NCBI RefSeq assembly: GCF_000974805.1
Contig: NZ_BBQZ01000006.1
Coordinates: forward strand, 1-64,000
Direction of reading: 5' to 3'
DNA: 64,000 nt
DNA from: Demequina salsinemoris
Lineage (GTDB): Bacteria > Actinomycetota > Actinomycetes > Actinomycetales > Demequinaceae
Shown: piece after piece, positions 1 through 64,000 of the stretch
Numbering within the stretch: the stretch's first letter is position 1
How the letters are laid out: every line of letters begins with the position of its first letter
Program-made: the position numbers and the translations under genes
The notes under the pieces: model-generated
Seen by the model: only the letters and a program-made list of their open reading frames with translations
Databases searched by the model: none
What the model was told of the DNA's origin: nothing

Positions 1-842
1 GCAGCCACCGTCTGCGCGGAGTCGATGACCTCGGCCATCGTCTCCCTGAGCGCGCCCTGCGCCTTCCGCAACGACCGGGCCATGTCGCCCAGCTCATCAT
101 TCGACGTCACGTCCGCCTCGACGGTCAGGTCGCCCTCACCCATCGCCTCGAGAGACCGCTCAACCTTGCCGGCCGCACCGGTGATGCGCCGCGCGAACCA
201 GACGCCCAACGCGACGGCGACGCCGACGGCGACCACGGCGATCCCGACCAGCATGTACGTGACCTTCGTGACCTGGGAGGCGGCATCGGCCGAGTTGATC
301 GCGATCTGGTCGTCCACCTGGTCGGTGAGATCGCCGACGTGGCCGAGCATGGTGTCGGCGAGCTCGGCGCGGGTGCTCCGGTCCACCTCCGTGCCGGTGT
401 ACGTCGGGTCGTACGCGGAGGTGATCGCGTCCTTGTAGTCCTGCCACGCCTGCTGCTCCTCGGTGCCCCACTGCATATCGGCGCCGTAGGTGGAGGTGAA
501 GAACTGGGAGAACTCATCGAGCTTGGACTCGAACGCGGTGAACAGCTCCTGCTCGGTCGCCCAGTCCGCGACCAGCTCGTCTCCCGAGCTCGATCGCATC
601 TCCATCTGCTGGAAACGCACCGCGTTCAGCGCCGCGAGCACCTCAGCGGCCTTCGTGTCCGAGTCTGAGGAATGCTCCATCGCCTGCTGATCGTTGGAGC
701 CCTGTCCTCTCAGCTGGATGACAGCGATCGCTGCGACCGCGGCGAGCAGGGCGACGACCGTGCCGAAAGCCAGAAGAACCTGAAGGGACAGTCCGAATCG
801 GCGTCCATTCGCCGGACGCATGGCGGAGTCAGGGGTGCGCAT
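1..842 (-). CDS. Methyl-accepting chemotaxis protein, C-terminus beyond window
   Basis: A transmembrane chemoreceptor fragment reads from ATG at 842 down to the window edge, about 280 codons with no stop. A hydrophobic segment lies at about residues 18-42, followed by an extracytoplasmic helical region (about 45-190), a second membrane segment (about 192-214, ending before WFARR) and a HAMP domain containing LEAMGEGDLT. The methylation and signalling tip lie outside. The start follows an AAGGAAAGAG ribosome site. A terminator separates it from the cheA-cheX operon, so it is probably transcribed alone, with a weak sigma-28-like TGAA-N15-CCGATGG upstream. The ligand cannot be inferred. Confidence 0.88.
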   Translation of the reverse strand, partial: MRTPDSAMRPANGRRFGLSLQVLLAFGTVVALLAAVAAIAVIQLRGQGSNDQQAMEHSSDSDTKAAEVLAALNAVRFQQMEMRSSSGDELVADWATEQELFTAFESKLDEFSQFFTSTYGADMQWGTEEQQAWQDYKDAITSAYDPTYTGTEVDRSTRAELADTMLGHVGDLTDQVDDQIAINSADAASQVTKVTYMLVGIAVVAVGVAVALGVWFARRITGAAGKVERSLEAMGEGDLTVEADVTSNDELGDMARSLRKAQGALRETMAEVIDSAQTVA

Positions 843-957
843 TTCTCTTTCCTTGGTGAGGACGAATGATCGCGGGGACTCATCCGGCCCATCGGACGGA
901 TGCCAGGACATTCAAGAGAAACATCGCGATACGTGAACTTCTCTTCCGGCCTGATCC

Positions 958-980
958 CGGACGCCCCCCGGGGGCGTCCG
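958..980. terminator. GC-rich hairpin upstream of receptor gene
   Basis: An 11-bp perfect inverted repeat (958-968 with 970-980) lies between the receptor gene and the chemotaxis operon. There is no T-run, so it may be a second terminator or only structure in the receptor leader. Confidence 0.3.
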
Positions 981-1017
981 CCACAACGCCCGTGCCTCCC
1001 GCCCGAGAACGCACGAA

Positions 1018-1066
1018 GGCCCGCGGGCCGCGCACCCTGGCGAGGGGTGCAGCGGGCCCGCGGGCC
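1018..1066 (-). terminator. Terminator of the chemotaxis operon
   Basis: A long inverted repeat (ggcccgcgggcc at 1018-1029 with gggcccgcgggcc at 1054-1066, extended by gcacc/ggtgc) lies 60-110 nt after the last chemotaxis gene. It has no clear U-tract, which is common for actinobacterial terminators. The rest of the 843-1128 gap holds the receptor leader. Confidence 0.5.
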
Positions 1067-1128
1067 GGTGCGATGCCGGGCGCGGCGCTAGAGGTGGGGG
1101 TCGCCGAACCCGGTCTGGGAGGTGATGC

Positions 1129-1623
1129 CTAGTACGCGACGATCACCGAGATGCGTCCGTCGCCGTAGCCCTGGATGGACAGCGTGCCATCGATGCGGCC
1201 GCCCTCCTGGAGCGCGAGCGAGTTGACGTCGCCGGGCAGGGTCTCGCGCGGCGCGTACGTCTCCTTGAGCTTGAGATGCACCGTGTCCTTCTTGTTGAAC
1301 AGCGATGCGGCCACGTTGAGGATCTCCGACATGTTGTCGAACTGGGGCGGAGTCACCAGGCCGCTGGTGACGGCCTGCTCAGCGCCGTTCTGCGGCATCA
1401 GCGCGATCGCCGAGCCGCCGCGCGCGATGAGCGGGACGTCGACGAGCGCGATCGCGTGGATATTGCTGAAGTCGTCCACGTAGGTGGCGCAGGCGGCCCC
1501 CTCGAGGGGGTCCACCTTCTTGCCGTCGCTCCACTCGACGTCGCGGCCGAGCATGCCCTCGAAGAGCTCCCTCACCTCGAACGCCGTGGGCACCGGCGTC
1601 GGCAGGAGGTCAACGGCGCTCAT
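1129..1623 (-). CDS. CheX-like CheY-phosphate phosphatase (copy 1)
   Basis: A 164-residue soluble protein that probably dephosphorylates CheY-P. It carries the CheC/CheX/FliY active-site pattern: D-N-M-S-E-I-L-N, which fits D-x3-E-x2-N, followed by a proline 22 residues after the Asn. The ATG overlaps the stop of the upstream CheY by ATGA, so the two are translationally coupled. A second copy of the same length follows the other CheY of this operon. The family assignment rests on this motif, the size and the context; overall similarity to characterised CheX is not strong by eye. It is the last gene before the operon terminator. Confidence 0.72.
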   Translation of the reverse strand: MSAVDLLPTPVPTAFEVRELFEGMLGRDVEWSDGKKVDPLEGAACATYVDDFSNIHAIALVDVPLIARGGSAIALMPQNGAEQAVTSGLVTPPQFDNMSEILNVAASLFNKKDTVHLKLKETYAPRETLPGDVNSLALQEGGRIDGTLSIQGYGDGRISVIVAY

Positions 1624-1982
1624 GCGAGGAGGGGGTCGATCGTGTCGCGGAACGTGTCCGCGGTGAACGGCTTGGCGATGAGGAACAGCGCGCCGGCCTG
1701 CTCGGCCATCTCGCGCATCTGGTCCGAGCCCTCGGAGGTGACGAACGCGAAGGGCGTCTCGTCTCCTGCGCCGCGCAGGTTGCGCAGCAGCTCGATACCG
1801 GTCATCTCGGGCATGTTCCAGTCGGACAGCACGAAGTCGGGCTGTCCGGCCTGGATCTTCGTGAGAGCGTCGGCGCCGTTCTCGGCCTCCTCGATCTCCC
1901 ACCAGTCGTAACCCGCCTGACGGAGCGTACGGATCACGATCTGCCGCATGACGCGGCTGTCATCGGCGACGACAACCTTCAT
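1620..1982 (-). CDS. cheY: CheY response regulator (copy 1)
   Basis: A single receiver domain of 120 residues. D7/D8 form the acidic pocket, D54 (SDWNMP) is the phosphoacceptor, and a Thr (FVTSEG) and Lys (AKPF) complete the site. The likely start is the ATG at 1982, because AGAGAGG lies 8 nt upstream; the in-frame GTG at 1991 would touch that ribosome site. CheA should phosphorylate it, and it would act on the flagellar switch. It is followed by a coupled CheX-like phosphatase and preceded, 31 nt upstream, by a second CheY-CheX pair. Confidence 0.9.
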   Translation of the reverse strand: MKVVVADDSRVMRQIVIRTLRQAGYDWWEIEEAENGADALTKIQAGQPDFVLSDWNMPEMTGIELLRNLRGAGDETPFAFVTSEGSDQMREMAEQAGALFLIAKPFTADTFRDTIDPLLA

Positions 1983-2013
1983 GTCGGCCACCTCTCTTTC
2001 TCTTTCGGTCGGG

Positions 2014-2508
2014 TCAGGGCGTGGTTGTGGACTTCTCTTCGAACACCCAGAGGCTCACGCAGACGAGAGAGCCCTTCCAGGTGACGCAGGCATCGACGAT
2101 CGGCTCGAGGCCGGACATGTCCGGCATGCCGCCGGACACGGTCGGCATCGTCAGGGCGCCGGGATGCGTCACGAGCGACTTGACGTTGCCGCCCACGACG
2201 TTCACCAGCTCTCCCACCGCATCGTCGAAATCGACTCCCGGCACCTCGTCGGTGTCCTCGAGGTCGAACAGGACCCGGGCGAGGTCGTCGCCCGTGTCGT
2301 GCCCCATCGAGATGAGGACGCGCGCGTCCTGATCTCCTCCGAGGACGTCGACCCACGTGTAGGTCGGGTGCAGGATCGCGGGGCGCTCGCCGTACCACCG
2401 GATGAGGTGGCCGGGCTCGCCGTCGATCATGGTCGCGAAGAGGTCCTCCGCGATCGTGAAGATGGGGTCGGGGTCCGCGAGGACCTCCCACATGGTCGTG
2501 ACGGTCAC
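2014..2508 (-). CDS. CheX-like CheY-phosphate phosphatase (copy 2)
   Basis: A 164-residue paralogue of the gene at 1129-1623, again coupled to a CheY. It starts at GTG 2508, overlapping the CheY2 stop (GTGA). It has the CheC/CheX/FliY signature in D-A-V-G-E-L-V-N (D-x3-E-x2-N). The downstream proline falls 13 or 19 residues after the Asn, so the last element is less exact than in copy 1. The N-terminal half (FTIAEDLFATMIDGEPGHL) resembles the FEVRELFEGMLGRDVEW stretch of copy 1. The role as a CheY phosphatase is inferred from motif and pairing. Confidence 0.68.
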   Translation of the reverse strand: MTVTTMWEVLADPDPIFTIAEDLFATMIDGEPGHLIRWYGERPAILHPTYTWVDVLGGDQDARVLISMGHDTGDDLARVLFDLEDTDEVPGVDFDDAVGELVNVVGGNVKSLVTHPGALTMPTVSGGMPDMSGLEPIVDACVTWKGSLVCVSLWVFEEKSTTTP

Positions 2509-2888
2509 AGCGTCTCCTTCGCCTCGACGAGCCCCAGGAACTGGAGCTTGTCGACGATCACATCGGGGGTGAAGGGCTTGATGACGTACTCGTGGGCGCC
2601 GGCGGCGAGCGCGCGGACGATCTGGTTCTGCTCGCCCTCGGTCGTCACCATCATCAGGGTGATGTCGCGCCACTCGTCGCGCTTGCGTGCCTCGACCACG
2701 AACTCGAAGCCGGTCATCACCGGCATGTTCCAGTCGATGCAGCACAGCTGCACGTCGTCGTTCTCCTCGAGGCGCGCGAGCGCCTCCTTACCGTCCCCGG
2801 CCTCGACCACGTCGAAGCCGACGCCGGTGAGGATCCCCCCGACGATGCGGCGCATGACGCGCGAGTCATCGATGACAAGTGCCTTCAT
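2505..2888 (-). CDS. cheY: CheY response regulator (copy 2)
   Basis: A 127-residue stand-alone receiver domain with D7/D8, phosphoacceptor D52 (CIDWNMP), Thr in MVTTEG and Lys in VIKPF. It lies 5 nt downstream of cheR and overlaps the following CheX-like gene. It differs considerably from copy 1 (about half identical by eye), so the two may bind different targets or give different signal lifetimes. No output domain is present. Confidence 0.9.
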   Translation of the reverse strand: MKALVIDDSRVMRRIVGGILTGVGFDVVEAGDGKEALARLEENDDVQLCCIDWNMPVMTGFEFVVEARKRDEWRDITLMMVTTEGEQNQIVRALAAGAHEYVIKPFTPDVIVDKLQFLGLVEAKETL

Positions 2889-2893
2889 GTCGT

Positions 2894-3700
2894 CTACTTC
2901 CCTTCGCGAGGCCTGTATACGGATGCGCCACCTTCGTGGACGCGTTCCCAGGAGTCGTCGATTCCGATGGTGGTCTCGGCGGCGCCGAGGAACAGGTACC
3001 CGCCAGGTGCCAGGGAGCGCCTGACCTTGGAGAGCACCTCGCGCTTCGTCGCGACGTCGAAATAGATGAGGACGTTGCGGATGAACACGATGTCGAACGG
3101 GCCGCCCACGGGCGGCTGGTCCAGCAGGTTGTGCTTGCGGAACGTGATCTGGTCACGCAGCTGGGGGTTGATCTCGAAGGTCGCACCCTTGCGCACGAAG
3201 TGCTTGACGAGAACCGGGGCGGGAAGGCCGCGGTTGACCTCGAGCTGGCTGTACGCGCCGAGGCGGGCCTTGGACAGGACCTCCTCAGACAGGTCGGTCG
3301 CGGTGACCGAGAGCCCCAGGTCCGCGTGGTGGTCCTTGACCGTCATCGCGATCGAGTAGGGCTCCTGGCCGGACGAGCATGCGGCCGACCAGACCTTGAG
3401 GTGACGCTTGCCCTGGTTGCGCAGCTCCGGGATCACGTGCTGGCGCAGCATGTTGAACGGGCTGATGTCGCGGAACCAGGACGTCTCGTTCGTGGTGAGC
3501 GCCTCGACCACCGCATCGTGCAGGCCGGTGTTGGCGCGCAGGGTGCGGACGTAGGCGTCGACGTTCGGGGCGCCGGCGGACCTGGCGAGCGGCGCGAGGC
3601 GGCTCTCGACCAGGTACTCCTTGCCCTTCTCGAGCTGGATCGCGCTGCGCTGGCGCACCAGCGTCGCGACGAAGTCGAAGGCCTCGGGTGCGATGCTCAT
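2894..3700 (-). CDS. cheR: Chemotaxis protein methyltransferase CheR
   Basis: This 268-residue S-adenosylmethionine-dependent methyltransferase adds methyl groups to receptor glutamates. An all-helical N-terminal domain is followed by the SAM-binding segment VWSAACSSGQEPYSIAM, the acidic TDLS loop and FDIVFIRNVLIYFD. The ATG overlaps the cheB stop by ATGA, which sets the start even though the frame stays open further upstream. CheR and CheB together set receptor adaptation. Confidence 0.95.
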   Translation of the reverse strand: MSIAPEAFDFVATLVRQRSAIQLEKGKEYLVESRLAPLARSAGAPNVDAYVRTLRANTGLHDAVVEALTTNETSWFRDISPFNMLRQHVIPELRNQGKRHLKVWSAACSSGQEPYSIAMTVKDHHADLGLSVTATDLSEEVLSKARLGAYSQLEVNRGLPAPVLVKHFVRKGATFEINPQLRDQITFRKHNLLDQPPVGGPFDIVFIRNVLIYFDVATKREVLSKVRRSLAPGGYLFLGAAETTIGIDDSWERVHEGGASVYRPREGK

Positions 3701-4755
3701 CGTCCGACCCCCACTCCCGCGGTGCGGCCCGCGAAGATGGCGGCGATCGCCGGAGCGATCTCGGAGATCGGGAGGATCTGGTGAGCGAGGCCCGCGGTCG
3801 CGGCTGCTCCCGGCATCCCCCAGACCACCGAGGTGGCCTCGTCCTGGACGATCACACGACCTCCGGCGTCCTTGATCTTGCGCGCGCCCTCGCGTCCGTC
3901 GGCGCCCATGCCGGTGAGGATCACGGCGAGCAGGTCGCCTCCCCACACCTTCACGGCGGAGTCGAACATGACGTCCACGGCGGGGCGGCAGAAGTTCACC
4001 TGCGGTCCCTGGTGGACCACCGCCTTGACGAGCGTTCCCTGGTTGCGCGCCTCGAGGTGATAATCGCCGGGCGCGACGTAGATGCGGCCCGGGTCGAGAC
4101 GGTCGCCCTCCTTGGCCTCCACGACGTGGGAGGGGCCGAGACGGTCGAGCCTGTTGGCGAGCTGCGCGGTGAAGACGGGCGGCATGTGCTGCGTGACGAG
4201 CACCGGCACGGGCAGGGCCGAGGGCAGCGCGCCGATGACCTTCGACAGCGCCTCGGGACCTCCCGTGGAGGACCCGATGACGACGGCACGCGGACGACGC
4301 ACTGGGCCCTGGGGCTCGGCGACGCGGGCCGGCGCGGTGAGGCGCGGGCGCCCGACGAGGGCCTTGATCTTCGGCAGCAGCTGCTGCTTGATGACGCCGA
4401 CGGCCTCGGCCGGGTCGGCGACGCGCGTCGGCTTGGTGACGTAGTCCGTAGCACCCGCTGCGAGAGCGTCGAGCGTGGCGGACGCGCCATGCGACGTGAG
4501 GGTCGAGAACATGATGATCGGGGTGCGCACGTTGCGGCGGCGCAGCTCCGTCACGGTCTCGATGCCGTTCATGATCGGCATCTCGATGTCCATCGTGATC
4601 AGGTCGGGCCTGAGAGACGCGACCTTCGTCAGCGCGATCTGACCGTTCTGCGCGACGCCGACGATCTCGATCGACGGGTCGGCGGCCAGCGCCTCGGTGA
4701 CGATGCGGCGCACCACGACGGAGTCGTCGACGACGAGGACCTTGATGGGGGCCAT
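3697..4755 (-). CDS. cheB: Chemotaxis methylesterase/deamidase CheB
   Basis: A 352-residue protein with an N-terminal receiver domain (D10/D11 pocket, phosphoacceptor D56 in TMDIEMP) and a C-terminal methylesterase domain with VIGSSTGGPEAL (catalytic Ser), VTQHMPP (His) and TGMGADGREG (Asp). It removes receptor methyl groups when phosphorylated by CheA. It begins directly at the stop of a 20-codon upstream ORF and overlaps cheR at its end. Confidence 0.96.
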   Translation of the reverse strand: MAPIKVLVVDDSVVVRRIVTEALAADPSIEIVGVAQNGQIALTKVASLRPDLITMDIEMPIMNGIETVTELRRRNVRTPIIMFSTLTSHGASATLDALAAGATDYVTKPTRVADPAEAVGVIKQQLLPKIKALVGRPRLTAPARVAEPQGPVRRPRAVVIGSSTGGPEALSKVIGALPSALPVPVLVTQHMPPVFTAQLANRLDRLGPSHVVEAKEGDRLDPGRIYVAPGDYHLEARNQGTLVKAVVHQGPQVNFCRPAVDVMFDSAVKVWGGDLLAVILTGMGADGREGARKIKDAGGRVIVQDEATSVVWGMPGAAATAGLAHQILPISEIAPAIAAIFAGRTAGVGVGR

Positions 4756-4817
4756 CAGCGACCGCCCATCCGGCGGCCCGAGCGCTCGAGGCGAGCGCCT
4801 CCGCTCTGCGTTGTCAT
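4755..4817 (-). CDS. Possible 20-residue upstream ORF coupled to cheB
   Basis: An ATG at 4817 has a strong AGAGGAG ribosome site 5 nt upstream and opens a 20-codon frame (MTTQSGGARLERSGRRMGGR). Its TGA shares a base with the cheB ATG. cheB itself has no comparable ribosome site, so translation of this short frame may drive cheB by termination-reinitiation. It may encode no functional peptide. It lies between cheW and cheB. Confidence 0.4.
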   Translation of the reverse strand: MTTQSGGARLERSGRRMGGR

Positions 4818-4855
4818 CGTGTCTCCTCTGCTGACGCCTTCGGCGCCAGGGTGGT

Positions 4856-4880
4856 GCCGGGCCCTCGCGGGCCCCGGCGT
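4856..4880 (-). terminator. Hairpin between cheW and cheB
   Basis: A GC-only inverted repeat (gccgggccc / gggccccggc with a tcgc loop) follows cheW by about 30 nt. It has no U-tract; it could attenuate read-through and lower cheB-cheX expression relative to cheA-cheW. Confidence 0.3.
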
Positions 4881-4908
4881 GGGAACTGGGGAAGTGGGGG
4901 AGGTCGGG

Positions 4909-5328
4909 TCAGACCTGGGCGGCGAGATCGACGTCGAGCGACAGGAGGAGCTCGTCCTCCATCGAGTAGACGCCGGTCACGAGCTCCTGGAGCGACTCCT
5001 CGAGCGTGGGCGGCGGGGGGCCGAACGTGTCGGGGTCGAGCTCAAGGACGTCGCCGACCGCGTCGACCAGCAGCGAGATCGGCTCGCCGTCGATGTTGAC
5101 GACCATCATCATCGGCTCGTCGTCCGGACCGTACGGCTCGCGACCCAGACGGGCGCGGAGATCCACCATGAGGACCACCTGGCCGCGAAGGTTCACGAGG
5201 CCGGCCACGGTGCGCGGCGCGTGGGGCACCGGCGTGTGAGCCTGGATCTTGAGGGCCTCCTGGACCCGGGCGACGTCGACGCCGTACAGGCGGTCGTCGA
5301 GCTTGAACGTGGCGAGCTGGTGACGCAT
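4909..5328 (-). CDS. cheW: Chemotaxis coupling protein CheW
   Basis: A 139-residue single CheW (SH3-like) domain that links receptors to CheA. Typical elements are YGVDVARVQEALKI, the GLVNLRGQVVLMVDLR segment and a late ISLLVDAVGDVLEL stretch. It begins 1 nt after the cheA stop and is co-transcribed with it. The length and single-domain form are normal. Confidence 0.94.
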   Translation of the reverse strand: MRHQLATFKLDDRLYGVDVARVQEALKIQAHTPVPHAPRTVAGLVNLRGQVVLMVDLRARLGREPYGPDDEPMMMVVNIDGEPISLLVDAVGDVLELDPDTFGPPPPTLEESLQELVTGVYSMEDELLLSLDVDLAAQV

Positions 5329-5329
5329 G

Positions 5330-7735
5330 TCAGGCTCCCTTCCCGGCGCCGATGAGCTCGGCTACCTCGGACTCGTTGAAGACGTTGTCGTCGGCCTCGT
5401 AGAAGGAGGCGTCCGCGGCGGTGACCGCGGCCTCCAGGTCGAGCAGCTCGGTGACCTTGTCCTTGACCACGATCGACCCGAGCAGGCCGTAGCCCGACAC
5501 CTCGGAACGCTCCTCCTCCGAGGAGTCGACGATGTCGACCACCTCGTTGGCGATGAGCGCCACGGTCCGGTCGCCGCGCTGGCACACGACGAAGGCGAGC
5601 TCCTCGCGGAAGGCCGCGCCGGCGCCGAGCATCTGGGCCAGGTCGACCACCGGCGTGATCCGGTCGCGGTACTGCATGACGCTCGCGCCTCCGACGGTCT
5701 CGAGGACCGTCGCGGGGAGGCGCTCGAGGCGGGTGACCGCGCCGAGCGGCATCGCGAGCTGGCGCCCGTCGCCGACGGAGACCACGAGCATCTGCTCGGT
5801 GTCGCCGCGGCCGGCGTGCTCGTCGTGGCCCTCGATCTGGGTCTCGTTGAGCTCCAGGGCCCGACGGGCGACCGCGGGGATGTCGAGGATCAGCGTGACC
5901 GATCCGTCGCCCAGCAGCGTCGCGCCGGCGTAGAGGCCGATGGTCTTGATGGCCGCGGCGATCGGCTTGGCGACGATCTCCTCGGTGTTGCGGACCTTGT
6001 CGACCAGGAGGCCGAAGCGGCCGCCGTCTGCCTGCAGCACCGCGATGACTGCACCGACGAGCGACTCTCGCTTCTGGCGGCCGAGCACGTCGCGCAGATC
6101 CACGAGCGGGAGCAGGTGGCCGCGCAGGCGGTACACCGGGGCGTCGCCCACGTGGTCGATGCCGGTGAGCTTGTCGTCGATCGCGAGCAGCTCGAGCAGG
6201 TTCACCTGCGGGATCGCGAAGGTCTCGGAGGCCGACTCCACGGTCAGCGCGGGCATGATGGCCAGCGTCAGCGGGATGCGCAGGCGCCACGTGGTGCCGG
6301 CGCCGGGGGTCGACTGCACGTCGACGACGCCGCCGATCCCGTCGATCTTGGTCTTGACGACGTCCATGCCGACACCGCGACCGGACACGTTCGTGACCTT
6401 CTCGGCGGTCGAGAAGCCGGGCAGGAAGAGCAGCTGCAGGATGTCCTGCGGGCTCATCGCCTCGATCTGCGCCGCGGTCTTGAGGTCCTTCTCGATGGCC
6501 TTGGCCGAGATGACCTCGGGGTCGATGCCCTTGCCGTCGTCCGTGATCTCGATGACGACCTGACCGCCCTGGTGGTAGGCCTTCAGGGTGAGCACACCCT
6601 GCTCGGGCTTGCCGACCTTGGTGCGGGTCTCGGGCGTCTCGATGCCGTGGTCGATCGCGTTGCGGATCAGGTGCGTCAGCGGGTCCTTGATCGCCTCCAG
6701 GACGCCGCGGTCGAGCTCCGTGTCCTTGCCGACCATGTCGAGGCGCACCTTGCGGCCGAGGGCCGACGAGATGTCGCGCACCATGCGGGGAACCTTGTTC
6801 CACACGTGGTCGATCGGCTGCATGCGGGTCTTCATGACGCCCTGCTGCAGCTCGGTCGCGATGAGCGACAGGCGCTGCGAGGCGCGGACCAGGACCGGGT
6901 CGTCCATGTCGGCGGCCAGGTTGGTCATCGCGTTGCGGGCGAGGACGAGCTCGCCGACGTGACGCATGAGGGCGTCGAGCACGTCCACGTCCACGCGGAT
7001 CGACTGCTCGGCGGCCGAGCGGACCGCGGTCTCCTCGACCTTCTCCGTCTTCGCGGCGGGGGCCGCGGGCGCGGCGGCGGCCGCAGGGGCTGCCGGCGCC
7101 GGGGCCTCGGCGGGCTTGTCGGCCGGGCGCTTGCCGATCTTCGGCTTGATGGTCTTGGCGGGCTCCGCGGCGGGCTCCGCAGCGGGCTCCGGCTCGGCGA
7201 CGGCCTCCTCGGCGGGAAGCTCCTCGTCGTCCTCGTCGTCCTCGTCGTCCTCGTCGTCGTCGCTCACGTGGAGGGCCGTCATGGCCTCGGACAGCGCGTC
7301 GTCGGCGTCGGCGTCGGCGGGAGCCGCGGCCGCGGCGGCGCCGCCGGTCGGGTCGTCCAGGACGGCCTGGAGCTCGGCGACGACGGGCGCGGTGTCGATC
7401 GTGCCCTCGTTGCCGGTGGCCTCGATCGAGCCGAGCAGGTCGCGCACCGCGTCGACCATCTTGAGCAGCACGTCGGCGGTGAGCTGAGTCATCTCACGCT
7501 TGCCGTCACGCAGCTCGGCGAGGAGGTTCTCGCCGACGTGCGTGAGGGACTCGAGGTTGCTGAAAGCAAGGAAGCCCGAGGTGCCCTTGATGGTGTGGAT
7601 GGTGCGGAACACCGAGCTCAGCAGAGCGCGCGAGCCGGCGTCGCTCTCCAGAGCGACAAGGTCCTGGTCAAGCTGGTCGAGGTTCTCGTAGCTCTCGACC
7701 ACGAACTCCCGGACGATCTCATCCATCGCGTCCAT
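5330..7735 (-). CDS. cheA: Chemotaxis histidine kinase CheA with two CheW-like domains
   Basis: An 801-residue kinase. The N-terminal Hpt domain has phosphoacceptor H47 (TIHTIKGTSGF). After an Ala/Pro/acidic linker (about 140-240) come the dimerisation helices, an ATPase domain (LTHLIRNAIDHGIE, DDGKGID, GRGVGMDVV) and not one but two CheW-like regulatory domains (about 480-620 and 645-785). No distinct CheY-binding P2 domain is obvious; the low-complexity linker occupies its place. The start ATG has AGGAG 7 nt upstream. It autophosphorylates under receptor control and feeds two CheYs and CheB. Confidence 0.95.
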   Translation of the reverse strand: MDAMDEIVREFVVESYENLDQLDQDLVALESDAGSRALLSSVFRTIHTIKGTSGFLAFSNLESLTHVGENLLAELRDGKREMTQLTADVLLKMVDAVRDLLGSIEATGNEGTIDTAPVVAELQAVLDDPTGGAAAAAAPADADADDALSEAMTALHVSDDDEDDEDDEDDEELPAEEAVAEPEPAAEPAAEPAKTIKPKIGKRPADKPAEAPAPAAPAAAAAPAAPAAKTEKVEETAVRSAAEQSIRVDVDVLDALMRHVGELVLARNAMTNLAADMDDPVLVRASQRLSLIATELQQGVMKTRMQPIDHVWNKVPRMVRDISSALGRKVRLDMVGKDTELDRGVLEAIKDPLTHLIRNAIDHGIETPETRTKVGKPEQGVLTLKAYHQGGQVVIEITDDGKGIDPEVISAKAIEKDLKTAAQIEAMSPQDILQLLFLPGFSTAEKVTNVSGRGVGMDVVKTKIDGIGGVVDVQSTPGAGTTWRLRIPLTLAIMPALTVESASETFAIPQVNLLELLAIDDKLTGIDHVGDAPVYRLRGHLLPLVDLRDVLGRQKRESLVGAVIAVLQADGGRFGLLVDKVRNTEEIVAKPIAAAIKTIGLYAGATLLGDGSVTLILDIPAVARRALELNETQIEGHDEHAGRGDTEQMLVVSVGDGRQLAMPLGAVTRLERLPATVLETVGGASVMQYRDRITPVVDLAQMLGAGAAFREELAFVVCQRGDRTVALIANEVVDIVDSSEEERSEVSGYGLLGSIVVKDKVTELLDLEAAVTAADASFYEADDNVFNESEVAELIGAGKGA

Positions 7736-7867
7736 CGATACGCTCCTGTCACGTTCCTGGCGGCTCTCTGCCGTGTCAGGGTGCTCATCGGCCGGGGGTA
7801 CGCGATGGTGAGCAGTCGTGTCAGGTCGGGTGAAACGGGCGCAGGGACGATGCGGGTGTCGCCCGAC

Positions 7868-8422
7868 CTAGTCAGGCAGCGGCGTGTAGTCGTCGCACCA
7901 GGCAAGGACAGCGGCGCGCGCGTCCTCGGCCGACATCGCCTCCTGCCGGGTCTCGCCGTCGGCATCAGTGCTGACGAGCCATGCCTCGGACTCGCCGCTC
8001 AGGGCCGCGGGCTCGACGAAGGCGCGCGTGTCGTACGAGGTCACCCAGATCGCCCCGAGCTCGCGGGTCGCGCCCTCGAGGCGCTCGGTCTGGCTGCTGT
8101 CGTCCAACGCCCAGCCGGCGGGGATCTCGGAGGCGTCGGTCGGAGCGGGCAGCGGCCACTCCTGGACGGCGTCAACGTCGCTCGGATCCTTCGCCGTGGG
8201 CTCGTAGAGCACGTAGCCGCCGGAATCTCCTGAGTCGGTCTCGCTGACCTCGACGAGCCACGGCACGTCACCCGCGCACAGCGGGGTGACGACGGAGGCC
8301 GTGCCGTCGCCGTGGTCGATCCACGCGAGCGGCGCGTCGTAGGCCTCGCGGGAGCATCCGCTGAGCGTCGCCGCCGTGAGGACGACGGCCCCGAGCAAGG
8401 CTCGGCGTCGCACCGGCGTCAT
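7868..8422 (-). CDS. Putative lipoprotein, unknown function
   Basis: A 184-residue protein. Its N-terminus is a lipoprotein signal: RRR, a hydrophobic run, then LSGC, so Cys at about 21 would be lipidated and the protein anchored outside the membrane. The mature part is acidic, contains two further cysteines (PLCAG and AWCDD) that could form a disulfide, and has no recognised domain. The ATG overlaps the stop of the upstream membrane-protein gene (ATGA). It is unrelated in kind to the chemotaxis and iron genes on either side. Confidence 0.65.
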   Translation of the reverse strand: MTPVRRRALLGAVVLTAATLSGCSREAYDAPLAWIDHGDGTASVVTPLCAGDVPWLVEVSETDSGDSGGYVLYEPTAKDPSDVDAVQEWPLPAPTDASEIPAGWALDDSSQTERLEGATRELGAIWVTSYDTRAFVEPAALSGESEAWLVSTDADGETRQEAMSAEDARAAVLAWCDDYTPLPD

Positions 8423-8979
8423 GCGCCGCTCCCCCAACGTCCATCCTCGGGTCGCAGCGCAGCGCGGAGGCCACGGAAGGCCTCCGCCATCCGCATCGCA
8501 CCGAGAGCCGCTCCCATGATGACCACGACCGGCAGGTGCACGAGGGTGAGCAGCAGGCCCGAAGGCGAGAGCCGCTCTCGCCAGCCGTCCTCCGCGACCT
8601 CCCACGCCGCGGGGTCGGGCTCCGCTTCGGGATCCTCGATGGAGCGTCCGGTGCTCTCCCAGTAGAAGCACTCGAGCTCCTCCATCAGGAGGAAGCCCTC
8701 CTCGCCGTACGGAGTCGTGAACGTCTCGGGAGACGCGACCGCCGAGTCGAAGGTCTCGCGGCCGCTCAGGACCACCTCGAAGGCCTCGCCGAGCATCCCA
8801 TCGCTCGCGCACGACGCTCGTGCCGAGAGGTACTCGTCCGCGCGTGCGCGCATCCAGGTCCACCACTCGAGGACCGCTTCGTCGCCGTCGGCGACCACCG
8901 CAGCGGCTATCGCCTCGCCGTCGATACCGAGGCTCTCCCTCAGACGATCGATGTGGGCCCATCGCGCGACGTCGTCCAT
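8419..8979 (-). CDS. Unknown protein with one C-terminal membrane segment
   Basis: A 186-residue protein I do not recognise. Residues 1-135 are soluble, acidic and predicted helical. A hydrophobic stretch (LLLTLVHLPVVVIMGAALGA) near the C-terminus should span the membrane and is followed by a basic tail. ATG 8979 is chosen because GGGGGAG lies just upstream; an earlier GTG at 9018 has no ribosome site. It is translationally coupled to the following lipoprotein, so the pair may work together at the cell surface. Confidence 0.6.
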   Translation of the reverse strand: MDDVARWAHIDRLRESLGIDGEAIAAAVVADGDEAVLEWWTWMRARADEYLSARASCASDGMLGEAFEVVLSGRETFDSAVASPETFTTPYGEEGFLLMEELECFYWESTGRSIEDPEAEPDPAAWEVAEDGWRERLSPSGLLLTLVHLPVVVIMGAALGAMRMAEAFRGLRAALRPEDGRWGSGA

Positions 8980-9130
8980 GCTCTCCCCCGGGCTCCGCGG
9001 ACGCGTCGCGCCCGGCACAGCGGAACTGGCCCCACGCCAACCGCCGCCCCGTAGCCGCCGTCAAGGCAACACCCCGCTCGTGGGCTGAGGCATTTCTAGC
9101 ACCCCGAAGCATCTCTCCGGAAGGGGCGCG

Positions 9131-9382
9131 TCAGCGCGAGATCGGGCAGCCCGCGCACGCGATCTTCGCGCCCGGGGTGCAGCCGGTGCCGCACGCGGTG
9201 CCCGTGTCCACGACGAGGCCGAGGCGCTGCGCCTCCTCCGCGACCGCCTGGGCGAGATCCGCGTTGATGCCGAGCTCTCGCGCGGCGCCCGCGGGGGTGA
9301 AGCCCCGGCCCATGAGCGCGACCACGGAACCGAAGACCGAGCCGGCACCCTTGACCGGGTGGGTGGCGCGTCGTCCTGTCAC
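9131..9382 (-). CDS. FeoC-like small cysteine-rich protein
   Basis: An 83-residue protein coupled to feoB (GTG 9382 overlaps the feoB stop as GTGA). The first 55 residues look like a small winged-helix (AARELGINADLAQAVAEEAQRLGLV). The tail holds four cysteines spaced C-x3-C-x7-C-x2-C, suited to an Fe-S cluster or metal. The size, position after feoB and architecture match FeoC-type partners of the ferrous iron transporter, but sequence similarity to enterobacterial FeoC is not evident by eye. Confidence 0.6.
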   Translation of the reverse strand: MTGRRATHPVKGAGSVFGSVVALMGRGFTPAGAARELGINADLAQAVAEEAQRLGLVVDTGTACGTGCTPGAKIACAGCPISR

Positions 9383-11355
9383 AGCCGGCTCCCCACCTGG
9401 AACACCAGAGTCGCGAGGAGGTAGGCGCCCACGAAGGACGTGGCGGCCGCGCCCGTCGTCCATCTCCCGCCGTAGAGGCGCCGCTGCTCGGCGAGGGTCG
9501 CGAAGCACGGCAGGTAGGCGAGGATGAAGAGCATCAGCGCGAAGGAGGCCGCGCCGGGATGGCCGCCCGAGGTCTCGTTCACGGTCGCACGGACCTCGTC
9601 GCGCAGGGCGGCGGCGCCGGAGTCGGTCGTGTCGTCCAGCGCGTACGACTGGGCGAGCGCGCCGACCACGGCCTCCTTCGCCGCGACGCCCGTGACGAGC
9701 GCGGCGGCGATGTGCCAGTCGTCCAACCCCATGGGCGCGAGCGCCGGCGCGATGCCCTCCGCGACGACGCCGTACAGCGAGTCCTCGACGGGCACGTCCG
9801 CGATCGTCGCGTCGCCGCGCACGGGGATCGCCTGCAGCGTCCACAGCGCGACCACCGCGAGCAGGATCACCGTGCCGGCCTTGCGGATGAAGGAGACGAC
9901 GCGCGCCCAGACCGAGCGGCCGAGCGTGCGCAGGTGCGGCCACTGGTAGTCGGGCAGCGCGATGACGAGGGACTGCGGCCTGAGGTCGCGCATCACCGTG
10001 CCGCGCGCGAGCAGCCCCCCGACGACCACGAGCACCACCGACATCACGTACAGGAGGAAGACGACGGTGCCGGCGCGCTGAGGGAAGAACGTCTCCGCGA
10101 GCACCAGGTAGACCGCGAGGCGCGCCGTGCACGAGGTGAGGGGCACGAGCATCCCCGCGAGCAGGCGCTGACGCGCGTGAGGCAGCACCGAGGTGGCCGT
10201 GAGCGCGGGGACGTTGCAGCCGAAGCCCACGATCAGCGGCAGCATCGCGCGGCCGTCCAAGCCGATCCGACGCAGGGCCTTGTCCGCCACGACGGCCACG
10301 CGGGCCAGGTAGCCGGACGCCTCGAGCGAGCCGATCGCGACGAACATGAGCGCCATGAGGGGGATGAACGACACCACGGCGCTGAGCCCGGCGAGCACTC
10401 CCCCGACCACGAAGGACTCGAGCCACGCAGGCGCGTGGGCCGCCTCGAGGAGCGCCTGCGCGCCCGCGCTCACGGGGCCGTCCACGAAGCCCGACATCGC
10501 GTCCATGAGCGGCGCCGCCGCGACGGTGGTGAGCTCGAAGATCGCCCACACGACCAGGCCGAACATCGGGATGCCGAACCAGGGGCTGAGGAGCACCCGG
10601 TCGAGCGTGTCGGAGAAGGCGGGCTTCGCATCGTCCGGGGGAAGGACCTCATCGACCACGCTCTCGACCCAGTCGAACAGGACCTGGGCGCGCTCGAGCT
10701 CGGACGTGAGCTCGCCGTCGTCCGCGGCCGTGCACGGCAGGCCCTGCACGCGCCGGGGGCGCTCGAGCGAGACCGAGACGGCGTGGGCGAGAGCGTCGAC
10801 GCCCTCCCCCGTGCGGCCGTTGACGGCGACGACGGGGACACCGAGCGTGCGACCCAGCGCGGCAATGTCGGGGGCGAGGCCGCGCGACGCGGCGAGGTCG
10901 GCCATCGTGACGGCCACGACGACGGGGACGTCGGTGAGCGCGATCTGCGCGAGGAGGTAGAGCGAGCGGCTGAGGGCGGTCGCGTCGAGGACGACGACGT
11001 CGAGCTCGCCGTGGCCCGCGGCGACGGCATCGGCGGCGACCTGCTCGTCGGGCGAGCGCGCTACCAGGGAGTACGTTCCGGGCAGGTCGACGAGCTCGAC
11101 CATGGTGGTCCCGCAGCGCCACGCTCCCTCCGTGAGGGTGACCGTCGTGCCGGGGGCGTTGACCACGTGCTGGCGCGAGCCCGTGAGGGTGTTGAAGAGG
11201 GTGGACTTTCCGACGTTGGGGTTGCCGACGAGCATCACGCGGGGCGTGGTCGTGGTCGCTCCGGTGACGGTCGCGGAGGTTCCGGCCGGGCGCTTCGCGG
11301 GGGCTCCGGCCGGGCGCTTCGCGGGCCCGCCGGGCGCGCAGTGGTCGGCGCTCAT
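9379..11355 (-). CDS. feoB: Ferrous iron transporter FeoB
   Basis: A 658-residue GTPase-permease that imports Fe(II). An N-terminal G-protein domain carries the P-loop GNPNVGKS (44-51) and VDLPGTYSL, followed by a polytopic membrane domain with two gate repeats (PLIVGFGCNVPAL and a second region with GVAAKEAVVGAL). The first 25 residues are an unusual basic extension with a repeated AKRPAG. It overlaps feoA at the start (ATGA) and the FeoC-like gene at the end. Confidence 0.95.
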   Translation of the reverse strand: MSADHCAPGGPAKRPAGAPAKRPAGTSATVTGATTTTPRVMLVGNPNVGKSTLFNTLTGSRQHVVNAPGTTVTLTEGAWRCGTTMVELVDLPGTYSLVARSPDEQVAADAVAAGHGELDVVVLDATALSRSLYLLAQIALTDVPVVVAVTMADLAASRGLAPDIAALGRTLGVPVVAVNGRTGEGVDALAHAVSVSLERPRRVQGLPCTAADDGELTSELERAQVLFDWVESVVDEVLPPDDAKPAFSDTLDRVLLSPWFGIPMFGLVVWAIFELTTVAAAPLMDAMSGFVDGPVSAGAQALLEAAHAPAWLESFVVGGVLAGLSAVVSFIPLMALMFVAIGSLEASGYLARVAVVADKALRRIGLDGRAMLPLIVGFGCNVPALTATSVLPHARQRLLAGMLVPLTSCTARLAVYLVLAETFFPQRAGTVVFLLYVMSVVLVVVGGLLARGTVMRDLRPQSLVIALPDYQWPHLRTLGRSVWARVVSFIRKAGTVILLAVVALWTLQAIPVRGDATIADVPVEDSLYGVVAEGIAPALAPMGLDDWHIAAALVTGVAAKEAVVGALAQSYALDDTTDSGAAALRDEVRATVNETSGGHPGAASFALMLFILAYLPCFATLAEQRRLYGGRWTTGAAATSFVGAYLLATLVFQVGSRL

Positions 11356-11579
11356 GCGCTCGCCACCTTGACCTCGATGCTGCGGGCCGTCTCGAGGTCG
11401 ATCGCGATGCGCGCGGCACCGATGCTCACGACTCGCGCACCTGCCGCCGCGATGCCGACCACGCCGACGAGCGTGCCTCGGCGCAGCCCCATCTCGCGCA
11501 GGCGCAGGGCCGTGTCGGCCTCAGCGTTCACGGCGCGGATGTGCGCGCGGGCGCCCCGGGGAAGGTCGGCGAGTGTCAC
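11352..11579 (-). CDS. feoA: Ferrous iron transport protein FeoA
   Basis: A 75-residue SH3-like protein that supports FeoB, with the family pattern ALRLREMGLRRGTLV and GARVVSIGAARIAI. It starts at GTG 11579, which has no good ribosome site. An IdeR/DtxR-like operator lies 23 nt upstream, so the feo operon should be repressed when iron is plentiful. Confidence 0.9.
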   Translation of the reverse strand: MTLADLPRGARAHIRAVNAEADTALRLREMGLRRGTLVGVVGIAAAGARVVSIGAARIAIDLETARSIEVKVASA

Positions 11580-11601
11580 CGAATCAGGGTAAGTCGGAGA
11601 G

Positions 11602-11620
11602 TCAGGCTCGCCTTACCTAC
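11602..11620 (-). promoter_or_regulatory. IdeR/DtxR-type iron box upstream of feoA
   Basis: The 19-mer here matches the DtxR/IdeR consensus TTAGGTTAGCCTAACCTAA at 14 of 19 positions by direct comparison. Its place just upstream of feoA fits iron-dependent repression. Confidence 0.7.
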
Positions 11621-11679
11621 TTTGGTCCCGGTTTTCGAAACGCCTAAGTTTCGTAATGACGATGGATCGGGACGATGCG

Positions 11680-11937
11680 TCAGGCGGGCTTCTCGTCCGT
11701 CTCGGCGGGCATGGGCGGCGCGATGGACTTGAGGGCCTCGATCGCGCTGTCGTCCATGGCCGCGGCCTCGGCGTTCTGCTTCTCGACCGCCTCGAGGATC
11801 TCCGCGCGCGTCACCTTCACCGAGCGGGGCGCGTCGATGCCGATGCGCACGCCGTCGGAGCGGACATCGATGATCGACACCACGATGTCGTTACCGATGA
11901 CGAGGCGCTCACCGACGCGACGGGACAGGACCAGCAT
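11680..11937 (-). CDS. csrA: Carbon storage/flagellin translation regulator CsrA
   Basis: An 85-residue RNA-binding protein. The core MLVLSRRVGERLVIGNDIVVSIIDVR and VRIGIDAPRSVKVTRAEI is canonical; about 25 extra acidic/alanine residues follow the usual end. It is expected to bind GGA sites in target leaders, most likely the fliC leader, and to be titrated by FliW, encoded at 43784. There is no ribosome site before the ATG; a TAGGCT hexamer ends 6 nt upstream, suggesting a leaderless transcript. Confidence 0.93.
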   Translation of the reverse strand: MLVLSRRVGERLVIGNDIVVSIIDVRSDGVRIGIDAPRSVKVTRAEILEAVEKQNAEAAAMDDSAIEALKSIAPPMPAETDEKPA

Positions 11938-11943
11938 GCGACG

Positions 11944-11949
11944 AGCCTA
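11944..11949 (-). promoter_or_regulatory. Possible -10 for leaderless csrA
   Basis: TAGGCT (TANNNT type) lies 6 nt before the csrA ATG, which would place the transcription start on the ATG. No convincing -35 was found, so this is tentative. Confidence 0.3.
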
Positions 11950-12132
11950 ACGGGTGTCGGCCAGAACATGGTCAGGGTCGGCTGGAATCGGCGCGTATCG
12001 CGCGTCAGATCGGAGGAACCGGACGATGTGGGCGAGCGACATCGTCGCCGCGCACCCTGGCCTCGGCCCGGGTTCACACCCCGTCGAGTCCGTTATGCCC
12101 TGATTGTCAGACCCCTCTGATGGACTGTACCC

Positions 12133-13638
12133 ATGGTGATCGGGACCGCTGATGTGGAGCAGGTGAGCGCGCAGGTGCGTGCGCTTGCTGCGCACGATTG
12201 CAGTGGGCTCGGTGAGGGCGAGCTGTTGGATCTGACGGTCGCGATCGCTCAGTTGGAGCGGCTGGTGGGAGCGCTCGGATCGCGTGTAGCCGGGGAGATC
12301 ATGCGGTTGTCGGATCCGGCGGCCCCGGGTGGCGGGTTCGCGCGGCGACAGGGTCATGGCAACGCTTCGGGGTTGTTGTCGAAGGTGCGTGGCGGTTCGC
12401 ACTCGAGCGCGAACAACCAGATCGACGCCGGGGACGCGTTCACCGAGACCGACGACGACCGCGAGGATGGCGACCAGCCTGGGCAGGAGGAGGGGCTGTT
12501 CGGTGCGGCGGGCTCTGGCGAGCCGGATCCCGACGACAACCCCGCACCCAAGCCGACTCCCACGCCGAAGCCGAAGCGGTGCAAGTATCCCCGTGCTGCC
12601 GCGGCTCAGCTCGACGGGTCGTTGTCGACCGATGCGGCCGGGACCATCGTGCGCGGGCTGAACTCGCTTGCCGACAAGATCGACGCCAGCGCGCTGGCCG
12701 ATCTTGAGAAGCGCTTGGTCGCCCGCGCGGAGGGCAAGAGCGCCAACGAGGTGGCGAAGATGGTCGCGCGGGCGGTGGCTCGCGCCGATCAGGCCGCGCT
12801 GGAGGAGCGCGAGAAGAAGAACCACCAGGAGCGGTACCTGTGGTGGAAGCAGGGCAGCGACGGCATGACCGTGATCCACGGCAAGCTCGACGCCGCGAGC
12901 GCGGCGCCGATCATCGCGGTGCTCGAGCAGATGACGACTCGTGACGTGCGCAACCAAGCGCGCCCCGACGCGACAGCCGCCGACGCGGCGGCCGACGGGA
13001 CCGGTGGCGTCGACACGCGCACCAAGGGTCAGATGCGTGCCGACGCCCTGTACGAGCTCGCTCGTCACGCGTTGGGCTGCACCGGGACCGACGCTTCAGG
13101 GGTGCGCACCACGATGGTGATCCGTATGAACCTTGAGGACCTGCGGTCAGGGGTCGGGATCGGGTCGATCGACGGCATCGACCAGCCCGTCTCCATCACC
13201 GGGCTGCGACGCCTGGCGGCAGAGGCAGGCGTGATCCCCGAGGTGCTCGGCCGTGACGGCGCCGTGATCGAGCTCGGACGCCAGCAGCGACTGTTCAGCC
13301 GGTACCAGCGGCTGGGGATGATCGAACGCGACGGCGGCTGCGCCCGCTGTCACGCCCCCGTCGAGCACTGCGAGGCCCACCACGTCATCCCCTGGGAGCA
13401 CGGCGGACGCTCCGACCTGTCCAACGGCGTCATGCTGTGCACACGCTGTCATCACGACGTCCACGCTCAAGGCTGGGACATCGAGATCAAGGCCGAGCAG
13501 GTGTGGTTCACCCCACCACGCTCCCAAGACCCCTCCCGCACCCCACGCCTGGGAGGCAACGCCGCCCTCGAGCTGGGACCCGATCTCGACACCGACCAGG
13601 CCCCGGCCGGCAACAGAGAGCCTGCCCTGACGTCCTAG
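12133..13638 (+). CDS. DUF222-HNH endonuclease family protein (13E12-repeat type)
   Basis: A 501-residue protein. Residues 1-330 form an alpha-helical DUF222-type region, interrupted at about 120-150 by an acidic, proline-rich stretch (NPAPKPTPTPKPK). The C-terminal HNH nuclease has a zinc-type Cys pair (CARCH), the catalytic-type EAHHVIPWEHGG and a second CTRCHHDVH. Such proteins occur in many copies in actinobacterial genomes and are linked with repeated, possibly mobile sequence; the biological role is unknown. It is divergent from csrA and convergent with the flagellar cluster. The promoter was not identified. Confidence 0.85.
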   Translation: MVIGTADVEQVSAQVRALAAHDCSGLGEGELLDLTVAIAQLERLVGALGSRVAGEIMRLSDPAAPGGGFARRQGHGNASGLLSKVRGGSHSSANNQIDAGDAFTETDDDREDGDQPGQEEGLFGAAGSGEPDPDDNPAPKPTPTPKPKRCKYPRAAAAQLDGSLSTDAAGTIVRGLNSLADKIDASALADLEKRLVARAEGKSANEVAKMVARAVARADQAALEEREKKNHQERYLWWKQGSDGMTVIHGKLDAASAAPIIAVLEQMTTRDVRNQARPDATAADAAADGTGGVDTRTKGQMRADALYELARHALGCTGTDASGVRTTMVIRMNLEDLRSGVGIGSIDGIDQPVSITGLRRLAAEAGVIPEVLGRDGAVIELGRQQRLFSRYQRLGMIERDGGCARCHAPVEHCEAHHVIPWEHGGRSDLSNGVMLCTRCHHDVHAQGWDIEIKAEQVWFTPPRSQDPSRTPRLGGNAALELGPDLDTDQAPAGNREPALTS

Positions 13639-13705
13639 GGAGAGCTCCGCCCGCAGCCGCGACGCCGGCAGCGTCAGAAGCAGGAGCAAGCGCAAGAGCC
13701 GCGGG

Positions 13706-13769
13706 CCACGAGCCCACGAGCCCACGAGCCCACGAGCCCACGAGCCCACGAGCCCACGAGCCCACGAGC
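13706..13769. repeat. Tandem array of eight 8-bp units
   Basis: Eight perfect head-to-tail copies of ccacgagc lie between the convergent ends of the DUF222-HNH gene and the flhF-like gene. It starts 68 nt after one stop and ends 1 nt before the other. It is intergenic, so copy number could vary without changing a protein. Confidence 0.95.
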
Positions 13770-13770
13770 C

Positions 13771-15600
13771 TCAACGGTGCGCGGCGACCCGCTCCGCGAG
13801 CAGCGCGCCCCACACCGTGGGCGACGCGGGCAACCCATCCATCCACGCCACGGGAAGCTCCGCATCCAACAGCGCAGCGGGCGACTGCGAACGTCCGACG
13901 CCGACCGCGGCGATCGCGTCCAGACGTGCGCCCACGGCGAGCGGCTCCATCGCGGCCGCGACCCCGTGCGCCTCGCCGGCGTCGACCGCGAACCACGCTG
14001 AATCCGCCTCGAACGCGGTGAGCAGCGGCGTCGCCGCGATCGCGCCACGCCGCCCAGGAGCGATGCCCAGAGCGACCACGAGCGGAAGACCCTCGGCCGC
14101 CGCCTCATGCGCGCGCGCGCGGGCGGCGCGGGCCGCCGCCTCGGTGCGGATCCGACGACCGTGCCCGCGGATCGCCTCGCACTCGCCAGCCAGCACGAGC
14201 GACTCCTCGGGCAGCCCCATCCAGGACGTCACCTGACGCGCGACCGCGAGCGCACGCTGCGGCGCACCCGCCACGACCAGGAGCTCTCCCGGCTCGAGCC
14301 GACGCTGCGTCGGGGATCCAAGCCTCGCTACCATCCCGAGCAGCGGCACCCGATCCGACAAGGCGACACCGTCACCGAGCAGGCGCGGGGGCACGCCCAG
14401 CGCAAGCAGATCTGCCGCGGTCGGGCCGGCCGCGACCGCGTCGACCAGGTCGCTCTGCACGCCCCACCGGTGGATGACGATGCCGGAAGTGGTGGGCGCC
14501 GCATCGTCCGCGAGCGCCTCCGGGGTGACCGCGGGAAGCGCCGAGACGACAGTCTCGACCGGGGCGGTGATGCCGCGTGAAGCGGGGGCCGTGGCTGCAT
14601 CCGGGGCGGGCGCGGCAGGAGCACCGGCAGCCGGCTCGGAGGCGGCAGTGGCACCGGCGGCCGCCGGCAAGGAGGCGGGAGGCTCTGCCAGCGCTGCGGG
14701 CAGCACAGGGGACTCGGGCGCGAGCGCCGGGACGATCAGGCGCTCCGGCTGACCGCCCTGTCCGCCCTGACCGGCGGCGGGCGCGAACGGCGCGAAGGTC
14801 GAGGACTCTCGCTCAGGGGCGAAAGACTCAGCCTCAACCGGCATCGCCTCTGCCGACACGGTCTCGCCAGGCGCGGTCTCGACGGGCGCGGTCTCGACGG
14901 GCGCGGTCTCGACATGCAAAGCCTCTGCGGGCGCGGCATCGGCCGAAGCATCCAGCCCGGGCACACCACCGGCTGCCAGCACCTCAGCCGCCGCGTCGTC
15001 CGTGGCCACGTCGTCTACGGCAGGAACGCGCGGGTTGACGACACGCGCGGCCGGATCCGCGGCGGGGAACGCCGCCGGAACGAACGTCCGCGTCTCGGAC
15101 TGGAACGGCGCCCCTGACTGGAAGGGCACCCCTGACTGGAAGGGCACCCCTGACTGGAAGGGCACCCCTGACTGGAGGATCGCATCGTCCGTGGCCGACG
15201 CATCGTCCATCGCGGGCAGCCCGACCGCCGCGTCCATGGCCTGCTCGAACGCGTGAAGCGCGGGCGTCGCGCCCGTGGACGGCGAGGCCGCGGGCCGAGC
15301 CCCACCCAGCATCTCCGCCCGCAGCGCCTCCGCGTCGGCGATCTCCGCCGCCACCTCGGGCGACAGCCGCTCCGAAGGATCGATCCTGGGGCGCGTCGAC
15401 GCGGGCCCCGCCTCGACGGCGAGCGCGGTGTCCGGGACCTCGAGCGTCAGCTCGTACATCTCCTTGGCGAAGAAGCCCATGACGCCGCCGCTGCGGACGC
15501 GCTCCGCGCGCACGACGGTGACGTGCGGGCCGTACTGCTCGCGCGCCTGCACGAGCAGCTCGTGCGGGTCGGAACCCTCAAGATGCAATCGTTGCGGCAT
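13771..15600 (-). CDS. FlhF-like protein with degenerate GTPase domain
   Basis: A 609-residue protein directly after flhA (the first 23 nt overlap). The N-terminus matches the FlhF B domain (HELLVQAREQYGPHVTVV ... GGVMGFFAKEMYEL). A long, variable Ala/Pro/Val middle (about 75-400) contains tandem repeats. The C-terminus has the outline of the SRP-type GTPase, but the P-loop position reads LVVAGAPQRALAVA with no GK[ST], and the later TKxD-type and DTAG-type motifs are not seen. FlhF normally helps place or number flagella; here nucleotide hydrolysis seems lost. Assignment rests on the N-terminus, gene order and C-terminal outline. Confidence 0.65.
   Translation of the reverse strand: MPQRLHLEGSDPHELLVQAREQYGPHVTVVRAERVRSGGVMGFFAKEMYELTLEVPDTALAVEAGPASTRPRIDPSERLSPEVAAEIADAEALRAEMLGGARPAASPSTGATPALHAFEQAMDAAVGLPAMDDASATDDAILQSGVPFQSGVPFQSGVPFQSGAPFQSETRTFVPAAFPAADPAARVVNPRVPAVDDVATDDAAAEVLAAGGVPGLDASADAAPAEALHVETAPVETAPVETAPGETVSAEAMPVEAESFAPERESSTFAPFAPAAGQGGQGGQPERLIVPALAPESPVLPAALAEPPASLPAAAGATAASEPAAGAPAAPAPDAATAPASRGITAPVETVVSALPAVTPEALADDAAPTTSGIVIHRWGVQSDLVDAVAAGPTAADLLALGVPPRLLGDGVALSDRVPLLGMVARLGSPTQRRLEPGELLVVAGAPQRALAVARQVTSWMGLPEESLVLAGECEAIRGHGRRIRTEAAARAARARAHEAAAEGLPLVVALGIAPGRRGAIAATPLLTAFEADSAWFAVDAGEAHGVAAAMEPLAVGARLDAIAAVGVGRSQSPAALLDAELPVAWMDGLPASPTVWGALLAERVAAHR
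14863..14917. repeat. 15-bp in-frame repeats in flhF-like gene
   Basis: Consecutive 15-bp units (gacgggcgcggtctc and variants) encode VETAP/VETAP/VETAP/GETVS in the variable middle of the flhF-like protein. Confidence 0.8.
15107..15178. repeat. 18-bp in-frame tandem repeat in flhF-like gene
   Basis: Four near-identical 18-bp units (ggcacccctgactggaag) plus a partial one encode repeated SGVPFQ. Slippage would change the protein by whole hexapeptides without a frameshift. Confidence 0.92.
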
Positions 15601-17632
15601 CGCTCACGACTCCCACCGTCTCGACCTGCACCGAAGCGCCGGTCACCTCTGTATAGGAAAGAACAACCACGTGCGGGATGGCAAGGGCCAGCGTGCGGCG
15701 CAACGCCGGACGCAGCACGGGAGCGCACGCGACGACCGCCTCGAAACCTGCCCTCTCCACATCGTCCAGACGCTGGCGCGCCGACTGGATGAGGCGCTCC
15801 AGGCGGTCGGGGTCGACCGCGAGCTGCGTGCCGTCGTCGCCAGGGCGACGCGCCTCGACCAGCTGCTGCTCGAGCAGCGGCTCGAGCGTGAGGACGCGGA
15901 GCACGCCGTCCTGCGTGTGCGCCGCCGCGACAGCCGGACCGAGCGCCCCGCGAGCGGCCTCGATGAGGCCCTCCGGGTCGGTCGAGACCTTGGCCCGAAG
16001 CGACAGCCCCTCGAAGATGCGGGGGAGGTCGCGGATCGAGACCCGCTCCGCGAGCAGCCCCTGAAGGACGCGCTGGATCTCGCCGAGCGACAGGAGCGAC
16101 GGCACCAGCTCGTCGACCACGGCCGGGTTGACCTGCTTGACGCCGTCCACCAGGACGCGCACATCCTCGCGGGTGAGGAGGCGCGGGGCGTTGTCCGTGA
16201 TGATCTGGCCGAGGTGCGTGACGAGCACCGAGACCCGGTCGACGACGGTCGCTCCCGCGAGCTCGGCCTGCGCACGCGCCTGCATCGGCACCCACTTGCC
16301 CATGAGCCCGAACACCGGCTCCCGGACGGACTCGCCCGCGAACTGGTCGAGGTGGTCGCCGAGCGCGAGCAGGCGGCCGACCGGCGCCTCGCCGCGCGCG
16401 ACCTCGACGCCGCCGATGCGGACCACGTACGTGGAGCGCGGCAGGTCGACCGAGTCGCGGGTGCGGACCGGCGGGATGACGAGGCCGAGCTCCATCGCGA
16501 TCTTGCGGCGCAGGCCCTTGACGCGGGCCAGCAGGTCCTGGTCGGAGCCGCTGCCGACCAGGTCGACCAGGTCGGGTGCCAGCTGGATCTCGAGCGCGTG
16601 GACGCGCATCTGCTCCATGATCGCCTCCGGCGAGTCCGGTCCCGGACCCTCGGGGCTCTTGGGGGCCGCGATCTCCTGGGACTGCTCGGCCTTCTCTCGT
16701 GCGCCGACGCGCTGCCCGATGATCAGGAGCCCGATGCCGAGGACCAGGAACGGCGGCTTCGGCATGCCCGGCACGAGCGCGAGGAGCACCGCGGCGCCGC
16801 CTGCGATCATGAGCGCGGTGCGGGACTGCGTGAGCTGACGGCTCGCCGCTGTTCCCATGTCCTCCTGCGCCGTGGCGCGGGTGACGATGATGCCTGTCGA
16901 GACGGACAGCAGCAGCGCGGGGATCTGGGAGACGAGGCCGTCACCGATGGTGAGCATCGAGAACCGCTCGAGCGCCTCGCCCGGATCCATGCCCATCTGC
17001 AGCATGCCGACGCCGAAGCCGCCCAGCAGGTTGATGACGGTGATGATGATGCCCGCGATCGCGTCGCCCTTGACGAACTTCGAGCCACCGTCCATGGCGC
17101 CGTAGAAGTCGGCCTCGGCCGCGACGTCCGCGCGGCGCTGGCGGGCGGTGGCCTCGTCGATGAGCCCCGAGTTGAGATCCGCGTCGATCGCCATCTGCTT
17201 GCCGGGCATGGCGTCCAGGGTGAAGCGCGCGCCGACCTCGGCCACGCGGCCGGCACCGTTCGTGATGACCGCGAACTGGATGATGACGAGGATGAGGAAG
17301 ATGACGAGGCCGATGATGATCGAGCCGCCCACCACGAAGTGGCCGAACGCGCCGATCACCTCGCCCGCGTAGCCGTCGCGCAGCACGAGGCGCGTCGACG
17401 CGACGTTCAGGCCGAGCCGGAACAGGGTCAGCACCAGGAGCATCGACGGGAAGACCGAGAAGTCGAGCGGGCGCTGCACGTACATCGACGTGAGCAGCAC
17501 CACGAGCGACAGCGCGATGTTGGTGACGATGAGGAAGTCGAGCAGCGCGGCCGGCAGCGGCACGACGAGCAGCAGGACGATGCCGACGACCCCGACGGGC
17601 ACGGCGAACTGTGTCATCCGGTTCTTCATCAT
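15578..17632 (-). CDS. flhA: Flagellar export gate protein FlhA
   Basis: A 684-residue export-gate subunit. About eight membrane segments fill residues 1-330, with the conserved cytoplasmic loop between them (LDAMPGKQMAIDADLNSGL) typical of FlhA. The C-terminal half is the cytoplasmic ring domain that docks late substrates with their chaperones. The start ATG has AAGGAG about 9 nt upstream; a second ATG follows at once. It lies 160 nt downstream of flhB, in a gap carrying three copies of the GGACGATGCG motif. Confidence 0.97.
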   Translation of the reverse strand: MMKNRMTQFAVPVGVVGIVLLLVVPLPAALLDFLIVTNIALSLVVLLTSMYVQRPLDFSVFPSMLLVLTLFRLGLNVASTRLVLRDGYAGEVIGAFGHFVVGGSIIIGLVIFLILVIIQFAVITNGAGRVAEVGARFTLDAMPGKQMAIDADLNSGLIDEATARQRRADVAAEADFYGAMDGGSKFVKGDAIAGIIITVINLLGGFGVGMLQMGMDPGEALERFSMLTIGDGLVSQIPALLLSVSTGIIVTRATAQEDMGTAASRQLTQSRTALMIAGGAAVLLALVPGMPKPPFLVLGIGLLIIGQRVGAREKAEQSQEIAAPKSPEGPGPDSPEAIMEQMRVHALEIQLAPDLVDLVGSGSDQDLLARVKGLRRKIAMELGLVIPPVRTRDSVDLPRSTYVVRIGGVEVARGEAPVGRLLALGDHLDQFAGESVREPVFGLMGKWVPMQARAQAELAGATVVDRVSVLVTHLGQIITDNAPRLLTREDVRVLVDGVKQVNPAVVDELVPSLLSLGEIQRVLQGLLAERVSIRDLPRIFEGLSLRAKVSTDPEGLIEAARGALGPAVAAAHTQDGVLRVLTLEPLLEQQLVEARRPGDDGTQLAVDPDRLERLIQSARQRLDDVERAGFEAVVACAPVLRPALRRTLALAIPHVVVLSYTEVTGASVQVETVGVVSDAATIAS

Positions 17633-17696
17633 GGCTGGTTCTCCTTGAGGGGGAGGGCGAGGACTGCGGGGAAGGGGGGAAGCTCACGCGTCACAG

Positions 17697-17784
17697 GGAC
17701 GATGCGGTGGGCGCGGAAGCCAGGCGCGGGACACGCGCGCGGGACGATGCGGTGGCGGGCGCTCGCGCCAGCCAGGACGATGCG
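17697..17784. repeat. Three copies of the GGACGATGCG motif in the flhB-flhA gap
   Basis: Exact 10-mers lie at 17697, 17742 and 17775, all in the same orientation, within an otherwise featureless 160-bp gap. The third copy continues as GGACGATGCGGGTGTCG, the same 17 bases as the copy at 7845 upstream of cheA. Confidence 0.9.
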
Positions 17785-17792
17785 GGTGTCGG

Positions 17793-18896
17793 TCATGCGG
17801 CGACCTCCTCGGCGTGCGGGTTGCGGTGCATGCCCGCGGCGGCGCCGCGGCGGCGGAGGGCCATGACGAAGGCGAGCACCTTCGCGACGGCCGCGTACAG
17901 GTGCGGGGGGATCTCGTCGCCGATCTCGCACGCGGAGTGGAGCGCGCGGGCGAGCGGGATGTCCTGGACCATCGGGATCCTGTTGTCGGCGGCCTTCTCG
18001 CGGATCTTCGCCGCGATGTGGCCCGAGCCCTTCGCGACGACGCGGGGCGCGCCCGTGCCGGGCTCGTACTTGAGGGCCACGGCCACGTGGGTGGGGTTCA
18101 CCATGACGACGTCGGCGTCGGCGATCGCCGCCATCATGCGGTTGCGGCTCATCGCCATCTGGCGGGCGCGTCGCTGACCCTTGATGTGCGGGTCGCCCTC
18201 GGACTGCTTGTGCTCGTTCTTGATCTCCTGCTTGGACATCATCGTCTGCTTGCGGTTGCGCTTCATGATGACGAACATGTCCGCGCCCGCGAGCGCGAGG
18301 CCCGCGAACACCGCGGTCTTGACGAGGTCCGTGACGCCGCCGACCGCCGTGTCGACCATCGTCGTGAACGAGTGCACGCCCGAGCCGAGCAGCAGCGGGA
18401 CGAGGCCCTGGATCACGAAGTACAGCACCGTGCCGATCGCGGCCGCCTTGAGCGCGGCCTTGATGCCGTTCCACCAGGCCTCCTTGCCGAAGAGCTTCTT
18501 GGCGCCGTTCTTCGGGTTGAAGTTGTCGAACTTCGGCTTGAGCTTCTTGGGAGAGAAGTGGATGCCGCCCTGCGCGACCGTCGCGATGACCGCGGCGAGC
18601 GCCACGACTCCGAGCAGCGGCAGGATCGTCGTGATCACGGACGCAAGGCCCTGCTGGAAGGCCTCGAGCGCGACCATCTCCTCGGGGGAGGCGGCGATCG
18701 CCTCGAGCGCGACGAGCTGCTCCGTCGCCGCGTCCCGCGCGTGCGAGATCACGAAGGGCATCATGAGGACCGCCGAGCCCACGACGACCCACGCGTTCAT
18801 GTCGGTGGATCGCTGCAGCGCGCCGTCGCGGCGCAGCTGCTTCATGCGCTTCGGTGTGGCCTTCTCGGTCTTCTCTCCGGCGTCCTTGTCACTCAC
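17793..18896 (-). CDS. flhB: Flagellar export switch protein FlhB
   Basis: A 367-residue membrane protein with the family start GEKTEKATPKRMKQLRRDG, four membrane segments (about 35-215) and a cytoplasmic domain with the autocleavage motif NPTH (267-270). Cleavage there switches the export apparatus from rod/hook to filament substrates, in concert with FliK. The start overlaps the fliR stop by ATGA. Confidence 0.97.
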   Translation of the reverse strand: MSDKDAGEKTEKATPKRMKQLRRDGALQRSTDMNAWVVVGSAVLMMPFVISHARDAATEQLVALEAIAASPEEMVALEAFQQGLASVITTILPLLGVVALAAVIATVAQGGIHFSPKKLKPKFDNFNPKNGAKKLFGKEAWWNGIKAALKAAAIGTVLYFVIQGLVPLLLGSGVHSFTTMVDTAVGGVTDLVKTAVFAGLALAGADMFVIMKRNRKQTMMSKQEIKNEHKQSEGDPHIKGQRRARQMAMSRNRMMAAIADADVVMVNPTHVAVALKYEPGTGAPRVVAKGSGHIAAKIREKAADNRIPMVQDIPLARALHSACEIGDEIPPHLYAAVAKVLAFVMALRRRGAAAGMHRNPHAEEVAA

Positions 18897-19678
18897 TGCG
18901 CGCCTCCCAGGATCATCTGGAGGGCCTCATCCGTGAGCGTGCCGATGATGCTTGGCAGGGCGAGGAACGCGATCGAGCCGAGCGAGAGGGTGAGCAGGAT
19001 CTTGAGCGGGAAGCCGAGCGCGAACGCGTTGAGCGCGGGAGCGACTCGCGTGAGCAGGCCCAGGCCGACGTCGGCGAGGAAGAGGACGACGACGAGCGGG
19101 CCCGCGATCTGGAGCGCCGCCACCATGAGCTGTGCGAAGCCGTTCGTCATGAGATCGGCCATCACCGACAGCGACGGCGCGACGCCGAGCGGCAGCACGT
19201 CGAAGGTGCGCACCATGCCGGCGATCATGAGCTGATGCGCGTCGGACGCGAACAGCAGCACGAGCGCCGTCATGGAGTAGAAGCGGCTGAAGGTCGCTCC
19301 CTGCGAGCCGGAGACCGGGTCGTAGGCCGACGCCATCTGGAAGCCTCCCATGACGTCGATGAGCGAGCCCGCGGTCTCGACCGCGGCGAAGACCAGGCGG
19401 ACCATGAAGCCGAGCGCGAGCCCGATGAAGGCCTGCAGGACGAGGGCCCCGATGAGCGCGCCGGGGGTCTCCTGCGCGAGGAGCGAGCCGGGGGCGATCT
19501 CGGACGCCGCCGTGACGCGAGGCATGGCCGCGAGCGCGATGCCGATGCCGAGCGCGGCCTTCACCGAGCCGGGGAACTGCTTCACGTTGAACGGCGGCGC
19601 GACGACGAGGAACGCCGTGAGCCTCACGCCCGCGAGCATGAGGGTCTCGACGAACGCGAGGTCGAAGGTCAGCTCCAT
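18893..19678 (-). CDS. fliR: Flagellar export protein FliR
   Basis: A 261-residue polytopic membrane protein of the export gate core. It has about six hydrophobic helices and the conserved early stretch ETLMLAGVRLTAFLVVAPPF. It lies 1 nt after fliQ and is coupled to flhB. Length and order (fliP-fliQ-fliR-flhB-flhA) are standard. Confidence 0.95.
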   Translation of the reverse strand: MELTFDLAFVETLMLAGVRLTAFLVVAPPFNVKQFPGSVKAALGIGIALAAMPRVTAASEIAPGSLLAQETPGALIGALVLQAFIGLALGFMVRLVFAAVETAGSLIDVMGGFQMASAYDPVSGSQGATFSRFYSMTALVLLFASDAHQLMIAGMVRTFDVLPLGVAPSLSVMADLMTNGFAQLMVAALQIAGPLVVVLFLADVGLGLLTRVAPALNAFALGFPLKILLTLSLGSIAFLALPSIIGTLTDEALQMILGGAQ

Positions 19679-19679
19679 G

Positions 19680-19952
19680 TCAGCCCGCCAGCAGGGTCGG
19701 GATCTTGTCGAAGAGCTCGTTGGTGAACGCGATGGTCTCGGAGATCATCCAGTGGCCCGCGATGAACAGTGCGAGCGCGACGCCGATCGCCTTCGGGACG
19801 AAGGACAGCGTCACCTCCTGGATCTGCGTGACGGACTGGAACAGGGAGATCGCGAAGCCGACCACGAGCGCCGTGATGAGCAGGGGAGCGGAGAGCTTGG
19901 CCGCGAGGACGAGCGCGTCAAGGCCGATGTCGAGGACCGCGTTGGTGTTCAT
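19680..19952 (-). CDS. fliQ: Flagellar export protein FliQ
   Basis: A 90-residue protein with two membrane helices and the family motif VGFAISLFQSVTQIQEVTLSFVPK. It is a subunit of the FliPQR export gate. The start codon shares one base with the fliP stop. Confidence 0.96.
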   Translation of the reverse strand: MNTNAVLDIGLDALVLAAKLSAPLLITALVVGFAISLFQSVTQIQEVTLSFVPKAIGVALALFIAGHWMISETIAFTNELFDKIPTLLAG

Positions 19953-20782
19953 CAGCCGTAGCTCCCGATCAGTGAGGTGATGATCAGCGTCCAGCCGTCG
20001 ACCAGCACGAACAGCAGCAGCTTGAACGGCAGCGACACCATGACGGGCGGGAGCATCATCATGCCCATCGACATCAGCGCTCCCGAGACGACCAGGTCGA
20101 TCACGAGGAACGGGATGAAGATGACGAAGGCGATGATGAAGGCGGCCCGCAGCTCGGACAGCATGAACGCCGGCATGAGCGTCGTCATCGAGACCTCGTC
20201 GCGCGAGGCGGGGTTCTCCGCGTCGGCCGCGCGGGTCATGAGGGCGATGTCGGACTCGCGGGTGTTGTCGAGCATGAACTCGCGCAGCGGGACGACGCCC
20301 TCGTCCACGGCCTCGGTGAACGTGAGGTCACCCGCCAGGTAGGGCTGGACGCCCAACTCGTTGACCTCGCCCAGCACGGGGCTCATCACGAACAGCGACA
20401 GGAACAGCGCGAGTCCCGCGAGGACCTGCGTGGGCGGGGTGCCCTGGAGGCCGAGCGCGTTGCGGGTCATGGCGAGCACCACGAAGATCTTCGTGAAGCT
20501 CGTGGTCATGAGCAGCAGCGACGGCGCGACCGAGAGCAGCGTGATCGCGATGAGGACGACGATCGAGCTCGAGGGGGTGCCGTCGACGCCGTAGACGTCG
20601 ACCGAGACCCCGGTGTCAGCGACGGCGGGGGCCGTGGGATCGGTGGGGGCGACAGGGTCCGTGGGTTCGGCGTGCGCGATGCCTCCGAGGCCGACGACGA
20701 GGAAGGCGGTGAGGAGCAGCGCAGCGGCCACCGAGATCCGTCGTGCGAGAGACGACCGGGTCCCGGAAGGTGCGGGGATCAT
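19952..20782 (-). CDS. fliP: Flagellar export protein FliP
   Basis: A 276-residue gate subunit. A cleavable signal peptide (ARRISVAAALLLTAFLVVGL, cleavage near AHAE) precedes about four membrane helices with LLMTTSFTKIFVVLAMTRNALG and FIIAFVIFIPFLVIDLVVSG. The ATG at 20782 is chosen because it overlaps the fliO stop by ATGA and gives a clean signal peptide; an upstream start would add 16 residues inside fliO. Confidence 0.96.
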   Translation of the reverse strand: MIPAPSGTRSSLARRISVAAALLLTAFLVVGLGGIAHAEPTDPVAPTDPTAPAVADTGVSVDVYGVDGTPSSSIVVLIAITLLSVAPSLLLMTTSFTKIFVVLAMTRNALGLQGTPPTQVLAGLALFLSLFVMSPVLGEVNELGVQPYLAGDLTFTEAVDEGVVPLREFMLDNTRESDIALMTRAADAENPASRDEVSMTTLMPAFMLSELRAAFIIAFVIFIPFLVIDLVVSGALMSMGMMMLPPVMVSLPFKLLLFVLVDGWTLIITSLIGSYG

Positions 20783-21306
20783 GGACGACGAACGGTCCGT
20801 TCTTGCACCGTCGCCACCGCCTGGCGCCATGTTGCGGGCGCGAGGATCGATCCTTCGAGGGGCGTACGGGGCCGTCGCGCGTCGGCCGTCCGGGCCGACG
20901 TCGAACGGTCAGGGGCGGGGGCGTCCGCGGCCACGGGCGACGCGCCGACGACGCGCAGCTGTGACAGGGGGACGTCCCGATCGGCGAAGGCCGCGAGGTC
21001 GAGGTCGTCAAGATCGACGTCGACACGCTCCTCACCGGACGTGGTGGCGGGATCCTCGGGGATCTCGCCCGCATCGTGAAGCAGGGTGATGCCCTGGTCG
21101 GTGTAGCCGACCACGAGGCGACGGCCGGAGGCCTCGACCATGGCGATCCCCGAGCGGCGACCGAGCTGCTGGCGACCGACGATCGCCAGGCCCTCGCGAC
21201 GCCGCGCGCCCGCGGTGGCCCGCATGCGGCGGCTCAGCCACCACAGCAGACCGAGCACGGCGGCCAGGGAGAGGCCGACGCGCAGCACGAGCAGGAGGGT
21301 GTCCAT
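20779..21306 (-). CDS. fliO: Flagellar biosynthesis protein FliO
   Basis: A 175-residue protein with one N-terminal membrane helix (LLLVLRVGLSLAAVLGLLWWL), a short FliO-type beta domain (IVGRQQLGRRSGIAMVEASG) and a disordered C-terminal tail rich in Asp, then Ala/Pro/Arg. It assists assembly of the FliP ring. It begins 2 nt after fliN and is coupled to fliP. The long tail is unusual and includes much of the overlap with regulatory-looking sequence near fliP. Confidence 0.82.
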   Translation of the reverse strand: MDTLLLVLRVGLSLAAVLGLLWWLSRRMRATAGARRREGLAIVGRQQLGRRSGIAMVEASGRRLVVGYTDQGITLLHDAGEIPEDPATTSGEERVDVDLDDLDLAAFADRDVPLSQLRVVGASPVAADAPAPDRSTSARTADARRPRTPLEGSILAPATWRQAVATVQERTVRRP

Positions 21307-21308
21307 GG

Positions 21309-22037
21309 TCAGTTGGACTCCTCGTCGGTGACGATCTCGGTGACGCGGATGCCGTACTCCTCGTCGACCACGACGACCTCGCCGCGGGCGACCAGGCGGC
21401 CGTTGACCATGACGTCGGCGGGGGCGCCGGTGCCGCGGTCGAGCTCGAGCACGGTGCCGGGCACCAGGTCGAGGACCTGACGCATGGGGAGGCGGGTGCG
21501 GCCGATCTCGGCGGTGAGCACGAGCTCGACGTCGCGCAGCATCCGCATGCGCGCGTTCTGGTCGACGGGCTTGGCGGGGGCCGGGGCCGACTCCGGGGTG
21601 GCCGGAGGGGTCTGGGTGCGGTTCACGCGGACGCGGATGCCGAACCATGCCTGGGGCGCGCCGTCGGCGTCGACCAGGACGAACGCGTCCGTGTCGGGGT
21701 CGGCGAGGGAGTCGCCGAGCGCCTCCTCGATCGCGGTGTCGAGCACGCCGGCGCCGAGCGTCGAGGCGGCGGCCTCCAGCGCGGGACGCAGGATGTCGGC
21801 TGCTGCGACGCCGGCGCCGGCGCCCGCGAGCGCCTCGGCGACAGCGTCCTGCGCGACGAGCACGAGGTCCGCGCTCGTGGAGCCGACGAAGTGCGCGCGG
21901 ATCGACGGGGTGTCGGCGGCGGGCGCCTGGCCGGGGCCGAGCGGCACCGCGGTGAGCGGGGTCTCCGTGGGGAGCTGCTGGACGAGCAGCTCGGCCGCCT
22001 GCTGGGCGAGCGCGGCGGCGGGGGCGGTGGCGGTCAT
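21309..22037 (-). CDS. fliN: Flagellar switch protein FliN (FliY-like architecture)
   Basis: A 242-residue switch-complex protein. The C-terminal SpoA domain (VELVLTAEIGRTRLPMRQVLDLVPGTVLELDR ... ARGEVVVVDEEYGIRVTEI) is canonical FliN. The N-terminal 155 residues resemble the CheC-type middle domain of FliY in length and position but lack its phosphatase motif and the N-terminal CheY-binding peptide. It is coupled to fliM by ATGA. Confidence 0.92.
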   Translation of the reverse strand: MTATAPAAALAQQAAELLVQQLPTETPLTAVPLGPGQAPAADTPSIRAHFVGSTSADLVLVAQDAVAEALAGAGAGVAAADILRPALEAAASTLGAGVLDTAIEEALGDSLADPDTDAFVLVDADGAPQAWFGIRVRVNRTQTPPATPESAPAPAKPVDQNARMRMLRDVELVLTAEIGRTRLPMRQVLDLVPGTVLELDRGTGAPADVMVNGRLVARGEVVVVDEEYGIRVTEIVTDEESN

Positions 22038-22957
22038 GCTTCCTCCTGGTTGGACACGACAAGACAGGCGACGCGGGTGCCGTTCGCACCGATGGCCGCG
22101 TGGGCGAGGACGGCGCCGTCGACGGTGACGTCGAGCGGGGTGCTCACGTTGTGGCGAAGCGGGATCACGGTCCCGACCTCGAGCGCGGTGATCTCGCCGG
22201 CGCTCATCTCGCGGGAGCCGAACCGCACCGAGACCGGAAGCGGCACGCCCTCCATGCGGGCGGTGAGCTGGCTCACGGCGAGGTCGTGGGCGCGCTGCTC
22301 CTCGAGCGTGCGCCCGCTCTTCTCGTCCGCGGACTTGAGCGCGGCGATCACGGGCTCGGCCATGATCATCAGGGTGAGGGGAGCCTCGATGTCGCCGACC
22401 GCCATGCGGAGATGGGCGATGAGCACGGGCTCCTTGGCGCCCGCGAGCTGCATGAAGCTCGGGCTGTAGCGCACGCCCTTGAGCGTGAAGCTCACGGGAG
22501 CGATCGAGCGCGCGGCGTTGCTGAGCTCGTTGCACCCGTAGGTGATCATGTCGCTCAGCAGGGTCCATTCGATCTCGGTGAGCTCGCGGAAGGGCATCCC
22601 GAGGTCGGCGGGCGGACCACCGAGCAGGCAGTCGACGAGCGTCATCGTGAGGCCGGTGGGGATCTCGAGCAGCGCGGGGGTGCGGCTGGGCTCGAACTGG
22701 AGGATGCTGCCGGTGGTCGCCGCGGGAAGCGTGTCGATGTACGCGTCGTAGCCCGTGAGCTCGAGGCTCTCGAGGTCGACGGTCGTGAGCACGCCGACCC
22801 GCGAGCTCAGCACCGTGCCCCATTGGCGCGCGAAGTTCTGCAGCGCGACCTCGAGGGCCCTCGTGTGCTCGCGGGTGAGCGTCATCGGCTGCGAGAAGTC
22901 GTACGGCTCGGGGTTGCCCGTGCCGCGTTCGCGTCGCGATCGTTCCGTTCCAGTCAC
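22034..22957 (-). CDS. fliM: Flagellar switch protein FliM lacking the usual CheY-binding peptide
   Basis: A 307-residue motor switch protein with the conserved entry EPYDFSQPMTLTREHTRALE, a CheC-type middle domain and a C-terminal SpoA domain (GEITALEVGTVIPLRHN). Only about 17 Arg-rich residues precede the PYDF motif, and the LSQxEIDALL peptide that binds CheY-P in other bacteria is absent. The start is GTG 22957; no in-frame ATG, GTG or TTG was found in the roughly 50 nt just upstream that could restore it. Confidence 0.92.
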   Translation of the reverse strand: MTGTERSRRERGTGNPEPYDFSQPMTLTREHTRALEVALQNFARQWGTVLSSRVGVLTTVDLESLELTGYDAYIDTLPAATTGSILQFEPSRTPALLEIPTGLTMTLVDCLLGGPPADLGMPFRELTEIEWTLLSDMITYGCNELSNAARSIAPVSFTLKGVRYSPSFMQLAGAKEPVLIAHLRMAVGDIEAPLTLMIMAEPVIAALKSADEKSGRTLEEQRAHDLAVSQLTARMEGVPLPVSVRFGSREMSAGEITALEVGTVIPLRHNVSTPLDVTVDGAVLAHAAIGANGTRVACLVVSNQEEA

Positions 22958-23139
22958 GCCGCCCCATTCGTCCGGCGGGGTCGGCGCGTGAGAATTACAT
23001 CGCGTGGAGCTCGTCCTCCGTGCCTGGAGTGTGACGAACGCCGCGCGATCAACGCGTGGTCGGGCGCGCGCCGGCGGGTGCGGGCCGCATCGTCCCTGGA
23101 CGACCGCCCCGCACCGCGCTCAGCGTCAAGCGCTGCCGA

Positions 23140-23709
23140 CTACTGGGTGACGAAGTCGGTGTAGTAGACCCCGATCACCTCGTCCTCATACAGTTCGCGG
23201 AGCGTCTCGCCTAGCTCCGTCTTGAGCTCCTCGCGGTACGCCTCGTCCGCGAGGTCGTCGACGGTCTGCCCCGAGAAGAGCGCGATCGCGGCGTCGAGCG
23301 CCATGGCCTCGCCGACCTCCTCGGCGACATCGGCGGAGAGCTGGAGGCCGAGCCCGAGGCGGAGGTAGTGGCCGTCGGCCAGGTTGATCGAGATCGACTC
23401 GACCACCTGGACCGCGCCGGCCTCGGGAACCTCCTCGGCGGCCGCGGCCTCCTCAGCGGCGGCTGCGTCGGTCGCTGTCTCGTCACCGGACGAGGCGCCG
23501 GGTCCCATGAGGAACCAGTAGGCGCCCGCGACGATGATGACGACGAGCACGCCGATGATGATCGCGAGCAGGCGCTTGTTGCCGCCGCGGCCCTTGCCGC
23601 CGCCGTCCTCGCCCTTGCTGGGCTCGGGCTCGGGTGCCGCGGGCTGAGGGCGGGAGCCGATCTTGGGCTTGCCCGGCGCGATGATGCGCGGTTCCTGCTG
23701 GGTGGTCAT
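23140..23709 (-). CDS. fliL: Flagellar basal body-associated protein FliL
   Basis: A 189-residue single-pass protein with a cytoplasmic Pro/Gly/Lys N-terminus, a membrane helix at about 47-69 and an extracytoplasmic FliL domain (VQVVESISINLADGHYLRLGLGLQL ending GVYYTDFVTQ). It associates with the stator around the motor. It is coupled to motB by ATGA. A 182-nt gap with one GGACGATGCG copy follows before fliM. Confidence 0.92.
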   Translation of the reverse strand: MTTQQEPRIIAPGKPKIGSRPQPAAPEPEPSKGEDGGGKGRGGNKRLLAIIIGVLVVIIVAGAYWFLMGPGASSGDETATDAAAAEEAAAAEEVPEAGAVQVVESISINLADGHYLRLGLGLQLSADVAEEVGEAMALDAAIALFSGQTVDDLADEAYREELKTELGETLRELYEDEVIGVYYTDFVTQ

Positions 23710-24644
23710 AGCTCCCCCATCTCCTTGATGCGGAGCTCAGCCAGCTGTGACTGCAGCTCCTCGTGCGTGACGTTCCCTGCGTCGATCTCCTCCGAGATCT
23801 GGGCGATGAGGGCCCGGATCTCCTCGGACGACGGCGATTCGACGACGATCTCGACGCGCCGGTTGGCCTCGAGCGCCTCCTCGGAGTCGCCCTCCAGGAG
23901 CGGCCGCGCGTCGCCGTAGCCGGTCGCCGAGATCTGGTCCTCGGACACACCGCCCTTCTCGACGAACCTGCGCAGCACCGCGACCGCGCGGGCGGCCGAC
24001 AGCTCCCAGTTCGTCGCGTACCTCGACGACGGCAGCAGGTTCGCGTGGCCCTCGATCGAGATCTGCCGGGTCTGCCTCTTGAGCGGACCCGAGAGCGTGC
24101 CGACGACCTTCTTCGCGCGGTCGGTCATGGCCGCGTCGTCCGCCGCGAAGAAGACCTTCGATCCGACCAGCCCGATCACGAGGCCGCGCTCGTCGATGAG
24201 GAACGACACGTTGGCGTCGAGCCCCTGGTCCGCGAGCTTGGCCTGCAGCTTCTTCTCGATCGCGGTGAGGTCCTCGTACTCGGCGGCGGCCTCGAGGTAG
24301 TTCGGGTCCACCTGGTCCGCGGTGTCCGTCCCATCCGAGGCGTCCTCGGAGTCGGATCCGCTCACCATCTCGGACGTGTCGTTGGCGACGGAGGAGAAGT
24401 CGGGCGACACCTGGAAGGCGTCGAGGCCGGTCAGCGCGCCCGTGGAGCCCGTGAGGACGACGGTCGCGTCCTTGCCGAAGCCGACCGCGAGGGACTCCTT
24501 GAGCGCCTCGAACTTCGCCTCGTCCACCTGCGACATCGCGTAGAGCACGATGAACAGCGCCACCAGCACGGTCATCATGTCGGCGTAGGACACGGCCCAG
24601 CGCTCGTGGTTCTCGTGCTCCTCCTCCTCGTGCTTGCGACTCAT
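23706..24644 (-). CDS. motB: Flagellar stator protein MotB
   Basis: A 312-residue protein with one N-terminal membrane helix carrying the proton-binding Asp (D22 in SYADMMTVLVALFIVLYAM) and a C-terminal OmpA-like peptidoglycan-binding domain (ISIEGHANLLPSSRYATNWELSAARA). The residue pattern around D22 fits proton-driven stators. It is coupled to motA. Confidence 0.96.
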   Translation of the reverse strand: MSRKHEEEEHENHERWAVSYADMMTVLVALFIVLYAMSQVDEAKFEALKESLAVGFGKDATVVLTGSTGALTGLDAFQVSPDFSSVANDTSEMVSGSDSEDASDGTDTADQVDPNYLEAAAEYEDLTAIEKKLQAKLADQGLDANVSFLIDERGLVIGLVGSKVFFAADDAAMTDRAKKVVGTLSGPLKRQTRQISIEGHANLLPSSRYATNWELSAARAVAVLRRFVEKGGVSEDQISATGYGDARPLLEGDSEEALEANRRVEIVVESPSSEEIRALIAQISEEIDAGNVTHEELQSQLAELRIKEMGEL

Positions 24645-25411
24645 GCCGCCTCCTTGGCGGGCTTCTTCGCGGTCGGCACGAGGGCGCGCAGGCGCTGGCC
24701 CACCGAGCGCGGGTTCGCGCCGGCCTGGATCGCGAGGAGGCCCTCCATCGCCATCTCCATCTTCTGCGCCTCCATCTCGGAGATGCGCTTGATGCGCGCA
24801 GCGATGGGAAGCCAGATGAGGTTGGCGGACAGCAGGCCCCAGAGGGTCGCGACGAACGCGGAGGCGATCATGTGACCGAGGGTCGACGGCTCGTCGAGGT
24901 TCTCGAGGACGTGGACCAGCGACACGACGGTGCCGATGATGCCGATGGTCGGCGCGAAGCCGCCCATGTCGGTGAAGACCTTCGCGATCGCCTTGTCGTT
25001 GGCCTTCTTGCCGTCGATCTGCGCCTCCATGACGGCGCGCAGGTCCTCGGGGTCGGTGCCGTCGATCGCGGACTGCAGGCCGTCCTTGATGAAGTCGTCG
25101 TCGATCTCGCGGGTCGCGTCCTCGAGCGCGAGGAGTCCCTCACGACGGGCGCGGTCGGCGAGCTTGACGACGAGGTCGACGGTCTCGTGCGGGTCCTTCT
25201 CCTTGTACAGGAGGTAGCTGCCGAGGCTCGAGAACGCCCCGAGGAAGCCCTTGAGGGTCGTGGTCGCGAGACCGGCGCCGAGCGTGCCGCCGATGACGAG
25301 CATCATGGGCGCGGGCAGGACGACGGACATGGGGGTCGACCCCTCCATGAAGATGGAGGCGATGACCGCGCCGAACGCGAGGCCCAGACCGATCAGGGTT
25401 GCGACATCCAT
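24641..25411 (-). CDS. motA: Flagellar stator protein MotA
   Basis: A 256-residue protein with four membrane helices, a large cytoplasmic loop (FIKDGLQSAIDGTDPEDLRAVME region) and the conserved proline segment GGFAPTIGIIGTVVSLVHVL. It forms the proton channel with MotB. The ATG overlaps the flbD stop, which fixes the start inside a longer open frame. Confidence 0.95.
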   Translation of the reverse strand: MDVATLIGLGLAFGAVIASIFMEGSTPMSVVLPAPMMLVIGGTLGAGLATTTLKGFLGAFSSLGSYLLYKEKDPHETVDLVVKLADRARREGLLALEDATREIDDDFIKDGLQSAIDGTDPEDLRAVMEAQIDGKKANDKAIAKVFTDMGGFAPTIGIIGTVVSLVHVLENLDEPSTLGHMIASAFVATLWGLLSANLIWLPIAARIKRISEMEAQKMEMAMEGLLAIQAGANPRSVGQRLRALVPTAKKPAKEAA

Positions 25412-25692
25412 CAGTCGACCTCGGGCGTCACCGCGAGGCGCGGACGCGAGTCGATCCCGGTGACCGTGGCCACGGATCCGTGGGGCTCTGCGTCGGCCAT
25501 CTCGATGGCGAGGGCGACGACACCCGCACGGTGCTCCTGCACGATGCGGGTGAGAGAGGCGAGGTCCTCGGCGACCAGCAGCTTGGTGCCGTCGACAAGG
25601 GTGACCACCGTGTCGGGCGTCGACTCGGCACGCTCGATGAGGTCCGGGTTGACGGCGAACGGGTGCCCGTTGAGGCGCGTCAAGGTAATCAC
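25411..25692 (-). CDS. flbD: FlbD/SwrD-type flagellar protein
   Basis: A 93-residue protein with the family start ITLTRLNGHPFAVNPDLIERAESTPDT and the VTLVDGTKLLVAE motif. In Bacillus the homologue (SwrD) supports stator power. It begins at GTG 25692 and is coupled to motA. About 20 residues beyond the usual end are present. Confidence 0.88.
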   Translation of the reverse strand: MITLTRLNGHPFAVNPDLIERAESTPDTVVTLVDGTKLLVAEDLASLTRIVQEHRAGVVALAIEMADAEPHGSVATVTGIDSRPRLAVTPEVD

Positions 25693-25853
25693 GTTTCACC
25701 ATCCCTGGCGGTTCTGCGGGCCCATCCGTGAGCCCGGTTACATGTCTCTCATCGGTCGCCGACCCTTCGATGTGAGCGAAGCACCCGGGCCCCGGGAGAC
25801 GGAACGGTCACATCCGGTGGACACCGCATCGTCCCTGTGCCTGAACGCACCAC

Positions 25854-25897
25854 GGCCCGCCGGGCAGGACCGGGACGGGGTCCTGCCGCGGCGGGCC
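25854..25897 (-). terminator. Hairpin terminator after flgE
   Basis: An 18-bp stem with a single bulge (25854-25871 with 25879-25897) lies about 35 nt after the flgE stop. It has no U-tract. It separates the fliE-flgE transcript from flbD-motA. A GGACGATGCG copy sits just beyond it at 25825. Confidence 0.7.
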
Positions 25898-25929
25898 GCG
25901 AGCGGTGGCGCGAAGGCGCCAACGGGCAT

Positions 25930-27135
25930 TTAGCGCTTGAGGTTGACGAGCTCCTCGAGCACCGAGTCCGAGGTGGTGATGATGCGCGAGTTCGCCTGGA
26001 AGCCGCGCTGCGCGACGATGAGGTTCGTGAACTCGGCCGAGAGGTCCACGTTGGACATCTCGAGCGAGCCGCTCGTGAGCGTGCCGCGGCCGCCCGAGCC
26101 GGCGGTGCCGATCTGCGGGTCGCCCGAGTTCACGGTCGTGCTGTACAGCGAGTTGCCGGACTTCGACAGACCCGACGGGTTGGTGAAGCTCGCGAGCGCG
26201 ATCTGGCCGACCGCCTGCTTGAGGCCGTTGGAGAACGAGCCCATGACGGTGCCGTCCGCGTTGACCGTGAACGACTGGAGCGAGCCCGCCGACTGGCCGT
26301 CCTGGTCCGAGGCCGCGAGGGTCTCGAGCTCGGCGTAGCCGGTGAGCGAGTTGAGGTCGAGCGTGATCGCCGAGGTGCCGACGGTCGCGTCCGCGGCCAG
26401 GGTCGGCAGCGTGACGGTGTTGATCGAGCCGTCGGTGTTGAAGGTGATCGATCCCGTGCCGGACGCGGTGGTGTCCGCGACGTCGGCCGCGATGTCCCAG
26501 CCCGCCGCGGTGCGCGTGAACTGGACGGTGAGCGCGTGGCTGCCACCGGCGGCGTCGTAGACGTCGATCTGGCGGGTGAGCACGTCGCCAACCGCGGCGT
26601 CGGTGGGCAGGTTGCCCTCGAACGAGGCCGTGGTGGTGGCGGCGGCGCCCATGAGGGTCGACACCGGGAGGGTGAGGTCGGTCAGCGCGGCGTTCGTGTC
26701 GACGGCGCCCGTCGCGTCGGCGGCCCAGCCCTGCACGAAGCCGCCGTCCGGCGTGACGAGGCGTCCGAGCGAGTCGAACGAGAACGCGCCGGCACGCGAG
26801 TACATCTCCTCGCCGCCCTTGTCGACCACGAAGAAGCCGTCGCCCGAGATCATCATGTCGGTCGACACGTTGGTCAGCTGCGCGGCACCCTGCTGGAAGT
26901 TGGTGCTGATGCCTGCGACCTTGACGCCCAGGCCGATCTGCGCGGGGTTCGTTCCACCCGCGGTGGCGGTCGCGGCGCCCGCGTTGGTGAGGACCTGCGA
27001 GAGCGTGTCCTGGAACTGGACCGACGAGGACTTGAAGCCCGCGGTGTTGACGTTGGCGATGTTGTTGCCCGTGACGTCGAGCATGGTCTGGTGCGCGCGC
27101 AGTCCGGAGATTCCGGCGAAGAGTGAGCGGAGCAT
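25930..27135 (-). CDS. flgE: Flagellar hook protein FlgE
   Basis: A 401-residue hook subunit with the axial-protein N-terminus (MLRSLFAGISGLRAHQTMLDVTGNNIANVNTAGFK) and C-terminus (SNVDLSAEFTNLIVAQRGFQANSR). The middle is a D1/D2 hook domain. It is exported through the basal body without a signal peptide, capped by FlgD during assembly. It is preceded by an AGAAGGA ribosome site. Confidence 0.95.
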   Translation of the reverse strand: MLRSLFAGISGLRAHQTMLDVTGNNIANVNTAGFKSSSVQFQDTLSQVLTNAGAATATAGGTNPAQIGLGVKVAGISTNFQQGAAQLTNVSTDMMISGDGFFVVDKGGEEMYSRAGAFSFDSLGRLVTPDGGFVQGWAADATGAVDTNAALTDLTLPVSTLMGAAATTTASFEGNLPTDAAVGDVLTRQIDVYDAAGGSHALTVQFTRTAAGWDIAADVADTTASGTGSITFNTDGSINTVTLPTLAADATVGTSAITLDLNSLTGYAELETLAASDQDGQSAGSLQSFTVNADGTVMGSFSNGLKQAVGQIALASFTNPSGLSKSGNSLYSTTVNSGDPQIGTAGSGGRGTLTSGSLEMSNVDLSAEFTNLIVAQRGFQANSRIITTSDSVLEELVNLKR

Positions 27136-27165
27136 GGTGTTCCTTCTTTCGGGTGTTCCGGACGA

Positions 27166-27660
27166 CTACGCGTCGGTGGTCTCGGTGGTGGTGGAGTCGG
27201 TGGTGGAGTCGGTGTCGGTGGAGTCGGTCGCGGCGGCGGTCGCGTCGACCGACAGGACCTCGTCGAGGCTCACGTCGGTGCCGTCGATCGTGACGACGGG
27301 GACCGAGGCGGCGAAGTTGGCGGAGGTGGCCTCGCCGGTGACGACGTTGCCCTCGGAGTCGTAGTAGCTGACCTGCTTGCCGACCATCTCCGAGGCGGCC
27401 ATCCGCATGGTGAGCGCGAACTGCTCCTGGATGGTCTCGGTCTGCGAGACGACCTGCTCCATCTGGGCCATGGCGACCTGCTGGGCCATCATCTCGTTGG
27501 TGTCCATGGGGTCGGACGGGTCCTGGTTGGTCAGCTGCGCGACGAGCAGGGTCATGAACGCCTCGGAGTCCAGGGTCTGGCTGCCGCTCGCCACCGAGGT
27601 GCCGGTGGTCAGCGCCGCCGTCGTGGTGAGGCTGCTGGTGGACACGTTCTCTACGGTCAT
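27166..27660 (-). CDS. flgD: Hook capping protein FlgD
   Basis: A 164-residue scaffold for hook assembly with the conserved core FMTLLVAQLTNQDPSDPMDTNEMMAQ. The C-terminus is short and ends in an unusual Thr/Asp/Ser-rich tail of about 25 residues. It lies between fliK and flgE, as expected. Confidence 0.92.
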   Translation of the reverse strand: MTVENVSTSSLTTTAALTTGTSVASGSQTLDSEAFMTLLVAQLTNQDPSDPMDTNEMMAQQVAMAQMEQVVSQTETIQEQFALTMRMAASEMVGKQVSYYDSEGNVVTGEATSANFAASVPVVTIDGTDVSLDEVLSVDATAAATDSTDTDSTTDSTTTETTDA

Positions 27661-27671
27661 GATCGCTCCTG

Positions 27672-29135
27672 TCAGATCATCAGGTCCACGCCGCCGGCGT
27701 GCGTGCCGGTCGTCATGGCGGAGGCGGGGGTGAGGGGCTGCGGTGCGTCGATGCGGACCGTGCTGGTGGGCTGCTGCGAGCCGCGGCGGCTGCCGAGTCC
27801 CGTGCCCTGGTCGGCGAGCTCGCCCTGGGGGCCCTGCTCCGTGCCGAGGTCGAGGTCGGCCGTGAGGCCGGTGGCGGCGAGGTCGCGACGCAGGTCGCCG
27901 AGCGCCTGCTTGAGCGCCTCGCGGGACGCGTCGGACGCGCCGAACAGCTGGAGGCTCACGCCGTCCTGCGTGATGTGCGCGACGACCTTGACGTGCCCGA
28001 AGGTCTCCGGGGTGACGGACAGCGTGAGGATGTGCTCGCCCTGCGGCAGCTGCTTGAGGTGCGTGAGCTGGCCGGTGAGCTGGGTCGCGAGGGGCGGCGC
28101 GGTCTGCGCGGCCGGGGTCGCGGGGGCCACGGACGATGCGGCGGTGGTCGCGGGCGTCACGGTGGCCGCGGGCGCGGCCACGGGCGTGCTCGACGCATCG
28201 ACGGCTCCCACGCTCGCGGCGCGCTGGGTCGCGGGCCGGACCTCGGCCGCGGCCTGCGCGGGCGCGCTCGCGACCGCGGCGTCGTCCGCGACGTCGGCGG
28301 TGGCCGACATGGACGATGCGGGGGTCAGGTGAGCGGGTCGCTGCGGCATGGGCTCTCCCTCGGTGTCGGCGGGGTCTCCCGCCGTCTCGGAGAGAGACGC
28401 GGGGGCGGCGCCTCCCTCCGAGACGGATGTGACGGAGACGTTCTCGGTGGCGGTCGCCTTCGGTGCGGGCTGGGCGGCCGCGCCGGACGATGCGGTGGCG
28501 ACCGGCGCCTGCGGGGCGGTGTCGACGGCCTCGGTCGGGGCGGGCTCGGCCTGGGTGTCGGCGGGCTCGGCCGCGACGGCCTGGACTGCGGCGGGCTGAG
28601 CCTGGACCGCGGCGGCCACGGCGGCCACGCCGGCGTCGGCAGGGGCGGTGAGCTGAGACGCCGTCGGCAGGGCTGCGAGCGGGGCCGTCGGCACGGTCTG
28701 ATCGGCGGGCACCGTGGTGTCCTGAGCGTCGGTCGCGCTCACGTCCTGCGCCGCATCGTCCTGCGCGGACGTGTCCTCGGCGCCGGCCGCCTGCGCGTCG
28801 TCGGTGGCGTCGACGCGGTCCGCGTCCTTCGCGCCGGCCGAGTCGCCGGCGCGGTGGGCGTCGTCCTTGCGGGCGGCCTCGTTGCGGCGTGCGGCGTCCG
28901 CGCGGCGGTCGGCCGCGGCCTCACGGTGCGCCGCGTCCTGACGGCGGGAGGCGTCGGCGCGGGCGTCGGCCCGGTCGGTGCCGCTGGTCTGCTGGGCGCG
29001 GTCGGACGACTGCGTCGTCTGCCGTGCGGTCTCGAGCTCGCGGGCGAAGTCGGCGCCGTCCGAGGACGTGCGTGCGGTCTGGCCCGTGCCGGTGCTCGGG
29101 GTCGGCGTGGGAACCGCGGCGATCATGGTGCTCAT
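27672..29135 (-). CDS. fliK: Flagellar hook-length control protein FliK
   Basis: A 487-residue protein. Residues 1-385 are disordered and rich in Ala, Asp, Pro, Thr and Arg. The C-terminal domain (LTHLKQLPQGEHILTLSVTP then VKVVAHITQDGVSLQLFG) is the conserved FliK/FlhB-interacting part. The ruler region carries several GGACGATGCG motifs in both orientations, read as Asp-Asp-Ala or Ala-Ser-Ser. The ATG overlaps the fliJ stop. Confidence 0.9.
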   Translation of the reverse strand: MSTMIAAVPTPTPSTGTGQTARTSSDGADFARELETARQTTQSSDRAQQTSGTDRADARADASRRQDAAHREAAADRRADAARRNEAARKDDAHRAGDSAGAKDADRVDATDDAQAAGAEDTSAQDDAAQDVSATDAQDTTVPADQTVPTAPLAALPTASQLTAPADAGVAAVAAAVQAQPAAVQAVAAEPADTQAEPAPTEAVDTAPQAPVATASSGAAAQPAPKATATENVSVTSVSEGGAAPASLSETAGDPADTEGEPMPQRPAHLTPASSMSATADVADDAAVASAPAQAAAEVRPATQRAASVGAVDASSTPVAAPAATVTPATTAASSVAPATPAAQTAPPLATQLTGQLTHLKQLPQGEHILTLSVTPETFGHVKVVAHITQDGVSLQLFGASDASREALKQALGDLRRDLAATGLTADLDLGTEQGPQGELADQGTGLGSRRGSQQPTSTVRIDAPQPLTPASAMTTGTHAGGVDLMI

Positions 29136-29593
29136 CGGTACTCGTCCTCCTTGGTGGCGCGGCGCAGGGCCGCCTCGTCCAGGGCAAGCTGCTCCTCGGC
29201 GAGCTCCTCGGCGAGGATCTTCGCCGCGTGACGCTCTCCGAGCTTCTCGATCATGCTCACGCGCATCCGTGCCTCGCCCCAGGCCTGCGTGGCCGCGTCC
29301 GCCTTGGCGTTCGCGGTGTCGAGGGCGACGGTCAGGTGCGCGATGTGGGTGGCCGCGGCGACGCGCGTCGCGACGGCGGTGTGCCAGGCGCGGTCGGCGC
29401 CGGCGGACTGAGCGACGCGGGCGAGGCTCGCGTCGTCGAACGTGACCGACGCGAGGCGGTCGGTCGCGTCGGCGACGGCGACCTGCGCGGAGCGGCGGTG
29501 GCCGTTGGCGACCTCGAGCGAGGCGGCGGCGCTCTCCTCGACGAGGCGGCGAGCGCGGAGCAGGCCCTCGAGCGCGAACTTGCGAGCCATCAT
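29132..29593 (-). CDS. fliJ: Flagellar export protein FliJ
   Basis: A 153-residue coiled-coil protein in the FliJ position between fliI and fliK. It begins (M)MARKFALEGLLRARRLVEE, typical of FliJ, and is helical throughout. It acts as the stalk of the FliI ATPase. The first ATG overlaps the fliI stop; a second ATG follows directly. Confidence 0.85.
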   Translation of the reverse strand: MMARKFALEGLLRARRLVEESAAASLEVANGHRRSAQVAVADATDRLASVTFDDASLARVAQSAGADRAWHTAVATRVAAATHIAHLTVALDTANAKADAATQAWGEARMRVSMIEKLGERHAAKILAEELAEEQLALDEAALRRATKEDEYR

Positions 29594-30945
29594 GCCACCC
29601 CCATCCGGGACACGAGCGCCTTGAGCGCGCTCCACGAGTCGTCCGAGGCGATGATCTGGTCGACGCTCTGACGCAGGAAGCCGTCGATCGCGTCGGCGTT
29701 CGCGACGGCGGCGTCGACAAGGCGGTTCGAGCCGGGCGCGTACGCGCCGACGTCGAGCAGGTCCTGCGCGCGCTGTCGTGCCGCGAGCACCTGGCGCAGC
29801 TGGAGCGCGAGCTGCTTCTGCTCGGCGCTCGTGACGCGGCCCGCGACGCGGGACACCGAGCCGAGGACGTCGATCGCGGGGTAGTGCCCGGCGACCGCGA
29901 GGTCGCGCGACAGGACCACGTGTCCGTCAAGGATCGAGCGGGCGGCGTCGGCGATGGGCTCGTTGTGGTCGTCACCGTCCACGAGAACCGTGTAGATGCC
30001 GGTGACGGAGCCGGTGTGGTCGGTCCCTGCGCGCTCGAGGAGCTGCGCGAGCATGCTGAACGTCGACGGCGGGTACCCGCGGGTCGCGGGCGGCTCGCCC
30101 ACGGACAGGCCGATCTCGCGCTGCGCCATGGCGACTCGCGTGAGCGAGTCCATCATGAGCACCGCGTGCTTGCCGCGCGAGCGCAGGTCCTCCGCGATGC
30201 GGGTCGCGACGAAGGCGGCGCGCAGGCGCACCATCGCGGGCTGGTCCGAGGTGGCGACGACGACGACCGACCTGGCGAGGCCCTCGGGGCCCAGGTCGTC
30301 CTCGAGGAACTCGCGGACCTCGCGGCCGCGCTCGCCGATGAGGGCGATGACGCTGACCTCCGCGTCGGTGCCGCGGGCGATCATCGACAGCAGCGACGAC
30401 TTGCCGACGCCGGAGCCGGCGAACAGTCCGATGCGCTGGCCGCGGCCGACGGTGACGAGCGTGTCGAGCGCGGAGACGCCGAGGCCGACGGGGGTGTCGA
30501 CGCGGGCGCGCTGGAGGGCGTCGGGGGCGTCCGCGGAGACGGGCACGCGGGTCATCCCGGCGCCGACGAGCGGCCCCTTGCCGTCCATCGGACGGCCGAG
30601 CCCGTCGAGCACGCGGCCGAGCAGCTCGGGTCCGGCGGGAACGGTGAGGGGGCTTCCGGTCGCGCGAGCGTCCATGCCGACGCGCAGCCCGTGGACGCCT
30701 CCGAGCGGCATGCACCTGAGCGACCTCGGGGTGACCGCGACGACCTCCGCGACGGTGCCGGCCGCATCGTCGCTGTCGATCGCGACCAGGTCGCCGACGG
30801 CGCCGGGCAGGCCGACCACCTCGATCGACAGGCCGACGATGGACGACACCGAGCCGATCAGCTGGGGCGCGGCCGCCGTCGCCGCACGGGCGAGGCGCGC
30901 GGCGCCTGGCAGCGGCGCGGGACGGAGGTCGGTGAGCGCGGTCAT
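29590..30945 (-). CDS. fliI: Flagellum-specific ATPase FliI
   Basis: A 451-residue F1-beta-like ATPase that energises export. The Walker A motif is GLFAGSGVGKSSLL (Lys182), with Walker B in HAVLMMDSLTRVAMAQREIG and the family hallmark GEPPATRGYPPSTFSML. It begins 2 nt after fliH. Confidence 0.97.
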   Translation of the reverse strand: MTALTDLRPAPLPGAARLARAATAAAPQLIGSVSSIVGLSIEVVGLPGAVGDLVAIDSDDAAGTVAEVVAVTPRSLRCMPLGGVHGLRVGMDARATGSPLTVPAGPELLGRVLDGLGRPMDGKGPLVGAGMTRVPVSADAPDALQRARVDTPVGLGVSALDTLVTVGRGQRIGLFAGSGVGKSSLLSMIARGTDAEVSVIALIGERGREVREFLEDDLGPEGLARSVVVVATSDQPAMVRLRAAFVATRIAEDLRSRGKHAVLMMDSLTRVAMAQREIGLSVGEPPATRGYPPSTFSMLAQLLERAGTDHTGSVTGIYTVLVDGDDHNEPIADAARSILDGHVVLSRDLAVAGHYPAIDVLGSVSRVAGRVTSAEQKQLALQLRQVLAARQRAQDLLDVGAYAPGSNRLVDAAVANADAIDGFLRQSVDQIIASDDSWSALKALVSRMGVA

Positions 30946-30947
30946 GG

Positions 30948-31580
30948 TCAGTCCTCCTCCGAGAGCAGCGCGCGACGCGCGCGGTCGAGGGCGGAGGACA
31001 GGCGGGCGTCGAGCTCGCCGCCGTCGTAGTCGGTGACCGCGTCGCCGGGGTTCAGACGCGGGTCCGACACGAGGGCGACGCCCTCGGGCAGGACGACGTC
31101 GCCGTCAGAGAGGACGCGCTGCGCGTGCTCGAGGTCGGCGGGGTTGAGGCGGACGCGCGTCGCGTCGACCTCGTCGGGAAGGGTGAGCGCGCGTGCGAGC
31201 GCGTCGCGCGCCGAGCCGGGTCCGGGAACGGTCTCGCGGGCGAGCACCGCCTCGGCGAGCATGAGGGCCGCCTGGTGCAGGGCGCCCTCGGCGTCGTCGA
31301 GCACGGGGAGGGAGCGGCGCTCCCACTGGGTGGCCGCCTCGGTCAGCGCCGCGAGCGTCTGGCGCACGGCGGCGTCGCGCTGGGCCTCACGACGCTCGTG
31401 GTCGGCGGTGAGGCGCGCGCGCTCGGTGACGGCGGCCGCCGCGGCGGCGCGAGTGCCCGCGGCGTAGCCGGCGGCGTAGCCCGCAGCGTGACCGGAGGCC
31501 TTGGCGGCGTCGTTCGTGTCCGCGGCGGGCGCCGCGATGGCGCTCGGGACGAAGGCCGCGACGCGTGCGTCAAGCGACAT
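30948..31580 (-). CDS. fliH: Flagellar assembly protein FliH
   Basis: A 210-residue FliI regulator. It has glycine-spaced repeats (SGHAAGYAAGYAAGTRAA), a long coiled coil and a C-terminal FliH/V-ATPase E-type domain (VRLNPADLEHAQRVL ... DPRLNPGDAVTDYDGGELDARL). The start overlaps the end of fliG by 11 nt. Confidence 0.9.
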   Translation of the reverse strand: MSLDARVAAFVPSAIAAPAADTNDAAKASGHAAGYAAGYAAGTRAAAAAAVTERARLTADHERREAQRDAAVRQTLAALTEAATQWERRSLPVLDDAEGALHQAALMLAEAVLARETVPGPGSARDALARALTLPDEVDATRVRLNPADLEHAQRVLSDGDVVLPEGVALVSDPRLNPGDAVTDYDGGELDARLSSALDRARRALLSEED

Positions 31581-32574
31581 ACTCGTCCTCCCCGTCGCGG
31601 CTGATCATGATCTCGCCGGACTCCTCCAGTCCGCGGATGACCTGGACGACGCTCGAGCGCGCCTCCTCGACCATCGACATGCGCACGGGGCCGAGCATGT
31701 CGATCTCGTCCACGAGGTTGTCGCGAGCACGCTCAGACATGTTCCGCAGGATCTTGTCGCGCACGGCGTCCTCGGCACCCTTGAGTGCCGTGGCGAGCGT
31801 CATCGTCTCGACGCCGCGCATCACCATCTGGATCGCGCGGTCCTCGAGCAGCGTGATGTCGGAGAACACGAACATGAGCTGGCGGATCTGGTCTGCGAGG
31901 TCCGAGTCCTTCTCCGCGAGGCCCTCGAGGATGAGCTTCTCGGTCGCGGCGTCGGCCTTGTTGATGATCTCGACGAGCGGCTGCACGCCGCCAACCGCCG
32001 TCATCTCACGCGAGGTCAGGAGATTGGCCGCCTTGCGCTTGAGCTTGTCGGCGATGAGGTTGACCACGTCGGGAGACGCGCCGTCCATGAGGGCGATGCG
32101 GTGGGCCACGATCGCGCGGATGTCCGGAGCGAGGCCGGCCATGATCGCGGAGGCGTGCTCCGGCCGCAGGTGCGCGAGCACGAGGGCGATGGTCTGCGGG
32201 TGCTCACCGGTCAGCAGCGAGACCACCTGGCGCGCGTCGGCGTCCTTGAGGAACTCGAACGGCTGGACCTGGATGCGGCTCTCGAGGCGCGCGAGCACCT
32301 CGGCGGCCCCCTCCGGGCCGAGCATCTCCTCGAGCAGCTTCTTGGCGTAGGCCATGCCGCCCTCGGGGGCCATGCCTCCGCCGGCGTTGCGGCGGAACTC
32401 GTTGAGCACCTCTTTGAGGGTCTCGTCGTCGACGGACCGCATGCGGGTGATCTCGGTGGTGAGCTGGTCGATCTCGGCCTCGTCCATCTGGGCCATCACG
32501 CCTGCGGCCGGGCCCTTGCCCATCTGGATGAGCACGAGGGCGGCCTTCTGGGTGCCTGTCAGCATCGCGGGCAT
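31570..32574 (-). CDS. fliG: Flagellar motor switch protein FliG
   Basis: A 334-residue rotor protein. It has an N-terminal FliF-binding domain (TGTQKAALVLIQMG), the middle-domain EHPQ motif (LTGEHPQTIALVLAHL) and a C-terminal torque helix with charged residues (NMSERARDNLVDEIDMLGPV). The ATG shares a base with the fliF stop, which sets the start in a longer open frame. Confidence 0.96.
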   Translation of the reverse strand: MPAMLTGTQKAALVLIQMGKGPAAGVMAQMDEAEIDQLTTEITRMRSVDDETLKEVLNEFRRNAGGGMAPEGGMAYAKKLLEEMLGPEGAAEVLARLESRIQVQPFEFLKDADARQVVSLLTGEHPQTIALVLAHLRPEHASAIMAGLAPDIRAIVAHRIALMDGASPDVVNLIADKLKRKAANLLTSREMTAVGGVQPLVEIINKADAATEKLILEGLAEKDSDLADQIRQLMFVFSDITLLEDRAIQMVMRGVETMTLATALKGAEDAVRDKILRNMSERARDNLVDEIDMLGPVRMSMVEEARSSVVQVIRGLEESGEIMISRDGEDEYVA

Positions 32575-34205
32575 CAGCGGCGCTCCGAACTGATCCAGCC
32601 GCGCAGGACATCGGCCACCTCGGCCGGCTGCTCCTGGGCGAAGGCTGTGATCTCCTCGCGGATCGCGAGCGCGACCGTGTCGATGTCGGGGACGGGGGCG
32701 GCCTCGAGGGCTGCGAACATGTCGCCCTCGGCCTCCTGAGCGGCGGCGTCGATAAGGGCCTGCGAGCGCGCCTCGAGCGCCTCCTGGGCCCTGGCCTCGA
32801 GCTCCTCGACGGCCTCGAGGCTGAGCTGGACCCGCTCGTCCTTCTTCTTCTTGCGGCTGCGGACCATCAGCACGATCACGAGGATCAGGATCCCGAGCGC
32901 GAGGAGCGACCACTTCACGATCGAGACGATCATGCTCTGCGTGGCCGCGGCCTGCGCGGCCGCGGTGGCCTCGGAGATCGCGGCTGCGGCCTCGTCGGCC
33001 TGGCTCGTGTCGAAGGCCATCGAGGACACCGACAGGACGTCGCCGCGCGTCGCGTCGATGCCGGCGGCTGCCGCCACCATCGACTCGAGCGTCGCATCGT
33101 CCACGGCGACCGCCGCGTCGGCGTTCGTGACGACGGAGACCGACTGGCGGCTGACCGTGCCGGGCGCGTTCTCGGTGATCTCGGTGACCTTGTTGACCGC
33201 GTTGTTCTTGACCCACGACTGGTTGGTGTAGTCGCCGGGGCTCGCGGAGGCCGCGGGCACGGAGATGTTGTCGGGGCCGAGGACGCCGGTCTCGGTGCTC
33301 GAGCTCGTGCCGGAGTACTGCTCGACCGTGCCGGACTCGCTGAGCGGCTGGGCGCTCGGGTCGGAGCTGAAGGTCTCGCTCGTCGTCTGCGTCTCGTCGT
33401 AGTCGAGCTCGGCGGTCACCGACACGACCGCGTTGCCCTCGCCGAGGATCTGATCGAGCATCGTCTGCACGTTGGAGGCGATGCGCGTCTCGTAGTCCGC
33501 GGTCGCGCTGGCCTGAAGCAGGGTCGAGTCCTCGGCGCCCACGGTCGAGAGCACGTTGCCGTCGGCATCGATGACGGCGACGTCCTCGGCGGCCATGCCG
33601 TCGATCGAGGCGGAGACCAGGTTCGCGATCGCCTGGACGTTCTGGGTGCCGAGCGAGGCGCCGGCCGAGGTCTCGACGAAGACCGACGCGGTGGGCGCGG
33701 CCTGCTCGTCGGAGAACACGGTCTCCTCGGGCAGCGCGAGCTTCACCGAGGCCGTCTCGACGCCGTTCATCGCCTCGATCGTCTGGGCGAGCTCGCCCTC
33801 GAGGGCGCGCTGGTACGTCACCTGCTGCTGGAACTCGGAGCTCGTCATCGACATGTTGTCGAGCAGGTCGTAGCCGACAGCGGAGGTGGTGGTGAGGCCC
33901 GCCGAGGCGACCGCGAGGCGCGTGTCGTAGAGCTGGTCCTCGGGCACGAGGATCGTGCCGCCGCCCGCCGTGAGCTGGTAGTTGACGCCGCTCGCGTCGA
34001 GCTGGCCGACGATCGCCGCGGCGTCCGTCGACGACAGGTTGGTGAACAGCGGCGCCATCGACGGCTTCGAGGACCACTGGAACACGGCGAATCCGCCGAT
34101 CACGAGGATGACGCCGAGCATGCCGATGATGACCTTCTGGCCGAGCGACATCTCGCCTGCGGTCGTCTTGAACCGCTCCATGAGGCTGGTGACCTGCTTC
34201 GGCAT
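32574..34205 (-). CDS. fliF: Flagellar MS-ring protein FliF
   Basis: A 543-residue membrane ring protein. Membrane helices lie at about 24-43 and 427-450, with ring-building motifs between (APLFTNLSSTDAAAIVGQLD, YDTRLAVASAGL, FQQQVTYQRALEGELAQTIE). The cytoplasmic tail binds FliG. It starts 1 nt after fliE. Confidence 0.97.
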   Translation of the reverse strand: MPKQVTSLMERFKTTAGEMSLGQKVIIGMLGVILVIGGFAVFQWSSKPSMAPLFTNLSSTDAAAIVGQLDASGVNYQLTAGGGTILVPEDQLYDTRLAVASAGLTTTSAVGYDLLDNMSMTSSEFQQQVTYQRALEGELAQTIEAMNGVETASVKLALPEETVFSDEQAAPTASVFVETSAGASLGTQNVQAIANLVSASIDGMAAEDVAVIDADGNVLSTVGAEDSTLLQASATADYETRIASNVQTMLDQILGEGNAVVSVTAELDYDETQTTSETFSSDPSAQPLSESGTVEQYSGTSSSTETGVLGPDNISVPAASASPGDYTNQSWVKNNAVNKVTEITENAPGTVSRQSVSVVTNADAAVAVDDATLESMVAAAAGIDATRGDVLSVSSMAFDTSQADEAAAAISEATAAAQAAATQSMIVSIVKWSLLALGILILVIVLMVRSRKKKKDERVQLSLEAVEELEARAQEALEARSQALIDAAAQEAEGDMFAALEAAPVPDIDTVALAIREEITAFAQEQPAEVADVLRGWISSERR

Positions 34206-34206
34206 G

Positions 34207-34533
34207 TCAGGCCTGCATGTTCATGATGTTGGTGAACGCCTCGACGGCCTTGTTCCTCACCGCGGACACGAGCTCGAGCGTGACGGCGGCCTCCGTCGCG
34301 GCGATCGTGTACTGGTGCACGTCCTCAAGGTCGCCGGTGACGGCCTGGACGGCGAGCGAGTCGGCGTTCGACTGAAGGCCCTGCACGTTCTCGACGGCCG
34401 ACGCGAGCGAGCTCGCGAACGCGCCGTCCGACGCGGAGGTGCCGGCCGCGGCGGTGCTGCCCGCGGTCTCGCTCAGGTAGCCGGTGCCGCTGACGGCGCC
34501 GCTCGTGAGCGCGGAGACTGCCTCGATCGACAT
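34207..34533 (-). CDS. fliE: Flagellar hook-basal body protein FliE
   Basis: A 108-residue rod adaptor between the MS ring and proximal rod. The conserved C-terminal half reads DVHQYTIAATEAAVTLELVSAVRNKAVEAF; the N-terminal part is Ser/Thr/Ala-rich. It starts 3 nt after flgC. Confidence 0.93.
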   Translation of the reverse strand: MSIEAVSALTSGAVSGTGYLSETAGSTAAAGTSASDGAFASSLASAVENVQGLQSNADSLAVQAVTGDLEDVHQYTIAATEAAVTLELVSAVRNKAVEAFTNIMNMQA

Positions 34534-34536
34534 CAG

Positions 34537-34941
34537 CTACTTTCCAATCGTCAGTGCGGTGGTGTACATCTCCTTGGCCCGATCGACCACGGCGGCGTTG
34601 GCCTGGAAGCCGCGCTGCGCCATGATCAGCTGGGTCATCTGGCTCGTCATGTCGATGTCGGGGTAGCGCACGTAGCCCTCCTCGTCGGCGAGGGGGTTGG
34701 TGGGCTCGTAGACCATGCGGCCCTCGGCGTCGCCGTAGGCGGCGCCCGCGACGTAGACGCCGCCGCTGTCGCCGCCCTGGTTGTCCATGGACGAGGCGAT
34801 GACGTAGCGCGCCTGGAAGGCGTCCTCATCGGTCGAGCGCACGGTGTTGACGTTCGCGAGGTTGTCCGAGACGGCGTCAAGCCACTTCCGGTACACGTTC
34901 ATGCCGGAGCCGGCGATGCCGATCGCTGCGAAGGTACCCAT
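34537..34941 (-). CDS. flgC: Flagellar proximal rod protein FlgC
   Basis: A 134-residue rod protein with FAAIGIAGSGMNVYRKWLDAVSDNLANVNT at the N-terminus and the VRYPDIDMTSQMTQLIMAQRGFQAN axial motif at the C-terminus. The start shares one base with the flgB stop. Confidence 0.95.
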   Translation of the reverse strand: MGTFAAIGIAGSGMNVYRKWLDAVSDNLANVNTVRSTDEDAFQARYVIASSMDNQGGDSGGVYVAGAAYGDAEGRMVYEPTNPLADEEGYVRYPDIDMTSQMTQLIMAQRGFQANAAVVDRAKEMYTTALTIGK

Positions 34942-35282
34942 CAGGCGTTCCCGATCGCCGAGCGGAGCGACTTGAACTCGGAGTTCATCGCCTGGGTCGC
35001 GACCTGATAGCGCAGGTTCGTGTCGATGTTGGAGATCGTCTCGGTGTCGAGGTTGACGTTGTTGCCGTCCTCGCGCGTCGGCTCGATCGAGAGTCCGACC
35101 GTGGCGGTCACGTCACCGGAGCCGCTCGCGACGGCGCTCTTCAGCGCGTCCTCGAACTGGACCTTGCGCGCCTGGAAGTTCGGCGTCTGCACATTGGCGA
35201 TGTTGTCCGCGGTGGTGCGCTGGCGGAGCGAGAGCGCGTCGAGCGCTGAGGACATCGCATGAAAGCTGACGGAGCCGAACAT
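34941..35282 (-). CDS. flgB: Flagellar proximal rod protein FlgB
   Basis: A 113-residue rod protein (MFGSVSFHAMSSALDALSLR, then NIANVQTPNFQARKVQFEDAL). ATG 35282 is used here, but GTG 35288, two codons earlier, is better spaced from AGAGGGGA and may be the true start. It opens the long flgB-flgE transcription unit; a sigma-28-like TCAA-N15-ACGATGG lies about 100 nt upstream. Confidence 0.92.
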   Translation of the reverse strand: MFGSVSFHAMSSALDALSLRQRTTADNIANVQTPNFQARKVQFEDALKSAVASGSGDVTATVGLSIEPTREDGNNVNLDTETISNIDTNLRYQVATQAMNSEFKSLRSAIGNA

Positions 35283-35482
35283 AGGCACGGATCCCCTCTC
35301 AATGGTTCGGGTGGGGAGGCCGATCCGTGGCCAGGTCATCGAGCGATCCGTGCTCGAGTGCTCCATCGTCCGGGCCCCGGCCGGTTGAAGGGTTTGCGCG
35401 AGGAAATTCGGCGCCGAGTGACGAAGTTCACGCGCGCCGCACGCGTTGTCAGGATCGACATCGTGCTGCGCGCCCTCACGCG

Positions 35483-35516
35483 AGGAGGCCAGGAGAGCGT
35501 GCTCTCCTGGCCTCCT
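35483..35516 (-). terminator. Perfect 15-bp hairpin before flgB
   Basis: aggaggccaggagag (35483-35497) pairs perfectly with 35502-35516 around a 4-nt loop. It lies about 45 nt after the stop of the 204-residue gene and should end that transcript; flgB then starts a new one. Confidence 0.8.
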
Positions 35517-35561
35517 GGGCGTCGCGCGCGCGGCGCCTCCCGCATCGTCCCCGTGAGGCGG

Positions 35562-36176
35562 TCAGGCCTCGACGTTGATGAGCAGGCCGTCCTCGGCGTA
35601 CGAGGGGATGCTCCCCGCGGACGCGGACGATGCCTGGGCGGCCTGGAGCAGGTCGGCGAGGCTCGAGCCGGACTTGAGCTCGGTGACGAGCGTGTCGGTG
35701 TCCATGTCGAGCGCCGCCGCGATCGAGCTCAGCGCATCCTGCTGCGCCGTCGTGAGTGACTCGCCGAGCGCGCCGGTCGATCCGGGCGGCGGCATGGACC
35801 CGCCCGGGCCGCCGAGGCCGGTCTGATTCACGAGGTTCGCGATCATCTCGTCGAAGTTGTCGGCGGACTGCATGTCCTCGGGGGCGCCGGCCGCGAGCGC
35901 CGCGGTCAGGTCGTCGACCGAGACGCCCTGCTCCTCAGCGAGGTCGGCGAGGCTCGAGCCGTCCTCGAGCGCGGAGATCACGTCGTCGACGTCCATCCCG
36001 AGCGCCTCGGCCGCGGTCTCGAGGTAGCCGCCCTCCTCTCCGGACGATGCCGGCGGAGGTGGCGGGGGCGGAGGCGCCTGGGCCCCCTGCGCTTGCGAGG
36101 TGGAGGACGTGGACTGCGAGGCGTAAAGCTCGGAGAGCGACAGCGCTCCCGAACCGACGGACGAGATCGACGACAT
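35562..36176 (-). CDS. Unknown 204-residue protein in the flagellar cluster
   Basis: I do not recognise this protein. The N-terminus is Ser/Gln-rich, followed by eight consecutive prolines (about 36-43). Two related helical units follow, each with the signature GSSLADL (EALGMDVDDVISALEDGSSLADLAEE and a copy near 160-185). A Gly/Pro linker separates them. It has no signal peptide or membrane helix. Helix-turn-helix units of the type xSLAxIAxxxGV occur in other actinobacterial and Bacillus proteins. It sits alone between the FliT-position gene and flgB with its own terminator, and may be an exported or regulatory flagellar component. Confidence 0.7.
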   Translation of the reverse strand: MSSISSVGSGALSLSELYASQSTSSTSQAQGAQAPPPPPPPPASSGEEGGYLETAAEALGMDVDDVISALEDGSSLADLAEEQGVSVDDLTAALAAGAPEDMQSADNFDEMIANLVNQTGLGGPGGSMPPPGSTGALGESLTTAQQDALSSIAAALDMDTDTLVTELKSGSSLADLLQAAQASSASAGSIPSYAEDGLLINVEA

Positions 36177-36474
36177 GGGCCCTTCCTTCGTTCAACGGGA
36201 CGGCATGGCCGCCGGCTCCGACGCGTGTCGGCTCCCGGCGGAGCACGCACGCGCAGGTCGACCGGCGGGGCCGATGCTTCACCTTGCGCGAAGAGTGCTC
36301 ACGGGCCACATCGTCGCGACGCGAGGGTGAGAAAGGGATCTGCGGGAGTTCTCAGCGAACTCCCAGCATCGAGTGCCAGATTCCCGGCGAGGCGGGGAAT
36401 GGACGATGCGGTGCGAGCCGGCGACGAGGGGTGCCGGGCGCGCGGCGCGGGTGGCCAGCGCGGGTCGGCGCTGG
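36177..36474. other. Leader and promoter region of the 204-residue gene
   Basis: These 298 nt hold the ribosome site (GGAAGG) of the 204-residue gene, its unmapped promoter, and one GGACGATGCG copy at 36401 near the end of the FliT-position gene. No other feature is seen. Confidence 0.5.
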
Positions 36475-36798
36475 TCAGGCGGGAAGGTCGATGTAGACCG
36501 GTCGCGCCGCCTGCTCGGCCTTCATCCGCATGACCGCCCTGTGCTCGCGACGCGAGGCGCGTGCGGCATCGGCGAGCTGCTCCGACACCTCGATCTGGCG
36601 GGCGAGCAGCGTGCGCGCCCGCTCGATCATGCTCGCGGGCAGCGGCGGGAGCGGGGGAGGCGTCCATGGCTTGGCGCGCAGGGCCACGTCGCGGTGATTC
36701 GAGGCGAGGAGGCGCTCGGCCTCGGCGACGTCGATCTCAAGCTCCGCGAGCGTGCGCTCCCAGGCGTCGTGGAAGTCGACCTCGTCGCCGGTGCTCAT
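36475..36798 (-). CDS. Small helical protein in the FliT position
   Basis: A 107-residue helical protein coupled to fliS (ATG 36798 overlaps its stop). The N-terminal half (FHDAWERTLAELEIDVAEAERLLA) and C-terminal half (ASMIERARTLLARQIEVSEQLADAARASRR) could form a helical hairpin, separated by a proline-rich PWTPPPLPPLP. A fliD-fliS-x order suggests a FliT-like chaperone, but no FliT signature can be seen. Confidence 0.6.
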   Translation of the reverse strand: MSTGDEVDFHDAWERTLAELEIDVAEAERLLASNHRDVALRAKPWTPPPLPPLPASMIERARTLLARQIEVSEQLADAARASRREHRAVMRMKAEQAARPVYIDLPA

Positions 36799-37214
36799 GC
36801 GACGCCCAGGTCTCCGAGCACGCGCTCCGGCGAGGCCTCGGCGGCCTGACGGGCCGCCTTCTCCCACGCCTCGTGCAGCGGGGCCACGATCGCGGCGCAG
36901 GCCGCGACCTTGTCGGCGTCCCCGGCGATGTTGGCCTCGACGAGCGATGTCGTGAGGTACGTGTAGAGCGACATGAGCTGCTGGCCGCCCTCCCACGCGT
37001 CCACGTCGAGCGTGTTCGCGAGCTCCATCACGATGTCCTGCGCGTGGATGAGCTGGGTGTTGGCCTGGTCGCGCCGTCCCTCGCGCAGGGCGAGCTCGCC
37101 GCGCTCGAGGTCGCGCATCAGGCGGTCGTACAGCATGACCAGGAGGGTCGACGGGCTGGCCGTCGTGACGGCGCTGTCGACGTAGCGGTTGCGGGCGGCC
37201 GCGTATCCGTTCAT
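36795..37214 (-). CDS. fliS: Flagellin export chaperone FliS
   Basis: A 139-residue four-helix chaperone that keeps flagellin unfolded before export. The N-terminus (YAAARNRYVDSAVTTASPSTLLVMLYDRLMRDLERG) is characteristic. It lies 11 nt after fliD. FliS may also take part in FliW-CsrA control of flagellin. Confidence 0.95.
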   Translation of the reverse strand: MNGYAAARNRYVDSAVTTASPSTLLVMLYDRLMRDLERGELALREGRRDQANTQLIHAQDIVMELANTLDVDAWEGGQQLMSLYTYLTTSLVEANIAGDADKVAACAAIVAPLHEAWEKAARQAAEASPERVLGDLGVA

Positions 37215-37225
37215 GGGCGTGGCTC

Positions 37226-38611
37226 CTAGCTGTCGCTCGACGTCGAGAGCGACGAGATCATCTGCTCGATGTAGCTCTGCTGGGACTGGAGGGTGGCCAG
37301 GGCGGTCTCCATCGCGGTGAACTTCTGCTGCAGGACCTCCTCGCGCTTGGCGAGGCGATCGTCCCAGTCGGAGATCTTGTCCGTGTAGTCGTCGATCTTG
37401 GACTGCTCGCTGGTGATCTTGAGCGAGAGCGCGCCGGTCTTCGAGTCCGAGTACGACTCCGCGGCGGTCTGCAGGCGCTCGGCGAGGGCCTGCATGAACG
37501 TGGCCGTGCCGTCGGGGTCGGAGGTGAGAGCGTCGGCGAACGTGTCGGCGTCGAAGGTGAACGTGCCGTCCTCGCTGATCTCGATCCCGTACTGCGCGGG
37601 AGAGACGCCGTTGATCGCGTAGTAGCCGGCCTGGGAGATGGCCAGCTTGAGCGAACGGATGGTGGAGTCGCCGCCGAGCACACCCGCCGTGACGATGCTG
37701 TCACCGGAGGAGTTCTCGCCCTCGCCTGACTTCGTGTACTTCGTGATGTCGGCGAGGATCGCGTTGAGGTTCGTGACGAGGTCCTCGGCGAGGCTCGAGA
37801 CGGACTCCGCGTTGGCGGCCACCGACACCGTCACCGACTCCCCCGCCGTGGCGGTGGATGACAGCGTGACGTCGACGCCCGTCATGAGGTCGGAGAAGGT
37901 GTTCGACGACTGGGTGTACGTGGTCGCCGCGGCCGTGCCCGCGTACAGGGTGATGCTCGCGTCCGCGGCGGTGGTGACGACGGTCGAGTCGAGGCGCGTG
38001 GCGGTGCCGCCCTCGATCGCGGCCTGGTCGCCCTCGTAGAGCGCGAAGGAGCCGTCGGTGCCGGTGTCCTCCGAGGTGAACTGGAGCCGATACGTCGGGC
38101 TCGCCCCGCCCGAGACCTGGACGGTCGTCGCGGTCACGCCCGCGTCGGACGCGTTGATCGCGGCGGCCATGTCGGCGAGGCTGTTGGAGGCGGGCGTGAT
38201 GGTGACGTACGAGCCGTCGTTCTTGAGGAAGGTGAGCGTCGGCGGGTTCTCGGCGACCAGGTCCGCGCCGGTGAGCGCCGCTGCCGTCAGCGACACCTGG
38301 GAGGTGGCGACGGCGTCGACGGTGAAGGTGAGGGTGCCGGCGGAGGCGGTGGAGTCCGTCGACACGGAGACGCCGTCGGAGGACGAGGTCCCCGTGAAGC
38401 TGGACCAGCTCGTGGGATCCGCGGCGGTCTTGGCGGCGGTGGCGAGCGCTGCGGTCTTGGTGTTGATCGACTGGAGCGCCTCGAGCACGTCCTCGGCGTC
38501 GCTCTTCTTGGTCTCGAGCAGCGCCTGCGGCTGCGCCTCGATCTGCATGAGCGCGGTGATGATCGACGTCGTGTCGAGCCCCGAGATGATTCCGTCGATG
38601 CCGAGGGTCAT
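37226..38611 (-). CDS. fliD: Flagellar filament cap protein FliD
   Basis: A 461-residue cap protein with the family start IDGIISGLDTTSIITALMQIEAQP, Ser/Thr/Ala-rich outer domains, and a C-terminal coiled coil (KITSEQSKIDDYTDKISDWDDRLAKREEVLQQKFTAME in outline). It is exported via the flagellar apparatus. It starts a transcript after the fliC terminators. Confidence 0.95.
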   Translation of the reverse strand: MTLGIDGIISGLDTTSIITALMQIEAQPQALLETKKSDAEDVLEALQSINTKTAALATAAKTAADPTSWSSFTGTSSSDGVSVSTDSTASAGTLTFTVDAVATSQVSLTAAALTGADLVAENPPTLTFLKNDGSYVTITPASNSLADMAAAINASDAGVTATTVQVSGGASPTYRLQFTSEDTGTDGSFALYEGDQAAIEGGTATRLDSTVVTTAADASITLYAGTAAATTYTQSSNTFSDLMTGVDVTLSSTATAGESVTVSVAANAESVSSLAEDLVTNLNAILADITKYTKSGEGENSSGDSIVTAGVLGGDSTIRSLKLAISQAGYYAINGVSPAQYGIEISEDGTFTFDADTFADALTSDPDGTATFMQALAERLQTAAESYSDSKTGALSLKITSEQSKIDDYTDKISDWDDRLAKREEVLQQKFTAMETALATLQSQQSYIEQMISSLSTSSDS

Positions 38612-38663
38612 GATCGCCCGCCTTCCATGATCGTGCAGTCAGTTGCGTCAGCAGTACGCCGAC

Positions 38664-38698
38664 AGCGCCGGTCCGGCTGGTGAGAGCCGGACCGACGC
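38664..38698 (-). terminator. Second hairpin downstream of fliC
   Basis: ggtccggct pairs with agccggacc around a 6-nt loop, with flanking agcg/cgct. It lies after the main fliC terminator and before fliD and probably reinforces it. Confidence 0.55.
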
Positions 38699-38715
38699 TG
38701 TGCGGCGAACCGGTG

Positions 38716-38744
38716 GGCCGCCCCTGACCGGACCAGGGGCGGCC
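38716..38744 (-). terminator. fliC terminator
   Basis: ggccgcccctg (38716-38726) and caggggcggcc (38734-38744) form a perfect 11-bp stem 8 nt after the flagellin stop. It fits a strong, isolated flagellin transcript. Confidence 0.8.
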
Positions 38745-38752
38745 TTCCGGAA

Positions 38753-39556
38753 TTACTGCAGGAGCGAGAGGACGCCCTGCGGGATGGACTTCGCCTGCGC
38801 GAGCATCGCGGTGCCGGCCTGCGAGAGGATCTGAGCCGACGTGAAGTCGACCATCTCCGACGCCATGTCGGTGTCGCGGATGCGGCTCTCCGACGCGGTC
38901 AGGTTCTCGATCTCGACGTTGACGTTCGAGATGGTGTGCTCGAAGCGGTTCTGGATCGCACCGAGGGCACCACGCTGGGTGGAGATCTCGGTGACGGCCG
39001 CCTGGAGCGTGTCCGAGTCGGTGATGTCGATCGCGGACATGGCGGTACCGGCGGTGAAGTCGGCGAGCGCGGTCGCGGAGTCGATCGAGATGACGTCCGA
39101 GCTCGAGTAGCCGGTCTGGAAGTCGAGGTCGGCGGCAGCACCGAACAGGGTCACACCGTTGAACGTGGTGTTGTCCTTGATTCGCGTGATCTCGGTCGAC
39201 AGCGCGTCGAACTCGGCCTGCAGGGCGGCCTGCGAGTCGGTGTTCTGCGTGCCGTTGTTGTACTGAACGGCGAGGTCGTTCATGCGCTGCAGCATGTCGG
39301 TGACCTCGGTCAGCGCACCTTCAGCGGTCTGCGCGACCGAGATGCCGTCCTGAGCGTTGCGGACGGCGACCGTCAGGCCACCGATCTGCGAGCGCAGGCC
39401 CTCCGAGATGGAGAGGCCGGCAGCGTCGTCCGCCGCCTTGTTGATGCGGTAACCCGACGACAGCTTCTCGAGCGAGCTGTTGAGCGAGTTCTGCGTGGTG
39501 GAGAGGTTGCGGTAAGCGTTGAGCGCCGCGATGTTGTTGTTGACGGTGAGAGCCAT
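38753..39556 (-). CDS. fliC: Flagellin
   Basis: A 267-residue flagellin with intact D0/D1 ends (MALTVNNNIAALNAYRNLSTTQNSLNSSLEKLSSG; C-terminal SAQILSQAGTAMLAQAKSIPQGVLSLLQ) and a very small variable region, so the filament has little outer domain. It is the only flagellin gene in the window. It is transcribed alone between terminators and a sigma-28-like promoter; the leader carries two CsrA-type sites. GGAGGA is the ribosome site. Confidence 0.97.
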   Translation of the reverse strand: MALTVNNNIAALNAYRNLSTTQNSLNSSLEKLSSGYRINKAADDAAGLSISEGLRSQIGGLTVAVRNAQDGISVAQTAEGALTEVTDMLQRMNDLAVQYNNGTQNTDSQAALQAEFDALSTEITRIKDNTTFNGVTLFGAAADLDFQTGYSSSDVISIDSATALADFTAGTAMSAIDITDSDTLQAAVTEISTQRGALGAIQNRFEHTISNVNVEIENLTASESRIRDTDMASEMVDFTSAQILSQAGTAMLAQAKSIPQGVLSLLQ

Positions 39557-39563
39557 GATGTTT

Positions 39564-39572
39564 TCCTCCGTG
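39564..39572 (-). promoter_or_regulatory. CsrA-type site overlapping the fliC ribosome site
   Basis: CACGGAGGA overlaps the Shine-Dalgarno sequence 5-15 nt before the flagellin ATG. CsrA bound here would block ribosomes. It pairs with the hairpin site about 30 nt upstream. Confidence 0.55.
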
Positions 39573-39587
39573 AATGTCGGCTCGGAC

Positions 39588-39609
39588 GTGACCCCATCCG
39601 TGGGTTCAC
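39588..39609 (-). promoter_or_regulatory. CsrA-type hairpin in fliC leader
   Basis: GTG(A)ACCC pairs with GGGTCAC to expose the loop ACGGATG, which matches the core of the CsrA target (ANGGA in a hairpin loop). It lies between the sigma-28-like promoter and the ribosome site. Confidence 0.6.
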
Positions 39610-39616
39610 GCTGTCC

Positions 39617-39643
39617 CTATCGGGTCTTGCCGGGGTTTGTTGA
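39617..39643 (-). promoter_or_regulatory. Sigma-28-type promoter of fliC
   Basis: TCAA (39640-39643) and CCCGATAG (39617-39624) are separated by 15 nt, close to the FliA/WhiG pattern TAAA-N14/15-GCCGATAA. It lies about 60 nt before the ATG. Confidence 0.6.
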
Positions 39644-39705
39644 GTTGTTCTGCAACCCGATTCGGGTTTCTTTCGAGTTCGCTCCCGCGAGCCCGAGAAG
39701 TCTGG

Positions 39706-40554
39706 TCAGGACGCGGCGCGGATGCCGGTCATCGCGTCGAGCGAGGGGGCGACCGCGGCGGCGCCGCGCGTCTCGGCGGCCCTCGCCGCGATCGCTGCGT
39801 AGTAGGCCTTGCGGCGGCGCTCGGCGACACCCTCGGCCGGGTCGACGACCGGCGCCTGGTCCTGCTCGAGGTTGGCGTTGAGCCCCTCCTTGAGCAGCGC
39901 GAGCGCCTCCGTGCGGAGCTGGCTGATGCGCGAGCGGGTGACGCCCATCTCCTCGGCGAGCTCGAGCACGGGACGGTCGTGGAAGAACAGCTGCTCGACG
40001 ACGTAGCGGAGCTTGTCAGGCAGGCACGCGATACCGGCGTGCAGGTACTGCACGCGCTCGGCGCCGACGATCGCGTCGAGCGGGCCGGCGCCCTGCTCCA
40101 CGACCATGTCGGCCACGGCGCCGTCGAACGCGTCGGACGAGAGGACGCGCGTCTCGCCATCCACGCGGGCGGCCTCGACCTCGTCGACCGAGACGCCGAG
40201 CGCCTGGGCGATCTCCACACGGGTGGGCGTGCGGCCGAGCTGGGCGGACAGCTTCTCGGCGGCCTCCGACGTCTCGCGGGCCCGGCGGCGGGCGCCGCGG
40301 GAGACCCAGTCCATCGAGCGCAGCTCGTCGACCAGCGCGCCGCGGATGCGGAGCGAGGCGTAGCGGGCGAAGGGGACGCCCTTGGACTCGTCGAAGGAAC
40401 GCGCGGCGCGAACCAGCGCGAGGGCTCCGGCCGACATGAGGTCGGCGCGGGCGACGTGGGACGGGACCCGGGCGAGGACCTCGTTGACGTTGTAGCCGAT
40501 CAGCGCGAGGTTCTCCTCCACCAGGGCATTGGAGGCGAGGTGCTGTGCGTTCAT
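39706..40554 (-). CDS. RNA polymerase sigma factor, FliA/WhiG (sigma-28) type
   Basis: A 282-residue sigma factor. Region 2 has DLMSAGALALVRAARSFDESKGVPFARYASLRIRGALVDELR, region 3 follows (TPTRVEIAQALGVSVDEVEAAR), and region 4 has the helix-turn-helix LELAEEMGVTRSRISQLRTEAL. It should direct late flagellar genes. ATG 40554 is chosen because a TTGACG-N17-AATATT promoter ends 6 nt upstream, predicting a leaderless mRNA; there is no ribosome site. An extra C-terminal Ala/Glu tail of about 50 residues is present. Confidence 0.92.
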   Translation of the reverse strand: MNAQHLASNALVEENLALIGYNVNEVLARVPSHVARADLMSAGALALVRAARSFDESKGVPFARYASLRIRGALVDELRSMDWVSRGARRRARETSEAAEKLSAQLGRTPTRVEIAQALGVSVDEVEAARVDGETRVLSSDAFDGAVADMVVEQGAGPLDAIVGAERVQYLHAGIACLPDKLRYVVEQLFFHDRPVLELAEEMGVTRSRISQLRTEALALLKEGLNANLEQDQAPVVDPAEGVAERRRKAYYAAIAARAAETRGAAAVAPSLDAMTGIRAAS

Positions 40555-40560
40555 GGCCGG

Positions 40561-40589
40561 AATATTGACACCCGAGGCACCCACGTCAA
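40561..40589 (-). promoter_or_regulatory. Promoter of the sigma-28 gene with overlapping inverted repeat
   Basis: TTGACG (40584-40589) and AATATT (40561-40566) are 17 nt apart. ATATTGAC (40562-40569) and GTCAATAT (40585-40592) form a perfect 8-bp inverted repeat over the same bases, so a dimeric regulator or simple promoter symmetry is possible. The -10 ends 6 nt before the ATG. Confidence 0.65.
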
Positions 40590-40619
40590 TATGAGGACGG
40601 TCACACACGGAAGTGAGAA

Positions 40620-40710
40620 CGGACATTCACGGACATCGACCCGACCCAGGGATGTCCGATTCGCCTAGTGTTCGCTGTGGCGGATGCCATACGCCACCCA
40701 CGGGTGTCCG
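40620..40710. repeat. Four CGGACAT-type sites
   Basis: CGGACAT occurs at 40620-40626 and 40630-40636 (10-bp spacing) and inverted at 40652-40658, with a one-base variant (GTGTCCG) at 40704-40710. They lie 65-155 nt upstream of the sigma-28 ATG and could bind an activator or repressor. Confidence 0.5.
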
Positions 40711-40980
40711 TTTCTGAGCGACGCGCCGGAATTCTCAGAATTTGCTGTGTGAAGGTCGTCACACGCCTCGAACCAGGGGCGAGATCGGCCCTTCAGGGCT
40801 GTGGCGCGCGTCACTCCGAGCGTCCGGACGCACCGTTTCCGATACTGGGGGCAGGTCCTTGACGGATCTGGTTCACATCCGCGAGGTTTCGGACGATAGA
40901 CACTCCAGAAGGGCCCACCGGCCCATGACGATGCGCCGACCGAGGCCCGACCCCCGGGCAGTCGGTCAGTAAGGAGCCTC

Positions 40981-41463
40981 ATGTCCCTCGACGAGCTGTC
41001 CACGATCCTGTGGCGCGAGCGCGAGCTGCTCGAGACCCTGCTCTACCGCCTGGAGACCGAGGAGCTCATCCTCGCCGGCGGCCGGAGCCGCTGGGTCGGT
41101 CGCGCCTCGCGCGAGGTCGAGGCCGTGGTCGATCAGATCAGGGCCACGGACCTCGCCCGCGCGGTCGAGGCTGACGACGCGACCCGCGAGGTCGGCCTCC
41201 CCGAGGGCTCGAGCCTGCTCGAGCTCGCGAAGGCCGCCCCGTCCCCGTGGGACGAGATCCTTCGCAGCCACCACATCGCGCTGACCGACATCACCTCCCA
41301 GATCGCGACGCTGAGCCGCCTGAACCGCGACCTGCTCGCCGCGTCCGTCAAGGCCACGGAGGAGGCGCTGCTCGGCATCAACAGCTCGATGCAGACCTAC
41401 ACCGACAAGGGCAGCCCGGCGCAGAAGGCCGACATGGCGTACCTGCTGGACGAGGCGCTCTGA
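40981..41463 (+). CDS. flgN: Flagellar export chaperone FlgN
   Basis: A 160-residue helical chaperone for FlgK and FlgL, directly upstream of both. It begins MSLDELSTILWRERELLETLLYRLETEELIL, and its C-terminal helix (ISSLSR-type region) ends with NSSMQTYTDKG, common in the family. AAGGAG lies 5 nt before the ATG. Confidence 0.88.
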   Translation: MSLDELSTILWRERELLETLLYRLETEELILAGGRSRWVGRASREVEAVVDQIRATDLARAVEADDATREVGLPEGSSLLELAKAAPSPWDEILRSHHIALTDITSQIATLSRLNRDLLAASVKATEEALLGINSSMQTYTDKGSPAQKADMAYLLDEAL

Positions 41464-41465
41464 TC

Positions 41466-42893
41466 ATGACCAGCACCTTCTCGGGCCTCACCACCTCACT
41501 GTCGTCGCTCATCGCTCAGCGTCAGGGCCTCCAGGTCGCGGGCCAGAACATCGCGAACGCCAACACCGAGGGGTACACGCGCCAGCGTGCGAACCTCGAG
41601 TCCGTCTCCTCGGGCTCGGTCACCTCGCTGTGGTCCGGCACCGTCGGCACCGGCACGGGCGTCACCGTCTCCGGCATCGACCGGCTGAGCGACCAGTTCC
41701 TCGACGCGCGCCTGCGCACCCAGACCTCCAACGCGGCGAGCACTGAGACCTCCGCGAGCATCCTCGAATCCCTCGAGAGCGTGGTCGACGACCTTGCCGA
41801 CACCGGCATCTCCAGCTCGCTCCAGGAGTTCTGGAACGCGTGGCAGGACGTCGCGAACTCCCCCGACTCGGAGCCGAACCGCACCGTGCTCCTCGGCACC
41901 GCGGAGAACCTCGCGACGCAGCTCGGCGACACGTACCGCTCGTTCGAGTCGCTGTGGGACCAGGGCCGCGCCGAGACCGACTCCTATGTATCCACGGTGA
42001 ACTCGGCGGCCGCGTCGATCGCGGACCTCAACGAGCAGATCCGCGGCATCCTGACCAGCGGCGGGTCGGCGAGCGAGCTCCAGGACCAGCGCGACCTGCT
42101 CATCACGCAGCTCTCCGAGCTCGTCGGCGCGACCGCGAGCATCAAGGCCGACGGCACCGCGAACGTCATGATCGACGGGAACCTGCTCGTCCAGGGCAGC
42201 AAGGCCAACGAGATCCAGGTGACGGGCTCGTACGCGATGGCCGCGGCCACCGCCGAGCCGCCGTCGACCGATGCGGTCTCGCTCCAGTGGGCGAGCGGCA
42301 TCGCGATCTCGCTGGACGGCGGCACGCTCGCCGGCACCCTGAGCGCGCTGCAGCCGACGTCGCTCGGCGGGTCGATCTCGAACGCCGTCGACGCTGTCAA
42401 CACCCTGGCAACCACGGTCGCCACTCAGGTCAACGCGATCCACGCGACGGGCGCCGACCTCAACGGGGACCCGGCCACCGACTTCTTCACCTTCACCGCG
42501 GGAAGCCCGGCCGCGCTCGGGCTCACCGTGGCGATCACCGACCCCGCGCTCGTCGCCGCGGGCGACGGCGTCAGCGGGGACTACGACGGCTCGATCGCCG
42601 ACGCGATCTCGCAGCTGAGCGCAGCGTCCGACGGCCCCGACGCCATCTGGCAGACCTTCGTCGTCGACCTCGGCGTCACGACGGCTGCCGCCCGCAGGCG
42701 CGCCGACGTGGCGGAGGCCACCCGCGCGACCGCCGAGAGCCAGCAGCTCAGCTACACGAGCGTGGACATCGACGAGGAGATGACGAACATGCTCGCGTAC
42801 CAACGCGCCTATGAAGGTGCGTCCCGCGTCCTCACCGCGATGGACGAGATGCTCGATCAGCTCATCAACCGCACCGGACTGGTCGGGAGGTAA
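41466..42893 (+). CDS. flgK: Hook-filament junction protein FlgK
   Basis: A 475-residue junction protein with the axial N-terminus (QGLQVAGQNIANANTEGYTRQRANLE) and C-terminus (VDIDEEMTNMLAYQRAYEGASRVLTAMDEMLD). It starts 2 nt after flgN. Length is normal for a protein with reduced outer domains. Confidence 0.96.
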   Translation: MTSTFSGLTTSLSSLIAQRQGLQVAGQNIANANTEGYTRQRANLESVSSGSVTSLWSGTVGTGTGVTVSGIDRLSDQFLDARLRTQTSNAASTETSASILESLESVVDDLADTGISSSLQEFWNAWQDVANSPDSEPNRTVLLGTAENLATQLGDTYRSFESLWDQGRAETDSYVSTVNSAAASIADLNEQIRGILTSGGSASELQDQRDLLITQLSELVGATASIKADGTANVMIDGNLLVQGSKANEIQVTGSYAMAAATAEPPSTDAVSLQWASGIAISLDGGTLAGTLSALQPTSLGGSISNAVDAVNTLATTVATQVNAIHATGADLNGDPATDFFTFTAGSPAALGLTVAITDPALVAAGDGVSGDYDGSIADAISQLSAASDGPDAIWQTFVVDLGVTTAAARRRADVAEATRATAESQQLSYTSVDIDEEMTNMLAYQRAYEGASRVLTAMDEMLDQLINRTGLVGR

Positions 42894-42896
42894 ACC

Positions 42897-43787
42897 ATGG
42901 TCAACCGCGTGACACAGCAGACGGTCCAGCGCTCGACGCTCTCCAACCTGCAGCTCAATCTCAGCAAGGTCTCGAACCTCCAGGCGCAGATGTCGTCCGG
43001 AAAGCGGATCACGAAGGCGTCGCAGGATCCTGCGGCGGCGAGCGGACTGCTCGCCCAGAAGGCCGAGAAGTCGGCCTCGACGCAGGCGCTCAGGAACGCC
43101 CAGGACGGCGAGTCCTGGCTCAACCTCACCGACACGACGCTCCAGCAGTCCGTCTCCGTGCTGCAGCGAGCGCGCGACCTCACGGTCCAGGCGGTGAACG
43201 GAGGCGCCAACGACACCTCCCGCGAGGCGATCGCCACCGAGCTCGAGGGTCTGCGTGACTCCCTGCTCGACCTCGCCAACACGACGTACAACGGTCGCTC
43301 GATCTTCTCGGGCACCTCGTCGGCGGACGCCGCGTTCGAGGACGCATCCGGCGGCTACGCCTGGAACGGCGTCGCCGGGGCCCGGGTCACCCGCCGCATC
43401 GGCGAGGACGCCACGGTCCAGGTCGACTCCGACGGCTCGGCCGCGTTCGGCAACGGTGCGACCTCGGTCTTCCAGCTGCTCGACGACATCGCCGCGGACG
43501 TCCGTGCGGGCACCAATGTCACGGGCCGGCTCGACGAGATCGACGCCGTCCAGAACAACATGCTCATCTCGCTGTCCGACGTGGGCGTGCGCACCAAGCA
43601 GATCACCGACGTTCAGGACAAGCTCGCGCTGACGATCCAGAACCTCACCTCGAGCATCTCCGACAGCGAGGACATCGACCTCGCGGCGACCGTGCTCGAG
43701 CTGTCGATGCAGCAGGTCGCCTACGAGGGCGCGCTCGGCGCGGCCTCCAACGTGCTTCAGCCAACCCTGATGGATTACCTCTCATGA
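42897..43787 (+). CDS. flgL: Hook-filament junction protein FlgL
   Basis: A 296-residue flagellin-like junction protein. It opens VNRVTQQTVQRSTLSNLQLNLSKVSNLQAQMSSGKRITKASQDP in outline and closes with LAATVLELSMQQVAYEGALGAASNVLQP. It lies 3 nt after flgK and overlaps fliW. Confidence 0.95.
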   Translation: MVNRVTQQTVQRSTLSNLQLNLSKVSNLQAQMSSGKRITKASQDPAAASGLLAQKAEKSASTQALRNAQDGESWLNLTDTTLQQSVSVLQRARDLTVQAVNGGANDTSREAIATELEGLRDSLLDLANTTYNGRSIFSGTSSADAAFEDASGGYAWNGVAGARVTRRIGEDATVQVDSDGSAAFGNGATSVFQLLDDIAADVRAGTNVTGRLDEIDAVQNNMLISLSDVGVRTKQITDVQDKLALTIQNLTSSISDSEDIDLAATVLELSMQQVAYEGALGAASNVLQPTLMDYLS

Positions 43788-44215
43788 CGACGATCGCCGT
43801 AGCCCTCGACCCCGCTCGCGCCACCCTGCACGAGCTCCCGGACGTGCTCACCTTCATCGAGTCGCCCCCCGGGATGGCTCCGCTCACCACCTTCCGGCTC
43901 GCATGCATCGACGAGTTCGGCTACCTCTTCACCCTGCGCAGCGCGCAGAAGGACGGCGTCCGTCTGTTCGCGGTGTCCCCGAGCGTCTACTTCCCCGGCT
44001 ACGGCCCCCTGGTCTCGCGCGAGGTGCGCGACGCGCTCGGCATGGCCGACGACACGGAGCCGACGCTCCTCGCGATCGTCAACCCGGGCGAGAACCGCGC
44101 GACGACCGTCAACCTGCTCGCGCCGATCGTCGTCGACCCGACGACGGGCAACGCGGCGCAGGTCGTGCTCGACGGTCACGAGTGGCCGCTGCGCGCCCCG
44201 CTCGTCGCGGCCTGA
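43784..44215 (+). CDS. fliW: Flagellar assembly factor FliW
   Basis: A 143-residue CsrA antagonist that also binds flagellin. It has typical elements: F..SPPGMAPLTTFRLACIDEFGYLFTLRSAQ and LLAIVNPGENRATTVNLLAPIVVDPTTGNAAQVVL. When flagellin accumulates it releases FliW, which frees and inhibits CsrA, closing a feedback loop. It is coupled to flgL, while csrA lies 32 kb away, unlike the adjacent csrA-fliW of Bacillus. Confidence 0.93.
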   Translation: MTTIAVALDPARATLHELPDVLTFIESPPGMAPLTTFRLACIDEFGYLFTLRSAQKDGVRLFAVSPSVYFPGYGPLVSREVRDALGMADDTEPTLLAIVNPGENRATTVNLLAPIVVDPTTGNAAQVVLDGHEWPLRAPLVAA

Positions 44216-44266
44216 CCGCGCTCGACACCCGCGCTCGCCCACCCCTCCTGCGCACCGCCGCTGAGG

Positions 44267-44386
44267 GTCTGAACCAATCCGCACCGCGACACGCCGGCGA
44301 CGCGCCGCATCGTCCCGCGACACGCTCGCGTGGCGGCAGCGAGATCGGTTCAGACTGTCGGTGAGATTGGTTCGGACTGTCTGAAC
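44267..44386. repeat. GTCYGAACCRATC repeats upstream of fhaA
   Basis: A 13-mer GTCTGAACCAATC (44267-44279) recurs inverted at 44343-44355 and 44365-44377. The latter two lie in a 22-bp direct repeat (44341-44362 and 44363-44384; 18 of 22 identical). GTTCGGAC-T-GTCTGAAC at 44370-44386 is a near-perfect palindrome. This looks like an operator for a dimeric regulator of the fhaA operon or of fliW 3' processing. Confidence 0.65.
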
Positions 44387-44490
44387 AGAGGCCAGCGACC
44401 CGTCTCACGAGGGGTCGGCGACCCCCGCATCGTCCCTTCCGGCCTGACACCTGCTGTGGAGGGGTACCTCGTCGGCGGCTGACCTCACGT

Positions 44491-44496
44491 TACGAT
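44491..44496 (+). promoter_or_regulatory. Likely -10 for leaderless fhaA
   Basis: TACGAT ends 6 nt before the fhaA ATG, which has no ribosome site. No good -35 is seen, which could mean an activator binds at the repeats upstream. Confidence 0.45.
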
Positions 44497-44502
44497 TCAC
44501 GC

Positions 44503-45210
44503 ATGGGTGTGCTGGATCGCTTCGAGAAGGGCGTCGAGAACGTGATGCAGAACGCGTTCGCGAAGACGTTCCGTTCGGGCATCAAGCCGGTCGAGCTCGC
44601 GGCCGCGCTCAAGCGCGAGTGCGACAACCGCGCCGCTGCCGTTGACCGCGGACGCACCGTCGCCCCCAACGAGTACGTGCTGACGCTCAGCCCCACCGAC
44701 CACGAGACCGTGGTGAGCTGGGGCGACGAGGCCCTCGCGCACGAGCTCGAGGAGGCCGTGCAGGAGCACGCCTCCCGCCAGGCCTACAGCCTCGTCGGCT
44801 CGGTGACGGTGTCGTTCTCCGAGGACGAGTCGCTCGCCACCGGTCGCTACGCCGTGAGCTCGCGCACCACGCGCGGCCCGGTCGCTCCCGCGACCACGCG
44901 CAACCCCCAGTCCCGGTACCCGCTCCTCGACGTCGACGGCCAGCGCTACTACCTGACGGGCGCATCGACCGTGATGGGGCGCGGGGGCGACGCGGACATC
45001 GTGGTCGACGACACGGGCGTGAGCCGCGCGCACGTGCGGCTCGAGGTGACCGAGCACGGCACGATCCTCACGGACCTGGGCTCCACGAACGGCACGTTCG
45101 TCGAGGACCAGCGCGTGAAGGAGGCCACGCTGCTCGACGGCAACGTCATCACGATCGGCCGCACCTCGATCATGTACTGGGACGCGGTCCCCAGCGATGA
45201 GGACGTCTGA
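44503..45210 (+). CDS. fhaA: FHA-domain protein FhaA
   Basis: A 235-residue protein. The N-terminal domain (MGVLDRFEKGVENVMQNAFAKTFRSGIKPVELAAALKRE) is the FhaA-specific DUF3662 type, joined by a short linker to a C-terminal FHA domain with GRGGDAD, SRAHVRL and LGSTNGTF. It binds phosphothreonines on PknA/B targets and links kinase signalling to cell-wall synthesis. It opens the fhaA-pknB operon. The linker is short compared with mycobacterial FhaA. Confidence 0.95.
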   Translation: MGVLDRFEKGVENVMQNAFAKTFRSGIKPVELAAALKRECDNRAAAVDRGRTVAPNEYVLTLSPTDHETVVSWGDEALAHELEEAVQEHASRQAYSLVGSVTVSFSEDESLATGRYAVSSRTTRGPVAPATTRNPQSRYPLLDVDGQRYYLTGASTVMGRGGDADIVVDDTGVSRAHVRLEVTEHGTILTDLGSTNGTFVEDQRVKEATLLDGNVITIGRTSIMYWDAVPSDEDV

Positions 45211-45214
45211 GTCG

Positions 45215-45736
45215 ATGAGCCAGCTGTCCATCACCCTCCTGCGCCTGGGATTCCTCCTCCTCCTGTGGTCGCTCGTGCTCACCGCGATCGCGGTGCTGCG
45301 CTCCGACCTCTACGGCACCAGGGTGGTCACGCGCGGCCGCGGCCGCACCGCCAAGCGCAGGGACGATGCGCGCGCTCAGAAGAGCGCGGCCCCCGCCCGT
45401 GCGGGCACGGGCGTGCGCACGGGCGCCGTCTCGCCCAAGGAGCGCGCCGCCGCCCACCTCGCGGTCACGGCGGGGCCGCTCAAGGGCGCGACCGTCCCCC
45501 TCGGATCGGCGCCGATCCTCGTGGGACGCGCGGCCATGTGCACGCTGGTCATCGAGGACGACTACTGCTCGTCGCGCCACTGCCGCATCTTCCCCGAGGA
45601 CGGCATCTGGAAGGTCGAGGACCTCGGCTCGACCAACGGCACCTTCATCGGCAATCAGCGCGTCGACGACCCCGTCCCCTTCCGCCCCGGCGACGTCATC
45701 CGCATCGGCGCGACGACCCTCGAGCTCAGGAGCTGA
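45215..45736 (+). CDS. fhaB: FHA-domain protein FhaB/FipA
   Basis: A 173-residue protein with one N-terminal membrane helix (TLLRLGFLLLLWSLVLTAIAVL), a basic linker and an FHA domain (GRAAMCTLVIEDDYCSSRHCRIF, LGSTNGTF). The homologue in mycobacteria recruits division proteins. It starts 4 nt after fhaA. Confidence 0.93.
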   Translation: MSQLSITLLRLGFLLLLWSLVLTAIAVLRSDLYGTRVVTRGRGRTAKRRDDARAQKSAAPARAGTGVRTGAVSPKERAAAHLAVTAGPLKGATVPLGSAPILVGRAAMCTLVIEDDYCSSRHCRIFPEDGIWKVEDLGSTNGTFIGNQRVDDPVPFRPGDVIRIGATTLELRS

Positions 45737-45739
45737 GGC

Positions 45740-46945
45740 GTGTACATCGCCTTCAACTTCGCCGCGCGCTCGGACGTGGGACTCGTGCGCGCGAACAACC
45801 AGGACTCGGCGTACGCGGGACCTCAGCTGCTCGTCGTCGCGGACGGCATGGGCGGCGCGGCCGGCGGGGACATCGCCTCCTCGATCGCGGTCGGCAGGCT
45901 CGCGGCGCTCGACGGCGAGGCCCACGGCCCGGACGATGCGCTCGAGGAGCTGAAGAACTCGATCGCCGACGCGCACGCCGAGATCGTCGCTCGCGCCGAG
46001 AACGACCCCGAGCTGTCGGGGCTCGGCACCACCGTGACCGCGCTGCTGCGCGCCGGCGCGACGCTCCACATGGCGCACATCGGAGACTCGCGTGCCTACC
46101 TGCTGCGCGACGGGACGCTCGACCAGGTGACGACCGATCACTCGTTCGTCCAGCATCTCGTCGACACGGGCCGGCTCAGCGCGGCCGAGGCCGAGCACCA
46201 CCCCAAGCGGTCCATGCTCCTGCGCGTGCTCGGCGACATCGACGCCGACGTGCCCGTCGACATCTCCGTGCGCGAGACCCGCCCGGGCGACCGCTGGATG
46301 CTGTGCTCCGACGGCCTGTCGGGCGTCGTCAGCCGCGCGACCCTCGAGGAGACGCTCGCCGAGATCGACGACCCTGGCGACTGCGCCGACGCTCTGGTCG
46401 GCCTCGCGCTCGCCGCGGGCGCCCCCGACAACGTCACCTGCATCGTCGCCGACGTGGTCGACATCGACGCCCTCCCCCGGGGCGAGGGCCCCTCCACGCA
46501 GTCGCAGATCGTCGGCTCGGCCGCGCGCGACCGCCACAAGCCGTCGAGCGGCGGGACCGGCGCCGCCGCGAAGGCCGCGAGGCTCACCCCCGTCGAGCCC
46601 CAGGACGAGGACGACGAGCCATCCCGGTGGGCCGAGCGCTGGGCGCTGCGGAAGGCCTGGCTGCTGCCCCTGATCACGCTCGCGATCGTCGCCGGCGGCG
46701 CGTACGCCGGATACGTCTGGACGCAGCAGCAGTACTACGTGGGCGAGCACGACGGCTATGTCGCGATCTACCGCGGCATCCCCGAGGACCTCCCGCTCGT
46801 GTCCTTCCACACCTTGCTCGAGACCACCGACATCGCGCTCGAGGATCTGGCCCAGTATCAGCACGAACGCATCGACGGGGCGATCAGGACGCAGAGCCTC
46901 GCCGAGGCGCAGGCGATCGTCACGGCGCTGGAGCCGACCACCTGA
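45740..46945 (+). CDS. pstP: PP2C-family Ser/Thr phosphatase PstP
   Basis: A 401-residue phosphatase that reverses PknA/PknB phosphorylation. PP2C motifs are RSDVGLVRANNQDS, VVADGMGG, GTTVTALL, HIGDSRAYLLRDG, LCSDGLSG and PDNVTCIVADV, supplying the metal-binding aspartates. A membrane helix follows at about 306-328 with a short extracytoplasmic domain. It begins at GTG 45740. Confidence 0.95.
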   Translation: MYIAFNFAARSDVGLVRANNQDSAYAGPQLLVVADGMGGAAGGDIASSIAVGRLAALDGEAHGPDDALEELKNSIADAHAEIVARAENDPELSGLGTTVTALLRAGATLHMAHIGDSRAYLLRDGTLDQVTTDHSFVQHLVDTGRLSAAEAEHHPKRSMLLRVLGDIDADVPVDISVRETRPGDRWMLCSDGLSGVVSRATLEETLAEIDDPGDCADALVGLALAAGAPDNVTCIVADVVDIDALPRGEGPSTQSQIVGSAARDRHKPSSGGTGAAAKAARLTPVEPQDEDDEPSRWAERWALRKAWLLPLITLAIVAGGAYAGYVWTQQQYYVGEHDGYVAIYRGIPEDLPLVSFHTLLETTDIALEDLAQYQHERIDGAIRTQSLAEAQAIVTALEPTT

Positions 46946-48351
46946 TGGCGACGGTCTCCGAGCTGAGAGTCCATCGCGGGAGGCGCTCCGAGGGGTGGCT
47001 CCTCGTGCTGTCGTGGGCCCTCGCGGTGCTCGCACGCGGGCTCGTCGACTATCACGCCGACTACCTCGAGCTGGACGAGCTCGCCTGGTACGCGGCCGGA
47101 TTCGCGGGCGTCCTCACCGTCCTCCACATCGTCCTGCGCATCTTCGCCCCCCACTCCGATCAGGTGCTGGTCCCCGTCGTCACCGGGCTCATCGGCATCG
47201 CTCTCGCGGAGATCAGACGCATCGACTTCGCGTACGCGGCCAGAGGCCGCGAGACCGACTTCGGGACGACGCAGATCGGCTGGGCGCTGCTGGGCGCTCT
47301 CGCCTTCATCATCGTCCTCATCGTCATCCGCGACCATCGCGTGCTGCGGCGCTTCACGTACACCGCGGGCATCCTGGGGATCGTGCTGTACCTGCTGCCC
47401 GCGGTTCCCGGCCTGGGCAAGGAGATCAACGGCGCGAAGATCTGGATCGGCGTCGGCGGCCACTCCCTGCAGCCCGGCGAGTTCGCGAAGATCCTGCTGG
47501 TCATCTTCTTCGCGGGCTACCTCCAGACCAACCGCGACGCGCTCGCCCTCGCGGGTCCCAAGTTCCTCGGGATGCGGCTGCCGCGCATGCGCGACATGGG
47601 GCCGCTCGCGGTGATGTTCGCAGCCGCGCTCCTCATCATGGTCAACCAGAAGGACCTGGGCGCCGCGCTCCTGTTCTTCGGCATCTTCATCGGCATGGTC
47701 TACATCGCGACCGAGCGGATCAGCTGGGTCGTCATCGGCCTCGTGCTGTTCGTGTTCGGCGCCATCGCCGCGGGCGTCCTCTTCAACCACGTCGGCGCCC
47801 GCTACGACGCGTGGCTGCACGCGCTCGACGCGGACGTCTACTCGTCGGGCCGCTCCGAGCAGCTGGTGCGCGGCCTGTTCGGCATGGCCTCCGGCGGGCT
47901 CTTCGGCACGGGGCTCGGCAACGGCCGCCCCGACCTGGTGCCGTACGCCGAGTCCGACTTCATCATCGCGTCGCTCGGCGAGGAGCTGGGACTGACGGGG
48001 CTCATGGCGATCCTCACGCTGTACGTGATCCTCGTGCAGCGCGCGATGCGCACCGCGATCGGCGTGCGCGACGGCTTCGGCAAGCTGCTGTCCGCCGGCC
48101 TCGGCTTCGCGGTCACGCTCCAGGTCTTCATCATCGTCGGCGGCGTCACGCGCCTCATCCCGCTCACCGGCCTCACCACGCCGTTCCTCGCGTACGGAGG
48201 CTCGTCGATGCTCGCGAACTGGATCGTGATCGCGCTCATCCTGCGCATCTCGGACCAGGCCAGGCAGCCCGCGGCGAACGCGGCCCCGAAGGCCGAGGAG
48301 TCCGGTCCGCGACGGCGCCGCCCCGACCTCGAGGAGGCGCCGCAGCGATGA
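46945..48351 (+). CDS. rodA: SEDS peptidoglycan polymerase RodA/FtsW family
   Basis: A 468-residue polytopic protein with about 12 membrane helices and SEDS motifs (GINGAKIWIGVGGHSLQPGEFAKI in outline, NQKDLGAALLFF, FAYGGSSMLANW). It polymerises glycan strands together with the PBP encoded next. Coupled to pstP (TGATG) and to pbpA (ATGA). A basic cytoplasmic tail could be a kinase target. Confidence 0.94.
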   Translation: MATVSELRVHRGRRSEGWLLVLSWALAVLARGLVDYHADYLELDELAWYAAGFAGVLTVLHIVLRIFAPHSDQVLVPVVTGLIGIALAEIRRIDFAYAARGRETDFGTTQIGWALLGALAFIIVLIVIRDHRVLRRFTYTAGILGIVLYLLPAVPGLGKEINGAKIWIGVGGHSLQPGEFAKILLVIFFAGYLQTNRDALALAGPKFLGMRLPRMRDMGPLAVMFAAALLIMVNQKDLGAALLFFGIFIGMVYIATERISWVVIGLVLFVFGAIAAGVLFNHVGARYDAWLHALDADVYSSGRSEQLVRGLFGMASGGLFGTGLGNGRPDLVPYAESDFIIASLGEELGLTGLMAILTLYVILVQRAMRTAIGVRDGFGKLLSAGLGFAVTLQVFIIVGGVTRLIPLTGLTTPFLAYGGSSMLANWIVIALILRISDQARQPAANAAPKAEESGPRRRRPDLEEAPQR

Positions 48352-49799
48352 ACGACCCGATCCGGCGCCTCTCCGTCGTCGCCCTCGTCCTCTTCATGGC
48401 GCTCATGGGCACCGCCACGTGGATCCAGGTGCTGAACGCGCACAGCCTCAACGAGGATCCGCGCAACGTGCGCACGCTGTACCGCGAGTACGGCACCTAC
48501 CGCGGCCCGATCGTCGTGAGCGGCGAGTCCGTCGCCTCGTCCAAGGAGGTCGACGACTCGTACGGCTTCCAGCGCACCTACTCGCTCGGGCCGGTCTACG
48601 CGCCCGTCACCGGGTTCTACTCGATCGTCTACGGTCGCACGGCGCTCGAGCAGACCGAGAACACCCTGCTCAACGGCACCTCGGACGCGCTGTTCTGGTC
48701 GCGGCTCGGCGACCTCTTCGCGGGAGAGCAGCAGCAGGGCGCCTCCGTGGAGACCACGATCGACGCCGACGTGCAGCAGGCCGCGTACGACGCGCTCGGC
48801 GACTACGCGGGCGCGGTCGTCGCGCTCGACCCCAGCACGGGCGCGATCGAGGCGATGGTGTCGACCCCGTCGTACGACCCGAACGTGCTCGCCTCCCACT
48901 CGACGAGCGACGTGAACGAGGCGTACTCGGAGCTCATCAACGACGAGAGCCAGCCGATGCTCAACCGCGCGATCGCGCAGACGTACCCGCCCGGCTCGGT
49001 GTTCAAGCTCGTGGTCGCGGCCGCCGCCCTCGAGGAGGGCTACACGGCCGACGAGAAGATCGCAGCCCCCGACGTGCTCGAGCTTCCCGACACGTCCGCG
49101 ACGATCCGCAACTACGAGGGCGAGTCGTGCGACACGGACTCCGACGGCGACACGACGCTCGCCGACGCGATCAGGGTGTCCTGCAACACCGCCTTCGCTC
49201 AGCTCGGCATGGACCTCGGCTGGGACACGATCGAGTCGATGGCCGACGACCTGGGCTTCGAGGAGTCGATCGACGTCCCCCTCACGACCGCGGCGTCGCA
49301 ACTGCCCGACGACCCGAACGAGCCGCAGACCGCGCAGAGCTCGATCGGCCAGTTCGATGTCCGCGCGACCCCGATCCAGATGGCCATGGTCGCGGCGGCC
49401 ATCGCGAACGACGGCGTCCTCATGACGCCCTACCTCGTCGACTCGGTGCGATCCAACTCGCTCCAGGTGATCGACACGACCGAGCCGTCGATCTTCTCGA
49501 ACCCGTTCAGCGAGGACACCGCGGCGGCCCTCACGGACGCGATGGTCTCGGTGGTCGAGGACGGCACCGGGAAGAACGCGCAGATCTCCGGGGTCGAGGT
49601 CGCGGCGAAGACCGGCACCGCGGAGAGCGGCACCGACGATCCGCCCTACACGTGGATGGTCGCGTTCGCTCCCGCCGACGACCCTGAGATCGCGGTCGCG
49701 GTCCTGGTCGAGGATGGCGGCGAGGGTGCCACGGGCGGCAAGATCGCGGCGCCGATCGCGAAGAAGGTGCTGCAGGCGGCCCTGAACGGGGACAGCTGA
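48348..49799 (+). CDS. pbpA: Class B penicillin-binding protein PbpA
   Basis: A 483-residue transpeptidase. It has an N-terminal membrane anchor (about 8-27) and a dimerisation domain, then the catalytic domain with SxxK (S217/K220 in PPGSVFK), SCN and KTG (K421 in AAKTGTAE). It cross-links peptidoglycan made by the adjacent SEDS protein. The fixed gene pair rodA-pbpA next to pknA/pknB is actinobacterial. Confidence 0.95.
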   Translation: MNDPIRRLSVVALVLFMALMGTATWIQVLNAHSLNEDPRNVRTLYREYGTYRGPIVVSGESVASSKEVDDSYGFQRTYSLGPVYAPVTGFYSIVYGRTALEQTENTLLNGTSDALFWSRLGDLFAGEQQQGASVETTIDADVQQAAYDALGDYAGAVVALDPSTGAIEAMVSTPSYDPNVLASHSTSDVNEAYSELINDESQPMLNRAIAQTYPPGSVFKLVVAAAALEEGYTADEKIAAPDVLELPDTSATIRNYEGESCDTDSDGDTTLADAIRVSCNTAFAQLGMDLGWDTIESMADDLGFEESIDVPLTTAASQLPDDPNEPQTAQSSIGQFDVRATPIQMAMVAAAIANDGVLMTPYLVDSVRSNSLQVIDTTEPSIFSNPFSEDTAAALTDAMVSVVEDGTGKNAQISGVEVAAKTGTAESGTDDPPYTWMVAFAPADDPEIAVAVLVEDGGEGATGGKIAAPIAKKVLQAALNGDS

Positions 49800-50743
49800 T
49801 GCACATCGCGGCGGGCACGACCCTCGGAGGGCGTTACGTCCTCGAGTCGCTGATCGCCGTGGGCGGCATGGGCGAGGTGTGGCGCGCGTCGGACATCGAC
49901 CTGTCCCGCACGGTCGCGGTGAAGACGCTCAAGGAGGCGTCGGCCGCGAACGAGACGTTCCTCAAGCGCTTCGCCAACGAGGCGCGCAACGCCGCCGGCG
50001 TCCAGCACCCGAACATCGCGCAGGTCCTCGACTACGGCGACCAGCAGGGCACCGCCTACCTGGTCATGGAGCTCGTCGAGGGCGAGCCGATGTCCACGAT
50101 CCTCGAGCGCGAGCGGACCATCCCCGAGAAGCGCCTGGTGAAGCTCATGATCGCGGCCTGCCGCGGGCTCGAGGCCGCTCATGCGTCCGGCGTGATGCAC
50201 CGTGACATCAAGCCCGGCAACCTCCTCGTCTTCGGCGACGACGAGCTGAAGATCACCGACTTCGGGGTCTCGCGCAGCCAGGACCAGACGACGCTCACGG
50301 CGACGGGCATGGTGATGGGCACGGCCCAGTACCTCGCGCCCGAGCTCGCGCTCGGGAAGCCAGCGACCCCCGCCTCGGACGTCTACTCGCTCGGCATCAT
50401 CATGTTCGAGTCCGTGGTCGGGAAGCGGCCGTTCACGGCGGCGAACGCGGTCGACATCGCGGTGGCCCAGGTCAACGACAAGGTGCCGCCGCTGCCCGCG
50501 TCCGTGTCGCCGCAGCTCGCCGCCCTCACCAACAGGGTGCTCGAGAAGAATCCGCGCCGCCGGCCTCGCGATGCTGCGGAGCTCGAGAGGCTTCTCGCAG
50601 GCCTCGTGCTCGAGAAACGGCAGGAGGCTCCCGCGTCCGAACCGCAGACCCAGGACAGCGCCGAGGCGAGACGCAGGCTCCCGCCCTCGATCGCGCCGCG
50701 GGCCCACCGACCTCGGCCCGATCTGGCGGGTCCGCAGGTATGA
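49799..50743 (+). CDS. pknA: Ser/Thr protein kinase PknA-like, no membrane anchor seen
   Basis: A 314-residue kinase with a glycine loop (VGGMGEVW), AVKTL lysine, HRDIKPGN catalytic loop, DFG and a GTAQYLAPE activation segment. After the kinase domain (about residue 272) only about 40 polar, proline-rich residues follow; no membrane helix is visible, unlike mycobacterial PknA. It is coupled to pbpA by TGATG. Confidence 0.93.
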   Translation: MHIAAGTTLGGRYVLESLIAVGGMGEVWRASDIDLSRTVAVKTLKEASAANETFLKRFANEARNAAGVQHPNIAQVLDYGDQQGTAYLVMELVEGEPMSTILERERTIPEKRLVKLMIAACRGLEAAHASGVMHRDIKPGNLLVFGDDELKITDFGVSRSQDQTTLTATGMVMGTAQYLAPELALGKPATPASDVYSLGIIMFESVVGKRPFTAANAVDIAVAQVNDKVPPLPASVSPQLAALTNRVLEKNPRRRPRDAAELERLLAGLVLEKRQEAPASEPQTQDSAEARRRLPPSIAPRAHRPRPDLAGPQV

Positions 50744-50808
50744 GAAGCGAATAATGCCACAATAGGCGGCGACGTGCGCGTGCGCAGAGCAATGAGAAGG
50801 TACGGGTA

Positions 50809-52881
50809 ATGAACGACGAAGCGAAGATCCTGGGTGGCCGATACGAGGTCGGCGACCTCATCGGCCGTGGCGGGATGGCCGAGGTGCACATCGGCTACGA
50901 CACCCGCCTGGGTCGCACTGTCGCGATCAAGATCCTGCGCGCCGACCTGGCGCGCGATCCCGCATTCCAGACGCGGTTCCGTCGCGAGGCGCAGTCGGCC
51001 GCGGGTCTCAACCACCCGTCGATCGTGGCCGTGTACGACACCGGCGAGGATCACGTGCAGACCGAGACCGGTCAGCCGCAGGCCGTCCCGTACATCGTGA
51101 TGGAGTACGTCGAGGGGCACACGGTCCGCGACATCCTCCAGGGTGACGTGGCCGCGCCGATCGACGAGGCCGTCGAGATCACCTCGGGCGTGCTCACCGC
51201 GCTCGACTATGCGCATCACGCAGGCCTCGTGCACCGCGACATCAAGCCCGCGAACGTCATGCTCACGCCCACGGGCGCGGTCAAGGTCATGGACTTCGGC
51301 ATCGCGCGCGCTCTCGCCGATGCCGGTCAGACGATGACGCAGACGTCGGCCGTCGTGGGCACCGCGCAGTACCTCTCGCCCGAGCAGGCTCGCGGCGAGA
51401 ACGTGGACGCGCGCTCCGACCTGTACTCCGCCGGCTGCCTGCTGTTCGAGCTGCTCACGGGCCGCCCGCCGTTCGTCGGGGACTCCCCCGTGTCCGTCGC
51501 CTACCAGCACGTGCGCGAGGAGGCTCCGCGTCCCTCGCAGTTCGCCTCCGACGTCCCGCCCGCGCTGGACCAGGTGGTCGGGCGCGCTCTCACCAAGAAC
51601 CGTGACGAGCGGTACTCGACGGCGCAGGAGTTCCTCGCGGACCTTCGCGCGGTCATGGGTGGGGGCGCGGTGTCGCCCGCCACCGGCGCCATCGCCGTCG
51701 GCTCCGCCGCCCTTGGCGCGGGCGCGGCGGGCGTCGCGGCCGCGGCCATGTCCGGCGACGAGACCGAGGCCCTCGCCCCGACCGCGGACGGCACCCAGGT
51801 GATGCCCGCATCGTCCTGGGAGCAGTCGGGCGTCCTGCCCGCGTCCGTGCCCCCGACCGGCGAGGTCGCGGTGCAGGACGAGGAGGAGCTCGTCACCGAC
51901 GAGGCCGAGCGCAAGCGCAAGATCATCCTGTGGTCGTCGCTCGGCGGCGCGGCGCTCATCGCGCTGCTCCTCATCATCTTCCTGCTGACCCGCGGCGGCG
52001 ACGCCGAGCCGGACATCGCGGTGCCCAACCTGGTCGGCATGACGGTCGAGGACGCTCAGGCCGAGCTCGACGACCTGCTGCTCGAGAACACCGTCACCGA
52101 GGCGGCGAGCTCGGACGTCGCGGAGGGCTCGGTCATCTCGACCACCCCCGCGGAGGGCGAGATGCTCTACGAGGGCGACAGCGTCGAGCTCGTCGTGAGC
52201 AGCGGACCCGGCACGGCGACCGTGCCCGACGTCACCGGCATGACCGAGGACGAGGCCGTCGCGGCGCTCCAGGCCGAGGGCCTCGGGATCGGCACGATCG
52301 ACAACACCGTGCACGACGCCGACCTTGCCGCGGGCGAGGTCGCCCGCACCGACCCCGCGGCGGACTCCGAGGTCGACGCGGGCTCCGACGTCGACCTCTA
52401 CATCGCTGACGGCCGTGTGCAGCTGCCCGACCTCACCGGCGACACCGAGGAGGCCGCGCGCTCCAACCTCAACGCGCTGGGTCTCAGCGTCGACGTCTCC
52501 GAGGTGGAGACGGACGAGGCGGATCCCGGCACCGTCATCTCGCAGGACCCGACCGCGGGGCTTGTCGACGTCGGCTCGACCGTGTCGATCGAGGTCGCCG
52601 CGGAGCCGTCCACGCGCGAGGTTCCCGACGTCACCGGCTCGTCGCAGATCCAGGCGACCAGCACGCTCCAGAACGCGGGCTTCGACGTCTCCGTCACGGA
52701 GGCCTATGACGACTCGGTGGCCTCCGGCTCGGTGATCTCGCAGAACCCGTCGGGCGGCACTCAGGTCGCGCCCGGCACCACCATCGTGCTCACGATCTCG
52801 AAGGGCCCGGAGCCGGTCCCCACTCCTGACGTGACGACGTCCGATCCCGTGGCAACCGCGACCGCGACCGCGGGCGGCTGA
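50809..52881 (+). CDS. pknB: Ser/Thr protein kinase PknB with four PASTA domains
   Basis: A 690-residue receptor kinase. The kinase domain (K41; [10 protein letters not shown] near 141; DFGIA) is followed by an Ala-rich juxtamembrane region, a membrane helix at about 371-393 and four PASTA repeats from about 402 to 665, each near 66 residues and opening with a VPNLVGM/VPDVTGM-like motif. PASTA domains sense muropeptides or lipid II. A Thr-rich tail ends the protein. AGAAGG lies before the ATG. Confidence 0.96.
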
Positions 52882-52900
52882 CGACCGAACGACTGAACGG

Positions 52901-52939
52901 CATCGGGCCTCGGCGGGAATGCTCCGCCGGGGCCCGATG
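52901..52939 (+). terminator. Terminator of the pknB operon
   Basis: catcgggcc pairs with ggcccgatg (52901-52909, 52931-52939), and the inner ggcgga/tccgcc extends the stem. It lies 20 nt after pknB and immediately before the crtE -10 element. Confidence 0.8.
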
Positions 52940-52941
52940 TC

Positions 52942-52947
52942 TATAGT
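52942..52947 (+). promoter_or_regulatory. -10 element of leaderless crtE
   Basis: TATAGT ends 6 nt before the ATG at 52954, placing the transcription start on or next to the start codon. There is no ribosome site. Confidence 0.6.
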
Positions 52948-52953
52948 GACGTG

Positions 52954-54036
52954 ATGGAGCGAGTGGTCGGAGCAGCCGACCTGGACGATGTCGTGCGGAC
53001 GCGGCTCGAGGCCGTGGACGAGGCCCTCCGCGCGCATGTCGCGGGCGAGGCGTCACGGCTTCCGCGCGCGGGGGACGACTATCGCGATCTGTGGCTCGTG
53101 CTCGGCGAGCAGTTCGGCAGCGGCAAGCAGCTCCGTCCCGCGCTCACGATCGCGGCCTACGCGGGACTCGGCGGAGACGACCCCGACGCCGTGGTCCCGG
53201 TCGCCGCGGCGATGGAGATGCTGCACACCGCGATGCTCGTGCACGACGACATCCTCGACCACGACGAGGTGCGCCGCGGCCGCCCGAACGTCGCGGGCAC
53301 GCGTCGCGCGTCCCTCGAGGGCTCCGCGCTGTCGCCGGCCCAGGTCGACAACCATGTCCTGTCGGCCGCGCTGCTCGGCGGGGACCTCGCGATCGCCTCG
53401 GCCTACGACCTCATCTCCACCGCGCCGCTCCCGGCCCACCATCGCCTCGCGTGCCTCACGCTGCTGACGCGCGCGATCCGCACCACGATCGCTGGCGAGC
53501 TACTCGACTCGTACGGCGATCTGACCGACCCTGGCGAGGCGGACGCGCTGGTCGTCGCGGAGCTCAAGACCGCGACGTACACGTTCGTCGTCCCGCTGCT
53601 CGCGGGCGCGCAGCTCGCGGGCGCGGACCCGACGATGATCGGCCACCTCGAGCGCATCGGGACGTCGATGGGCGTCTCCTTCCAGCTCGTGGACGACGAC
53701 CTCGGCGTCTTCGGCGATCCGGCGGTGACGGGCAAGTCGAACATGTCGGATCTGCGCAGCGGCAAGCGCACCGAGATGGTGCGCATCGCGTTCCACCGAG
53801 GCACCGAGGCGGAGAAGGCGGAGCTGCGCGCCGCGCTCGGCGACGCGGACCTGGACGATGCGGGGGCCGCCAGGGTGCGCGAGATCCTCATCGAGTCGGG
53901 GGCTCGCGGTCAGGCGCTCGGGATCGCGCGACGCCAGGCGCGGGCGGCTCGGCGGCTCGCGTTCGAGCGCATCCCCGCGCCCCTGTCCGGCTACCTCACG
54001 GGGATGATCGACCTGCTCGAGGACCGGGTGTCGTGA
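52954..54036 (+). CDS. crtE: Geranylgeranyl diphosphate synthase CrtE
   Basis: A 360-residue polyprenyl synthase (a GTG just upstream would add one residue). First Asp-rich motif VHDDILDHDEVRRG, second LVDDDLGVFGD. It supplies GGPP for carotenoids. It begins directly after the pknB terminator with a leaderless promoter, so the crt genes form their own operon. Confidence 0.93.
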   Translation: MERVVGAADLDDVVRTRLEAVDEALRAHVAGEASRLPRAGDDYRDLWLVLGEQFGSGKQLRPALTIAAYAGLGGDDPDAVVPVAAAMEMLHTAMLVHDDILDHDEVRRGRPNVAGTRRASLEGSALSPAQVDNHVLSAALLGGDLAIASAYDLISTAPLPAHHRLACLTLLTRAIRTTIAGELLDSYGDLTDPGEADALVVAELKTATYTFVVPLLAGAQLAGADPTMIGHLERIGTSMGVSFQLVDDDLGVFGDPAVTGKSNMSDLRSGKRTEMVRIAFHRGTEAEKAELRAALGDADLDDAGAARVREILIESGARGQALGIARRQARAARRLAFERIPAPLSGYLTGMIDLLEDRVS

Positions 54037-55076
54037 ACGAAGCCGAGGCGAGCGGGGACCCGCACGCGCCCGACACCGATCTCGCCCTGTACGACCGCAC
54101 CGCGCACGACGCCTCCGCGCGGGTCCTCGCGCGCTACTCCACGAGTTTCGGGGTGGGCGCGAGGCTGCTCCCGCGCGAGATGCGGCGCCGCATCGAGGAC
54201 GTCTACGCGATGGTGCGCGTGGCCGACGAGATCGTCGACACCTACCGCGGCCCGGACGCGCGCGAGCTGCTCGACGCGTTCGAGCGCGAGGTCGACGCGG
54301 CCGTGGCCCGAGGCTTCTCGACGAACCTCGTGGCGCACGCGTTCGGCCGCACCGCGGCCGCGGTCGGCATCGGGAGCGCACAGACCGCGCCGTTCTTCGC
54401 GTCGATGCGCATGGACCTGGACCTGGTCACCCACACGCCCGAGTCGTTCGCGGCCTACGTGCACGGCTCGGCCGAGGTGGTCGGAGAAATGTGCCTCGCG
54501 GTCTTCCTCAACACGGGCGAGCGCGCGCCGCGTGAGCGCGACGGCGGGAAGGGACGCGACGGGGCTGCGGGACAGCCTCCAGGCGGAGCACCGCGCCCCC
54601 TGCCCGCGGAGGCCGCAGCGGGCGCGCGCAGGCTCGGCGCCGCGTACCAGAAGGTCAACTTCCTGAGGGATCTCGGCGCCGACGAGGACGCGCTGGGGCG
54701 CTCGTACTTCCCCGGCGTCTCGCCCGGCGGCCTGGACGATGCGACGCTCGCCGAGCTCGTCGCGGATTGCAGGGCCGACGTGGTCGCCGCCGAGTCCTGC
54801 CTGCCGCTGCTGCCCCGCCGTGCGCGCGTCGCGGTGGCGACCACGATCGACATCTACCTGGCGCTCCTCGACCGCATCGCCGCGATGCCTGCCGAGCGGC
54901 TGCGCACCACGCGCGTACGGGTCCCCGACACGGCGAAGGCGGCCTTCGCGCTGCGCAACGCGCTGGGCCGGCGCCGCGCCGTGCCCGCCGCGGGAGCGCA
55001 GCCGCCGGGAGAGCAGCTGCCGGGCGGAAAGTCGGCAGGGGAGCCGTCAGCGCACAAGGGCAGGACGGCGCTGTGA
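54033..55076 (+). CDS. crtB: Phytoene synthase CrtB
   Basis: A 347-residue head-to-head synthase that joins two GGPP to phytoene. First Asp-rich motif VRVADEIVDTYRG, second VNFLRDLGADEDALGRSYFP. An Arg/Gly/Pro insertion (about 160-185) and a Pro/Gly-rich C-terminal tail are extra. It starts at GTG 54033, overlapping the crtE stop (GTGA). Confidence 0.93.
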   Translation: MNEAEASGDPHAPDTDLALYDRTAHDASARVLARYSTSFGVGARLLPREMRRRIEDVYAMVRVADEIVDTYRGPDARELLDAFEREVDAAVARGFSTNLVAHAFGRTAAAVGIGSAQTAPFFASMRMDLDLVTHTPESFAAYVHGSAEVVGEMCLAVFLNTGERAPRERDGGKGRDGAAGQPPGGAPRPLPAEAAAGARRLGAAYQKVNFLRDLGADEDALGRSYFPGVSPGGLDDATLAELVADCRADVVAAESCLPLLPRRARVAVATTIDIYLALLDRIAAMPAERLRTTRVRVPDTAKAAFALRNALGRRRAVPAAGAQPPGEQLPGGKSAGEPSAHKGRTAL

Positions 55077-56719
55077 GCGCGCGACTCGACGCGCCCAGGG
55101 TCGTCGTGATCGGTGGCGGGGTCGGCGGCCTCGCCACCGCGGGACTGCTGGCGCGCGGCGGCGCGGACGTCACGCTCGTCGAGCGTCACGACTGGCTCGG
55201 GGGCCGCGCCGGGCGGCTCAAGCGGGACGGCTTCACGTGGGACACGGGTCCGTCGTGGTACCTCATGCCCGAGGCGTTCGAGCAGTTCTTCGCGCTCATG
55301 GGCAGGCGGCTCGAGGACGAGCTCGAGCTCGTGGACCTGGACCCGCGCTACCGGGTCTTCTTCGAGGGCGAGGACCCGCAGGGCGCCGCCGAGGTGCTCG
55401 ACGTCCTCGCCGACGACGAGGCGAACTACGCGCGCTTCGAGCAGGTCAGCCCTGGCGACGGTGAGGCGATGCGCGCGTACGCGCGCGAGTCGTACGGGCT
55501 GTACCGTCTCGCTCTCGACCGCTTCCTGTACACGACCTACGAGAACCCGGCGCGGGTCGCATCGTCCGAAGTCCTGAGGAGCCTTCCGAGGCTTGCGGGC
55601 CTCCTGGCCCGGCCGCTCGGCGCGAAGATCGATCGGCGGGTCCGCGACGAGCGGCTGCGGAAGATCCTCGGCTTCCACGCGGTGTTCCTCGGCTCCGCGC
55701 CGTCGCGCGCGCCGTCGCTGTACTCGCTCATGAGCCACCTCGACCTCACCGACGGCGTGCGTTACCCGCGGGGCGGGATGTACGAGGTGATCGAGGCCCT
55801 CGTGCGCGTCGCCCGCGAGGAGGGCGCGACGCTGCGCACGGGGTGCGACGTCGCGAGCATCGAGGTGGGCGACGACGGTCTCGCGACGGGCGTCGTCCTC
55901 GCCGACGGCGAGCGGCTCCCGGCGGACATCGTCGTGTCGGGCGCCGACATGCATCACACGGAGACCGAGCTGCTCGCCGCCAAGGACCGGTGGCAGGACG
56001 AGCCGCGCTGGGCCAAGCGCTCGCCCGGCATCAGCGCGCTGCTGGTGTTCCTGGGCGTCAAGGGCGAGCTGCCCGAGCTCGCGCACCACTCGCTGTTCTT
56101 CACGCGGGACTGGGAGTCGAACTTCTCGCAGATCGTCGGCGACGGCGACCTGTCCGCGCCCGTTCCCGGGTCCCTGTACGTCTCGCGCGTCACGGCGACC
56201 GATCCCACGGCCGCGCCGGCGGGCTACGAGAACCTCGTCATGCTCGTGCCGTTCCCCGCGGATCCCGGCCTCGGGGCGGACGATGCGTCGCGCGCCGAGC
56301 TCGAGGACCTCGCGTGGGGCTACCTGGACCAGGTCGCGGCCTGGGCGCGCATCCCCGACCTCACGGAGCGCACGACCCTCCACGCCGTGCTCGCCCCCGC
56401 GGACTTCGCGGCGGACCTGTCGCTGTGGAGGGGCTCTGCCATGGGCCTTGAGCACACGCTCGCGCAGTCCGCGCTGTTCCGCCCGGGCAACGCCTCGCCC
56501 AAGGTGCGGAACCTGCTGTACGCGGGCTCGTCGACCGTGCCAGGGATCGGGATGCCGATCTGCCTCATCTCGGCCGAGCTCGTGACGAAGCGCCTCCTCG
56601 GGGACACGTCCGCCTCGCCCACGCCGACGCCGATCGCCCCCGGCTTCCTTACGCGGTCCCGCCGCAAGGACCTGCTCGGCGAGGTCGCGCGCGGCGCGCG
56701 CAGGCCCGGGGACGGCTGA
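55073..56719 (+). CDS. crtI: Phytoene desaturase CrtI
   Basis: A 548-residue FAD enzyme converting phytoene to lycopene. The N-terminal dinucleotide fold is VVVIGGGVGGLATAGLLARG with LVERHDWLGGRAG; the C-terminal signature is NLLYAGSSTVPGIGMP. It starts at GTG 55073, overlapping crtB. Confidence 0.96.
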   Translation: MSARLDAPRVVVIGGGVGGLATAGLLARGGADVTLVERHDWLGGRAGRLKRDGFTWDTGPSWYLMPEAFEQFFALMGRRLEDELELVDLDPRYRVFFEGEDPQGAAEVLDVLADDEANYARFEQVSPGDGEAMRAYARESYGLYRLALDRFLYTTYENPARVASSEVLRSLPRLAGLLARPLGAKIDRRVRDERLRKILGFHAVFLGSAPSRAPSLYSLMSHLDLTDGVRYPRGGMYEVIEALVRVAREEGATLRTGCDVASIEVGDDGLATGVVLADGERLPADIVVSGADMHHTETELLAAKDRWQDEPRWAKRSPGISALLVFLGVKGELPELAHHSLFFTRDWESNFSQIVGDGDLSAPVPGSLYVSRVTATDPTAAPAGYENLVMLVPFPADPGLGADDASRAELEDLAWGYLDQVAAWARIPDLTERTTLHAVLAPADFAADLSLWRGSAMGLEHTLAQSALFRPGNASPKVRNLLYAGSSTVPGIGMPICLISAELVTKRLLGDTSASPTPTPIAPGFLTRSRRKDLLGEVARGARRPGDG

Positions 56720-57066
56720 TGGGATTCATCTACCTCGCGACGCTGATCGTGAGCCTCGCGGGGCTCGTCGCGCTCGACCGTCGGCTCGGGCTCGCACTGT
56801 TCGTCCAGCCCCTGCGGACCGCGGTCACCGTCGGAGCGAGCGTCGCGTTCCTGCTGTGCTGGGACGCCGTCGGGGTCGCGCGCGGGATCTTCTTCGTCGG
56901 CGACGGGCCGTATCAGACGGGGGTGCTGATCGCCCCGGAGATCCCGCTCGAGGAGGTCCTCTTCCTCACCCTGCTCGCCTATCAGACGCTCCTGCTGTGG
57001 CGGTGGTTCTCGCGTCGGCATGAGGATGGCGCGCGCGGAGCCGTCGACCGCGAGGTGACGGCGTGA
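56719..57066 (+). CDS. crtYe: C50 carotenoid epsilon-cyclase subunit CrtYe
   Basis: A 115-residue protein with three membrane helices and the cyclase-subunit motif PEIPLEEVLFLTLLAYQTLLLWRW. It pairs with the next gene to cyclise the ends of the C50 precursor. It overlaps crtI (TGATG). Ye/Yf naming follows the Corynebacterium gene order; ring type cannot be told from sequence. Confidence 0.85.
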   Translation: MGFIYLATLIVSLAGLVALDRRLGLALFVQPLRTAVTVGASVAFLLCWDAVGVARGIFFVGDGPYQTGVLIAPEIPLEEVLFLTLLAYQTLLLWRWFSRRHEDGARGAVDREVTA

Positions 57067-57449
57067 CGAGCTACGCCACGATGATGGCCCTCATGCTCGC
57101 TGTCGTCATGCTGGCGGCCGTCCCGGCGCTGCGCCGCCTCCCGTTCCGCCCCGTGCTGTGGACCTCCCTCGTGCTGCTGGCCCTGACCGTGATCTTCGAC
57201 AACGTGATCGTCGGCGCGGGCATCGTCGGCTACGACGACGCGCAGATCCTGGGGATCCGCTTGGCCGTAGCCCCGATCGAGGATCTCGCCTACGCCCTCG
57301 CGGCCGCGCTGCTGGTCCCCACGCTGTGGCGGTGGACCGCCCGGCTCGCGCCGGCCGGCACCCCGGATGATGCGAACATCCCGTCGCCCGCATCGTCCCC
57401 GTCCCCTTCCAGGGACGATGCGTCCGTCTCCCCGAGTGAGGACGCCTAG
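57063..57449 (+). CDS. crtYf: C50 carotenoid epsilon-cyclase subunit CrtYf
   Basis: A 128-residue partner subunit with three membrane helices and the motif AVAPIEDLAYALAAALLVP. It starts at GTG 57063 (GTGA overlap). The last 25 residues are Pro/Ser/Asp-rich and carry GGACGATGCG motifs in both orientations, so this tail may be a product of motif insertion rather than function. Confidence 0.85.
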   Translation: MTSYATMMALMLAVVMLAAVPALRRLPFRPVLWTSLVLLALTVIFDNVIVGAGIVGYDDAQILGIRLAVAPIEDLAYALAAALLVPTLWRWTARLAPAGTPDDANIPSPASSPSPSRDDASVSPSEDA

Positions 57450-57468
57450 GTGATCTCCCGCATCGTCC
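57389..57468. repeat. Three copies of the GGACGATGCG motif at the crtYf-crtEb junction
   Basis: Exact copies lie at 57389 (inverted), 57413 (direct) and 57459 (inverted), with a one-base variant (GGATGATGCG) at 57365. They span the crtYf C-terminal tail and the first codons of crtEb. Confidence 0.9.
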
Positions 57469-58328
57469 GGGCCTCCCGGCCCGTCTCCTGGATCAACACG
57501 GCCTTCCCGTTCGCGGCCGGGTACCTGCTCGCGACGGGCGAGGTCGACGCGGTCCTGATCGTCGGCACGCTGTTCTTCCTGGTCCCGTACAACCTGCTGA
57601 TGTACGGCGTGAACGACGTCTTCGACTACGAGTCCGACCTCGCGAACCCGCGCAAGGGAGGAATCGAGGGCGATGTGATCCGCGACCGTGAGGAGGCCGC
57701 GCGCGTGCACCGCGCGATCCTGTGGGCCTCCGCGGTGACCGTGGTGCCGTTCACGGCGTGGCTGCTCCTGCAGGGCTCGCTCGCTGCGGGCGTCGTGCTC
57801 GCGATCGTGCTGTTCGCCGTCGTCGCGTACTCGGCGCCGGGGCTGCGCTTCAAGGAGCGGCCCTTCGTCGACTCGGTGACGTCCGCGGTGCACTTCGTGG
57901 GCCCGCTCGTGTACGCGCTCGTGCTCGCCGACGTGCCGCTCGCCGCGCCCGGGACCTGGCAGATCTGGGCGGCGTTCCTCACCTGGGGCATGGCCAGTCA
58001 CGCCTTCGGGGCCGTTCAGGACGTGACGGCGGATCGCGAGGGCGGGATCGCGTCGGTCGCGACCGTGCTCGGCGCGAGGCCCACCGTGCTGCTGGCTCTC
58101 GGCTGGTACGTGCTCGCCACGATCGTGCTCGCGACGCTGCCGTGGCCGGGGACGCTGGCCGCCGTCCTGCCGCTGCCCTATGCGGTGTCGGTCGCGCGGT
58201 TCAGGCGCATCACCGATGACACGTGCGAGGACGCGAACCGCGGATGGCGCACGTTCCTGTGGCTCAACCAGCCCGTCGGCTTCCTCGTGACGATGCTGCT
58301 CATCGCGGTGTGGAAGGGCTGGCTCTAA
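57450..58328 (+). CDS. crtEb: Lycopene elongase CrtEb (UbiA-type prenyltransferase)
   Basis: A 292-residue membrane prenyltransferase adding C5 units to lycopene to give C50 carotenoids such as a decaprenoxanthin-like pigment. The UbiA motifs are YGVNDVFDYESDLANPRKGG and DVTADREGG. It starts at GTG 57450 right after crtYf and ends 14 nt from the convergent trpG. Confidence 0.92.
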   Translation: MISRIVRASRPVSWINTAFPFAAGYLLATGEVDAVLIVGTLFFLVPYNLLMYGVNDVFDYESDLANPRKGGIEGDVIRDREEAARVHRAILWASAVTVVPFTAWLLLQGSLAAGVVLAIVLFAVVAYSAPGLRFKERPFVDSVTSAVHFVGPLVYALVLADVPLAAPGTWQIWAAFLTWGMASHAFGAVQDVTADREGGIASVATVLGARPTVLLALGWYVLATIVLATLPWPGTLAAVLPLPYAVSVARFRRITDDTCEDANRGWRTFLWLNQPVGFLVTMLLIAVWKGWL

Positions 58329-58342
58329 CGAGCCGTCGCGAT

Positions 58343-58969
58343 CTACTTGCGCACGAGCGGGCCGAGGCCCGCCGAGCGGCCCTCCGCGTCCGGCATGCCG
58401 CACACCTCGAGCCAGTTGGCGAGCAGACGGTGGCCGCCCTCGGTCAGCACGGACTCGGGGTGGAACTGGACGCCATGCAGCGGCAGGTCCTTGTGCTTGA
58501 GGCCCATGATGATGCCGTTCGCGGTCGAGCACGTGACGATCAGGTCGTCGGGCACGGTCGGATTCTCGACGGCGAGCGAGTGGTAGCGCGTCGCGGTGAA
58601 CGGCGAGGGCAGGCCCACGAGGACCGAGTCCTGCTCGTGCGACACCTGCGAGGTCTTGCCGTGCATGAGCTCGGGCGCGTGGCTGACCACTCCCCCGTAG
58701 ACCTCGGCGAGCGCCTGATGCCCCAGGCAGATGCCCAGCATCGGGGTCCCGGTCTCCGCGCAGCGGCGGATCACGTCCATCGATGCCCCGGCCTCGGCGG
58801 GCGCGCCGGGTCCAGGGGAGATGAGCACGCCGTCATAGTCGGTGACGTCGCCGGCCTCGTGGACGGCGTCGTTGCGCACCACCACGGTCTCCGCGCCCAT
58901 CTGGCGCAGGTAGCCGACGATCGTGTAGACGAACGAGTCGTAGTTGTCGACGACGAGGATCCTCGTCAT
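58343..58969 (-). CDS. trpG: Glutamine amidotransferase TrpG/PabA
   Basis: A 208-residue class I amidotransferase delivering ammonia for anthranilate or aminodeoxychorismate synthesis. Catalytic Cys81 sits in GICLGHQ, with His/Glu in GVQFHPESVLTE; DNYDSFVY opens the protein. It keeps its usual actinobacterial place between pknB and crgA, though the crt operon now intervenes. It starts 1 nt after the 54-residue gene. Confidence 0.95.
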   Translation of the reverse strand: MTRILVVDNYDSFVYTIVGYLRQMGAETVVVRNDAVHEAGDVTDYDGVLISPGPGAPAEAGASMDVIRRCAETGTPMLGICLGHQALAEVYGGVVSHAPELMHGKTSQVSHEQDSVLVGLPSPFTATRYHSLAVENPTVPDDLIVTCSTANGIIMGLKHKDLPLHGVQFHPESVLTEGGHRLLANWLEVCGMPDAEGRSAGLGPLVRK

Positions 58970-58970
58970 G

Positions 58971-59135
58971 TCAGCCTCCCTCGACTGTCTGATCCTGGAT
59001 GGGCAGATACGGCTCGAGCCAGGGGAACACGACCTCGAACAGCACGGCGACGAGCGCCACGAACGCGATGGCGACGATCAGCGCCTTGATCCAGGCGTTG
59101 CCCGGCAGTCGCGACCAGATCCACGTCGAGATCAT
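58971..59135 (-). CDS. 54-residue membrane protein next to sortase E
   Basis: A small protein of 54 residues with one membrane helix (ALIVAIAFVALVAVLFEVVF) flanked by a short Trp/Arg N-terminus (ISTWIWSRLPGNAWIK) and an acidic C-terminus ending EGG. The ATG overlaps the sortase stop (ATGA), and trpG follows after 1 nt. It may be a sortase accessory or unrelated; no family is recognised. Confidence 0.65.
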   Translation of the reverse strand: MISTWIWSRLPGNAWIKALIVAIAFVALVAVLFEVVFPWLEPYLPIQDQTVEGG

Positions 59136-59956
59136 GAGACCTCCTCGACCATCTCCGAGGGGATGCCGTGCCCCGTGGGTGCCCAGTACTTGAGGTAGCC
59201 GTGCACGACCCAGCGCTGGGCGGCGGAGTAGCGCGGGTTGCATGTCGTCATCGTGAGGTAGCGGCCGTCGGCCTCCATGCCAGGCTGATCGGGCACGGGC
59301 GCGATGACCTCGACCGCGGTCGGCAGCACGATCTCGTGACCCGTGACCTCGTACACGTACCACGCGTCGGCGGTCTCGATGATGACCGAGTCGCCGTCCT
59401 CGATCGTCTGGATGTCGGTGAAGGGCTTGCCGTACGTCGTGCGATGCGCGGCGACCGAGAAGTTCCCCCAGCCGCCGGGCATCGCGGTGCCCTCGTAGTG
59501 GCCGATGCCGATCACGTTGAGCACGGTCGGCTTGTCGGTCCCCTGCGCGATCGGCTTGACGTAGTCCTCGCCCCAGCGCGGCACGTACATGAGGCCGAAC
59601 ACCTCGGCGTGCGCGGGCTCGTCCAGCACGGGCGGATCGTCGGTGAACTGGTACTCCGCCGGGATGGTCTCGACGGTCTCGAGGTCGACGCCGTCCTCCG
59701 AGACCGAGCCGCCTGCGGTGACCGCCCCCACCTGGTCCTCGAAGTCCTCGATGATCGCGTCCTGGACGCGGCCGGCCTGGACGTCCGTGTAGAAGAGCTG
59801 CCACACGACGAAGAGGCCGAGGAGGACTCCGGCCGCGATCAGCAGCTCTCCCACGATCCCCAGGATGCGATCGAAGACCCGCATGCCCTGGCGGCGATGC
59901 TGTGGGGATCGAGGGCCGTCCGGCTCCGTGGCCGTGGCAGTGGGGTGCTGCGACAT
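59132..59956 (-). CDS. Class E sortase
   Basis: A 274-residue transpeptidase anchored by an N-terminal helix (about 32-54). Catalytic His171 lies in VAAHRTTYG and Cys239 in TMTTCNPRYSAAQR, whose Arg completes the triad. Class E sortases attach proteins with LAXTG motifs to peptidoglycan in high-GC Gram-positives. No substrate gene is seen in the window. It is divergent from crgA. Confidence 0.92.
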   Translation of the reverse strand: MSQHPTATATEPDGPRSPQHRRQGMRVFDRILGIVGELLIAAGVLLGLFVVWQLFYTDVQAGRVQDAIIEDFEDQVGAVTAGGSVSEDGVDLETVETIPAEYQFTDDPPVLDEPAHAEVFGLMYVPRWGEDYVKPIAQGTDKPTVLNVIGIGHYEGTAMPGGWGNFSVAAHRTTYGKPFTDIQTIEDGDSVIIETADAWYVYEVTGHEIVLPTAVEVIAPVPDQPGMEADGRYLTMTTCNPRYSAAQRWVVHGYLKYWAPTGHGIPSEMVEEVS

Positions 59957-60090
59957 GATGAGGCCAGACTACGGGAGCGCGCGCGGGTGCCGATAGCCCG
60001 TTTCGCGTCACGCGGGGGGTCGCCGGTAATCTTGGTGCCAGCATCCCGCCCACCGCGCGCGACAGCCGCGCCATTCACAGGAGCAGACAC

Positions 60091-60336
60091 GTGGCACGAG
60101 CCAAGAAGAACGACCGCGAGACCTTCAAGGCGCCGCGGAACCTCGGCAAGAGCAGCTCCGAGAACCCGAAGTGGCTCGTCCCGGCGATCGTCACGCTGCT
60201 GGTCATCGGCCTGGCGTGGATCACCGTGCACTACATCACCCAGGGCGCGTACCCGTTCCCCATCTACAACTGGAACGTCCTGGTGGGCTTCAGCTTCTTC
60301 GCCGTCGCGATGGGGCTGCTCACGCGCTGGAAGTAG
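60091..60336 (+). CDS. crgA: Cell division protein CrgA
   Basis: An 81-residue protein with two membrane helices (WLVPAIVTLLVIGLAWITVHYI and NVLVGFSFFAVAMGLLTRWK) and a polar N-terminus. It coordinates FtsZ with peptidoglycan synthesis at the septum in actinobacteria. It begins at GTG 60091 with AGGAG 7 nt before. A strong terminator follows. Confidence 0.95.
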   Translation: MARAKKNDRETFKAPRNLGKSSSENPKWLVPAIVTLLVIGLAWITVHYITQGAYPFPIYNWNVLVGFSFFAVAMGLLTRWK

Positions 60337-60363
60337 AAGTCCTGTAGTTCTCCCCAGTCGTCG

Positions 60364-60403
60364 GCCCCCGCACGCGTGACATATCCACAGCGTGCGGGGG
60401 TTT
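60364..60403 (+). terminator. crgA rho-independent terminator
   Basis: cccccgcacgc (60364-60374) and gcgtgcggggg (60389-60399) form a perfect 11-bp stem followed by TTTT. The 14-nt loop contains ATATCCACA, one base off a DnaA box. Confidence 0.9.
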
Positions 60404-60512
60404 TCTCACAAGCACGGAACTGTGGATAACACTGTGGGAATGTGAATAACATCCGTGTAGTTATCCCCATGACTCTCCACACCTTGGGATAACTACACCG
60501 GTGTTATTCACA
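60380..60512. other. Cluster of DnaA-box-like 9-mers
   Basis: Six sites resemble TTATCCACA: 60380 (+, one mismatch), 60421 (-, exact), 60441 (-, one), 60461 (+, one), 60484 (-, two), 60504 (+, one). They fill the convergent gap between crgA and the rhomboid gene, an AT-rich patch in a GC-rich window. Confidence 0.55.
60441..60512. repeat. 27-bp inverted repeat, 18-bp spacer
   Basis: 60441-60467 and 60486-60512 are reverse complements at 25 of 27 positions. A partial third copy of the inner half lies at 60342-60356. Just outside is a second element, ACACCGGTGT, at 60495-60504 (inside the right arm) and 60520-60529. Confidence 0.9.
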
Positions 60513-60598
60513 GGGAATTACACCGGTGTGAGTAAAGGTTCGCGGGCGCGCGGAGGCAGCGGGATCGGAATGAGACCCCTGCTACCGAGAGGTGCGGA

Positions 60599-61381
60599 TC
60601 AGCGGCGAGCGCCCTGCGGGCTCTTCACCCAGTGCAGCATCGCGAGCATCGTGGCCGCGCCGGCGACGGCGCCACCGAGGTGCGCCTGCCAGGACAGGCC
60701 AGGAACGATGAAGCCCAGCACGAGCCACAGACCACCCGTGGTCACCACCGACTGGTAGTTCAGCTTGAGCTTGTACAGGACGACGGCATACGCGGCGAAG
60801 AGCCCGAAGATCGCTCCCGAGGCGCCTCCGTGGACACCTGAGCTCGCAAGCAGCTCCACTGCGAGCGATCCGCCGAGCAGGGAGACGACGTAGAGGGCCG
60901 CGAAGCGCACGCGCCCCATGATCGGCTCGAGCTGCGTGCCGAACTGGAAGAGCACCAGCATGTTCATGCCGATGTGAAGCAGGCTGAAGTGGAGGAAGCC
61001 CGAGGTGATCCAGCGGTACCACTCCTCGCCGAGGCCACCGAGCTCACCATCGAGCGCGGGGATCAGTCCCCATTCGGCTGCCCACTGCTGAGTTCCGAGG
61101 ACGAGCGTGCCATACAGATAGGCCGCGACGTTGAGGCCGATGATCGTGTACGTGACGTACGGCCTGCCGAACGCGCTCGTGAAGCCGAGGCGGTTCACGA
61201 CGGAGCGGGACTGCTGCCGCGCCTGGCGCGCGCAGTCGACGCAGATGATGCCGACCGGTGCGGGGGTCTGGCACTCGGGGCAGGTGGGTCTTCCGCAGCG
61301 CTGGCAGGAGACGTAGGAGACGCGGTCGGGGTGGCGGGGGCACACGGGTTCCATGGCGGTCCCGCCACCCGACGCGGTCAT
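60599..61381 (-). CDS. Rhomboid-family intramembrane serine protease with zinc ribbon
   Basis: A 260-residue protein. The N-terminus is a cysteine/histidine-rich zinc-binding ribbon (CPRHPDRVSYVSCQRC, CPECQ, CVDCA). Six membrane helices follow with the catalytic dyad S188 (GGASGAIFG) and H234 (WQAHLGG). It may cleave membrane proteins within the bilayer; targets are unknown. The ATG at 61381 may be replaced by an internal ATG nine codons on (MEPVCPRH). Confidence 0.92.
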   Translation of the reverse strand: MTASGGGTAMEPVCPRHPDRVSYVSCQRCGRPTCPECQTPAPVGIICVDCARQARQQSRSVVNRLGFTSAFGRPYVTYTIIGLNVAAYLYGTLVLGTQQWAAEWGLIPALDGELGGLGEEWYRWITSGFLHFSLLHIGMNMLVLFQFGTQLEPIMGRVRFAALYVVSLLGGSLAVELLASSGVHGGASGAIFGLFAAYAVVLYKLKLNYQSVVTTGGLWLVLGFIVPGLSWQAHLGGAVAGAATMLAMLHWVKSPQGARR

Positions 61382-61390
61382 CGAGGGGTG

Positions 61391-61939
61391 TTACTCGGCG
61401 ATGGTGACGGACGTGATCATCACGTCCTCGACCGGACGGTCGCCGGGGCCGGTCTTGGTGGTGGCGATCTTGTCCACGACAGCCTTGGACTCGTCGTCGA
61501 CGACCTTGCCGAAGATGGTGTGCTTGCCGTTGAGCCAGTCGGGGTTCGTCACCGTGATGAAGAACTGCGAGCCGTTGGTGCCCGCGGGCTTGCCCGTGAT
61601 GGGGTTGACGCGCTTGCCGGCGTTCGCCATCGCGAGCAGGTAGGGCTCGGAGAAGGTGAGCTCGGGGTGCGGCTCGTCGTCGAAGGTGTAGCCCGGGCCG
61701 CCGGTGCCGGTGCCGAGCGGGCAGCCGCCCTGGATCATGAAGCCGTCGATCACGCGGTGGAAGACGAGGCCGTCGTAGAAGGGCTCGTGACTGGCCTCGC
61801 CGGTCATCGGGTCCTTCCACTCCTTCTCGCCCGTGGCGAGGCCGACGAAGTTCGCCACCGTGTTCGGGGCGTGGTTGGGGAACAGCTCGATGCGGATCTC
61901 ACCGGCCGTGGTCTGGAGCGTTGCGATCATGCTCAGCAT
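61391..61939 (-). CDS. ppiA: Cyclophilin-type peptidyl-prolyl isomerase
   Basis: A 182-residue cytoplasmic cyclophilin with FHRVIDGFMIQGG, NGSQFFIT and LNGKHTIFGKVV, the residues that form the active site. It lacks a signal peptide. A ppiA beside crgA is conserved near oriC in mycobacteria. Start could be the ATG at 61939 or 61930. Confidence 0.95.
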   Translation of the reverse strand: MLSMIATLQTTAGEIRIELFPNHAPNTVANFVGLATGEKEWKDPMTGEASHEPFYDGLVFHRVIDGFMIQGGCPLGTGTGGPGYTFDDEPHPELTFSEPYLLAMANAGKRVNPITGKPAGTNGSQFFITVTNPDWLNGKHTIFGKVVDDESKAVVDKIATTKTGPGDRPVEDVMITSVTIAE

Positions 61940-62020
61940 TGTGGCACAACGCCTCGCCTTGGGACGTTGTAGGTGGCACGATGGGTAAACGGGACATCAA
62001 CGTTGAACAGGAGGCTCCCC

Positions 62021-63205
62021 ATGGGACGGCCCAAGGTGGACATCGACGCCGAGAAGTACCGCAAGCAGGCTGAAGAGGCTGCCGCGGCGGCGAAGGAGGC
62101 CGCCGACAAGGCCGCCGTGGCGGCGAGCGAGGCCGCCAAGCGCGCGGCCGAGTGGGCCGGCCCCAAGGTAGGGGAGGCCGTGGACTGGGCGAGCCCCAAG
62201 GTCGGCGAGGCGATGGAGTGGGCCGGTCCCAAGGTGGACGACGCCATGGCCTGGGCCGGACCGCGCTATGAGCAGGCCAAGGAGTGGGCTGGTCCCAAGG
62301 TCGAGGAGGCGGTCGCGTGGGCCAAGCCCCGCGCGGAGAAGGCCTACCGCAGCGGCGCCAGGAAGGCGTCGCCCTACGCGCACAAGGCTGGCGAGAAGAC
62401 GTCGGAGTGGGTCGACATCGCGCAGGCCGCGATCATCGGTGCCGCGATCCCCGCCGTCGTCGCCGCGATCGACGCCGCGGGCGTCGAGCCCGAGATCGAG
62501 GAGCCGAGGAAGGGCTCGCCCGCGAAGGCGCTGATCCCGATCGCGATCGCCGCGGCCGCGGGCGCGGCCCTCGTGGCGTGGGCGCGCAGGGACCCGGGCC
62601 GCGACGCCTGGGCGGGCGACGACAAGTGGGAGCTCGAGAGCCCCGAAGGCGACTTCCCCGCCAAGCTCCGCCACGATGTCAACAAGGCCGCCGACCTCAC
62701 CACGTCGACCATGAAGAAGGCGTTCGCGACGGTGTCCGACGCCGCGCAGACCGCGTCGAAGCAGGTGGTCGACGCCGCCGGTCCCGCGTGGGAGAAGGCC
62801 ATGGCCCAGCTCGGCCCGACCTATGAGAAGGCCAAGGAGGCGGCGGGCCCCGCCTACGAGCGCGTCAAGGACACCGCGGTCGAGGAGGCCAAGAAGATCT
62901 CGGACCAGGCCGGTCCCGCGATCGAGCGCGTCAAGGAGACGGCCACGGCGGAGGCGAAGAAGTTCGCCGAGTCCGTCGATGAGGCCCGCCACAACGCCGC
63001 GGTCGGCCTCGCGGACACGATCGATGATGCCGAGGGCGTCTGGGAGGACGAGGGCGGCACCGGCGAGGACGGCCTCACCCCCGAGGAGCGCAAGGACGAG
63101 GCGATGGCGCCCAAGAAGGCCCCCGCCAAGCGCGCGCCCGCCAAGAAGCCCGCGGCGAAGGCACCGGCCACGGACGAGGACAAGCCCGCCGAGGAGGCGA
63201 GCTGA
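62021..63205 (+). CDS. Ala/Lys-rich repeat protein of unknown function
   Basis: A 394-residue protein I do not recognise. Residues 10-45 are an AEEAAAAAKEAADKAA-type helix, followed by at least five WAGPKV(G/D/E)(E/D)A(V/M) units (about 46-110). A hydrophobic stretch (ALIPIAIAAAAGAALVAW, near 180) may cross the membrane. A second set of amphipathic AGPAYE(K/R)(A/V)K units follows, and the tail is histone-like (KKAPAKRAPAKKPAAKAPA). Start ATG has GGAGG 6 nt before. It resembles long coiled-coil or phasin-like proteins in composition only. Confidence 0.72.
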   Translation: MGRPKVDIDAEKYRKQAEEAAAAAKEAADKAAVAASEAAKRAAEWAGPKVGEAVDWASPKVGEAMEWAGPKVDDAMAWAGPRYEQAKEWAGPKVEEAVAWAKPRAEKAYRSGARKASPYAHKAGEKTSEWVDIAQAAIIGAAIPAVVAAIDAAGVEPEIEEPRKGSPAKALIPIAIAAAAGAALVAWARRDPGRDAWAGDDKWELESPEGDFPAKLRHDVNKAADLTTSTMKKAFATVSDAAQTASKQVVDAAGPAWEKAMAQLGPTYEKAKEAAGPAYERVKDTAVEEAKKISDQAGPAIERVKETATAEAKKFAESVDEARHNAAVGLADTIDDAEGVWEDEGGTGEDGLTPEERKDEAMAPKKAPAKRAPAKKPAAKAPATDEDKPAEEAS

Positions 63206-63254
63206 TCTGACACCGTCGCGCTGAGCCGCCGCTCGATGCGCTGAGGGAGCACGA

Positions 63255-63288
63255 ACGAAGGCCCGGACCGTGCGGTCCGGGCCTTCGT
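63255..63288. terminator. Bidirectional terminator between convergent genes
   Basis: acgaaggcccggacc (63255-63269) pairs perfectly with ggtccgggccttcgt (63274-63288), 15 bp around a 4-nt loop. It serves both the repeat protein gene and mntP. Confidence 0.85.
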
Positions 63289-63307
63289 CGTCCGTGCACC
63301 GCGGCGC

Positions 63308-63887
63308 TCAGGCCGCGCCGGAGAGGTGCTCGAGGAGGATCTTCACGCCGATGCCGATGAGCACGAGACCGCCGGCGAGCTCCGCCCACGAGCGAAGGTG
63401 CTCACCCGCGTGGTGTCCGACGCGGTAGCCGACCAGCGAGGCCAGGAACGTGACGACGCCGATGACTGCGACCGCGATCCAGATGTCGACGGCGAGGAAG
63501 GCGAAGGACACTCCGACCGCGAGCGCGTCGATGCTCGTCGCCACGCCGAGCACGAGCAGCTCGCGCGCGCCGATGCTGATGTCATCTCCGGGGACGTCGT
63601 CGTCCTCGTCGTCGGCGGACCGCGACTCCCACACCATCTTGCCGCCGATCGCGGCCAGCAGTCCGAAGGCGATCCAGTGGTCGAAGGCCTCGACCTGCTC
63701 CGCGAACGACGATGCGAGCAGCCACCCGAGCACGGGCATGAGTGCCTGGAAGGCGCCGAAGGTGATCGCGAGCTGGAGCGCCGGCTTCCAGACGAGCCGG
63801 CGCAGATGCAGGCCCTTGCCCACGGAGACGGCGAAGGCGTCGGCGGAGACGCCAAGCGCGGTGAGCAGCAGGGTGAGTGGCGACAAC
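63308..63887 (-). CDS. mntP: Manganese efflux protein MntP
   Basis: A 192-residue membrane protein with six helices and paired acidic motifs (GVSADAFAVSVGKGL and ATSIDALAVGVSFAF). It exports Mn(II). The start is taken as TTG 63887, giving the usual family length; the frame stays open upstream into the leader. A fragment of a Mn riboswitch precedes it. Confidence 0.88.
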
Positions 63888-63916
63888 GGAGGGGACCTCT
63901 CGGGTTCGGACCGCCG

Positions 63917-63955
63917 TGCCGAGGAGGTGGTGCGGGGATGCCTCGGCACGCTGAG
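63917..63955 (-). promoter_or_regulatory. Hairpin in the mntP leader (expression platform?)
   Basis: gtgccgagg and cctcggcac pair across about 15 nt between the riboswitch end and mntP. It could sequester or terminate in the absence of Mn; no U-tract is visible. Confidence 0.4.
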
Positions 63956-63963
63956 CACGTGCC

Positions 63964-64000
63964 GAAGGTCTTGCTCACCCGGCCTGAGCCAGGAACCCGC
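63964..64000 (-). ncRNA. 3' end of a yybP-ykoY manganese riboswitch, truncated by window
   Basis: The leader reads GTGAGCAAGACCTTCGGC, matching the conserved 3' end of yybP-ykoY RNAs (AGCAAGACCUU in Bacillus yybP). It is preceded by a short CTCA/GTGAG hairpin. The conserved GGGGAGUAGC part would lie outside the window. The position upstream of mntP supports the call. Confidence 0.6.

What the first reader, a model, noticed from the sequence alone, without database searches (positions are those of the whole stretch)
60380..60529. 72-bp inverted repeat with DnaA-box-like sites beside crgA
Two 27-bp arms (60441-60467 and 60486-60512) match at 25 of 27 positions. Each arm carries two TTATCCACA-like 9-mers, an exact DnaA box lies 12 nt outside, and another one-mismatch box lies in the crgA terminator loop. 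The gene order crgA-rhomboid-ppiA is near oriC in actinobacteria, so this could be a secondary DnaA cluster that titrates or regulates initiation, or an operator for another dimeric protein. A second palindrome, ACACCGGTGT, appears twice with 25-bp spacing.
Basis: partly seen in the sequence, partly recalled or inferred. Interest (0 to 1): 0.72.

Follow-up and report, generated by a model that had tools for sequence, protein, structure and literature searches.

The report
Ancient DnaA-binding control element beside crgA
A short stretch of non-coding DNA next to the cell-division gene crgA, built from three sites for the replication starter protein DnaA plus a second palindromic site in fixed spacing, is conserved across much of the actinobacterial phylum and probably helps control when chromosomes are copied.

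Summary
In detail: 27-bp arms (25/27), five TTATCCACA-like 9-mers (at most 1 mismatch) in 132 bp, ACACCGGTGT twice. The gap lies between convergent crgA and rhomboid genes, 33 kb from dnaN-dnaA.

It is no local oddity. All 24 Demequina crgA-rhomboid gaps read (the window's own included) carry it. A model of these hits 213 of 297 genomes of the order. A wider model hits 250 of 396 phylum genomes, its mirror image 9. In 48 of 57 genomes where a listed palindrome-reaching hit and crgA could both be placed, they lie within 1 kb.

Anatomy: two opposed outer DnaA boxes; a middle box 12 nt from the outer box of its own orientation and 11 nt from the opposed one (36 of 48, mirrored when flipped; the reverse never); then, abutting, ACACnnGTGT followed by nATTC. 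The arms do not covary, so it acts as DNA, not RNA.

By gene order it corresponds to the Rv0010c-Rv0011c site that DnaA binds in Mycobacterium tuberculosis (PMC7738170), reported there as without obvious correspondence elsewhere.

Best reading: an ancient off-origin DnaA-regulatory element, DARS-core-like in layout, with a second, unidentified protein on the palindrome. DnaA binding is inferred here; the direction of control is open.

The parts
60091..60336 (+). crgA, cell-division regulator gene (left, convergent neighbour)
   Evidence: PF06781 CrgA 68.4 bits, cut-off 24.8
60365..60404 (+). crgA terminator-like hairpin plus TTTT; its loop holds a DnaA-like box
   Evidence: sequence: stem CCCCCGCACGC/GCGTGCGGGGG
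60381..60389 (+). DnaA-like box ATATCCACA (1 mismatch), accessory
60421..60429 (-). exact DnaA box TTATCCACA, accessory, outside the core
60441..60512 (.). whole conserved element (72-bp imperfect inverted repeat)
60441..60449 (-). flank box TTATTCACA
60450..60459 (.). left ACACnnGTGT-type palindrome, degenerate (ACATCCGTGT)
60461..60469 (+). core outer box 1, TTATCCCCA
60473..60481 (+). core middle box CTCTCCACA, 12 nt from box 1 (same orientation), 11 nt from box 3 (opposed)
60484..60492 (-). core outer box 3, TTATCCCAA, opposed
60495..60504 (.). right palindrome ACACCGGTGT, two bases after box 3, in fixed register; putative site of a second protein
60504..60512 (+). flank box TTATTCACA
60520..60529 (.). 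extra palindrome ACACCGGTGT, 25 nt from the previous one
60527..60535 (-). weak box TTACTCACA (2 mismatches)
60599..61381 (-). rhomboid protease gene (right, convergent neighbour)
   Evidence: PF01694 103.3 bits
61391..61939 (-). ppiA-like cyclophilin gene
   Evidence: PF00160 148.9 bits

Best explanation
The repeat is a chromosomal DnaA-assembly element outside oriC, conserved in Actinomycetota and tied to the crgA neighbourhood. Its core is three DnaA boxes: two opposed outer boxes and a middle box 12 nt from the outer box of its own orientation and 11 nt from the other. Two bases after one outer box comes the palindrome ACACnnGTGT, followed on its outer side by nATTC; in Demequina a palindrome stands on both sides, which gives the 72-bp inverted repeat. 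Shown here: presence, geometry, conservation, location, absence of arm covariation. Shown by others for the mycobacterial site that corresponds by gene order: DnaA binds it, and changes in it lengthen cells as dnaA changes do. Inferred: DnaA assembles on the three boxes as a small oligomer, a second dimeric protein on the palindrome (or loosely bound DnaA) modulates that complex, and the complex changes the amount or nucleotide state of active DnaA, and so the coordination of replication with division. On direction I lean to a DARS-like (activating) role over titration or datA-like inactivation, roughly 45:35, the rest for other roles.
For: 24 of 24 Demequina crgA-rhomboid gaps read carry it, gap length 61-704 nt. 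R1 hits 213 of 297 genomes of the order, 190 of them outside the genus. R2 hits 250 of 396 phylum genomes, mirror-image R3 only 9 of 396, best E 0.0038. In 48 of 57 genomes with a listed palindrome-reaching hit and a listed crgA a hit is within 1 kb of crgA. Geometry rule met in 36 of 48 elements, mirror violation in 0; shuffled middles give mean 3.9, maximum 10. In Demequina the neighbours converge, so neither needs a promoter there. Arms do not covary: 83.7% paired against 84.4% in shuffles; no Rfam family reaches its gathering score. Copies of the box-plus-palindrome module lie beside dnaE and dnaA in some other lineages. Literature: DnaA bound the Rv0010c-Rv0011c gap by IDAP-seq and EMSA, ChIP-seq in M. 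smegmatis found homologues of the same regions, and site variants lengthened cells (PMC7738170). E. coli DARS1 and DARS2, read here, have three boxes of the same topology with 12 nt between the same-orientation pair.
Against: No binding data in Demequina. Demequina core boxes are often TTATCCCCA, one off the canonical form. The opposed pair is 11 nt apart, not 14 as in E. coli DARS. The mycobacterial authors report unchanged initiation rate, which fits neither simple activation nor simple titration. 84 of 297 order genomes and 146 of 396 phylum genomes gave no hit at the thresholds used. Of the first six loci outside the genus, one is strong (L032), three weak (L031, L033, L034: E 0.0055-0.0099) and two have no match. 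Of 119 exact-pattern stretches, 18 showed none of crgA, rhomboid, dnaE or dnaA. In mycobacteria the site lies upstream of Rv0010c, so a promoter role there is not excluded, although Rv0010c and Rv0011c expression was unchanged in dnaA mutants.
Confidence: 0.78

Rival explanations
1. Pure DnaA titration (a datA-like or Streptomyces D78-like sink; partly nested in the best explanation): boxes near oriC are duplicated early and soak up DnaA; exact geometry matters only for affinity.
For: 33 kb from dnaN-dnaA, so replicated early; accessory boxes around the core; box clusters repress untimely initiation in B. subtilis and S. coelicolor (PMC5742627 passage).
Against: A sink does not need the mirrored 12/11 spacing, nor a palindrome in fixed register, nor one place kept beside crgA in most genomes where both were placed.
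Confidence: 0.3
2. The palindrome is the operator of an unrelated transcription factor and the DnaA-like boxes are secondary.
For: A palindrome of the same type lies upstream of whiB2 in 25 of 25 Demequina loci, with no DnaA box apparent by eye; 19 of 24 class-level whiB2 upstream regions have at most 2 mismatches to TNACACNNGTGTNATT against 0 of 96 background windows. The base after GTGT is free, unlike a DnaA box.
Against: Three DnaA boxes are conserved with it, and the mycobacterial site binds DnaA itself. At whiB2 the right half overlaps a promoter-like -10 and the left half decays outside the order, so that site may be partly promoter.
Confidence: 0.2
3. The gap is the true or a second replication origin (oriC moved to crgA-rhomboid).
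For: It has more canonical boxes than the dnaN-dnaA gap: 5 against 0 at no more than 1 mismatch.
Against: The dnaN-dnaA gap holds its own cluster of TCACAG-type boxes, 6 of 29 in the 193-kb contig; in M. tuberculosis oriC and the Rv0010c-Rv0011c site are separate DnaA-bound regions. GC skew over the contig is inconclusive.
Confidence: 0.04
4. An RNA hairpin or bidirectional terminator transcribed from crgA.
For: 27-bp inverted repeat just after crgA.
Against: A separate terminator-like hairpin precedes it; arms do not covary; the spacing rule concerns 9-mers on either strand; no Rfam family reaches its gathering score.
Confidence: 0.03

Closest known systems
DnaA interaction site in the Rv0010c-Rv0011c gap of Mycobacterium tuberculosis (PMC7738170)
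   Same: Beside the crgA orthologue (that Rv0011c is crgA is recalled); DnaA boxes with a small palindrome that is a hot spot of convergent changes, including insertions at a GAATC, the letters of the outer part of the palindrome here (nATTC, n = G) read on the other strand; DnaA binding shown there.
   Different: Described for mycobacteria only and as without obvious correspondence in other species; read there as a palindrome of two DnaA-box-like sequences, whereas the comparison here separates a three-box core from an ACACnnGTGT palindrome. The M. tuberculosis sequence itself was not fetched; the identification rests on gene order and motif.
E. coli DARS1/DARS2 core (DnaA-reactivating sequences)
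   Same: Intergenic; three DnaA boxes with fixed spacing, one opposed to two; 12 nt between the same-orientation pair; auxiliary protein sites beside the core (IHF, Fis at DARS2).
   Different: Opposed pair 14 nt apart in E. coli, 11 here; no ADP-release data here; near oriC; the neighbouring site is a palindrome, not IHF/Fis.
E. coli datA
   Same: DnaA-box cluster in non-coding DNA with an auxiliary site.
   Different: Minimal datA is 262 bp with an IHF site between boxes (PMC5742627 passages); core plus palindrome here is about 52 nt.
Streptomyces coelicolor DnaA-box clusters H69, H24, D78 (Smulczyk-Krawczyszyn 2006; content recalled, paper not held)
   Same: Off-origin clusters near oriC in an actinobacterium; H69 may lie near crgA (recalled, untested).
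   Different: No fixed architecture or palindrome is recalled from that work.

Membership tests
Orthologue of the mycobacterial Rv0010c-Rv0011c DnaA site | position beside crgA, on the side of ppiA | tested here: met
   crgA-element-rhomboid-ppiA in the window; crgA-element-bPH_6 gene in two loci of family f22, L114 and L126; f22 is unnamed, taken as mycobacterial by inference
Orthologue of the mycobacterial Rv0010c-Rv0011c DnaA site | DnaA-box cluster plus small palindrome | tested here: met
   the M. tuberculosis sequence itself was not aligned
Orthologue of the mycobacterial Rv0010c-Rv0011c DnaA site | binds DnaA | not testable with these tools
   shown for mycobacteria in PMC7738170
DARS (DnaA-reactivating sequence) | core of three DnaA boxes, one opposed to the other two | tested here: met
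   36 of 48 elements in strict geometry; DARS topology from PMC5742627 and E. coli K-12 sequence
DARS (DnaA-reactivating sequence) | E. coli spacing 14 and 12 nt | tested here: not met
   11 and 12 nt here
DARS (DnaA-reactivating sequence) | stimulates ADP release from DnaA | not testable with these tools
   biochemistry needed
datA | DnaA-box cluster with IHF site, promotes hydrolysis of DnaA-bound ATP | not testable with these tools
   box cluster present; IHF and hydrolysis not tested
oriC | box array at the dnaA-dnaN junction | tested here: not met
   33 kb away; the dnaN-dnaA gap has its own array
RNA hairpin / terminator | covarying stem | tested here: not met
   Demequina rows only

The most novel reading that the evidence does not exclude
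Actinomycetota share an ancient nucleotide-switch element for DnaA, an independently spaced counterpart of DARS beside crgA, in which a widespread but still unidentified cell-cycle regulator binding ACACnnGTGT-nATTC (also at the whiB2 promoter, and with DnaA boxes at dnaE or dnaA in some lineages) joins DnaA to couple replication initiation to septation.
Probability: 0.3. Interest if true: 0.9.

Novelty: new variant of a known kind. Interest (0 to 1): 0.76.

Why it matters
How actinobacteria regulate DnaA outside oriC is poorly known. A small element with a strict box geometry, kept in one gene neighbourhood in many families, would turn a puzzling mycobacterial DnaA site into a general one that can be dissected in harmless laboratory species, and it predicts a second, unidentified protein on the palindrome.

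Tried and rejected
RNA hairpin: no covariation, no Rfam family at its gathering score (three weaker matches, E 0.56-0.84). Relocated oriC: GC skew inconclusive, the dnaN-dnaA gap has its own TCACAG boxes. NrdR, BldD, WhiA, SlmA, Rex or parS site: compared from memory only; spacing or half-sites differ. HigA2 (PMC11205783, passages) binds a site in the Rv0010c 5' UTR in vitro at 8 uM; not pursued. First look for DARS1 in the wrong gap (uvrB-ybhK), then bioD-uvrB. A covariance structure was not given to any model; all three are sequence-only.

Rows dropped: of 26 outside-genus loci, L074, L084 and L094 did not fit the anchor expression and are absent from A4, R2 and the 48 elements; so are L029, L030, L031, L033 and L034. 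That anchor asks for ACA and TGT in the palindrome, and the boxes 1 and 3 were found by expressions too, so their conservation is partly selected; the place and orientation of the middle box were not selected. Two of the 48 linked genomes (G000, G044) also gave rows to R2. The named loci overlap the unnamed ones (for example L112 and L154, L113 and L136 have equal contig lengths).

Full report
Observation. None of 100 dinucleotide shuffles of the window reaches five such boxes. Genome-wide there are 120 sites with at most one mismatch to TTATCCACA, against 50 for the reversed pattern, and three exact ones; five of the 120 sit in 132 bp here. The gap is 262 nt between crgA (PF06781) and a rhomboid gene (PF01694), which converge. 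dnaA is at 93594-95003 of the same contig, so the element is about 33 kb from the dnaN-dnaA gap.

Who it is. 

Conservation in the genus. Of 39 genomes (the window's own and 38 relatives) 36 had a rhomboid match; loci of the best 30 were returned, 24 of them from the genus, the window's own included; one of the 25 genus genomes (G019) had no match. All 24 gaps are convergent and all carry the element; gap length runs from 61 to 704 nt. No alignment of the rest of the gaps was computed; close pairs such as L005/L006 share more than the element by eye. Alignment A2 has 27 invariant columns in 85. L022 has a 3-nt insertion in one arm; in L016 and L017 the rhomboid stop codon falls inside the right arm.

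Conservation beyond. Model R1 from these 24 hits 213 of 297 genomes of the order at E 0.01 or better, 23 in the genus and 190 outside; most rows show two matches, which where listed are the two strands of one place, and some rows show 3-6. Of the first six loci outside the genus (L029-L034) R1 finds L032 clearly, L031, L033 and L034 weakly, L029 and L030 not. For 26 hit loci of other genera (L070-L095), tblastn with the window proteins finds crgA and/or rhomboid in the stretch in 24; the exceptions are L085 and L090. In an alignment of 31 elements (7 Demequina, 24 others, chosen by an anchor expression) the consensus is AGTTATCCACAGnnGTGTCCACAnCTGGGGATAACTACACCGGTGTnATTC. Model R2 from it hits 250 of 396 phylum genomes at E 0.05 or better; the same model read backwards (R3) hits 9 of 396, best E 0.0038. 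R2 must be read with care: many weaker hits cover only the box part and may be ordinary DnaA-box arrays. For 57 of these genomes a crgA place is listed; in 48 of the 57 a hit lies within 1 kb of it, in 44 within 2-139 nt. Of the 42 box-only hits, 9 are in genomes with a listed crgA and 5 of those are near it. PF06781 itself was found in 160 of 396 genomes.

Named genomes. A crgA profile made here finds crgA within 500 bp in 74, farther off in the stretch in 12, and not at all in 33. Of those 33, 10 have a rhomboid match in the stretch, 4 dnaE, 1 dnaA, and 18 none of these (my tally); some of the 18 may be chance.

Anatomy. In 48 elements (24 Demequina, 24 of other genera) the outer boxes are opposed. 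The middle box is 12 nt from the outer box of its own orientation and 11 nt from the opposed one in 36 of 48 (17 with the middle box forward, 19 reversed with mirrored distances); the mirror-wrong combination occurs 0 times; the other 12 are 12/12 (7), 10/13 (2), 13/10 (1) and 11/11 (2). Shuffling the middle bases gives a mean of 3.9 and a maximum of 10 of 48 in 500 trials. The rule holds in 19 of 24 Demequina and 17 of 24 others. After box 3 come two bases (mostly CT), then ACACnnGTGT, then nATTC. ACA and TGT are kept in 47 or 48 of 48, but the choice of rows asked for them in part; the base after GTGT is free (C 19, A 11, G 10, T 8). A free base there argues against reading the half-site as a plain DnaA box. 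The two Demequina arms pair no better than shuffled partners (83.7% against 84.4%; covariation score 0.056 against 0.065), so selection acts on each arm as DNA.

Link to experiment. Hicks et al. 2020 (PMC7738170; abstract, sections 7, 9 and 12 and passages read) mapped DnaA of M. tuberculosis by IDAP-seq to five regions, one being Rv0010c-Rv0011c, confirmed it by EMSA, and found homologous regions by ChIP-seq in M. smegmatis. A small palindrome there is a hot spot of convergent changes in clinical strains; reconstructed variants lengthened cells as dnaA variants did; initiation rate was unchanged, and neither Rv0010c nor Rv0011c expression changed in dnaA mutants. [quoted passage not shown] Two loci of family f22 here show crgA - element - bPH_6 gene, the layout expected if Rv0011c is crgA, Rv0010c the PH-domain gene and Rv0009 ppiA (recalled); that f22 is mycobacterial is inferred, and the M. 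tuberculosis sequence was not fetched. The listings of my nine paper searches (open-licence papers only) showed no report of this wider conservation; most listed papers were not opened.

Comparison with DARS. The review PMC5742627 (passages) gives DARS cores as three boxes with identical spacing, box I opposed to II and III. In the E. coli K-12 gaps (places recalled; the three boxes picked by me because both gaps show the same spacing) start distances are 14 and 12 nt. The actinobacterial core has the same topology and the same 12 nt, but 11 instead of 14. This is a works-like lead, not membership.

Mechanism. I think that DnaA forms a small fixed oligomer on the three boxes and that the palindrome recruits a second dimer that stabilises or times it. 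The longer cells of mycobacterial site variants, like those of dnaA variants, which the authors compare with weak dnaA alleles elsewhere, favour loss of an activating site; unchanged initiation rate and nearness to oriC keep titration open. These steps are inference.

The palindrome elsewhere. In the window's genome TNACACNNGTGTNATT occurs without mismatch only in this gap and upstream of whiB2. ACAnnnnTGT lies 58-76 nt upstream of the WhiB2 match in 25 of 25 Demequina loci and upstream in 4 of 5 other loci of the order, after a TTGAC. In 24 further class-level loci (4 of 28 skipped as too short) 19 have at most 2 mismatches against 0 of 96 background windows, but the left half decays while GTGTAAT, which could be a -10, stays. 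In other lineages the module lies beside a probable dnaE (L106, L112, L113, L123; PHP domain confirmed for L106) and dnaA (L124; DnaA_N confirmed).

Verdict. The feature is real and reaches far beyond this window. Its role as DnaA-binding regulatory DNA is well supported by conservation and by the mycobacterial work; the direction of regulation and the second protein are open.

Noticed in passing
G000:C20:516442-516459 (L247, L276): The whiB2 upstream region carries a palindrome of the same type (TGACACGGGTGTAATT) overlapping a promoter-like -10 after TTGAC; found upstream of whiB2 in 25 of 25 Demequina loci.
   Followed up: partly
G000:C15:93106-93593 (dnaN-dnaA gap): The presumed oriC has no 9-mer within one mismatch of TTATCCACA but six TCACAG motifs of 29 in the whole 193-kb contig, so origin finders based on canonical boxes could point to the crgA gap instead.
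   Followed up: partly
   Followed up: partly
L124, L169: Copies of the module or its exact pattern between dnaA and an rnpA-like frame.
   Followed up: partly
L120 (G518:C1:46887-46940): A complete genome in which the element stays beside rhomboid/ppiA although the best crgA match is 3.45 Mb away; a second, weaker crgA match was counted but its place not listed.
   Followed up: no
L009, L015, L091, L095: Tandem repetition of the palindrome-box module with a period of 45-48 bp.
   Followed up: no
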